Source of the DNA: a virus
Direction: 5' to 3' (one strand)
IMG/VR virus record: IMGVR_UViG_3300031963_000667
Span: 1-30,085 of that record
DNA length: 30,085 bases
Made by a program: the position numbers and the translations under genes. Positions 1 to 30,085 of the stretch are shown here, piece by piece. Below the pieces are notes generated by a model. It saw nothing but the letters and a program-made list of their open reading frames with translations, had not been told where the DNA came from and did not search any database. How positions within the stretch are numbered: the stretch's first letter is position 1; every line of letters starts with the position of its first letter.

Positions 1-1125
1 AGAGGTGTTGAACCTCTTAGCTGCTTCCATAGTCATGCGAGTTCTACATGACTTCTTGGGTTCTTGTGCTTGTATGTTCAACACCTCTGCTGCTCTTCTC
101 CGATAATCCTTACGGCTATCGTAGTTGGTTTCAATGTCAGCAGGTTTAGTAGGCAGAGGGTGGTTAACAATAGGTAAGAACTTACCAACAGGTCGCTCTA
201 GTCTAGTTAGCTCCTCAGCAACCCCATAGGTAAAGGGGTTTATCTGGTAAGCTACCTTCTGAATCTTGTTCAGAAAGTCAAGAGGAATCTCCCCCTGTAG
301 ACGGGTGGGGTCTCCCCTCCGAACTAAAGAATAGCCTCGCATTACCTCATTAAGTAGGTAACCACCAGGACGATCGTTAGTCCAATCGTTTGGTTCGATA
401 AGCATTGGCCATGCAAGTGGAGCAAACAGCTCTGCATCGGCCATTACCTTGTCCTTGATAGCGAGAAACTCAGGTGTTGGTACCACATAGGTCACTGTTA
501 CCTTCCCAAGCCTACGTAACTCCTTTGCGAACCAGCCACTGGTTGTCATGATGCAATCAAGCAGCCATGCACCTAACTTGATACGGTTAGCTCTACCCCA
601 TGCCTCCCACTCAGGTACTTCACACCTGTTCATCAGTGTTTGAGTGACAGTTAGCTTCTGCCTAGTACCAATAGACTTGTGGAAGTAGTTCTTCTTGAGT
701 GAAGCAAGCAATCCAGGTGCAGTCTTCTCGTAGTGTCTCATCTGACACTCAGACTCAATGGCATTGCCGATGCTATCACACACCGATTGCAGTTGATCGC
801 TACCTTTAGTGGTAGAGAACACCTTGTCAAAGGTAATCTTCAGTGCAATAGAAGCAGATGCTAATGGCTCTAGTTGAGATACATAGTTCTTGATGATGTC
901 AAATTGATGACCAGAACCACGCTTCAGGCGATACTCACTGGACTCCTCAATGTATTTAACAAGAGCAGGTAACAACGCATCAATGGACGCTGCACCGTAC
1001 ACTGTAGCGCTTGCATAGCTTTGTTCTTGTAACTTACGTGTGTTGTCTCTGAGGCGCTGGAGTCCTTGCCTGATTTGCTCTCTTTCTAGAGCTACTTGCT
1101 CATCGATCTGTGCAGGTGTTGCCAA
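1..1125 (-). CDS. T7-like single-subunit RNA polymerase, N-terminal part (cut by window edge)
   Basis: The reading frame is open from 1125 down to base 1 (375 codons) and continues outside the window. The product is the phage DNA-directed RNA polymerase that transcribes middle and late genes. Similarity to T7 gp1 is visible along the length: an N-terminal QVALEREQIRQG helix like T7 QLALEHESYEMG, a segment ending PNDWTNDRPGGY like T7 PPKPWTGITGGGY, and near the window edge a TMEAAKRF segment like T7 LEFMLEQANKF. The catalytic palm and fingers are outside the window. The start is TTG at 1125: the codon just upstream in frame is the stop of the previous gene (TAATTG), and no ATG occurs before about residue 128, so a TTG start fits the family length. 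The one-base spacing suggests translational coupling to the 45-aa gene upstream. Identity is well supported; the non-ATG start is an inference. Confidence 0.93.
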   Translation of the reverse strand, partial: MATPAQIDEQVALEREQIRQGLQRLRDNTRKLQEQSYASATVYGAASIDALLPALVKYIEESSEYRLKRGSGHQFDIIKNYVSQLEPLASASIALKITFDKVFSTTKGSDQLQSVCDSIGNAIESECQMRHYEKTAPGLLASLKKNYFHKSIGTRQKLTVTQTLMNRCEVPEWEAWGRANRIKLGAWLLDCIMTTSGWFAKELRRLGKVTVTYVVPTPEFLAIKDKVMADAELFAPLAWPMLIEPNDWTNDRPGGYLLNEVMRGYSLVRRGDPTRLQGEIPLDFLNKIQKVAYQINPFTYGVAEELTRLERPVGKFLPIVNHPLPTKPADIETNYDSRKDYRRRAAEVLNIQAQEPKKSCRTRMTMEAAKRFNTS

Positions 1126-1263
1126 TTAGTTATTCTCGATGATTGTGAATGAGTCATCAACAAGTTGTTCTTGCGCAAGTTTGATGATCTCATCACGGTT
1201 AGGATGATTCTCTACTTGCTTGATCAGTTGTTGAAGACGACGGGAGAAAGTGTAATCAGACAT
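1126..1263 (-). CDS. 45-aa hypothetical early protein before RNA polymerase
   Basis: A 45-residue frame beginning MSDYTFSRRLQQLIKQ and ending DDSFTIIENN. No family is recognised. It is charged, probably helical, and has no membrane segment. Its start ATG overlaps the stop of the upstream gene in the pentamer TGATG, and its own TAA directly abuts the TTG start of the RNA polymerase. This head-to-tail packing is the main evidence that it is real, and it suggests the gene is coupled to polymerase translation. Confidence 0.7.
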   Translation of the reverse strand: MSDYTFSRRLQQLIKQVENHPNRDEIIKLAQEQLVDDSFTIIENN

Positions 1264-1574
1264 CAGTTGAAATCAGCAGGGGTGAGGAAGTGAATAGACT
1301 CGTGATCAACAACAGTGAACTCAATGTCAGGTGTGTTGATCAATGCATCTACCTTAGCTTGTGCAGCACTACGCTTTTGGTAGACATACTCCTTGACCTT
1401 ACCAGTGTTTAGGTCAGAGGTGCGGATGATACAGCATACAGAAGATGGGAGTTCCCAACCTGCAACCTTCCATGACATGATCTCCTCAAAGGTATGAGGT
1501 TGGAACATGTCATCATCAGCATTCTTGTATTCTTGCCAGTTGTTAGGAAACTCTTTCTTTTTACCCATTACCAT
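1263..1574 (-). CDS. 103-aa conserved-type early hypothetical protein
   Basis: A soluble protein of 103 residues (MVMGKKKEFPNNWQEY...), with a central segment rich in aromatic and basic residues (KEYVYQKRSAAQAKVDALI). No enzymatic motif is seen and no function is assigned. Two starts are possible. ATG at 1574 overlaps the end of the upstream gene by 7 bases. ATG at 1568 (MGKKK) forms a TAATG stop-start overlap, the arrangement used repeatedly in this operon, and may be the true start (101 aa). The downstream end overlaps the next gene by one base (TGATG). Cyanophage early regions often carry small proteins of this sort before the polymerase, but that link is from memory and not proven here. 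Confidence 0.75.
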   Translation of the reverse strand: MVMGKKKEFPNNWQEYKNADDDMFQPHTFEEIMSWKVAGWELPSSVCCIIRTSDLNTGKVKEYVYQKRSAAQAKVDALINTPDIEFTVVDHESIHFLTPADFN

Positions 1575-1732
1575 TCATCAGTTTGTTTTACATTAAGCAA
1601 CTCATCGTTGCGTTCCTTGGACAACTCCAACGCTGTCCATGCAGCAGCTTCAGAGTCGGGTGCTAGGAGATACCAAACACCTGAACCAAGAGTGATCTCA
1701 TACTCACGAAGGCCTTTGTAGGTGGTGTACAT
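1568..1732 (-). CDS. 54-aa hypothetical early protein
   Basis: Frame MYTTYKGLREYEITLG... ending NVKQTDEW, 54 residues. It is a small soluble protein with a beta-like N-terminal half (YEITLGSGVWYLLAPDS) and a helical half (AAAWTALELSKERNDELL), suggesting a compact alpha/beta fold. No family is recognised. It starts 6 bases after the stop of the 122-aa gene and overlaps the downstream gene's start region, so it fits the early operon without a gap. Confidence 0.7.
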   Translation of the reverse strand: MYTTYKGLREYEITLGSGVWYLLAPDSEAAAWTALELSKERNDELLNVKQTDEW

Positions 1733-1737
1733 GTTAG

Positions 1738-2106
1738 TCAGTCAGGGAGTTGATCGAGAGCGCGGCGGATGGTGTTGAAACGTTGTGGCCACTCCGATTC
1801 CGTTAAACCAAGGTCAGCTTCGGCAAGTGCTTTAAGCGCCTGCTCCTTCAAGCTCGGGGGCTTGGGACGGCGTGCGGAAAGCAGATCACTGGCAAGGTTG
1901 TCAAAGCCTTTGACGCGCAGCCACACCAGCAACGCCTCCAGCTCCTGATCTGCGCCCCATTGGGCAGCTCGGGTGGCAATGAAATCAATGTAATCACGGC
2001 GACCACCCGGATCCGTGCTTAGCGTTGACGGCACGTTGCTGGCGGCTGCTCTCCACTGCTGCACCAACTCCGGCGGTGGAGTAATTAGATTTTGTGATTG
2101 TGACAT
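1738..2106 (-). CDS. 122-aa GC-rich hypothetical protein of picocyanobacterial phage type
   Basis: A helical protein of 122 residues: N-terminal LITPPPELVQQW, a middle QWGADQELEALLVWLRVKGF and a Pro/Lys-rich ARRPKPPSLKEQALKAL. From memory, proteins with ITPPPELVQQW and WGADQELEA segments recur in marine Synechococcus phages and host genomic islands; the function is unknown to me. The gene is visibly richer in G and C, especially at third codon positions, than the AT-richer genes on both sides, which points to recent acquisition from a GC-rich donor such as a Synechococcus host. The start ATG overlaps the upstream stop (TAATG), so the newcomer is fully integrated in the operon's coupling pattern. 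Confidence 0.8.
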   Translation of the reverse strand: MSQSQNLITPPPELVQQWRAAASNVPSTLSTDPGGRRDYIDFIATRAAQWGADQELEALLVWLRVKGFDNLASDLLSARRPKPPSLKEQALKALAEADLGLTESEWPQRFNTIRRALDQLPD

Positions 2107-2276
2107 TAGTTAGCGACACAAAGGAACTTAGCAATACGCTTAACTTGTTTAGTAAGCTCAGCTACCTGCTCATCAGTATAGAAAGAAGCATCAGCCCTCT
2201 CTTTAACAGCGACAGCAAGGAACTCAACTAAATCAATACGAAGTTGACGCTGCTCTTCAGTCAATGCTTTAGCCAT
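2106..2276 (-). CDS. 56-aa hypothetical early protein
   Basis: Frame MAKALTEEQRQLRIDLVEF... ending IAKFLCVAN, 56 residues, predicted mostly alpha-helical with alternating acidic and basic residues. No membrane segment or known motif is seen. Both ends use a TAATG overlap: its ATG overlaps the stop of the upstream 52-aa gene and its TAA overlaps the ATG of the 122-aa gene. This paired coupling is the chief evidence for expression. Confidence 0.7.
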   Translation of the reverse strand: MAKALTEEQRQLRIDLVEFLAVAVKERADASFYTDEQVAELTKQVKRIAKFLCVAN

Positions 2277-2434
2277 TAGTCCTCCTCAAAGGTGAAGTAG
2301 TAATCGATCTGTAGCCAGATGTATTCACTTAGTGTAGCAGCTAAGTCATCATCCTCATCCTTACATGAATTGATAGCATCTCGTATGCCCTCATCAATAC
2401 ATGTCTCAAGCAATCGTTGGATGTTTAACTTCAT
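2276..2434 (-). CDS. 52-aa acidic hypothetical early protein
   Basis: Frame MKLNIQRLLETCIDEG... ending YYFTFEED, 52 residues. It is strongly acidic (a KDEDDD run and an EED tail), a character shared with several neighbours in this early cluster. No family is recognised. It starts inside the upstream stop (ATGA overlap) and ends in a TAATG overlap with the next gene. The acidity could suit a protein-binding inhibitor or a DNA mimic, but nothing more specific is visible. Confidence 0.7.
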   Translation of the reverse strand: MKLNIQRLLETCIDEGIRDAINSCKDEDDDLAATLSEYIWLQIDYYFTFEED

Positions 2435-2628
2435 ACGCCCTCATTAAGTGCAACATCTGAGAAGTAGTCAAGCCACTCATTAAGAGCAGACCATTCATCA
2501 CCAGTTAACACCTTACGTGAATCATCACACAGTAGTGAGTACTTAAGTGCCTTCATGATAGGTTTGAATTCATCAGGGTAGACATCGACTTTAATAGCAG
2601 TGCTGTGAGTGTGAATTGAGTCAGTCAT
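2431..2628 (-). CDS. 65-aa acidic hypothetical early protein
   Basis: A 65-residue soluble acidic protein (MTDSIHTHSTAIKVDVYPDE... ending DYFSDVALNEGV) with a likely helical C-terminal half (DEWSALNEWLDYFSDVAL). No known domain is recognised. It lies two bases downstream of the ArdA-like gene and ends in an ATGA overlap with the following gene, so it is probably cotranslated with the antirestriction gene. A role in blocking a host system is a guess from location only. Confidence 0.75.
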   Translation of the reverse strand: MTDSIHTHSTAIKVDVYPDEFKPIMKALKYSLLCDDSRKVLTGDEWSALNEWLDYFSDVALNEGV

Positions 2629-2630
2629 AA

Positions 2631-3212
2631 TCAGTTATTGCGGAAGAAGAAGGTACCGTTAGCAGTCTCAATGTAGCAGAAGTCATAACGCAGGTTATGA
2701 TCCCACACATCTTGCCAATCAATGGCACTAAGGACAATCTCAGGGATCTGAGCATCCAGCACCTCGATACAGAAGTACTCAGCGAACTCTTTCTCAGCAT
2801 ACGATGAGTAGCTATCGTGGGTGTACTCATAAGCATCCTCGAACTCACTAGCAGTGTAGATACCGATATCCTCTAGCTCATCCATGAACTCAACAGTCTC
2901 CTCATGAGTCCACTTCTCACCGAGCATGTCCGTGATCTTATCGTAGAGATCCTTCTCATCAGTGCTCATGTCATCATACTCTTGTTCCATGGTGTCAGTG
3001 TTGGTGGTAGGGATTACACCTTTAGCATTGAGCAACTCAGTGTAGAACTGAGTGTACATAGCCTTACCATTGTCATAGACATAGCCTGCGTCCTTGATCA
3101 TATCAGTGCGTGTAAGCTCACCCCTATTAACAAGCTGCATCTTGTCACTAACGAAGTCAAGAAGTGAATCACCCTTGAGCATAAACGGAAGAACAGCGGT
3201 GGTGGTAGTCAT
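2631..3212 (-). CDS. ArdA-like antirestriction protein with an extra N-terminal domain
   Basis: A 193-residue, strongly acidic protein. The C-terminal part (about residues 105-193) looks like the ArdA family: FEDAYEYTHDS, then YAEKEFAEYFC, then IDWQDVWDHNLRYDFCYIE, matching the usual ArdA layout of FxDAY, an EEFAEE-like helix and an IDWExxARDL-like segment. ArdA proteins are DNA mimics that occupy type I restriction-modification enzymes and protect incoming DNA. The first 100 residues are not typical ArdA. They include NRGELTRTDMIKDAGYVYD and AMYTQFYTELLNAKGV, which resemble, by memory, the N-terminal region of cyanobacterial AbrB-like regulators. The protein may therefore be a two-part fusion. 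Early position, first among the larger early genes, fits a counter-defence role. The ArdA assignment is probable; the N-terminal resemblance is tentative. Confidence 0.75.
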   Translation of the reverse strand: MTTTTAVLPFMLKGDSLLDFVSDKMQLVNRGELTRTDMIKDAGYVYDNGKAMYTQFYTELLNAKGVIPTTNTDTMEQEYDDMSTDEKDLYDKITDMLGEKWTHEETVEFMDELEDIGIYTASEFEDAYEYTHDSYSSYAEKEFAEYFCIEVLDAQIPEIVLSAIDWQDVWDHNLRYDFCYIETANGTFFFRNN

Positions 3213-3241
3213 AGTCAGCTTTGTGATTGTGAAAGAACTAA

Positions 3242-3415
3242 TTAGTCAGCGTTGCTGATGATCTCTATCAAAGCATAAGGATACATATCCTCATACTTAT
3301 CGTAGTTTAACTCAGCCTCACTGTATGAATCGAATGTATCAAGGGCAATGAACTTACCCTCATCATTCATGCGTGCAATAGTGTAGCTGTAAGCGTTAGC
3401 GTCAGTAATCATCAT
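3242..3415 (-). CDS. 57-aa hypothetical early protein
   Basis: Frame MMITDANAYSYTIARM... ending ALIEIISNAD, 57 residues. It is acidic and tyrosine-rich (SYSEAELNYDKYEDMYPY). Two consecutive ATGs at 3415 and 3412 could start it; the first gives an ATGA overlap with the stop of the upstream 71-aa gene and is preferred. No motif is recognised. The pattern of a short strand, a turn and a helix (FIALDTFDSYSEAELN) resembles small single-domain phage inhibitors only in a general sense. Confidence 0.65.
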   Translation of the reverse strand: MMITDANAYSYTIARMNDEGKFIALDTFDSYSEAELNYDKYEDMYPYALIEIISNAD

Positions 3416-3627
3416 TTAGTCAGTCCATAAAGGTAAGCATCGATGTCATCATTAGCACGAATAAAAGACTCTACATCTTCCAACTCGTAGAACGGTTCAC
3501 CATCCTGATCACCGAATGGATCAATCAAAGCATATTCTTCATAGTCATCACCCATACGTTGTACAAGGCTATAACCGGTGCAGTCTTGCACGGCAGCTTG
3601 TAAGTCATCAAAGGAATACGTTGTCAT
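3412..3627 (-). CDS. 71-aa acidic hypothetical early protein
   Basis: The preferred start is ATG at 3627 (MTTYSFDDLQAAVQD), because AAGGAG lies five bases before it. An upstream in-frame extension to 3678 exists but lacks such a site and overlaps the 26-aa membrane peptide gene in another frame. The product is acidic, with DPFGDQDGEPFYELEDVESF in the middle, and no known family is recognised. The gene begins inside the 3' end of the 26-aa gene and ends in an ATGA overlap with the next, so three consecutive genes share bases here. Confidence 0.7.
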   Translation of the reverse strand: MTTYSFDDLQAAVQDCTGYSLVQRMGDDYEEYALIDPFGDQDGEPFYELEDVESFIRANDDIDAYLYGLTK

Positions 3628-3688
3628 TGATCTCCTTAATAGCGAATACGGTACCGGAAACAAGAACGAGTAAGGCAAGGGTAAACAT
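3608..3688 (-). CDS. 26-aa single-span membrane peptide
   Basis: A very short frame encoding MFTLALLVLVSGTVFA followed by a polar tail IKEINDNVFL. The first 16 residues form one hydrophobic transmembrane helix. The ATG overlaps the stop of the upstream 50-aa gene (TAATG), and a GGAG element sits about 11 bases upstream inside that gene, so initiation by coupling is plausible. Its last 20 bases contain the ribosome-binding site and start of the downstream 71-aa gene in another frame. Such micro-peptides are easily missed; this one is supported by the overlap pattern and by hydrophobicity, not by homology. Confidence 0.5.
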   Translation of the reverse strand: MFTLALLVLVSGTVFAIKEINDNVFL

Positions 3689-3840
3689 TAAAACTCAATC
3701 TCCTCAAGTGTAGGTGTAGTATTGACAGCTGGTTTAGTGAAGCTATCGATGATCATGTCAAGAACAGACATCAATTCATTACCAGTCTTAGCTTTACCAA
3801 GAAGACCAGTAGCAATCTTCTTGTCAACAGTAATAGACAT
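3688..3840 (-). CDS. 50-aa first early gene, hypothetical
   Basis: Frame MSITVDKKIATGLLGKAK... ending TPTLEEIEF, 50 residues, a soluble helical peptide with no recognised family. A GGAG element eight bases before the ATG gives a reasonable ribosome-binding site. It is the first gene downstream of the 835-base non-coding stretch and of the sigma70-like promoter at 3900-3927, so it should be the earliest translated gene on the infecting genome. First early genes of T7-like phages commonly act on host functions, but no specific role is shown here. Confidence 0.75.
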   Translation of the reverse strand: MSITVDKKIATGLLGKAKTGNELMSVLDMIIDSFTKPAVNTTPTLEEIEF

Positions 3841-3899
3841 AATTAACTCCGTTGTAGTGGTGGTTTGTGTGATGGCCTAAGCGTAATATACCTCATCAG

Positions 3900-3927
3900 G
3901 ATATAACAGAGGATTAGGCTCTATCAA
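3900..3927 (-). promoter_or_regulatory. Putative host sigma70-type early promoter
   Basis: On the minus strand TTGATA (3927-3922), a 16-base spacer, then TATATC (3905-3900). The start point would fall about 50 bases before the first early ATG at 3840. The match to the -35 element is good and to the -10 moderate. The position fits a host-RNA-polymerase promoter for the early operon. Confidence 0.45.
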
Positions 3928-4145
3928 CCATGATCTAATTTATATAGCGCATGTGGATCTGCGCAAGTAACGTGGTCGTACAGTCAGGTCGGGTTGCAAC
4001 CTATAACTGTTCGCGGGATCGCTCGCTCCGCTAAGTCCGTCTTGTGATGACCACACATATTAAGTTATCTAGGTTCTGTAGCGCAGCGGAAGGACCGCTG
4101 GTGCTGGTAAGGAGCGACGGTCTCGCCTCCCCCACCGATGAACCT

Positions 4146-4174
4146 ACCATACCACGGCTGGCTCGATGTGTCAA
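4146..4174 (-). promoter_or_regulatory. Putative strong host sigma70-type early promoter
   Basis: On the minus strand a perfect TTGACA (4174-4169), exactly 17 bases of spacer, then TATGGT (4151-4146). It points leftwards into the early region, about 300 bases before the first early gene. By analogy with the T7 A1-A3 promoter group, this is a candidate for the major early promoter. The long leader between here and 3840 holds no convincing frame. Confidence 0.5.
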
Positions 4175-4176
4175 AC

Positions 4177-4675
4177 CCAAGAACCCAGTGGATCCGTGTA
4201 GCGCCCTAATTGACCCTATCAGCGTTCCTTATCGATCCGAACCGTAGCCGTGTCCAGTGTGTCGTATCAATGTAGTGCTGTTGTATTCGTGTTAGTTTGC
4301 GTGAGTGTGAATACTTTTTCTACGTGCCTCTGTAATGCCTCTCTACTGGCCTGTTGGTGTCAGTATACCTATTAACGGTTAGAGGCGCCTTATAGCCGCT
4401 TCTAGGCGTGGCTGAGAGCGTTATAACTGCGCTGTCCTGTTGAGTTGGAGAGGGCAGACAGATAACTTGATATCTACCCTAGTGTCATACCTATACCAAT
4501 GCACTACATATAGCGTTATACTCATCACTATCCATTACTATCACTACCTCTTATTGCGATTCATTCTCAATAAGGCGTGACGATAGATGATGACGGTGCC
4601 CCCAGTACCGTGTCCAGAGTATCTGCATCAGGCACAGGTACGCAGGACATTGGACACAGTGTTGCCTATTAACAA
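4177..4675. other. Non-coding stretch: probable genome-end junction (terminal repeat/packaging region)
   Basis: About 500 bases (part of an 835-base gap, 3841-4675) with no convincing gene on either strand. It lies between the last right-end genes (terminase, thyX, an 81-aa gene) and the first left-end early genes. In T7-like phages that junction exists only in concatemers or in contigs closed through the terminal repeat. Visible structure: a 7-bp hairpin CTTATTG/CAATAAG around 4551-4575; CCTATTAAC twice (about 4370 and 4664); CCGTGTCCAG at about 4247 and 4608 with GTGTCC inverted near 4655; and several GCCTCT/AGAGGC elements at 4325-4410. The exact ends cannot be read from sequence alone. 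Confidence 0.5.
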
Positions 4676-4921
4676 CTACCAGTGCTGAGAGTCCTTGATC
4701 GCAAGAGGGGGGCACTGGGGGGAAATACGAGACCCCTTGGCGATATAAGGCTTGTTAAATTTATGCCAAAAATTAAAGGACCCCCCAGCGTCACCTGAAA
4801 GGGCCTTATACTTCTTCTTAAGGTGTTTGTACCTCTGCTTAGCCTGACGCACCTTAACGGGCTTCCTAGACCCCTTAGAGTACCGCTTACCTTGTTCTCT
4901 CGGACCAGTACGACTATACAT
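4676..4921 (-). CDS. 81-aa basic hypothetical protein after thyX
   Basis: A Lys/Arg-rich protein (MYSRTGPREQGKRYSKGS..., then RQAKQRYKHLKKKYKAL) likely to bind nucleic acid. No known domain is recognised. Its start overlaps the thyX stop by eight bases (ATGTATAG), the same overlap size seen at three other junctions in this window, which supports the start. The C-terminal third is translated from runs of G and C (4702-4734 and 4781-4786) that form inverted repeats, so the real protein might end differently, or this 3' part may serve mainly as structured RNA or packaging DNA. It is the last gene before the genome-end junction. Confidence 0.55.
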   Translation of the reverse strand: MYSRTGPREQGKRYSKGSRKPVKVRQAKQRYKHLKKKYKALSGDAGGSFNFWHKFNKPYIAKGSRISPQCPPLAIKDSQHW

Positions 4922-5552
4922 GACTTAGTGCTAAACAAACACTAGGGAGATGCTCTTCTAGGAGCTTATAAGCACCTTCTGCGATCATCCTATGCTCTAG
5001 CTGTGTCCCATTACCGCACCTAAGCTGACAGTAATGAATCCAAGACCGAATAGTGCCATTCATATACAGTCGAGTAGGTGTAGCCAGCGGCAACACTTCC
5101 CTAGCACACTCCTTAGCTACCCCAGCTGCTATCATCTCTTCATAGACTGCTTGGCTATTAGCAAAGATACTTTCAATAGCAGCACTAAAGTAGTTAGTCA
5201 ACTTGCCTTCTGTATCTACCAATGACGACTGTCTGTTTGTATGATCTTGAAGACGCAGTTCAGGCATGATAGGATCTGCTGTTACTTTAGCATACCGTTG
5301 ACTGAACTCCTGAAAGCTAAAGGACCTATGCCTAAGGATCTGTGCTGCTATACTACGTGTAGTGTTAATCTCTACACACATGTTAACCATTTCAAATGGA
5401 GACCAATGTTGATGGTCAATAAGATACTTAATTAGTTTAGCACTGGTCTCAGTGTTGGATTGGTTAGCTGGATTACTAACACGTGCCATGTAACTAATAA
5501 GTTCTTCAGCGTTAGGTGTGATGTGTACAAGACTAACTGTGTGGGTGGTCAT
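4914..5552 (-). CDS. thyX: Flavin-dependent thymidylate synthase ThyX
   Basis: Makes dTMP from dUMP using methylene-tetrahydrofolate, FAD and NADPH, supplying thymidine for phage DNA synthesis in the cytoplasm. The ThyX signature RHRx7S is present as RHRSFSFQEFS (residues 74-84 from the chosen start), preceded by the typical HWSPFE segment (49-54). Later residues include TRLYMNGTIRSWIHYCQLR and EHRMIAEG, as in the family. Length 212 aa is normal. I place the start at ATG 5552 (MTTHTVSLVHITPNAEE); a start at 5582 would add ten atypical residues and enlarge the overlap with the upstream gene. ThyX is a known cyanopodovirus metabolic gene. Here it sits after the large terminase and a strong terminator, at the far right end of the genome, instead of with replication genes. 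Confidence 0.95.
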   Translation of the reverse strand: MTTHTVSLVHITPNAEELISYMARVSNPANQSNTETSAKLIKYLIDHQHWSPFEMVNMCVEINTTRSIAAQILRHRSFSFQEFSQRYAKVTADPIMPELRLQDHTNRQSSLVDTEGKLTNYFSAAIESIFANSQAVYEEMIAAGVAKECAREVLPLATPTRLYMNGTIRSWIHYCQLRCGNGTQLEHRMIAEGAYKLLEEHLPSVCLALSHV

Positions 5553-5733
5553 TTTGGTAGATAGAGGTGGCAGTGATATCATCCCATGCTGATGGGATAT
5601 AACGATTCCTAGTACTTACTGTATATTGAGAATCCAAGTAATCATCACTGACTTTAACTTGCTTTAACTCGTTAAGTGTCTTAGGGTGACGGAATTGATT
5701 ACGTAAGGGTTGCTTACGATATGTTCTGCTCAT
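5533..5733 (-). CDS. 66-aa basic hypothetical protein upstream of thyX
   Basis: A small polar protein (MSRTYRKQPLRNQFRHPKT... ending SIYQNDHPHS). The N-terminus is Arg/Lys-rich and the middle acidic (VSDDYLDSQY). From memory, short proteins starting MSRTxRxxP and containing a PSAWDD element occur in many cyanophages, with unknown role. The gene follows the hairpin and terminator cluster at 5848-5963 and overlaps thyX by 20 bases (50 if thyX starts at 5582), so the two are probably cotranscribed. No sure promoter is seen in 5734-5847. Confidence 0.7.
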   Translation of the reverse strand: MSRTYRKQPLRNQFRHPKTLNELKQVKVSDDYLDSQYTVSTRNRYIPSAWDDITATSIYQNDHPHS

Positions 5734-5847
5734 AACGTATACAGTAGAATAAGTAGTGACAGGATTCAGAAGGATTGGGGAGAATCAGTACTCCAAGATT
5801 CAGTATTAGTTAGTGGAAGTTTGTGTCTTTGGAGGTAGTACTTACAG

Positions 5848-5869
5848 AATGTCCATTCCCAGGGACATT
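5848..5869 (-). other. Hairpin AATGTCC/GGACATT
   Basis: A perfect 7-bp inverted repeat (5848-5854 with 5863-5869) around an 8-base loop, immediately downstream of the strong terminator when read leftwards. There is no T-run after it on the minus strand, so it is more likely an RNA processing or leader element for the thyX transcript than a terminator. Confidence 0.4.
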
Positions 5870-5911
5870 AATAAAGAGGAAGATGTGTCTTGTTAGAGAC
5901 ATGTCTTCCTC
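5866..5911 (-). terminator. Strong intrinsic terminator after the large terminase gene
   Basis: On the minus strand a 15-bp stem (5911-5897 pairing with 5890-5876, two G-U pairs), a 6-base loop and then TTTATT. It lies about 55 bases after the terminase stop. It should end late transcription, leaving thyX and its two partners to read-through or to a separate promoter. Confidence 0.75.
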
Positions 5912-5926
5912 CCTTCACGGAGATCC

Positions 5927-5963
5927 GATCCACCCTTCGGCGCTCCGCTTTACGGGTGGGATC
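5927..5963 (-). other. Large hairpin in the terminase 3' leader
   Basis: GATCCACCC (5927-5935) pairs with GGGTGGGATC (5954-5963) with a single bulge; the loop holds a smaller CGG/CCG stem. It lies between the terminase stop and the terminator. On the minus strand its first arm contains CACCCGTAA, which equals the right half of the Syn5 phage polymerase promoter as I recall it, so this could instead be a late promoter. Confidence 0.45.
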
Positions 5964-5966
5964 TGC

Positions 5967-7694
5967 CTAAACCCAGGTGGGGACTGGGCTCTTTTTTTTA
6001 CCTCTAGCCTTACGTCTTTGCTCTAAATTCATACCCATAACTAGGTGATTTGTAGCAGCTTGAGGGTCATCTAGGAATGTGTCTAGGATGTCATTCCACT
6101 CCTCTTGCTTACGCATCTTAACAGCTTCATAGGCACTAATAGACATAGCGTCTGTAAAGTACTTAACGCCTTGTGCTAGTGAGTCTAATCTGTCGTCATG
6201 TTTAACAGCTCCCTTTTCTCTGCACATCCTAGACATCTGATAGAACAACATGTATAGGAGACGCTCCTCGGGTGCGGCTTCTTTATTCGAGTTGTAGTCC
6301 CATTCCACCACAGACCTATCAACAATAAGCCTATGCTGATTAAGGACTGGCTCAAGGGAATCAATAATCCTGTCTTCTTTACGGACATTAGCACGTACTT
6401 CCTCTACGTCTATTGCTTGTTTAGTTTGTTGTAGGTGCTTCTTAAACAGTTCTGCGACGATACCATCTCCGAAGTTTGTTTCGATGAGTAGTTTAGTAAC
6501 ATTGTACCGCTTACACCCACGCAGGATGTCAAGAAGTGTATTGTCGCTATAGCCGTCGCGATAAGCTCGTACCTCGTGAACGTAGAGAAACCCATTCTTT
6601 TGACTTATGTATGTTGCTGCTGTTTCATCACTACCCCTACCTGATGGGTCTACCGAGCAGATTGTTTCGGTGTAGTTACTCCAGTCTCCTTGTAATTGCA
6701 TCGGGGAATAGAAGTAATCACCTGGTAAGCCAACCGTAGGCAGATCCTTGAGAACATTACGAGGGTCACTGCACCACACAACAGCATCCGGCGCTTGAGT
6801 CGGGTTAACAGAGGTAATGATAAGATCTGAGAACTTAAGTGGGAACTTTTCTGCATCACTAAGAGTCGTATCCAACATGAATTGAAGCATGAAGTTACTA
6901 CGACCCATAGCAGCTTCACGTTCTACTAGGTCATCAGATGAGAAGCGATCAGGGTCTGTTACTTCCCAAGTTTCAGCACCTGTGTCTATGTCCTCTTGTA
7001 GTTGCGGTGCTAACAGTCCTTCATAGTTACTAAGTGAACGTGGGTAACGTGCTGGCCATACAAAGGGTCGATAGTTACGCTCAGCTAGTTTACGGTAAAT
7101 AGTAAAGGTAGTCTGGGGTGTACCCAGGTACATGATACGACTATCTTTCTTTGGTGTAAGAATAGACTCAGCCTCAGTACAGAGTTGTAGGAGCTTCTCC
7201 CTCATCATCTCAGTCATCGAGTTACCAGGAACCTCAATGTCATCAAGAATCATCAGGTCTGCACGAGAACCAGTTAGCTGACCCGTGATACCGACACTCT
7301 TAACGGAAGGTGCTTGGTGAGGAGAGCAGTTGACATCAAAGCTGATACGACTCCATCGGCTATCATCACTCTTAGGTCTAAGGTGTACTAACCATGGTGT
7401 CTCAATGATTAACTTCTGTAGGAAGATAGACATGTTATCTGCCCGCTCCTTAGAAGCTGAGATGATCATGATCTTCTTCTCAGGGTCATTAAAGAGTGTC
7501 CACAACACAAACGCTCCAGTAATCCAGCTCTTACCGACTCCTCGGAAGGCTTGGATCTGTAGTCGCTTAGGACCGTGTTGTAGATAATCAGCAATGGCGT
7601 ATTGAGCACGTGTTGGCGAGGGTAGATCCAGCTGTTGCCACAGTGCTTGAAGAAAGAGCTTAAAATCGCTTTTAAGGGCGGTTAAAGTGTCCAT
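5967..7694 (-). CDS. terL: Large terminase subunit (T7 gp19-like DNA packaging motor)
   Basis: ATPase and nuclease that cuts concatemers and drives DNA into the prohead together with the small subunit. It aligns along its length with T7 gp19. Numbering from ATG 7694: Walker A FRGVGKS (50-56), ISASKERAD, then GITGQLTGSRADLMILDDIE with Walker B (147-154), GTPQTTFTIYRKL, and the C-terminal RNase H-like nuclease with SVDPSGRGSDETAA, ETNFGDG and HDDRLDSLAQG. Length 575 aa is normal for the family (T7 586). A GTG at 7718, seven bases after AAGGGG, is an alternative start giving 583 aa. The tail ends KKKSPVPTWV; the lysines come from a run of eight A followed by G directly before a CCCAG/CTGGG stem, a possible slippage site. 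Confidence 0.96.
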   Translation of the reverse strand: MDTLTALKSDFKLFLQALWQQLDLPSPTRAQYAIADYLQHGPKRLQIQAFRGVGKSWITGAFVLWTLFNDPEKKIMIISASKERADNMSIFLQKLIIETPWLVHLRPKSDDSRWSRISFDVNCSPHQAPSVKSVGITGQLTGSRADLMILDDIEVPGNSMTEMMREKLLQLCTEAESILTPKKDSRIMYLGTPQTTFTIYRKLAERNYRPFVWPARYPRSLSNYEGLLAPQLQEDIDTGAETWEVTDPDRFSSDDLVEREAAMGRSNFMLQFMLDTTLSDAEKFPLKFSDLIITSVNPTQAPDAVVWCSDPRNVLKDLPTVGLPGDYFYSPMQLQGDWSNYTETICSVDPSGRGSDETAATYISQKNGFLYVHEVRAYRDGYSDNTLLDILRGCKRYNVTKLLIETNFGDGIVAELFKKHLQQTKQAIDVEEVRANVRKEDRIIDSLEPVLNQHRLIVDRSVVEWDYNSNKEAAPEERLLYMLFYQMSRMCREKGAVKHDDRLDSLAQGVKYFTDAMSISAYEAVKMRKQEEWNDILDTFLDDPQAATNHLVMGMNLEQRRKARGKKKSPVPTWV

Positions 7695-7762
7695 ATGGTA
7701 GAATATACGTAAAGGCACCTAGAGGCCCCTTGTAGAGGCTCCTAGGCACCAATGGTGAGGGG

Positions 7763-9178
7763 TTAGACTTCTTTGCGAATAGTCTTCATTGCAGCATCAG
7801 AAAACCGCAAGAATTGTGACATAGGATTTAACATGTTTACAAGAGGCATTAGATTGCCTTTTGCAGCTTGCCTAAGTGGATCAGCTTCAGCTCTTTTAGA
7901 ACCAGCACCTTGACCACGTGGAACTAACTGAGGCTTACCTCCCTTATAATCAACACCAAAGCTAGTAGGACGACCATCGTTGGTGTAGACTTTATTAGCC
8001 TTTTTGTCTAACCAATATGGTGTTCCATTAACTGTAACACGTTCAGGACCACCTTGTGCTGCTCTAGGAGCTGCTAGTTCAGTAGCCACAGCGGCAGCAG
8101 CTGGTACAGCAACAGGAGCGGCTTTAACAGCAGCCCCAACAGCTGGTATTAGCCGACTCATAATAGGTTTAACTATAGGATCTGTTGCCATACCAATAGC
8201 GGTACCTTTGGCAACTTCCTCTAGAGCTTTAGTAGGTTGACCTTTTTGTAGAGGCTCGATTGCAGAACCAACGTTGAATGGTAGTTGACCTTTAATGCCC
8301 GGTGCTAGCTGTTTAAGTTGAGAGCCTGTTGGGATTGGAATAGGCAGGGTTGCTCCGATGTTTAGACCACCTCTTGTCTTGCCCAATTCATACACATCAG
8401 ATAGTTGCGTGATACCAAGTCTACCAACATTACCAGGATCAGGCGGGACAACCCTAGCAGTAGCTTCCGATACACCTTCTAGTTGTGTTGGAAGAATCGG
8501 AAACGCTTTAGATTGTTTAGCTAGTGATTGCCTAACTTTTAGAGATTGTTTATCTGGATCAGTTACACCTAAAGCTTCACCAGCTTTTTTAACCAACAGT
8601 TGTTGAGCTGGATTAGTTTCTAAATAACCTGCTCTATAAACAGCATCTACAAGATCTGGATACAGTTGATCAACAATTTCTTTTGGAGTGACTTCAGTAT
8701 TTATCTCACCCATGGTATTGGACTTAAAGTTACCACCGTGTCCAATAATTCCATGTAAATCCCTGGTGGTATAAATTAGTTTATCAGGATCAGTACCAGG
8801 ACTCATAGTATCAGGCAACTGATCTCTAATAATTTTAATTACTTCAAGTGCTTTCTTGGGATCAGCTTTGAACAGTCTATTTGCTAGTAGTTTTTGATAG
8901 ATAGGATGGTGACCTTCTAACCGCTGATAGTAGTTACCAGCCTTAATAAGGGTACCTTCACGACTATTAAGTTTACGAACAGCTTCGTCAACTTCTACAT
9001 CACCGTTTAAGTATTTATATAAAATATCAGCAAATAGATCATCACCTTGATTTACAACGTTAGCATAAGCTCTAACAGTAGGTGATTTAGATAATTGTTT
9101 AGATTTAATAAGAGGCTCGCTTTCGCTTTGCAGTTTAACTGCAGTTTCAGCCAGTAGCTGAAATAACTCCTTATCCAT
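7763..9178 (-). CDS. 471-aa protein of unknown function, probably virion-associated
   Basis: No established family is assigned. The N-terminal 200 residues are soluble and helical and contain two histidine clusters, RLEGHHPIYQ and RDLHGIIGHGG, separated by about 50 residues. This spacing resembles His-metal finger nuclease-like domains (EGHHR-type) that I recall from marine phages, but the resemblance is weak. A middle Gly/Pro-rich part is followed by an Ala/Val-rich segment (VGAAVKAAPVAVPAAAAVAT) and a C-terminal tail that ends as a helix. No signal peptide is seen. It lies between the small 130-aa gene and the terminase, where T7 has only lysis genes, so it is a lineage-specific addition. 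The spacing to neighbours is tight (9 bases upstream, 44 to 68 downstream). Confidence 0.8.
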   Translation of the reverse strand: MDKELFQLLAETAVKLQSESEPLIKSKQLSKSPTVRAYANVVNQGDDLFADILYKYLNGDVEVDEAVRKLNSREGTLIKAGNYYQRLEGHHPIYQKLLANRLFKADPKKALEVIKIIRDQLPDTMSPGTDPDKLIYTTRDLHGIIGHGGNFKSNTMGEINTEVTPKEIVDQLYPDLVDAVYRAGYLETNPAQQLLVKKAGEALGVTDPDKQSLKVRQSLAKQSKAFPILPTQLEGVSEATARVVPPDPGNVGRLGITQLSDVYELGKTRGGLNIGATLPIPIPTGSQLKQLAPGIKGQLPFNVGSAIEPLQKGQPTKALEEVAKGTAIGMATDPIVKPIMSRLIPAVGAAVKAAPVAVPAAAAVATELAAPRAAQGGPERVTVNGTPYWLDKKANKVYTNDGRPTSFGVDYKGGKPQLVPRGQGAGSKRAEADPLRQAAKGNLMPLVNMLNPMSQFLRFSDAAMKTIRKEV

Positions 9179-9187
9179 TGGGATTAC

Positions 9188-9580
9188 TTAGCTCCCAACT
9201 ACATTGGACCCGCCTTTGTCCATGTTATTCTTACGCTTACGCTCCTCACGTTCCATGATCTCGCGTTGACGTTGATTACTCATCATGTCTTCACGACCTG
9301 CACCACGACGTTGACGAGGCTTAGTCTTTCCCTTAGGTTGTTCTTCTTTTTTCTTAGCCTTGTATTCACCGAATGCAGGACCCATGTACTCCTTACCATT
9401 AGGGGCATCGAAGACGGTAGCTGAGCCGCCCCTAACCTTATCAAGATCCTTAGAGGTGAGATTACTACGCCCTTGTTGACGTGACATCGAAGCAGCAGTA
9501 GCCCGATTAACAAAGTCCTTAATGTTTTCAACTACAGACCCACGGTTCTTCTTTTGCTTGTCGTCTTTTTTCTTGTCCAT
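9188..9580 (-). CDS. 130-aa highly charged low-complexity protein
   Basis: A Lys/Arg/Glu-rich, probably largely disordered protein: MDKKKDDKQKKNRGSVVEN at the start, FDAPNGKEYMGPAFGEYKAKK in the middle and a C-terminal helix RQREIMEREERKRKNN. No known domain is recognised. Its basic and unstructured nature would suit a DNA-binding or head-filling protein. It starts two bases after the HNH gene's stop and ends nine bases before the 471-aa gene, inside the packaging block. Confidence 0.75.
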   Translation of the reverse strand: MDKKKDDKQKKNRGSVVENIKDFVNRATAASMSRQQGRSNLTSKDLDKVRGGSATVFDAPNGKEYMGPAFGEYKAKKKEEQPKGKTKPRQRRGAGREDMMSNQRQREIMEREERKRKNNMDKGGSNVVGS

Positions 9581-9582
9581 AA

Positions 9583-9858
9583 TTAACGAATGTGTGATAG
9601 AATAAGTGTTTCCCTACTGGTGATACCAAATGTGTCCCTCATCCATTGTAGCCAATTACTACTTCCTTTAGCCTGATTGCATTTCCTACAGCTGGGTACC
9701 AAATTTGAAGTAAGGTCTTCGCCACCAAAACACTTAGGGCGAACGTGGTCAAGTGTAAGTTCATGTAGTTCATAAGTTTCTCCGCAGTATACGCATTGAC
9801 AATTAAAGTATTCCTTAATTGCACGACGGTGTAGCCTTTTTGCTTCAGAGCTTGTCAT
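9583..9858 (-). CDS. HNH endonuclease
   Basis: A compact 91-aa HNH nuclease. From ATG 9858: CVYC zinc knuckle (C22, C25), catalytic LDHVRPKCFGGED (D37-H38), NLVPSC (N52, C57) and KCNQAKG (C60, N61). All core residues of the zinc-bound HNH fold are present, so it should be active. A longer form using TTG at 9936 (117 aa) is possible, but its extra N-terminus (PLLPSPDHYLHNL) is not typical and overlaps the upstream gene. Neither start has a clear ribosome-binding site. HNH proteins next to terminase genes assist packaging in some phages; it could also be a free-standing homing nuclease. The packaging-block position favours the first, without proof. Confidence 0.9.
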   Translation of the reverse strand: MTSSEAKRLHRRAIKEYFNCQCVYCGETYELHELTLDHVRPKCFGGEDLTSNLVPSCRKCNQAKGSSNWLQWMRDTFGITSRETLILSHIR

Positions 9859-9910
9859 CGTTATTAGGTTGTGGAGGTAGTGATCAGGACTAGGAAGTAG
9901 TGGAGTCACA

Positions 9911-10510
9911 TTACTGGAAGGGTAGAGTAATGCCAAAAATCTTCATTGGATCTTGACGCTTTAGAGTTGGTTGTGGCATCGGCTTTGGTTTAGGTGCAGC
10001 AACTGGGTACGCTTGATCTAGCTGCTGCGCATAGTTAGCCCTACGGTCATTGTGTGGTTCACCTGGTCTAAAGTATGTATTACTAAAGTACAAAGCTGCT
10101 TGTTGTGGCGTAATACCTTTAGGAGCCTTTTCAAATGATTTAGTGTAACCAACTAGTGAGTTACCATTTGGATCGTAATCACCTTTATACTCCTTTGCTA
10201 CATACTGTAGTTGAGCATCAGGGTTATTCCTATTTTGGTAACGACTAGCCCACTGATCATAAGCAACACGCCTAGCACCAGTGAATTGACCAATACCCCT
10301 ACCTTCAGCCCTACCTTGTTCAACAACATCTAATTTACTAAGATCGGGTGAGCCTGTTTCTTGAATCAAGTTAGCAGTAAAACCAATAGCTTGTTCTCTC
10401 GTTAATTTAGGAATACGGCCACCACTCCATTTAGTCATAGTGCCATCAGTAAGAAGTTTGATGGTACGTGCAATCTGCGGTGATGGTTTAATCTTTAACG
10501 GATCAGCCAT
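9911..10510 (-). CDS. Tail-lysozyme-like peptidoglycan hydrolase
   Basis: 199 residues. LTREQAIGFTANLIQETG (37-53) with candidate catalytic Glu51, followed by GRAEGRGIGQFTGARR (66-81), matches the pattern of phage tail lysozyme domains (EQAxGivgNlxqESG ... GxGiaQWtggRr). The C-terminus is Pro/Lys-rich (PKPKPMPQPTLKR). It would cleave peptidoglycan glycan strands, either in the virion or at lysis. There is no signal peptide. It starts in an 8-base overlap (ATGGCTGA) with the 84-aa gene. It is one of three glycan-cleaving enzymes encoded in this window. Family assignment is by motif and is fairly confident. Confidence 0.75.
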   Translation of the reverse strand: MADPLKIKPSPQIARTIKLLTDGTMTKWSGGRIPKLTREQAIGFTANLIQETGSPDLSKLDVVEQGRAEGRGIGQFTGARRVAYDQWASRYQNRNNPDAQLQYVAKEYKGDYDPNGNSLVGYTKSFEKAPKGITPQQAALYFSNTYFRPGEPHNDRRANYAQQLDQAYPVAAPKPKPMPQPTLKRQDPMKIFGITLPFQ

Positions 10511-10757
10511 ACTTCTTACCCTTACGTGGTCGTGTGCGATTAGCTTTAGGTGATTCTAGTTTGCCTTTGTTAGGACCAGTATGGGAAGCATCCATACCAT
10601 CACCATTACCGTAGGTACCAAGCTTACGGTTTAGTTTATTAGCGTTAGTACGGATCTTGAGACCCTCTTTAGTTCTGTTGTATTCAGCTTGTTGCTTCAG
10701 CCGTTTGGCTTTAGCTTTAGGGTTATTCTTGTAGTAACTAGACGTGCGACTTGCCAT
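10503..10757 (-). CDS. 84-aa basic conserved-type phage protein
   Basis: A Lys/Arg/Asn-rich protein with SSYYKNNPKAKAKRLKQQAE at the N-terminus, then TYGNGDGMDASHTGPNKGKL and an RTRPRKGKK tail. From memory, small proteins with a GNGDGxDxSH element are widespread in marine cyanophages and relatives, with unknown function; a nucleic acid-binding virion or packaging role is plausible from charge and location. It overlaps the small terminase gene by 20 bases and the next gene by 8. Expression is well supported by this packing. Confidence 0.75.
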   Translation of the reverse strand: MASRTSSYYKNNPKAKAKRLKQQAEYNRTKEGLKIRTNANKLNRKLGTYGNGDGMDASHTGPNKGKLESPKANRTRPRKGKKYG

Positions 10758-10989
10758 ACAACCTCTTTTGGATAAGTTCAGGGTCTACCTTAGGCATGAT
10801 GGTGGCTAGTTTATCAAGGGGGTTACCGTCATATGCAACACCGCTGATGTCGTTTTTAGTCAACCAGTCACAAGCTGCTTTAAGATCAGCAGTAGAGGCT
10901 TCACCGCTCTTGATTCGGGTTAGAAGCTCTTTGGTGACAATGTTATGGAGTTCATTAAACATATCCTCCGTTGCTTTCTTGTTAGCCAT
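10738..10989 (-). CDS. terS: Small terminase subunit (T7 gp18-like)
   Basis: An 83-residue helical protein: MANKKATEDMFNELHNIV, KELLTRIKSGEASTADLKAACDWLTKNDISG. The helix-turn pattern, acidic and basic balance and size match T7 gp18 (89 aa), the DNA maturase A that recognises concatemeric DNA and presents it to the large subunit. The GEAxxADLxaaxxWLxxNxI element is typical of small terminases in T7-like phages. As in T7 it lies after the holin-like gene and before the large terminase, but here six genes separate the two subunits. The start overlaps the upstream stop by eight bases (ATGGCTAA). Confidence 0.85.
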   Translation of the reverse strand: MANKKATEDMFNELHNIVTKELLTRIKSGEASTADLKAACDWLTKNDISGVAYDGNPLDKLATIMPKVDPELIQKRLYGKSHV

Positions 10990-11227
10990 TACGTAATACG
11001 ATTTGATCTAGTTTATTTTCGATGCGAATCATGTGATCCTCCATCTTTTGTAGTGCATTGGCTAGTTCTTGTCGTGGTACATACTTCTCAGCAAGACGTA
11101 ACTCAATCTCGTCAATACGTTTATCGATACGATCCATACGTGAGTTTGTTCTACTACTAAGGGAAGCTATGCCACTACCTACACCAATAACAAGGGATGC
11201 AACTCCCGTAATAATTGCCTCAACCAT
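10982..11227 (-). CDS. Membrane-anchored coiled-coil protein (spanin or holin candidate)
   Basis: 81 residues: an N-terminal hydrophobic helix (residues 2-23, VEAIITGVASLVIGVGSGIASL) followed by a charged heptad-like coiled coil (RMDRIDKRIDEIELRLAEKY and LQKMEDHMIRIENKLDQIV). This layout fits an inner-membrane spanin (Rz-like) or an accessory holin of the XhlA type. It directly follows the endolysin gene with an 8-base overlap (ATGGTTGA) and precedes the small terminase, so it belongs to the lysis group. No outer-membrane Rz1-type lipoprotein is seen nested in it. The membrane topology is clear; the exact role is inferred. Confidence 0.75.
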   Translation of the reverse strand: MVEAIITGVASLVIGVGSGIASLSSRTNSRMDRIDKRIDEIELRLAEKYVPRQELANALQKMEDHMIRIENKLDQIVLRNG

Positions 11228-12188
11228 TTTCCTTTAGTAGACGTTTTAATTTGGTGGCATATAGTGGATCAGTTGCATATCCTTCTTTCACCAACAGTTC
11301 AGCGCATTCCTCAGGTGTAGAGGCACGGTTAACTCCTTTATAGTTCTTGTAGTCCTTGTACCAGCGTTGTACTAAGTATGATACGCAGGATTGTAGATCA
11401 GGAAAGTTAAGGAAACCAGCAGTAATGGTGATCCACTTACCATCAATAAACTCTTTAGTCTCATGATCAGTACCAGAACCTTTAAGACCGAAGTAGTTAT
11501 GGGTACCAGAGGTATGTTTACCGTAGCCACTTTCTAATGCCCACTGTGCAGCTACTACTTGTGGAAACTTAGCTCCTGCCTTAGAGGCTGCAGCTATCAC
11601 TCCCTCCCAAGTGTTAGCAACAGGAGTTGATGGTTGCGGAGTATTGGTTGGACGGAAGGTCATAAACCAGCCAGTTCCTTTACCTTCTACTTCCCAACGC
11701 TTGAGCCAGTTATGCCAGGTGTACTTGACATTCTTACCACCATTGCCGATGGTAACGTAGCCACCATTAACATTATCCATTTCACCGTATGGATCATGGA
11801 AGATACCATGTTCCCCATCATCACCGATAAGGAGCATCCAGTGACCACCACCAACGGGATTGGAGACATGGCCTTTATGGAGGATACCTACAGCTACTGG
11901 GTAACCAGCTTTGAGTTCGTTGAGTAGATCCCGCCTTGTTCCTTTCTGGTAGAAGGTAGCAAACACACCGTATTGCTGACAGGCTTTTATTTGACTAGTG
12001 GAGAATGTAGTGTCACCGTATTTAAGAACTGTTCTCAAGTAATCATCATCTGCATTACTACCCTTTAGGGCATCAGGTAGGAGATATTTGACGGCCATAG
12101 CGCATGTAGAGCTAAAGCACATCCGATCTCCATGACCTGTTGCACTATCTGTCTGGGGGTAGTACTGCTTAACTTGCAGCAATACCAT
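11220..12188 (-). CDS. Endolysin: C39-type peptidase plus glucosaminidase
   Basis: A 322-residue two-domain lysis enzyme. Residues 1-178 form a C39-like papain-fold peptidase: candidate catalytic Cys24 (GDRMCFSSTCAM), His116 (VGGGHWMLLIGDD) and Asp132 (FHDPYGE). A Pro/Thr linker (179-193) leads to a glucosaminidase domain with FPQVVAAQWALESGYGKH and catalytic Glu219, ending GYATDPLYATKLKRLL. Together they should cut peptide cross-links and glycan strands of the cyanobacterial wall. There is no signal peptide, so release depends on a holin. The second domain is clearly related to one in the gp15-like virion protein at 20881-23847. The gene sits just after the holin-like gene (5 bases) and overlaps the coiled-coil membrane gene. 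Confidence 0.9.
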   Translation of the reverse strand: MVLLQVKQYYPQTDSATGHGDRMCFSSTCAMAVKYLLPDALKGSNADDDYLRTVLKYGDTTFSTSQIKACQQYGVFATFYQKGTRRDLLNELKAGYPVAVGILHKGHVSNPVGGGHWMLLIGDDGEHGIFHDPYGEMDNVNGGYVTIGNGGKNVKYTWHNWLKRWEVEGKGTGWFMTFRPTNTPQPSTPVANTWEGVIAAASKAGAKFPQVVAAQWALESGYGKHTSGTHNYFGLKGSGTDHETKEFIDGKWITITAGFLNFPDLQSCVSYLVQRWYKDYKNYKGVNRASTPEECAELLVKEGYATDPLYATKLKRLLKENG

Positions 12189-12193
12189 GATGA

Positions 12194-12400
12194 TTACTTC
12201 CCTCTAAAGGTTCGACGGATACGACGTACTGTGTCATCTTCAGTACGGATCTTACTAAAGTAAGCAGCAGCCATAGAGATGGCTTGTGTAACGCTGTTGG
12301 AGCGACGCTTCTTAGTTAGACCGAGGTACTCAGAAGCAATGAATAGGATAAAGAAGGCAAGCGTCTCATAGGACACTTTGATGCCGAGGATGGTGATCAT
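12194..12400 (-). CDS. Holin-like small membrane protein
   Basis: 68 residues with one hydrophobic helix (YETLAFFILFIASEYLGL, about 11-28), followed by a basic tail (TKKRRSNS and VRRIRRTFRGK). Size, topology and position (after the tail fibre, before the endolysin and small terminase) match T7 gp17.5, the T7 holin of 67 aa. Sequence similarity to T7 holin is not evident, so the call rests on context. A copy of its first ten codons is present at 14121-14165, and a short MTKTRDLT reading frame ends two bases before its ATG. See the scar features. Confidence 0.7.
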   Translation of the reverse strand: MITILGIKVSYETLAFFILFIASEYLGLTKKRRSNSVTQAISMAAAYFSKIRTEDDTVRRIRRTFRGK

Positions 12401-12402
12401 GG

Positions 12403-12436
12403 TTAGGTTAGGTCACGTGTTTTTGTCATAAGTTTA
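12403..12436 (-). repeat. Remnant of a tail-fibre gene start before the holin (scar M')
   Basis: Bases 12406-12436 repeat 14063-14093, the start region of the second tail fibre gene, with 3 mismatches in 31. It reads MTKTRDLT and stops at 12403, two bases before the holin ATG. It may now act as a coupled leader peptide, but its origin is best explained by recombination at the tail fibre. Confidence 0.8.
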
Positions 12437-14086
12437 GCCTTCTACTTCAACGGCAAAATAGTCATAAGTAATAGAATCAGCAGAATTAGCAGTTGTACCT
12501 GTCACGACCAAATCAATCGCTGATGCGCTAGCAAGATTGTGCGACAGTGTTCCGGCGCCCATTTCAACAACATTACCGTCTTGAATTAGTTTTCCGTTGA
12601 CACGTTGATCCGTGTTTCCGCGAATAAAGATTTCGGCTACATATTCCCACCGACCAGCGGCAGTCGTTACCAGTGCGCTCATACTCGTACCAGCAAGACC
12701 ACCAAGACGAACTCGGAAAGTCTTATTACCGGCAGTACCAGTCACATTTCCACGAGCAATAACACGGATACATTTACCAAAATAAGTTGGACCAGTAATA
12801 GTCTGGTACTCTCCAGCAGCAAGAGAGTAAGTGTACATTACGGTTTCAGTTGTGCTGCCACTAATACTCCCTGCTGTAGTTACATCACGATGGCGGACTC
12901 TGTTTGAAAGGCAGTTCTGATCAGCACCAAAGTCTTGACCAAAGGAAACGAGCCTCAGGTTTTCGGTGTTTGCATCTGCAGTTCCTACATTGAAATTACA
13001 ACCAGTTCTTAGGACGTTGCCACCCCTCATCCTGATTGCGACAGTGTTGCGCTTAAAATCAGACCCACTGGCGTTAACTCTCGAATTTACTTCGGAAGAA
13101 ATCCCAAAGTCATTATCTTCAAATGTAACGTAATCGGCGTGACCTGTAGAAGATTCTCTAGCAGAAAAACCAACAGTGCAGTTCTTTATAATAGGACCAC
13201 TACTGGTGTCCACAGCGGATCCATCACCAATGGAATGATAACAATTAAATAGAGACCTAATTCCTTCATCGCAATTCTCGATGATACCTCCAACTACTTT
13301 TAGTACACAATTACCGTATCCCACAATACCGAGATAGGCATCATTGACGTGTACATTATCAGTAAAGAGCTGCCCCTGCTCTCTAACTGCTAAGGCATAT
13401 GACGATGAGTTTGCATCATAGTTAACGAACTTTATATCTTTAACAAGAGCTTTGCTGGTTACAAATAAGAAGCCAGAAGTAGCTGGTGTTGCAGGAGAGA
13501 ATACTGCAGTAGGGACATTTGGGTGGCCACCAACATCAGGACCACTAATCAGTACTGGCTCTTGCGAAGTAAGGCCTTCTGGAAAGTTAACAGAAGTGTT
13601 TGTATAAGTTCCGGCGGCCAATAATACTTGCCAGGTACCCGATAAAACTGGTCCGTAATTAGCAAGCGCATCGAATGCCGCTTGGATAGTAGTAGGTTGA
13701 GATGAACTCAGCCCATCATTACTAGTAGTGCCAGTAGTAGCTACATAAAGTTTGTTAGAGTTAGTATCTACAGGATTCACATAGAAAGTATCTGAACCAC
13801 GTTTGACGTTGCCGGATCCTATATGCCTGACCCCGTGAAGATTAGAAATGGAAGTGTTTGTGCTGTAGGATCCACTATCCCAGAACAAGGCTTTGCCAGA
13901 TAAAAATGCGTAATTAACAGCTGCCTGAATTTCAGTAGTATCATCATCAACACCATTCCCAACAGCACCAAAATCTTTAACACTCACCACATCTTGCAGC
14001 TTGGATTCAACGGTGCGCTGCACAGCACCAGTACCGGCCTGGATGAAACCTCCACCCAGGTCGGCTAAGTCACGTGTTTTTGTCAT
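12434..14086 (-). CDS. Second tail fibre/tailspike, pectate-lyase beta-helix type
   Basis: 550 residues. A short N-terminal MTKTRDLADLGGGFIQAGTG segment leads into VESKLQDVVSVKDFGAVGNGV (about 28-48), the hallmark entry to a right-handed beta-helix of the pectate-lyase superfamily. Turns rich in Asn, Asp and Gly follow to about residue 390. The last 150 residues (SISGSTTETVMYTYSLAAGEYQ onwards) look like a beta-sandwich C-terminal module. It probably binds or cleaves host surface polysaccharide. It lacks the T7 gp17-type anchoring domain seen in the neighbouring fibre, so it must attach by another route, perhaps on the first fibre. Both flanks carry 31-base duplications showing it arrived as a cassette. 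The enzymatic residues are not evident. Confidence 0.85.
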   Translation of the reverse strand: MTKTRDLADLGGGFIQAGTGAVQRTVESKLQDVVSVKDFGAVGNGVDDDTTEIQAAVNYAFLSGKALFWDSGSYSTNTSISNLHGVRHIGSGNVKRGSDTFYVNPVDTNSNKLYVATTGTTSNDGLSSSQPTTIQAAFDALANYGPVLSGTWQVLLAAGTYTNTSVNFPEGLTSQEPVLISGPDVGGHPNVPTAVFSPATPATSGFLFVTSKALVKDIKFVNYDANSSSYALAVREQGQLFTDNVHVNDAYLGIVGYGNCVLKVVGGIIENCDEGIRSLFNCYHSIGDGSAVDTSSGPIIKNCTVGFSARESSTGHADYVTFEDNDFGISSEVNSRVNASGSDFKRNTVAIRMRGGNVLRTGCNFNVGTADANTENLRLVSFGQDFGADQNCLSNRVRHRDVTTAGSISGSTTETVMYTYSLAAGEYQTITGPTYFGKCIRVIARGNVTGTAGNKTFRVRLGGLAGTSMSALVTTAAGRWEYVAEIFIRGNTDQRVNGKLIQDGNVVEMGAGTLSHNLASASAIDLVVTGTTANSADSITYDYFAVEVEG

Positions 14087-14093
14087 TAGTTTA
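14063..14093 (-). repeat. 31-nt repeat copy M at the start of the second tail fibre
   Basis: Overlaps the ATG (14086) of the second tail fibre gene and matches 12406-12436, with differences at three positions. Together with M', it brackets the whole fibre gene as a direct repeat about 1.66 kb apart. Confidence 0.8.
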
Positions 14094-14120
14094 TCTAAAA
14101 TGGAGGTTTACGATTTAAGT

Positions 14121-14165
14121 TCACAACAAGTTAATGGACACTTTGATGCCAAGGATGGTGATCAT
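14121..14165 (-). pseudogene. Truncated copy of the holin gene start (scar H')
   Basis: Reads MITILGIKVS then diverges to INLL and stops. Bases 14136-14166 match 12371-12401 (the real holin start) with one mismatch in 31. It sits 11 bases after the first tail fibre's stop, exactly where the holin would be if the second fibre were absent. It is a duplicated fragment left when the second fibre cassette entered. Confidence 0.85.
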
Positions 14166-14176
14166 GTCTGTATACG

Positions 14177-16669
14177 TTAGATGTTATTTGCAGAGACATT
14201 GCCAGTACCAGTGCTGACATTTACGTTTGTGGTAAAGCCACGAGTCACGTTATTCCATGCGCCAGAGTAAGTGACTGTGGTCGGCGCAAAGACTACCCCG
14301 ATCGTAGTTGTCAAACCGCTAGCAGAGTAATAAACAGAGTTTCCGCTGACACTAACATATGAACATGTACCTGTAAGCCTTACTCCGTAGCCAGAAGAAC
14401 CAGAAGTGTTAGTAATTTCAACACTATTCCCACATATAACAGAAGAATTGCAGTCAGTCAAGATGATACCAACAGCACCAGCAGAAACGGAGTTGCCTGT
14501 CACCGAAGCATTGTTGGCAACAGTTACTTCAATACCACTAATGATAGTTGAAGATGACTGCTTTTGTATCGCGTTGCTTGAGACTACCGTTCTGATTGTT
14601 TTAAAACCAGACTGTCCCGTAACTCGGATGGGTTGAGCAAAAGAAATAACTCGGTTGCCACTTATTGTGCAATTAACAATATCTGCTGTTTGCGCTGTAA
14701 CAAAAATTCCGTATTCAGAAGTTTCGTCTCCAATAGAAAGCAAGGTGTTGTCGTTGACAGTGATAGTGCCCGCGCTGGCGGCTCTAGGGTTAATGTAGAT
14801 GCCCCCTGATGCTGTATTTTTGATAAAGTTGTTGGAGACAGAACCTGTTCGCGCCTCAAAATTGACGCCGTAGTTGCTGGACGAGTTTACGGTGTTGCCA
14901 ATGATGAAAATGTCTTCTGCACCTGCGTGCGTATCAATCGCATCACCACCAGTTAAACCTGTCGCTTGAGCAGAATCAGATACAACATTATTAGAAAACA
15001 AGATACGTCGCGTAATACCGTAGGAAGTAGTGGTGTTGTTATTAGTACTCAAGGAATGCCGTACATCAACAAAGGAGTTGTCAACAGCAGTGCAGTCTTG
15101 GCAAGCATCAGCAAATGAAACACCATATGCTTGAGCTGAATGGTTGGACTGCTCAAAGTGACACTTAGTGACCTTAGAAAATACGCAGTCAGTTAGTTGC
15201 ACATGTACTTTATCAATGTCATAAGACCTGATGTTTTCAATCAGGCAAGCGGATCCGGCGCGAATTCGCAGTCCCAGTATCTCGTCGTTTCCAGACGGAC
15301 CAATAATGATGCCGTTTCTTATGACAACATTCTTGACTGGCGTGATTTTTTGAACAGTTGCAGAATCGGCTGTTGTGTAACCAACTTGCGTTTCTGTCGT
15401 AATGTTCAAGGATGTGCCATTTGGTACGGATTCAACAAAAGTAAGTTCTCCACTCCTAGTGCTGGTTCTAGTTGGATCCCAAATACTATTGGAGTAAATG
15501 CGAACCATGTCACCAGTGGCAAAACCAGAAGAAGCAGCAGAAATTGTTTTGTCACCAGCTACTGCGTTTGATGTAAGAGCCACAGCAGCATCATAGGTGC
15601 CAGTAAACTGAAGAAGTGGCCCAATTTCGGCAAGGCTGAGTCCCGAAAAGTCCAACGTGGAATTCTGCAGGTCTATCTCTACATTGGACCCAGTGAACGA
15701 GCCCAACACTGCGTTGCACTTGTACTTACCACTTGGAAATACGACCTTGCTATTCGACATACTGACAGCATATGTCAGTGCCGCCTGAATAGCCGCCGTA
15801 TCATTAGCAACACCGTTACCAACCGCTCCGAAGTCTTTAACGGAGACAACATCCCTCAGCTTGCTTTCAACAGTCCTAGTGACTGCACCACTACCAGATT
15901 GATTCCAGTAGACATCCTGTGCTTGAGCTGTTGTACCAGTGTTGAGGTTATTGACGCAGATGACTTCAAGAACATCACCAGCAATAAGTGCTACATTAAG
16001 TACAATACTAGTGCCATTGTTAGCAGTGTAGTCAGCGTTACGTTGCAGTTGGGCACCATTAAGGTACACCTGCTCACGGTTAGGACTATAACCAAGGGTG
16101 CCGCCAGTCGTACCAACACCAGATAACGTTGTCTCGCCACCAACTGCAGTCTTACTCCAACGTGTAAAGCCAGGGATACCACCATTACCGGAACTTGCAT
16201 CAACATAATCCTTAGTAGCAGCATCACCACTTACAGTTGGAGTAGCTAGGTTATTAATTTGATAACCATTCATATTGAGGTTACCAACCATAGGATTGGA
16301 ACCATCAACATTAAGCGCGTTGTTGTTAACCTCTTGGGTTACATATAGGTTCTGAGTGAAGTTATCATTCAGGTCCTTTGCTCGAATGGCGGAACCAGAA
16401 GAGAAGACAGCAGACAAAGCATCATCATCAGTATCTCGAAAGATACGAATAGAGGCTCCGTTAGCAGGGGCGTTACCCGCAGTAAACAGGACTTGACCAC
16501 CAGTCTTTGTCGTATAGTTAAGGCTCTGAAGGTTATAGTGAGTACCAGCTGTTTTCAGTACACCACCAACACTTACCTTAATATCAGTAGATTCAAGCCA
16601 TTTAAAGGTAAAAGAGAAGGGTCCTAAGTTGGACCCATTACCAGTGAATGTATTTTGTGTAGTTGCCAT
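14177..16669 (-). CDS. Tail fibre with T7 gp17-type anchor and beta-helix body
   Basis: 830 residues. The first 115 residues form the phage T7 tail fibre anchoring domain: TFTGNGSNLGPFSFTFKWL, a GASIRIFRDTD segment and SAIRAKDLNDNFTQNLYV, matching T7 gp17 patterns (LRAYDLN). Then comes a linker repeat region (NPMVGNLNMNGYQINNLATP). VESKLRDVVSVKDFGAVGNGV (about 267-287) opens a pectate-lyase-type beta-helix running nearly to the end, with many NxVxxN turns. It is the primary receptor-binding protein attached to the tail tube. It follows the gp16-like gene by six bases. The beta-helix entry segment is nearly the same as in the second fibre, a natural crossover point. Confidence 0.92.
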   Translation of the reverse strand: MATTQNTFTGNGSNLGPFSFTFKWLESTDIKVSVGGVLKTAGTHYNLQSLNYTTKTGGQVLFTAGNAPANGASIRIFRDTDDDALSAVFSSGSAIRAKDLNDNFTQNLYVTQEVNNNALNVDGSNPMVGNLNMNGYQINNLATPTVSGDAATKDYVDASSGNGGIPGFTRWSKTAVGGETTLSGVGTTGGTLGYSPNREQVYLNGAQLQRNADYTANNGTSIVLNVALIAGDVLEVICVNNLNTGTTAQAQDVYWNQSGSGAVTRTVESKLRDVVSVKDFGAVGNGVANDTAAIQAALTYAVSMSNSKVVFPSGKYKCNAVLGSFTGSNVEIDLQNSTLDFSGLSLAEIGPLLQFTGTYDAAVALTSNAVAGDKTISAASSGFATGDMVRIYSNSIWDPTRTSTRSGELTFVESVPNGTSLNITTETQVGYTTADSATVQKITPVKNVVIRNGIIIGPSGNDEILGLRIRAGSACLIENIRSYDIDKVHVQLTDCVFSKVTKCHFEQSNHSAQAYGVSFADACQDCTAVDNSFVDVRHSLSTNNNTTTSYGITRRILFSNNVVSDSAQATGLTGGDAIDTHAGAEDIFIIGNTVNSSSNYGVNFEARTGSVSNNFIKNTASGGIYINPRAASAGTITVNDNTLLSIGDETSEYGIFVTAQTADIVNCTISGNRVISFAQPIRVTGQSGFKTIRTVVSSNAIQKQSSSTIISGIEVTVANNASVTGNSVSAGAVGIILTDCNSSVICGNSVEITNTSGSSGYGVRLTGTCSYVSVSGNSVYYSASGLTTTIGVVFAPTTVTYSGAWNNVTRGFTTNVNVSTGTGNVSANNI

Positions 16670-16675
16670 TTAGGG

Positions 16676-19600
16676 TTATCGGTACATTTGGGTTAGTCGC
16701 TCAATCTCTGCTTTACGACGATCAGCAGCCCTGGCAGCATCATCAATACGACCCTGTTTCATAAGGTTCTTATTGGTCAGGGATTCTTGAATAGAACGCC
16801 ACATCGGTTCATTCTCTTGCTGCATACGCATCTCAGCTGCCTTTTGGGCTTGAGACATGATATCATTCATCACTGAATAAACTTCACTTTGAGCTGCTTG
16901 GATCTCCTCAGATGGACGACCTTGAACACGCATAGCACGAATACGATCTAGTTGATCGTTATACTTCTTGTTCTTACTAAGCTTATCAAATTCCTTCCAC
17001 AGTTGTTGCTCACCGATGTACTTATACAGTACTTCACGTTCCTGTGGGGTGTACTCGTGGTTACCAGTACTATCCTTACGAATCATCTGTACACCATCCC
17101 AACCACTATCAATAAGCCATTGTCTCCAAGGTTCTGTACCTTCACTGATCTTAACTGGATTAACAGCATTAAGAGCACGAAGTACGGGGTTATCAATATC
17201 ATTAAGTGGTTTACCAGTGTAGATATCAATCTGCTCTGGAAGCTGACTGGAGAAACCAGGCAGTCTGTTTTTAACATAACCTATAAGGTCATTGTAGATA
17301 TCCTTCTGAGAACTGGTAATGGCACTATTGACAACACCAAGAGCACCAGACATAGGAATAGCAGATCGTGCTTCATTAGCAAGGAACCGAGTAATAGCTG
17401 TCTCATCACCATCAGCAACGGCAACGACAGGCTCAAGACCAGCCACCCAAGACTTGTTCACAAAGGTAGCAGAAAGTGTCCATGCCAGCTTTTTAACAAA
17501 GTCTTCGGTTAAGGTAGAGCCAATATCGCGTGAGTAATAAGCTAGGTCACCAACAAGAGTAAGAATAGTGTCGAGAGGTTCATAACCAGCATAACTGACC
17601 CACTTACCAGCAACATTGATGGTCTTAGGTTGCCAACCAAAGTTATCACGAAGCTTCTTACGCTCACCAGCATTAACAGGACCATTGCCACGGATATTAC
17701 CACCAAGGGCATAGCCAAGCATAGAGGAAGATAGCAGTGCACCAAAGGCTACACGACCACGGTATTCAGCCTCAAGGCCCTTGAAGATAGCCATACCGTT
17801 AGGTACACCATCATAAGAAATGTTGTGCTCCATAAGAGCATCTTTGATCTTGTCGATGTCGTCACCAGCCCACAGTACTTTAGAGTACCTGTTCATGCCA
17901 GGAAGAGTAGCGATAGGTGTATAAGACATAGCCGCCTTAACACCATTAACGCCAGTCTTTGGGAACATGAAGAATGGCTTTAAGATAGGTAGTTTGTTGA
18001 TACCACGAGTCAACCAAGTAGCAGTCTCATCATCCAGATTAAGGGAAATCTCTCCAGCAGCATTCTTAGCAGCAGCATCAGTGAGATTACCAAGAGCATC
18101 AAAGGACTCATCATAGGCAATCTTTTCAGCCTTGGCTAGCTGTTGAGCCAGTTCAGCACCTTTGTAACCAATACCATAAACCTCATCCCAAGCCCTAGCA
18201 CGAGCTAGTTGAGAAGCAACAGTAGTCTGTACAAAGGCATCAGCACTAATCATTGCATTAGTACCATACTTAAACCAACGCCAGTTACCAAGGTCATACA
18301 AGAACCTAGCAGACCTGTATTGGAAGAGACGACCCCAGTTACCATCCTTTTCCCATACCTGTTCCATATCGGCCAAGGTATCCCAAAGGTTAGGGTTGTA
18401 GTCAGTAACAAGGTCTTCACGTGCTAGTTCACGGAAGTCCATAGTTGCATCATTACCCCACTTACCGTTATTCCATGTACGTTTAAAGGTATCCCAGGAA
18501 TCAGTAAGTGCTCGTTTGTTAACTTGCCAGAATGAACCGTAAACATGGGTAGCTTTACGGAGATCATCAACCGTATTACGACCCATCAACATACCAATGC
18601 CAGTACCAAGGAGTGCATTGTTAGTACGAAGGGTAAGTGCAACAGTGTTGCCAGTAATAGCTTTGAGTGCTGAGATACCAGACAACATGTTGTTGTAACG
18701 TACTGCCCACACACCTTGTGCAAAAGCATTCAGACCTTCATCACCACTCTTAAGGAGACCCATGGGGCTAAGTTGCTTAGCACTCCACTTCATCAGTTTA
18801 TCAAGAGAGTCCACATCACCCTTAGACAATGCAAATGCATCAATTAAAGGTTGAGCAGCATCAGGACGATCCCTAGCAATAGTCCTAATCATATCCCGAT
18901 AGCCTTGGGCTTGGAGATTCTTCTCTTGTACCTTAAGGTCAAACTGTTCAGTAATCTGTCGAATAGCAGTCTCCTTATCAGGTGACTCCTTGAGAAACTT
19001 CTGCCAACGATCTTGGTTCTTAAGCGCCCAACCTGCGATGTACTTATTGAGAGCATACTCTTCCATAAGGAAGGCGAGGCGATCACCAAGCATCTCAGTA
19101 GTACGGCTAAGGTCAGCACTCTCAGGGAATGCTTTATAGCCCTCAGCAATATCGGCAATCTCACGTCCTACGGTATCCATAGCACGAGCTGATGTTTCAG
19201 TAACAACTTGACCGATGTATTTATCAGTCAACTCACGCATAGCATAGCCGATAGCTTCCGCTTGAACATCATTGACATACTTAATGGAGCGACCATCAAG
19301 GAGGTTCTTAACATCACGATTATCAAGGAAGAGGTTCTTGAGATCAGATACCTTATCCGTACCGATGATGTCATTGTAGATCTTCCAGGCACCATCACTC
19401 ATCTGAGCTTTGGTGTACCTAAAACCATCGACAATAGCATCAAAGCTACCAGTAGCACGAGTACCTTCAGCCAGGTCTTCAATGAGGTTACGCGATACAG
19501 CATTACCTTTACTAAGGTCATAGTAGGCACGCTCAGAAAGGATAGGAGCAGGGGTACCACCACTGTTACCAAGTTTGATAGCAGTAGTGTCTGCCATGTT

Positions 19601-20884
19601 ACGGGCAATGTTACCAGGAGGGATGCTAAGAGCAGCAGTAGAACCCTCAGGGAACATAGTAGGAGTGACCATTGGATCAACACCACCAGCCCCTTCAGGA
19701 TCGTCCATAAGGCGCCCTTTACCTACCTCATCGATCTGACTATCACGGCTGATCTGTTGACGCTCTACAAACGATTCTAGAGGGCTCTCAGTGAGGTCTG
19801 AGGCTCCGGTATCAGCGTACTGTTTACCGAGCTTACCAGCTTCACTATCCAACCCTTTAATCTGTGCTTCAAGATCACCAATACGTACACTTTGTTCAAT
19901 CAGCTGTGCTTCATCAAGAGGAGCAACAGAAGAAACCTGAGCTAGCTCTTCTTGTAGAGCCATGCGTTGAGTGTCAATCTCAGACAACCGAGTAGCAGTG
20001 GCAGAGTCAGCATTGACAAGAACCTCAGAAGCTGCAAACTCCTGAGCTACTTTATCGTTAGGCTTAAACCAATCCATTACTCCACGGCCTGCAGCAGCAG
20101 AGTAACCGATGATGTCACCAACAATGCTGATACCAGCTGATTCGTAGATGTTACGTTGACGACGTTGTTCAGGTGAGTCAGTATCCTTAACAACAAGTGC
20201 ATCAGGAACAGGCAACCAAGGCGCCGCTTCTTTCACAATCGTCGATACAGTCTCACCTTCTGATTGATCACTGATAGCGTTGATAGCGACATCACCAGCA
20301 ACGTTAATACCAAGAGCAGAGAGACCACGAGCAATAGGACCACCAGCCATACCAGCGGTACCGATACGTGATGCAGCACCAACACCAATACTAGGGACAA
20401 GGATTGAAGATACTTCCCTTACCTTTTGAAAGCCAGGGTTCTTGAACTTTGTCTTAGCATCCCAGGTATCATCGATCCACTCAGCACCAGGAATACGGCC
20501 AATGGCATCCATACCGAAGTCAATGATGCCCATACCGACTGAACCAAGACCCTCAAGGGTACGTTGGGCATAGGTACCGATATCTTCACCAAGGGTAGCA
20601 TTAGGGTCACCACTACCATAAATGAAACCAGAACCTCGGTTAAGTGGTTGTTGCTGTTGACCACCACCCATCAGTTGCTGAGTAGCTTGTTGTTGAGGAG
20701 ACTTAACAGGCTGTACATTACCAGCAGCTTTGTTCTCTGCTGGTGTAGCCTCCTTGTACATTGTTTGAGGAGCCGTCTTAGGACTATAAGCTGGAGCTGC
20801 CTGTTGTAAGGCTTGCTCTTCAGCAAGTGCTTCAGCTTCTAGACGCTTCAGCTCCTCTTCATCTACATAGGGGGTTTGTGTCAT
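16676..20884 (-). CDS. Large internal virion protein (T7 gp16-like)
   Basis: 1402 residues, the largest protein of the window. T7 gp16-like proteins are ejected from the capsid core and form a channel through the cell envelope. Similarity to T7 gp16 is visible in its second half: RGRVAFGALLSSSMLGYAL, then GGNIRGNGPVNAGERKKLRD and WQPKTINVAGKWVSYAGYEP (about residues 1040-1110), matching the RGRIALGSM...GNITGTGP...ERKRM...GGWRPFS pattern. The N-terminus is Glu/Ala/Gln-rich and probably coiled coil, followed by Gly/Ala-rich, possibly membrane-interacting segments (VGAASRIGTAGMAGGPIAR). The lytic transglycosylase found at the N-terminus of T7 gp16 is not seen; hydrolase domains are on the preceding gp15-like protein instead. 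The start overlaps the upstream stop (ATGA). Confidence 0.88.
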   Translation of the reverse strand: MTQTPYVDEEELKRLEAEALAEEQALQQAAPAYSPKTAPQTMYKEATPAENKAAGNVQPVKSPQQQATQQLMGGGQQQQPLNRGSGFIYGSGDPNATLGEDIGTYAQRTLEGLGSVGMGIIDFGMDAIGRIPGAEWIDDTWDAKTKFKNPGFQKVREVSSILVPSIGVGAASRIGTAGMAGGPIARGLSALGINVAGDVAINAISDQSEGETVSTIVKEAAPWLPVPDALVVKDTDSPEQRRQRNIYESAGISIVGDIIGYSAAAGRGVMDWFKPNDKVAQEFAASEVLVNADSATATRLSEIDTQRMALQEELAQVSSVAPLDEAQLIEQSVRIGDLEAQIKGLDSEAGKLGKQYADTGASDLTESPLESFVERQQISRDSQIDEVGKGRLMDDPEGAGGVDPMVTPTMFPEGSTAALSIPPGNIARNMADTTAIKLGNSGGTPAPILSERAYYDLSKGNAVSRNLIEDLAEGTRATGSFDAIVDGFRYTKAQMSDGAWKIYNDIIGTDKVSDLKNLFLDNRDVKNLLDGRSIKYVNDVQAEAIGYAMRELTDKYIGQVVTETSARAMDTVGREIADIAEGYKAFPESADLSRTTEMLGDRLAFLMEEYALNKYIAGWALKNQDRWQKFLKESPDKETAIRQITEQFDLKVQEKNLQAQGYRDMIRTIARDRPDAAQPLIDAFALSKGDVDSLDKLMKWSAKQLSPMGLLKSGDEGLNAFAQGVWAVRYNNMLSGISALKAITGNTVALTLRTNNALLGTGIGMLMGRNTVDDLRKATHVYGSFWQVNKRALTDSWDTFKRTWNNGKWGNDATMDFRELAREDLVTDYNPNLWDTLADMEQVWEKDGNWGRLFQYRSARFLYDLGNWRWFKYGTNAMISADAFVQTTVASQLARARAWDEVYGIGYKGAELAQQLAKAEKIAYDESFDALGNLTDAAAKNAAGEISLNLDDETATWLTRGINKLPILKPFFMFPKTGVNGVKAAMSYTPIATLPGMNRYSKVLWAGDDIDKIKDALMEHNISYDGVPNGMAIFKGLEAEYRGRVAFGALLSSSMLGYALGGNIRGNGPVNAGERKKLRDNFGWQPKTINVAGKWVSYAGYEPLDTILTLVGDLAYYSRDIGSTLTEDFVKKLAWTLSATFVNKSWVAGLEPVVAVADGDETAITRFLANEARSAIPMSGALGVVNSAITSSQKDIYNDLIGYVKNRLPGFSSQLPEQIDIYTGKPLNDIDNPVLRALNAVNPVKISEGTEPWRQWLIDSGWDGVQMIRKDSTGNHEYTPQEREVLYKYIGEQQLWKEFDKLSKNKKYNDQLDRIRAMRVQGRPSEEIQAAQSEVYSVMNDIMSQAQKAAEMRMQQENEPMWRSIQESLTNKNLMKQGRIDDAARAADRRKAEIERLTQMYR

Positions 20885-23847
20885 AGAGTTTTACCATGTA
20901 AGAAACTGAAACGCCGTCCATCCGGCAGTTGAATAACCAATTTATCTCCGTGTTGTGTACGGGTTTTAGATACAATACGTGCTCCATTCTGCAGGAACAC
21001 TTTAGAACCTTTAGCTGTACCATAGTCAATACCGTGAGAACCACGGGCTACATGACCAGCAAAGGTATCAGTAACAGGAATACGACTCAAAGGAACACGT
21101 CCAAATTGAGGATCATCAACAACGACAAAGTTGTCAAGAGCTTTAGATGAGAACTCCCTAGCAAACTCATTCTGTGGTGTGTTAGGGTTATCTTGTTGTT
21201 TAACATCTAGGTGGGGACCAGTAGAAGTAGGTCCAATGTTATCTGTAATGTAAGCAAGGGTAGGACGCATAAATGCTTGGTTACGTGCAGGAGGTGCAGT
21301 AGTATATGGTTGATCAACATTAACACCCATCTGTTGCATGATCTTTACTGTCTTAGAGATGTAATTAGGATCAGTAGCATATCCTGCATTGCGAATAGCT
21401 GTAACCGCTTCCCTTGGTGTCCTAGCTTTAGCGATACCAGGAGCATACCGTGGATCGGTCATTAGGTACACAAAATCTTTAGCAGATTCCAAGACTGAAG
21501 GGTAGTCCTTAAATTGACCAGTTCTACGATCTGTGATATTAAAGACATTGTTTTTTCCACTATGACTTGCACCACGTCCACTTTCAAGTGCCCACATAGC
21601 TGCCATCACCTGAGGGAACTTAAATCCTGAGGCAGTACCAAGGGCAACAACATCAGCATAACCATTGTTGCCAGTACGAATAGTAGCAGGTGCATTACCA
21701 CTACCAATGATTGTAGTGTTAAGACGATCCTGAGTAGTAGGTTGAGCGAAGATAGCACGCAGTACTGGGTCATTAACTTGACTCAGTTGATCCCTAAAGC
21801 CAGGTTTGATTTGTTGGGTAAGACCTGCTGCCTTAAGCTGTGCATTAAGGATTTGAGTAGGACTCATACCAGGTACTGCCCTAGACAAATCAGTGTAGAT
21901 CTGTGGGATAGAGATGGGCTTACCGCTAGCAATGCGATTATCAATATCCTTGAGCAGTGCAGGGCTAGCCAGTACTTCAGTGTTAATTACATTGCTGTTG
22001 GCACGTACCTTCTTAACAACTTCAGAGGTTGTGATGACATTGATAGCAGCAGGAGCACCAGGATGCTTACCAGGTGTAAAGGCAGCGTAGAAGGCTTGTG
22101 TCTGACCTGTCTTTGCTTGAGAGGAAGCAATAACGGCAAAGGCGCCCTTCTTTGTTTCAATAGCTGTGAGGACATCTAGGCGTGCTTTATTAGCAGCAAC
22201 GCTAGGTTCCATCGTCTTGGCGTACTGTTTGAACTTCTGGTTATAGAGCTTGAGTGCATAGTCAGAAGCACCACGCAGGCTATAGTGAGCAGCACGGTTA
22301 GTACTATCGCCAATCAGGTTCTGCTTAAGTGCATCAGTAAGTTCACCTTTGATGGTCTCTTGTTTGATACCAGAGTCAGAACGTTGTTGATCTAGTTGCT
22401 GTGCTCGTGTACGCCATGTCTCACGTACTTCAATAGGTACACCAGGTTGATCAACATCATCAGCAGTGAGAGTACCTTGCTCGTACTGTTCACGGAACTG
22501 CTTAGCCCAGAAGTCAGCATTTTGCTGCTCAGTGGTGAAGGCAAGGTGAGCTTGGAGGCGATCGGTGGCAATACCGTTAGCCTTTGCTTCTTTGATGATA
22601 GAAGTAAGGTCCTCTTCACTAGGGTTATTGTTCTTCACCCAATCAAGTAACTGGTCCTCCTTACGCTTGTTCTCACGACGCTCTTGTGCTTCAATGAGTT
22701 GGAACTCAGACTCCTGATCTTTCTGTCTAGCATTCCTCAGGTCGTCGACATCACGAGGGAAGCGATCATACCAACTACCTTGGTCAGTCTGTGCTTCTTT
22801 GAGCATACGCTCGACATCAGCATCTGAGTAACGAGTAGTATCAGCTAGTTCCTTGAAGATGCTAGCTTTAGCATCAGCATTACCGACTGGTGTTACACCA
22901 TCCTCTCTATAGCTACGTGATGTGGTCCTAAATGCCTCAGTAAGGCTTTCCCCAGTCTTGGTGCGGGACATACCACTGAAGGCATCATCACGCATCATGG
23001 AGGACTTATTAACGACATCAGACTTCCTAGCAGCTGCGATAAAGGAGTTATAAGATCCCCTCATCTTCATCAAACTTTCTACCATGAAGTCAGCCTTCAC
23101 TTCAAAGAGGCCGTTCATTTGTAGAAACTCTGTAAGAAGTGTAGGGAAAGATGCTTCACGCTCTTCAGCTGTAACCAAGTTACGTTTATCTAACTCACTT
23201 TGCGCCCATCCAGGGAACTCAGCAGCTGCAAGCATGGAAAGCCCTTCGAGCTTCCACATGTCCCGTTTCTTGTTACCCGTAAGTAAATTGGTAACAATAT
23301 ATGGATCCAGTCCCCTAGCTTGTACTCCTTCGGCGATCTTATCGTTAGCTTCACCAGCTTGGGATAACAAAGCTTTAGCATTGTCCTGCATCTGTTGCCG
23401 GTGCATTGGCAACCCATTAGTCGCAACCTCTACAAGCGTAGCCGCCCTATCACGTTTATCCTTTTCCTTTTGATACTCAGTTAAACCATCAGCAATAGTG
23501 GAACTGAATTTAGCCAGACTTTCAAACGTAGCAGCTACGTTCTTACCACGCTGTAGCTCACTTTGTATCAGTGTTTGAGCATTCTTACTAACAGCTTCCT
23601 GACGGGTCTCAGAAAGCTTCTTTTCCCATGCGTAGTTCTGATCACGATCTCGTGCTTCGATGCTGAGCTTACGTTCAAGTCCAGCACCATACTCGTCTCT
23701 TACCTGTTTAATTTCCCTACGGTTATCCTCCATACCACGTATGATACGGTTGTCGCGTTCTTGCATACGAGCAAGACCATCCGTAGGTGCTTTAATAGGA
23801 TCGAAACCTATACTCCGGGCGTACCCTCTGTAACTTACTTGATCCAT
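20881..23847 (-). CDS. Internal virion protein (T7 gp15-like) with glucosaminidase and permuted M23 domains
   Basis: 988 residues. The first 700 residues are helical and charged (EDNRREIKQVRDEYGAGLERK, RREDQ-rich stretches) like a core or tube-forming gp15. About residues 735-855 form a glucosaminidase domain: GFKFPQVMAAMWALESGRG with likely catalytic Glu near 750, ending GYATDPNYISKTVKIMQ. The C-terminal 120 residues carry M23/LytM-type motifs in unusual order: STGPHLDVK (about 877) comes before RGSHGIDYGTAKGSKV (about 937) and the final GDKLVIQLPDGRRFSFLHG. In normal M23 enzymes the HGxD and YxHL parts precede GPHLH. The protein therefore looks able to open peptidoglycan locally at infection. 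It lies between the gp14-like and gp16-like genes. Confidence 0.88.
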   Translation of the reverse strand: MDQVSYRGYARSIGFDPIKAPTDGLARMQERDNRIIRGMEDNRREIKQVRDEYGAGLERKLSIEARDRDQNYAWEKKLSETRQEAVSKNAQTLIQSELQRGKNVAATFESLAKFSSTIADGLTEYQKEKDKRDRAATLVEVATNGLPMHRQQMQDNAKALLSQAGEANDKIAEGVQARGLDPYIVTNLLTGNKKRDMWKLEGLSMLAAAEFPGWAQSELDKRNLVTAEEREASFPTLLTEFLQMNGLFEVKADFMVESLMKMRGSYNSFIAAARKSDVVNKSSMMRDDAFSGMSRTKTGESLTEAFRTTSRSYREDGVTPVGNADAKASIFKELADTTRYSDADVERMLKEAQTDQGSWYDRFPRDVDDLRNARQKDQESEFQLIEAQERRENKRKEDQLLDWVKNNNPSEEDLTSIIKEAKANGIATDRLQAHLAFTTEQQNADFWAKQFREQYEQGTLTADDVDQPGVPIEVRETWRTRAQQLDQQRSDSGIKQETIKGELTDALKQNLIGDSTNRAAHYSLRGASDYALKLYNQKFKQYAKTMEPSVAANKARLDVLTAIETKKGAFAVIASSQAKTGQTQAFYAAFTPGKHPGAPAAINVITTSEVVKKVRANSNVINTEVLASPALLKDIDNRIASGKPISIPQIYTDLSRAVPGMSPTQILNAQLKAAGLTQQIKPGFRDQLSQVNDPVLRAIFAQPTTQDRLNTTIIGSGNAPATIRTGNNGYADVVALGTASGFKFPQVMAAMWALESGRGASHSGKNNVFNITDRRTGQFKDYPSVLESAKDFVYLMTDPRYAPGIAKARTPREAVTAIRNAGYATDPNYISKTVKIMQQMGVNVDQPYTTAPPARNQAFMRPTLAYITDNIGPTSTGPHLDVKQQDNPNTPQNEFAREFSSKALDNFVVVDDPQFGRVPLSRIPVTDTFAGHVARGSHGIDYGTAKGSKVFLQNGARIVSKTRTQHGDKLVIQLPDGRRFSFLHGKTL

Positions 23848-23863
23848 TTACACAAATGTAATG

Positions 23864-24721
23864 TTAACCTTTTAGACCTAATGCTTTAACGATTGAGCTA
23901 CTGTTATTACCGAGGAAACTAGCACCTGCTCCCATCCATGAACCAGCAGAAGATACCATAGCACCTTTAATTGGCATTGGACCAAGATCAAATTCTTTAG
24001 GCCTACGTGGCTTGAGGAATTCAGCACGTGGTGTAGTAAGTGGCTTAGGCGGTTGCGGAAGACGATCAGGACGTAGCATACGGTTAGCTTCTGCTGCAAG
24101 ATCAGCACCAAACTTGTCGTTAGCAATCTTACGTAGAGCAGATGCTGTATCTGCCTTAGCACTCAACAGTGACTCAGCAAGAATTGCCTGGTTACGACCA
24201 AGAGCAGCAAACTCAGCCTGTTCTAACTTTTCAGCACTCCTACCTTGTTGACCCTTAACAGCAAGAGCACCTTCACCTTGCAGAGCTTTAATAACAATAT
24301 CTTGATTCTGGAAGGCCATCTCTTTCATGGCGTCCTCAAGTTTACGGTACTCAGCTTCCTTAGCGGCAGCTTCTGCCATTTGGTTGAAGGTAAGTTGTTG
24401 ACCGTAGATCTTTTCAGACTTAGCATATTGCTTCATCTGAGAGGCATACTCAAAGTCTTGAATCTTTAAGTTGTATAGCCAGTCTTGTAGGTTGGTAGCA
24501 TCCTTAAATGCACCAAGGGTTTCTTCGTTCTTTTGATTGAGGCGCCACTGCTTAGTACTGTGACGCCAATCAGCCATGAGGCTACGTTTCCTGTAACGCC
24601 TAGCTTGTAATTCTTGTTTATACGTAGCATCAATAGCAGCATTCTGAGCATCAGCCTCAGCTTGCCCACCTAGACCGCTAAGTAAGGCACTGGCACCTTG
24701 AATAGCTAATTGCCATGCCAT
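23864..24721 (-). CDS. Internal virion protein (T7 gp14-like)
   Basis: 285 residues from ATG 24721 (MAWQLAIQGASALLSGLGGQ), chosen because GGAGG lies nine bases upstream inside the end of the tail tube B gene; an upstream extension to 24766 has no such site. It has a short Ala/Gly-rich, possibly membrane-active N-terminus, a long helical and basic middle (ATYKQELQARRYRKRSLMAD and the following heptads), a Pro-rich linker (RPDRLPQPPKPLTTPR) and a Gly/Ser-rich end (AGSWMGAGASFLGN). In T7, gp14 is ejected first and forms a pore in the outer membrane. Position between tail tube B and the gp15-like gene fits; sequence similarity is only general. Confidence 0.8.
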   Translation of the reverse strand: MAWQLAIQGASALLSGLGGQAEADAQNAAIDATYKQELQARRYRKRSLMADWRHSTKQWRLNQKNEETLGAFKDATNLQDWLYNLKIQDFEYASQMKQYAKSEKIYGQQLTFNQMAEAAAKEAEYRKLEDAMKEMAFQNQDIVIKALQGEGALAVKGQQGRSAEKLEQAEFAALGRNQAILAESLLSAKADTASALRKIANDKFGADLAAEANRMLRPDRLPQPPKPLTTPRAEFLKPRRPKEFDLGPMPIKGAMVSSAGSWMGAGASFLGNNSSSIVKALGLKG

Positions 24722-24723
24722 GC

Positions 24724-27417
24724 TCAGGTCCTCCGATAGAAGCCAGGTGCATATTGTCCCTCCCACTGCATAGACACAAGACTAACAGGGAACGGAGTAT
24801 TTGAAGTAACTTTCATTGTATAGTTGTCTGGCCTTTGATAGATTGGAACTTTGTAAATAAAGACATCACGGAATGGAGATGTATCAGCAGTGTAAAGATC
24901 AGCAATCTTAGCACCATTAACATTATACCATTCAGATCTAGTGCGGTCCTTTAGGTTGAAGTAGATATCACCACCAAGACCTGTATAGAATGCCATACGA
25001 GATGTGGTGGTAACAGCAGTAAAGTCAACACCTGGTTGACCCATATTATAATAGTACCTAGGTAGGATTAGCTCCATGCTGTACTCATATCCAACATAGA
25101 TGTAACTACCACTAGCATCACCAGGGATACTAAAGTATGTACCACCACCATCAGTTAGGAGAGTAGCAACATTGGTATAACCAGATTCTGTACCAGCAGG
25201 TGGTACTTTCTTTAAGCCAACCACGTACCTGATTGTCTTAGTGGTATCGAAGTAGGTGGGTAGATATACTTTAGTTGTATCGTTAACTTGGTTATATGTT
25301 GGTGCAGTAGGTGGTACTGGTGATACCATCGCTACATCAGTTACTTCACACCATGAATCAAGATACGGGTCAACTGCATTACCAAAGATGTTAATGAGTC
25401 CACCTGTGCTAGGTGCAAGGACAAGTTTATGTTGAGTCAGTGTGTAGCCCTCTGTGCCACTAGTTAGTACATAGAGGATATCGTTTTGGATAGCTGTATG
25501 GATCACATTGGAGGGAAGTAACCACTTCACCCAAGCAGCCATAGGACGCTCTTCACCCTGCTCGTAGTACCTATGGATATACAAGTACTTAGACGTACGG
25601 CCAGAGGCTACCCACAGGCCATTCTGAGCGCTACCAGTGGTATCTGTAATACCGTTAGGCATCCACTCAGGAACGATCTTAGTGGTTTCAGTTACGCTAG
25701 GCGTCTCACGTTGTCCCCTAGTGAAGATCTCAAATGCTCTAGACCAACTCTGGTTCCTACTTACATACAAGACAGTAGAACCAAGGTCAATCGGTTTGAT
25801 GTAACGATCGCATTCATAGTTAGCGATGGTACTGATAGAGCAGTTAGCAGGAGTCCAAGCACCATTCTCAGCTTCCATAAGGAACTGTTGGTTATCACTG
25901 AACAGCAGTAGACCTTGAGTGATAGGGACAACTGAACGGACAGTAGCCGGTTTAATACTAGCACAGCTAAGATCAATGGGATCAGCTGCAGTAACTGTAG
26001 TAGCAGATTTGTGGTAGAAGTTATAGTAATCTCCAGCTTGCGACATAGAGACGTTATCTTCAGTTAGGAATCCAAGCCTATTGTTAAATAGGAAGATATC
26101 CTGGATGGTGTTATCTACAAAGGATGGATGGCTGTTTGATTCATTATCTCCAACCAACCGTGGTTCCCATTGAAGTACAAACTTTGTAGGATCAACTGGG
26201 CTGGTTACAGCTGACCCATCTGAGTAGGTTGTAGAGTCCAGGAAGGTGGCTCTAAAGGTCAATGGACTAACACTAGTGCGAATCAATGCAACAGGCATTG
26301 TAGCCTCATTTAGGCCAGTGCTTACACTAGGAGAGACTGTTTCCTCCCAGTATCCAGCAGAAGCTGCAGTAAATATATCAACATTACCACTAGCTGTTTG
26401 ACTAGCTGCAGTGTAGGTGAATGCAGTGGTACTTGTTACAGTAACTTTGTAGTTACCACTTACGCCAGTACCACTTGTGACAACAACATTAACTAAATTA
26501 TTAGTTGAAAGACCATGTGGTGTTGGTGTAGTTACTGTTACTGTAGTACCAGTTTGACTATAAGTACTTGCAATACCATTTGGTTGGACGTACTTCAGAT
26601 AGAAGTCATCTTTATCTGCTGATGTATTATTAATTTTTACGATTTGACCAGCAAAGGCTTGCTCAGGTAACCTAGAAAATGTATCAATTGAATCTTGAAA
26701 TACACGAAGATCCTTACCAGTTACACCTGCATAACCAGATACATTAGTATCAGTAGTGAAGGTAAGGTATAACGTATTGTCGATAACAGTTTTGGTATCA
26801 AAATTACCAGTGATAGCAGTGAAGATACCAGAAGTAATATCAGTAATTCTTAAGTTACCACCACCAGCTGCCGGTGATGTGTAGTCATAATTAGTACCGT
26901 TGATGGTAACCCTGTACAGTGTACTATGTTCAATACCAGTAATGATAATAGTAGCTTGTCTCTTTGTGTTATACGTAGGAGCAGCTTTAGCAGTTACCGT
27001 CTTCTCACTGTTAATGATATAGGTGAAGTCGTTAATAGTAAGAGTTTTGATGCTACGATAATCAGTAGCTGTGAGATAACTTTCAATAGATGCTTGCTTA
27101 TCAGCAGGGTACGTAACAGTACCAGCTAAGCCAGTCAGTAGGTTCCATACTTTAACGACACCAGCAGAGGTGACATTAGCAATGTACTTCTCTTGGTTAT
27201 CCCTAAACATACTGAACCATGCTGTTTGGTCAGCAGTGTTAGCTGTTAGACTTGCTAGCCTACCAATAAACTTACCACCAGGACGCTTAAGCATACCAAG
27301 AGTAATATCAGGGTAGCAGTTCACAGCATCTTTAACTTGACCCAACAGCATCTTCTCATCAGCTTGTTGGGAAACACCACCAATGAAGTTAGGTATACGT
27401 TGAGAGATTGCTGTCAT
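24724..27417 (-). CDS. Tail tube protein B / nozzle (T7 gp12-like)
   Basis: 897 residues. The N-terminus ISQRIPNFIGGVSQQADE with NCYPDITLGMLKRPGGKFIG matches T7 gp12 (ISQSIKNLKGGISQQPD ... LQKRPP). The middle contains FVDNTIQDIFLFNNRLGFLT followed by SMSQAGDYYNF, also as in gp12, and the C-terminus SLVSMQWEGQYAPGFYRR fits the family. It forms the nozzle of the short tail. It is about 100 residues longer than T7 gp12. An insertion at roughly residues 283-352 (TGTTVTVTTPTPHGLSTNNL ... AFTYTAASQTASG) is a Thr/Val-rich beta domain of the kind repeated in cyanophage tail proteins. The start overlaps the tail tube A stop (ATGA). Confidence 0.94.
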   Translation of the reverse strand: MTAISQRIPNFIGGVSQQADEKMLLGQVKDAVNCYPDITLGMLKRPGGKFIGRLASLTANTADQTAWFSMFRDNQEKYIANVTSAGVVKVWNLLTGLAGTVTYPADKQASIESYLTATDYRSIKTLTINDFTYIINSEKTVTAKAAPTYNTKRQATIIITGIEHSTLYRVTINGTNYDYTSPAAGGGNLRITDITSGIFTAITGNFDTKTVIDNTLYLTFTTDTNVSGYAGVTGKDLRVFQDSIDTFSRLPEQAFAGQIVKINNTSADKDDFYLKYVQPNGIASTYSQTGTTVTVTTPTPHGLSTNNLVNVVVTSGTGVSGNYKVTVTSTTAFTYTAASQTASGNVDIFTAASAGYWEETVSPSVSTGLNEATMPVALIRTSVSPLTFRATFLDSTTYSDGSAVTSPVDPTKFVLQWEPRLVGDNESNSHPSFVDNTIQDIFLFNNRLGFLTEDNVSMSQAGDYYNFYHKSATTVTAADPIDLSCASIKPATVRSVVPITQGLLLFSDNQQFLMEAENGAWTPANCSISTIANYECDRYIKPIDLGSTVLYVSRNQSWSRAFEIFTRGQRETPSVTETTKIVPEWMPNGITDTTGSAQNGLWVASGRTSKYLYIHRYYEQGEERPMAAWVKWLLPSNVIHTAIQNDILYVLTSGTEGYTLTQHKLVLAPSTGGLINIFGNAVDPYLDSWCEVTDVAMVSPVPPTAPTYNQVNDTTKVYLPTYFDTTKTIRYVVGLKKVPPAGTESGYTNVATLLTDGGGTYFSIPGDASGSYIYVGYEYSMELILPRYYYNMGQPGVDFTAVTTTSRMAFYTGLGGDIYFNLKDRTRSEWYNVNGAKIADLYTADTSPFRDVFIYKVPIYQRPDNYTMKVTSNTPFPVSLVSMQWEGQYAPGFYRRT

Positions 27418-28073
27418 CGTGCAAGAGCCTTGAATGGTTTATAGCTGTTGTAGAACCCATCACCTTGTTTGAAACCAAACATAGTGTAGTCACCTTCATT
27501 GCATTCATACTCAAGACAGTTAGCCCTACGCCACGTCTCAAATGAAGCAAGAGCTTGGGTAAGGTTCACATCACCAACAAGGCGAATAGCACAACGTGTA
27601 GCAGCACGTGATGTAATGTAGTCTTTGAATACTTGAGGAAGGTCAGCAAAGTCATAATACCAGACCACATCTACTTCGTAGGTCTTGGTTGTATCCCATA
27701 CATCAGTATGGCCGATCCTATCATACAGTCTACCATTCCTAATAACAGCATCGTAGTTGCTATTAGCTAAGGTATCACTGAGATCAATTTGTAGCATACT
27801 ACCAGTCATCTCCAGATAACCACTAGTATTAGGAGTAAGTGGATATTCAACCTCTCGGTTAAATGACCACCCCTCTGCCTGTACCTCCCGAGAGACTTGT
27901 TGTAGAGTCTCATAAGTAATTGCAACTTCCGGGTTGATTACAGCTTCGACAGTAGTACCATCTTCATACGTGATGGTCTGTGCCTCGATGGTGGTAACAG
28001 GCGCCTGACCAATAGACGCCAGAATTTCATTAACAGCTTGTAGCTCAGCCTGAGCGTTATTGGTTATCGGCAT
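27414..28073 (-). CDS. Tail tube protein A / head-tail adaptor (T7 gp11-like)
   Basis: 219 residues. The N-terminal AVNEILASIGQAPVTTIEAQ, EVQAEGWSFNREVEYPLTPN and DTWDTTKTYEVDVVWYYDF-like central segment, then FKDYITSRAATRCAIRLVGD, match the T7 gp11 family (NxmLxaIGxxPV ... GWxFNxE ... YixxRAarxf). It forms the ring between portal and nozzle. Length is slightly above T7 gp11 (196). It is the first gene after the UUCG terminator, so it is transcribed at reduced level relative to the capsid gene, as in T7. Confidence 0.94.
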   Translation of the reverse strand: MPITNNAQAELQAVNEILASIGQAPVTTIEAQTITYEDGTTVEAVINPEVAITYETLQQVSREVQAEGWSFNREVEYPLTPNTSGYLEMTGSMLQIDLSDTLANSNYDAVIRNGRLYDRIGHTDVWDTTKTYEVDVVWYYDFADLPQVFKDYITSRAATRCAIRLVGDVNLTQALASFETWRRANCLEYECNEGDYTMFGFKQGDGFYNSYKPFKALAR

Positions 28074-28096
28074 AACAATGATGTTATAAAAGAATT

Positions 28097-28125
28097 AAAA
28101 AAAAGGGATCCCGAAGGACCCCCTT
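28097..28125 (-). terminator. Intrinsic terminator with UUCG loop after the capsid group
   Basis: On the minus strand a 10-bp stem with two G-U pairs, closed by C(UUCG)G, followed by a run of T broken only by the stem base (28104-28097). It lies 16 bases after the 56-aa gene and before tail tube A. It is the positional equivalent of T7 T-phi after gene 10. Confidence 0.92.
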
Positions 28126-28140
28126 AGAATTAAAGTTTAA

Positions 28141-28311
28141 TCAGACGTTGGTGATGTTGCACTCAACGGTGGGATAGGCAAGACGTAGGTTCTTGGTCAC
28201 CGATTTAACTGCAGAGTCAGGTACTGCAGAACCATAACCAGAACGGGTTTTAGAGACAGAAATACGTTCTGCATCAGTAGTGCAGACACCTTGGGCATTG
28301 GATGCCGCCAT
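28141..28311 (-). CDS. 56-aa hypothetical protein in the capsid group
   Basis: Frame MAASNAQGVCTTDAERISVS... ending YPTVECNITNV. It is a small polar protein with no membrane segment and no recognised family. It starts 12 bases after the 109-aa gene, with an AGGT element before the ATG, and is the last gene before the UUCG terminator, so it is transcribed with the highly expressed capsid gene. A minor virion component is a reasonable guess from context only. Confidence 0.7.
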   Translation of the reverse strand: MAASNAQGVCTTDAERISVSKTRSGYGSAVPDSAVKSVTKNLRLAYPTVECNITNV

Positions 28312-28322
28312 AATGTTTTACC

Positions 28323-28652
28323 TCAGTTGGTATAAGAAACAGTAGCAACCACGAAGGTTGCAGGAGTGGTACCAGCAATGCTGAGTACATCTCCAATTCG
28401 ATAACCATCACCACCATTAGTAACGGTTTGACTAGTTACTGCACCACCAGTCACAGTGGTGGTAAGGGTGCAGCCAGCTCCGTTGATGTTATCATCAGTG
28501 GTAGTCTTGAGACCGGCAGTTTGATTAGTACCACCAGAAGTACGAGTTACACTAACAACAGTACCACCCTCGCGACCGGGTTCAATCGGAGGACGAGGGT
28601 AGAACGTTGCACTAGTGGTAACCCCAACGCCATCATTAGCTTGAGCAGCCAT
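28323..28652 (-). CDS. 109-aa beta-rich protein, candidate capsid decoration protein
   Basis: Thr/Val/Gly-rich (LTTTVTGGAVTSQTVTNGGD) with a C-terminal GDGYRIGDVLSIAGTTPATF. That NGGxGYxxGD pattern is common in beta-structured tail and capsid decorations of cyanophages, from memory. It directly follows the major capsid gene with AGAGG nine bases before the ATG, so it should be made in large amounts. Some cyanopodoviruses carry extra knob-like capsid proteins; this is a fitting candidate. No signal or membrane segment is present. Confidence 0.7.
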   Translation of the reverse strand: MAAQANDGVGVTTSATFYPRPPIEPGREGGTVVSVTRTSGGTNQTAGLKTTTDDNINGAGCTLTTTVTGGAVTSQTVTNGGDGYRIGDVLSIAGTTPATFVVATVSYTN

Positions 28653-28671
28653 TGGTAATTACCTCTAGCTA

Positions 28672-29712
28672 TCAGGAGCGTGCCGACTGCAGTTCGATAG
28701 CAGCAGCAGGGTTCAGAGTACCGACACCCATAGCCAGACGACCAACAATCAGGTCACCTTGGTACATCACAGAGACATCACCAGAGGTGGTCTGCACAGA
28801 AGGAGCAATAGCTTCCACAACACCAGCAGCATCCTTGTAGTAAATCAGGCCACAGTGGGTGCTGAAGTTACCGGAGTAGTCGTTGTTCTCACCGTTGACG
28901 GAAGAGATGTTACCAGCCAGGAAGGGCAGGTTATTGGAACGCTTGATGGAGATACCAGCGATCTCATAAAGACCCTCACCGCTGTTCAGGTTACCTTGGT
29001 TGTTGCCATAGTCACGGTTGAGGATGTTGCTATCCACTTGGCTCACCAGTGCGTAGTACTGGCGGGGGCTGAGGACAGCAGTGCGGCCTTGCTTGGGCAG
29101 GTTCTTCTCATCGAGAATAGAAGCAGCCTCGAAGAAGGCATCAACAAGTGCTTGAGCATCATACTCTTTGTTAGCACCAAGTTGGATCACAGAACCGCCG
29201 GGCTCAGGACCAGGAGCGGCAGTGATGGGGTGAGCTTCACGAGCAGACTTAGCGATCTGACGGAAGATCTTCTTGTCATAGGCCTCAGCCAGAGCATAAC
29301 CAATCTTCTTGGCAATCTCAGAACGCAAGCTGTAGTGAGCCAGGGTCTCATCCAGGTCGTACACAAATGCACTAGAGATGAGCAGGTCATCACAAACGAT
29401 GGTCTTCTCGGCCACCGGAGGATCACCACTACCCAGGATCGGAGTACCGGGCTCGTGGTAAGCCGCTTCCATACGGCCAGTGAAGATGAATTGCATAGCC
29501 TTACCGTTACGCAGGGTACGGCTTTGCACAGTGCCCTTAGCGATAGTCGCGCCTTCATAGGCTTTGAACATTTCGCCAGAGAACAGTTTCAGATAAGTTG
29601 CATATTTGGTGTTATAGTTATCACGAACACCACCAGTAAATGCACCGGTTCCAAGGGGAAGACCGGGAGTAGAGTTAAGATTACCTACAGGGGTAGGAGA
29701 AAAGTTAGCCAC
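28672..29712 (-). CDS. Major capsid protein (T7 gp10-like)
   Basis: 346 residues with the HK97 fold of T7 gp10A. Matching segments include YLKLFSGEMFKAYEGATIAK, SRTLRNGKAMQFIFTGRMEAA (T7 SISSGKSAQFPVLGRTQAA), IVCDDLLISSAFVYDLDETLAHYSLRSE (T7 LLTADVLIYDIEDAMNHYDVRSE) and the C-terminal YQGDLIVGRLAMGVGTLNPAAA. The start codon is GTG at 29712: an in-frame stop lies upstream and the next ATG is about residue 48. No clear ribosome-binding site precedes it, but a 7-bp hairpin (29722-29750) lies directly upstream. The T7 frameshift extension giving gp10B is not evident. Codon choice looks more GC-biased than that of neighbours, as expected for the most expressed gene. Confidence 0.96.
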   Translation of the reverse strand: MANFSPTPVGNLNSTPGLPLGTGAFTGGVRDNYNTKYATYLKLFSGEMFKAYEGATIAKGTVQSRTLRNGKAMQFIFTGRMEAAYHEPGTPILGSGDPPVAEKTIVCDDLLISSAFVYDLDETLAHYSLRSEIAKKIGYALAEAYDKKIFRQIAKSAREAHPITAAPGPEPGGSVIQLGANKEYDAQALVDAFFEAASILDEKNLPKQGRTAVLSPRQYYALVSQVDSNILNRDYGNNQGNLNSGEGLYEIAGISIKRSNNLPFLAGNISSVNGENNDYSGNFSTHCGLIYYKDAAGVVEAIAPSVQTTSGDVSVMYQGDLIVGRLAMGVGTLNPAAAIELQSARS

Positions 29713-29721
29713 AATAGTTAA

Positions 29722-29761
29722 AGAGAGAGTTGTTTACGTGTAGTCTCTCTAAGCGCTTAGA
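29722..29761 (-). promoter_or_regulatory. Palindrome and hairpin in the capsid gene leader
   Basis: A perfect 14-base palindrome TCTAAGCGCTTAGA (29748-29761) adjoins a hairpin with a 7-bp AGAGAGA/TCTCTCT stem (29722-29728 with 29744-29750), ending 10 bases before the GTG start of the capsid gene. It could be an mRNA processing or stability element, or part of a phage polymerase promoter. The precise role is unknown. Confidence 0.5.
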
Positions 29762-29834
29762 ATTTTTGTCATTATTTTTGTGTCGTCTCTCCGACTGTCA
29801 TGGCAAAGGGTGTCGGTCGTAACCGGCCTAAGCC

Positions 29835-29867
29835 AAAGAAAAGGAGGTCCTACTCTGAGGTGCCTCC
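29835..29867 (-). terminator. Weak terminator-like hairpin before the capsid gene
   Basis: On the minus strand GGAGG (29867-29863) and CCTCC (29847-29843) form a 5-bp stem followed by TTTTCTTT. It lies 15 bases after the stop of the 59-aa gene. The stem is short and the loop long, so termination would be partial at best; an RNA processing role is equally possible. Confidence 0.3.
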
Positions 29868-29881
29868 AATCCAATTAAAAG

Positions 29882-30061
29882 TTAGGGCCAGGTAGCAAGC
29901 GTACCAGCTTGTACCTTAACACCTTTAGGGCTCATCTCAGTGAGCGTTTGATTAGCTTCACCGTACGCAGTAGCAAAGGCAGCAGAGCCTGCAGTAGGTG
30001 TAACATATTGAACAGCAGATACCGAAGAGTTCTTCGGATCAAAGGGATTAGCTCGTGCCAT
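29882..30061 (-). CDS. 59-aa hypothetical protein upstream of the capsid gene
   Basis: Frame MARANPFDPKNSSVSAVQYV... ending VQAGTLATWP, 59 residues. It is polar with an Ala-rich middle and has no recognised family. It lies where T7 has the end of the scaffolding gene, and a small accessory head protein is possible. Just upstream, bases 30085-30064 on the minus strand could be the last codons of another gene (TAPIIG then TAA), but seven codons are too few to call. The frame also stays open to the window edge without the ATG, so a longer N-terminus cannot be fully excluded. Confidence 0.65.
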   Translation of the reverse strand: MARANPFDPKNSSVSAVQYVTPTAGSAAFATAYGEANQTLTEMSPKGVKVQAGTLATWP

Positions 30062-30085
30062 AATTAACCAATGATAGGTGCAGTG

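Follow-up and report, generated by a model that had tools for sequence, protein, structure and literature searches.

In bacteriophage T7 (NC_001604), pausing at the concatemer junction matters for packaging. The T7 genome carries a 160-bp terminal repeat, which is directly followed by the word ATCTGTT. This word is a class II pause and terminator site of the T7 polymerase and has been described also at the phage concatemer junction (PMC11617373). In vitro, transcription of a template containing ATCTGTT yielded early-terminated RNA with the T7 polymerase as well as with the Syn5 polymerase, and for T7 the termination was mapped to the word (PMC9624206). The record of Syn5 (NC_009531) contains a 237-bp end repeat. 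In P-SSP7, a circular assembly had hidden the fixed ends, and a 206-bp terminal repeat was mapped on virion DNA (PMC3350473). The ends of most sequenced cyanopodoviruses are hidden because assemblers close the genomes into circles; P-SSP7 was corrected by sequencing the virion ends.

The DNA analysed here (the window) is an IMG/VR record that comprises 30,085 bases and represents a cyanopodovirus (Autographiviridae); all its genes point leftward. Its nearest isolate is DSL-LC07 (83.5% identity over 54% of the query), followed by S-CBP4, S-CBP1, and S-CBP3. A first-pass annotation had described terminase, thyX, and a small gene followed, across an 835-base non-coding stretch, by early genes and the polymerase. 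Profile matches, which also name a capsid protein, bear out this order, and the non-coding stretch is real in that the minus-strand ORFs stop at 4676 and restart at 3840, leaving 3841-4675 without a long sense ORF. Neither a tRNA nor a known RNA was found in it. The annotations of DSL-LC07, S-CBP4, and S-CBP1 show the same gene order, and Syn5 also has thyX near its right end, whereas P-SSP7 has talC in place of thyX. The window encodes the single-subunit RNA polymerase and the T7-type terminase pair that belong to a T7-type terminal-repeat genome (PF14700, PF22530, PF11123), and the ORF list, the profiles, and the relatives agree on the corresponding one-direction order, in which the early genes and the polymerase occupy the left side and the terminase the right end. 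The positions of all features are collected in Table 1.

Table 1. Features of the window, with positions on the strand as deposited; termini and terminal repeat are predictions.
Feature	Position	Strand	Basis and remarks
RNA polymerase, single-subunit, N-terminal part	1..1125	-	PF14700, phrog_414; cut by contig end
Block similar to cyanomyovirus tRNA-cluster non-coding DNA	3871..3925	-	81-90% identity over 42-56 nt
Structured leader RNA of the early transcript	3928..4060	-	covariation in 31 relatives, covariance model R1; 27 pairs, 5 helices
Early host-type promoter TTGACA-17-TATGGT, TG before -10	4146..4174	-	consensus scan; kept in group A relatives
Unique left-end DNA, terminal repeat to early promoter	4175..4463	.	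follows from predicted right end (4464/4463) and conserved promoter (4146..4174)
ATCTGT	4458..4463	-	only copy on transcribed strand; right terminus predicted just before it (4464|4463)
Predicted direct terminal repeat, 282 bp	4464..4745	.	bounded by left-end box and ATCTGT; one copy in contig
39-bp imperfect dyad TGTCCAG..(9-nt spacer)..CWGGACA	4611..4649	+	inside predicted repeat; reversed relative to gene direction
Small ORF, 81 aa	4676..4921	-	ORF list; last 70 bases within predicted repeat
C-rich word CCCCCCAGTGCCCCCC	4707..4722	-	23-38 nt inside predicted left end
Left-end box TTTGGCATAAATTTAACAAGCCTTA	4746..4770	-	gapless alignment of seven T7-like phages; left terminus predicted right after it (4746|4745)
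thyX, thymidylate synthase ThyX	4914..5582	-	PF02511
Terminase large subunit, T7 type	5967..7718	-	PF22530, phrog_38
Terminase small subunit	10738-10989		PF11123

Very probably, the window contains a T7-type concatemer junction that was collapsed by the assembly, with the ends at 4746/4745 and 4464/4463; the right-end cut is proposed to be guided by a polymerase pause. That the physical ends lie inside the window and that the contig is joined via the terminal repeat had both been claimed before and are well supported, P-SSP7 being the documented precedent of such an assembly error (PMC3350473). The repeat itself had been placed at about 4177-4675, and here the evidence leads to 4464-4745 instead. 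The repeated words and hairpins of the stretch, which had been suggested to be packaging signals, occur at chance level, the repeated words being weak two-copy matches; the 25-nt left-end box and the ATCTGT word are better candidates. The exact ends of this phage are predicted from the sequence.

For the left end, a matrix was built from the 25 nucleotides before the left ends of T7, T3, gh-1, K1F, phiYeO3-12, P-SSP7, and Syn5, whose terminal repeats are exact repeats in their records (that of P-SSP7 coming from virion DNA sequencing). The seven sequences align without gaps and finish in TA or CA, and the best match of the matrix on both strands of the window, 4770-4746 with 14.3 bits (the next has 12.5), provides the conserved sequence that precedes the left end in T7-type genomes. 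The same matrix ranks the box first in DSL-LC07 too, and when six genomes were scanned in leave-one-out fashion, the true end came out on top in five. With a matrix restricted to the enterobacterial and Pseudomonas phages, the box of the window is not the top match, and the left end therefore leans on P-SSP7, which has a closely matching box, on Syn5, whose box matches as well, and on one contig. This contig, the relative 3300035664_000025 (46,028 bases), has the counterpart of 4745 as its first base, and 264 of 268 bases are identical between its two ends. Box and right-end word were scored in nine sequences, NATL2A-133, whose record holds N, being left out. The box was at rank 1 on the sense strand in six of the nine isolates scored, its score was low in S-CBP3 and unclear in S-SRP01, and the distance from box to word was 155-282 bp in seven of the nine sequences; in S-CBP3, with its low box score, the distance is 180 bp by eye. 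Runs of C are found at a similar distance inside the left end in T7, T3, gh-1, K1F, P-SSP7, Syn5, S-CBP4, and others. The predicted left terminus falls about 70 bases inside the small ORF that the first-pass annotation had listed. The tail of this ORF may be untranslated; profile searches matched it to no family, and it is shorter in the relative L005, as read directly from the sequence. Words of the type TATTGAGAA recur near the ends, within the predicted terminal repeats, in 45-46 of 49 relatives and also in Syn5.

For the right end, the comparison is with the word that follows the repeat. The repeat is directly followed by ATCTGTT in T7, T3, phiYeO3-12, and Syn5, and by ACCTGTT in P-SSP7; SP6 and K1F deviate from this word position by at most one base, in gh-1 the word flanks the boundary on either side and the fit is loose, and phiKMV does not follow the rule. 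The window has the T7-type right-end word in the form ATCTGTC, whose seventh base is unlike that of T7 and Syn5, so that the first six bases of the class II terminator core ATCTGTT match; in most relatives the word reads ATCTGTC or ATCTGTA. The 49 distinct relatives compared form two groups whose non-coding DNA has diverged, and the region 100-450 nt after the box contains a single hexamer common to all 49, ATCTGT. DSL-LC07 and S-CBP4 share both the gene order and the end signals of the window, with predicted repeats of 227 and 221 bp, but were deposited as circles with no ends given. For S-CBP1, the predicted repeat has 183 bp.

The distribution of ATCTGT over the genomes is highly uneven between the strands. 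Of its 18 copies in the window, 17 are on the untranscribed strand and a single one, at the predicted end, is on the transcribed strand. In twelve sequences, namely the window and eleven further cyanopodoviruses of Synechococcus and Prochlorococcus, there are 17-42 antisense copies (20-42 in the eleven), while the sense strand has exactly one copy in eleven sequences and none in P-SSP7. Each single sense copy falls in the late/early junction, and in Syn5 it is at position 238, straight after the 237-bp repeat. Shuffling of synonymous codons in the called ORFs of at least 80 aa, which were uncurated, shows that, of 4,094 hexamers, none is as strongly depleted in sense coding sequence as ATCTGT, with 2 copies seen and 72.7 expected. 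These two, one in Syn5 and one in NATL2A-133, are junction copies inside called ORFs. The complement of ATCTGT is enriched in sense coding sequence (298 versus 202), and palindromes prevail among the other top depleted words, a pattern that is expected from restriction avoidance. In T7-like phages of enterobacteria and Pseudomonas, ATCTGT is only mildly depleted (24 versus 44.5), and T7 differs from the window in having two further sense copies in its genes, where the word has not been cleared. ACCTGTT, the right-end word of P-SSP7, is not depleted. The strand-specific purge fits an avoidance of transcription stops. The pattern of one copy, confined to the junction and depleted by strand, appears to be new for cyanopodoviruses, although an earlier report may exist in the subscription literature, which was little covered.

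The following sequence of events could connect these observations. Read leftward, the junction would begin with late right-end DNA, continue through a single repeat of 282 bp (from 4745 to 4464), and pass into the left-end DNA for early control. The phage RNA polymerase, moving leftward, would pause at the one copy of ATCTGT on the sense strand, and in this paused state the complex would guide the terminase to cut just upstream of the word, generating the right end. The left end would then be completed at the box once the repeat has been duplicated. Pauses elsewhere would truncate messages or misdirect the cutting, and ATCTGT would for this reason have been lost from the rest of the transcribed strand. 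The analysis itself demonstrates the signals, their positions, and the uniqueness and depletion of the word, whereas the pausing by the polymerase of this phage and the addressing of the terminase by the pause are inferences.

The right end could also be located near 4305-4310, where within about 20 bases the contigs L005, L116, and L127 end and L214 and L216 begin, at a point that is rich in length variation. The repeat would then have about 440 bp, and ATCTGT would be a mere transcription stop within it. We regard this as unlikely, since the repeat boundary coincides with ATCTGTT in four phages (T7, T3, phiYeO3-12, and Syn5) and with ACCTGTT in P-SSP7, and since a repeat of 440 bp would be longer than those of P-SSP7 and Syn5. 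Furthermore, length variation can by itself break assemblies, and over a wider stretch the density of contig ends is just about twofold that further on. It is still less probable that the genome is circularly permuted by headful packaging, in which case there would be no fixed ends and only ordinary intergenic DNA would separate the late from the early genes. The many relatives deposited as circular, and the record of 7B11-B, which describes its own genome as circularly permuted, would be in agreement with this, but P-SSP7 was likewise thought to be permuted before its virion ends were sequenced (PMC3350473). A T7-type terminase, the conserved end signals, and the end repeat in the record of Syn5 all argue for fixed ends.

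The depletion of ATCTGT might in principle have nothing to do with the genome ends and be caused by codon or dinucleotide bias, by host restriction, or by another DNA-binding factor, the junction copy being kept for an unrelated reason. Many palindromic words are depleted as well, and genomes transcribed in one direction often contain words that strongly favour one strand. However, ATCTGT is non-palindromic and has an enriched complement, and the effect is therefore strand-specific; codon-shuffled genes predict 73 copies against the 2 seen; and the copy that was kept is in Syn5 the right end of the terminal repeat. It is thus quite improbable, slightly more so than a right end near 4305-4310, that depletion and ends are independent. 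Fixed ends, with a proposed pause-guided right-end cut at ATCTGT, remain the preferred interpretation.

If the rule holds, terminal repeats can be called from sequence alone, misplaced records can be corrected, and polymerase pausing as the address of the terminase becomes testable beyond the enterobacterial phages. The near-complete and strand-specific loss of a pause word would also be a clear mark of transcription shaping a phage genome. An example of a misplaced record is S-B28 (NC_048171, L003), whose annotated 127-bp repeat (1-127 and 45298-45424) is inside the terminase gene. Instead of the true ends it probably represents a k-mer overlap of the assembler, 127 being a common assembler k-mer length, and the single sense ATCTGT of S-B28 is found at the junction and not at the annotated repeat. 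Similarly, the start of the S-CBP4 record HM559717 was rejected as a genome end because it begins inside a gene, away from the predicted end.

On the early side of the junction, two leftward sigma70-like promoters had been proposed. Both sites are present, and the one at 4174-4146 is conserved in relatives. The promoter role of 3927-3898 is doubtful because this site is within a block common to cyanomyovirus non-coding DNA. In an 8-kb region, promoter-like sites are not in excess (11 versus 13.2 in shuffles). Matches to the block are found in the cyanomyoviruses S-RIM8, S-SRM01, S-RIM32, and S-SZBM1, and in S-RIM8 and S-SZBM1 its counterpart adjoins tRNA-Ala. The abiF RNA was rejected as the identity of the block, as it only neighbours the block in the cyanomyovirus tRNA clusters.

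Between the conserved promoter and this block, the early transcript is predicted to form a structured leader RNA. Folding of single sequences is unremarkable (z-scores of -1.93 and -0.78), and the case for the RNA rests on covariation. In the alignment of 31 relatives 98.4% of the cells are paired, and 13 pairs are changed on both sides. There are 100 cells with changes on both sides compared to 28.5 in shuffles (reached in 0 of 500), and sliding the partners as a control left at most 2 such pairs. A comparison with 4,227 Rfam families gave no match at the gathering score or up to E = 5. The leader model does not match Syn5, and it is found with E-values below 1e-12 in unrelated aquatic phage contigs (L137, L139, L140, L156, L158), in all of which the 39-bp dyad follows on the same strand about 90-350 nt downstream. 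The exact core of the leader occurs in 66 viral stretches, S-CBP1 among them.

We see about an even chance that the different parts belong together as follows. In cyanopodoviruses, ATCTGT would be the sole polymerase-pause address of the right end and would have been cleared elsewhere on the transcribed strand, so that ends and packaging-linked pausing are readable from the sequence, and the adjacent uncatalogued leader RNA and the dyad, which travel together in unrelated aquatic phages, would suggest a shared module for genome ends and early control.

The dyad is present in 72 viral stretches, always with a 9-nt spacer of variable sequence, and is flanked by T in 54 of 54 and by A in 53 of 54 cases. 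Its settings in unrelated aquatic phages (L137, L140, L154, L159, L160) are beside tail-fibre genes and between terminase genes. A search of 84,980 prokaryote genomes gave no match, which speaks against the dyad as a host attachment site. As a right-end signal it is ruled out by the relatives L002, L004, and L006, which do not have it. It is also missing in DSL-LC07 and, as read from the sequence, in Syn5, and S-CBP4 has it in the other orientation. Both orientations occur in predicted terminal repeats, and the terminase tree needs six orientation changes. A flip by hairpin-primed duplication of the repeat, of which the dyad would be the record, is unsupported because the inverted block reaches beyond the arms; the six changes could be explained by exchange of two haplotypes as well. 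Relatives without the exact dyad can have another TGTCC..GGACA palindrome near the same place, as seen in L203:1-200 and at the right end of L012.

Follow-up and report, generated by a model that had tools for sequence, protein, structure and literature searches.

The locus lies on the minus strand of a 30-kb virus record (IMGVR_UViG_3300031963_000667; the whole stretch analysed, 30,085 nucleotides, is referred to as the window), whose nearest isolates are T7-like Synechococcus phages, among them the lake phage DSL-LC07 and the estuarine phages S-CBP1/3/4. In the direction of transcription, a first tail fibre gene (fibre 1) is followed by a short sequence H', a 49-nt spacer, a second fibre gene (fibre 2) that starts within M, a second short sequence M', a holin-like gene that starts within H, and an endolysin gene. 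The features are as follows.

14177-16669, minus strand: fibre 1, 830 aa; PF03906 at residues 5-158 and PF12708; phrog match to tail fibre/spike
14136-14166, minus strand: H', stub of the start of the holin-like gene; 30/31 match to 12371-12401
14087-14135, minus strand: spacer from H' to the fibre 2 start; the copy in L166 is identical but for 1 nt
14063-14093, minus strand: M, the fibre 2 start region; conserved, apparently handle-like 5' end of M-type fibre genes
12434-14086, minus strand: fibre 2, a 550-aa pectate-lyase-like tail spike; PF12708 and phrog_27277 (tail spike)
12406-12436, minus strand: M', stub of the start of a third fibre gene; 28/31 match to M
12404-12406, no strand: joint lacking the ~1.98-kb fibre 3 body that L153 has, from the window-L153 alignment
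12371-12401, minus strand: H, the intact start of the holin-like gene, from the repeat match
12194-12400, minus strand: holin-like gene, 68 aa; phrog_15106 (unknown function); adjoins the endolysin gene
11220-12188, minus strand: endolysin with a glucosaminidase domain, the conserved right flank; PF01832 and phrog_10051

Fibre 1 consists of a T7-type N-terminal adapter and a pectate-lyase-like body, and the fibre 2 protein begins MTKTRDLADLGGGFIQ. No Pfam family matched the 68-aa protein, whose sole match was phrog_15106; its position and size suggest the name holin. Elsewhere in the window, ORFs at 4914-5582 and 9583-9936 resemble, as judged by translation, ThyX thymidylate synthase and an HNH endonuclease, respectively.

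The initial annotation had reported two 31-nt duplications bracketing fibre 2 in the order H'-M-fibre-M'-H, and both the repeats and their order on the minus strand were confirmed. The H/H' direct repeat (12371-12401 and 14136-14166) matched at 30 of 31 nt (97%), and the M/M' direct repeat (12406-12436 and 14063-14093) at 28 of 31 nt (90%). These were the sole repeat families with greater than 88% identity within 11500-16800, and both are far above chance, the expectation for ungapped 31-nt pairs in ~5.3 kb being 4e-10 at one mismatch or fewer and 5e-7 at three or fewer. The start codon and the first ~7-10 codons of a gene were covered by the repeat in every copy. H' is a dead-end frame of 14 codons, MITILGIKVSINLL followed by a stop, and M' a frame of 8 codons, MTKTRDLT followed by a stop. 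Since the repeats span the start codon and the next 7-10 codons, H' and M' are gene beginnings without the rest of the gene.

Besides the window, the full H'-M-fibre2-M'-H order was found only in L010, whose sequence matches this stretch at 100% and which may be the same assembly, as would be expected if an assembly artefact had duplicated short junction sequences. However, other samples gave independent contigs with each half of the arrangement: the H'-spacer-M block in L166, fibre 2 with M in L153, and M' beside the holin-like gene in many. An artefact is therefore extremely improbable.

Fibre number among related phages

A viral contig collection was scanned with the holin-like protein and the endolysin, yielding more than 100 loci. 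Many arrangements were found at this place, among them fibre1-holin with no second fibre (e.g., L018, L019, L020, L024, L038, and L040), fibre1-M'-holin (L008, L009, L016, L027, L033, L047, and L064), and fibre1-M-fibre2-holin (L012, L013, L014, L017, L023, L026, L028, L054, L055, and L078-L080). Other loci, L151, L159, L168, and L187, have the order fibre1-M-fibre2-M'-holin. Relatives without the second fibre, which the initial annotation had proposed to look for, thus exist, with 14 distinct one-fibre loci in the holin-anchored set, and the outcome it had named as speaking against an insertion scar did not occur. M' was not particular to two-fibre genomes, as it occurred in many one-fibre genomes too. 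Within the holin-anchored set, M' was present in 7 of 14 distinct one-fibre loci and in 1 of 14 two-fibre loci, this one being the window (Fisher p 0.033), a contrast that weakened to p 0.067 once M-anchored two-fibre loci were added.

On a 25-row tree of the right flank, fibre number changed at least 9 times, and shuffled labels gave no more changes (mean, 8.6), so that fibre number was unclustered. The presence of M' changed 7 times on the same tree. In the pairs L021/L054 and L014/L019, flanks that were 94-97% identical accompanied different fibre numbers. The flank tree and these near-identical-flank pairs indicate that fibres are gained and lost quickly compared with the rate at which the neighbouring genes diverge. 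In these genome comparisons, gain and loss was apparent between lineages, not inside one population.

Relatives of the fibre 1 body were sought among viral contigs, and only the window's own contig was recovered, so that no direct empty site was obtained. In the loci fetched from the isolates S-CBP1/3/4, DSL-LC07, S-SRP01, and P60, the holin-like gene was kept and M and M' were absent. No M start was detected in bacterial and archaeal genomes.

Several other arrangements were observed at this locus. A separate two-fibre design (L030, L031, L048, L052, L056, L065, L071, L076, and L077) has a large second gene ending QYARAR or NYARAR and, immediately upstream of the holin-like gene, a ~182-aa gene (MFILNNQPLS...DTLIFN). 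A split first fibre occurs in L012, L023, L026, L054, L055, and L078, in which a ~326-aa adapter ending HSNNSI is followed at once by an M-fibre, in place of a single long fibre 1. Small genes of 84-108 aa lie between the fibre and holin-like genes in L047 (6673-6972), L014 (5214-5480), L018 (6735-6998), and others; they share a C-terminal KTLPEFxxAxDC (phrog_18037, unknown function) and vary in the rest, and in many cases a TGATG overlap joins their stop to the start of the next gene. These proteins may be fibre chaperones, and their genes may form a second conserved boundary. Between the holin-like and endolysin genes, CTKCGE-type HNH-like genes are present in L064 (7210-7674), L079 (3438-3848), and L003 (6702-7112); homing endonucleases beside a hypervariable fibre locus could promote exchange.

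Origin of M'

The source of M' was indicated by L153, which carries a fibre 2 homologue (93% DNA identity over 1576 nt) and, directly behind its stop, a complete 658-aa fibre 3 with an M start, followed by the holin-like gene. The window-L153 alignment was uninterrupted to base 1588, 8 codons into fibre 3, and resumed at 3564, before the holin start. Because the window aligns to L153 without the fibre 3 body, M' corresponds to the opening 7-8 codons of a fibre gene without its body. The initial annotation had suggested that an earlier neighbouring fibre was deleted between M copies. A missing neighbour is supported by fibre 3 of L153, but the site between M copies is not; the missing gene is the downstream fibre 3, and its probable loss ran from the M start to the holin start.

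Stubs of other lengths precede the holin-like gene in L027, L168, L161, and L179. These varying lengths suggest that fibre collapse before the holin-like gene probably occurred repeatedly. In L178 (6659-6955), a truncated M-fibre of 98 codons precedes the holin-like gene and looks like a halfway stage in the loss of a fibre.

In 14 distinct loci, M' was located 25-30 nt upstream of the holin-like gene, usually with its frame ending within 0-6 nt of the holin start. The M' core (16-18 nt) was nearly intact, and the next 8-11 nt varied. This regular placement, with a core better conserved than the tail, is what would be expected if M' (and H') were a conserved leader, such as a short upstream frame coupling translation of the holin-like gene to the preceding gene. 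However, the M' start codon is lost in L064, M' is frameshifted in L187, and H' of L166 has an in-frame TAG. Further, M' is absent from half of the one-fibre and most of the two-fibre relatives, and a search for leader signals revealed no Rfam RNA family, no unusual fold, and no promoter excess. A leader function is thus improbable. The persistence of the M' core could reflect either constraint or recombination with intact M starts that keeps it homogeneous.

The initial annotation also raised a natural host-range switching module, in which M x M' recombination would regularly delete fibre 2 within one population and so change host range. Direct repeats matching at 28/31 nt are present, and fibre1-M'-holin is the product expected from M x M' recombination in loci with the order of L151, L159, L168, and L187. 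However, the product predicted for the window, fibre1-H'-M'-holin, was absent from all fetched loci, and no near-identical pair was seen to differ by fibre 2 deletion alone. In addition, a match of 28/31 nt is short for recombination to be frequent, and without a donor the loss would be irreversible. The module was therefore not borne out, and we regard an active switch as very unlikely.

A shared start among fibre genes

M-type fibre genes have many different bodies and upstream genes around a conserved start. In pairwise comparisons among 13 holin-anchored genomes, the silent-site difference between M-fibres was 3% at codons 21-30 and 9% at codons 11-20, and it was 0.24-0.40 just downstream (0.40 at codons 38-50). 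The silent difference of the holin-like gene in the same 13 genomes was 0.26-0.38. At codons 2-10 of the M-fibres it was 0.25, or 0.08 without the mosaic 5' variants L054 and L055. Loci found by an exact 16-nt core DNA scan, which is biased for an intact core, were left out of this test. Since the 5' ~90 nt is nearly invariant even at silent sites, it has, from sequence comparison, the look of a handle for recombination that these genes share. At codon 10, a first 30 nt existing in two versions was joined to a following segment, also in two versions, in all four combinations (22, 5, 4, and 2 cases), a direct sign of recombination near this codon.

A near-invariant M start would also be consistent with M' being a pre-existing landing site for M-fibres that arrive by homologous recombination, in which case L153 would be derived and the window older at that junction. 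As such a site would predict, M and the M' core are identical, and one-fibre genomes commonly have M'-holin joints. However, M' is a truncated coding start, so the loss of an M-fibre at that place must have come first, and the differing stub lengths of L161, L179, L168, and L027 suggest several separate losses. We therefore consider this order of events unlikely, though less so than a leader function.

M stubs were also found in contigs of other phage types (L155, L160, L170, L175, and L188), and M or H' stubs adjoin other fibre-like genes in these five and in L182 and L185. L188 encodes a major tail protein and is thus probably from a longer-tailed phage. These findings suggest that fibre cassettes move between phage types with their junctions carried along.

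The surroundings of these stubs differed. In L155, L160, L170, L175, and L188, the M stubs lie upstream of an unrelated gene beginning MA(N/S)IKISEL, and L155 also has an H stub of 15 codons. L182 (at 11782) and L185 (at 6968) represent another phage type, which has a dCMP deaminase gene; in both, a fibre-like gene is followed by an M stub of 29 codons (MTKTRDLADLGGGFIQ...RTVEGD, then a stop). No isolate relative was found for the L185 protein tested.

Origin of H'

In L166, the same H'-spacer-M block as in the window was found behind a different fibre 1. H' of L166 is broken by a frameshift and has a 2-nt insertion and the in-frame TAG. H'-M joints of other make-up precede second fibres in L025 and in L158/L164; a loosened search for the H'-M pattern matched L158, L164, L193 (the L025 contig), and L010. 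At the joints of L166, L025, and L158/L164, the holin-like gene is cut 9-10 codons in. The joints of L025 and L158/L164 are independent ones. The recurrence of H'-M joints before second fibres in L166, L025, and L158/L164 supports the suggestion in the initial annotation that a fibre cassette was inserted at the fibre1-holin junction. The 49-nt spacer is possibly the end of the donor gene that preceded M; among the fetched loci, no donor for it was found besides L166.

Discussion

We consider it probable that H' and M' are passive footprints, left in a T7-like cyanophage lineage by the gain and loss of tail fibre genes in the space that separates fibre 1 from the holin-like gene. For the gain, a fragment comprising a donor gene end, M, fibre 2, and further sequence through the holin-like gene would have joined a recipient fibre1-holin genome. 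The left joint would have fallen ~30 nt into the recipient holin gene, leaving H', and the right crossover would have taken place in conserved holin/endolysin DNA, restoring an intact holin gene. For the loss, a third M-fibre would have collapsed to its first 7-8 codons beside the holin start, leaving M'. There are two reasons why breakpoints could cluster near gene starts: joints that damage the neighbouring genes would not survive, and the near-identical first ~90 nt of M-fibres would serve as a homologous handle. The comparison with dozens of water-borne relatives shows very frequent swapping at this spot, probably because all these genes have nearly the same DNA at their beginning. A single gain and a single loss, both ordinary steps, would then account for the gene order. 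We infer which way each step ran, that homologous recombination brought it about, and that host range may have changed.

Some observations weigh against this history. No fibre1-holin ancestor specific to the window was found, as the body of its fibre 1 is unique, and a purely decaying scar would not keep the M' core over its tail, barring homogenisation or constraint. A broader proposal, which we hold tentatively and think rather less likely than otherwise, is that the M-type start (~20-90 nt) is a shared mobile module, its identity maintained by recombination across podovirus-like and longer-tailed phages, with M' copies as landing pads for fibre re-acquisition. If so, the locus would be a natural plug-in system for receptor-binding genes.

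Whether neat gene-boundary joints arise by boundary homology or by random joining with selection is an old open question (PMC3233612). Stub length, spacer, and decay can be counted at this locus across many environmental genomes, so that the question can be tested there in an abundant group of phages, and GACAAAAACACGTGAC offers a simple marker for fibre gains and losses in metagenomes. In a literature search of partial coverage, no paper was found on gene-start stubs at this locus.

Phage mosaicism has been explained by two models, recombination at short conserved boundary sequences and illegitimate recombination with selection (PMC3233612). As in boundary-sequence mosaicism, exchange points here lie at gene boundaries with short shared sequence, and the flanking genes differ. 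Unlike in that description (PMC3233612), the exchanged gene's own coding start forms the boundary sequence, and stubs record past joints. Modular exchange of tail fibre and tailspike genes is described, in the portions of the sources covered, for T7-like phages such as Klebsiella phages (PMC8262889), and hypervariable tail fibres with a conserved N-terminus for marine phages, including pelagiphages (PMC3909814). The present locus resembles these accounts in that the PF03906 adapter is kept, the bodies are hypervariable, and each phage has at least one receptor-binding gene. It differs from what those portions describe in that the second fibre has its own start (MTKTRDLADLGGGFIQ), whose DNA is nearly invariant and common to several phage types. 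Metaviromic islands, recognised by under-recruitment of reads, likewise involve host-recognition genes that vary among otherwise similar marine phages, whereas junction stubs and a shared 5' handle are features seen here and absent from the part of that description covered (PMC3909814). Incongruent fibre genes have been reported in cyanopodoviruses (PMC4646655).

In contrast to the flanking inverted repeats of a Mu/P1-type invertible switch, both repeat pairs found at the fibre in the window are direct. At the T-even distal tail fibre locus, which Tetart et al. are said to have described in 1998, adhesins reportedly swap by recombination between conserved motifs. Both loci would use conserved motifs as recombination points for variable receptor-binding segments; however, T-even exchange occurs within distal fibre and adhesin genes, whereas whole genes are gained and lost at the window locus. 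The process is thus a known one, receptor-binding cassette mosaicism, and its unusual part here is that the footprints can still be read.
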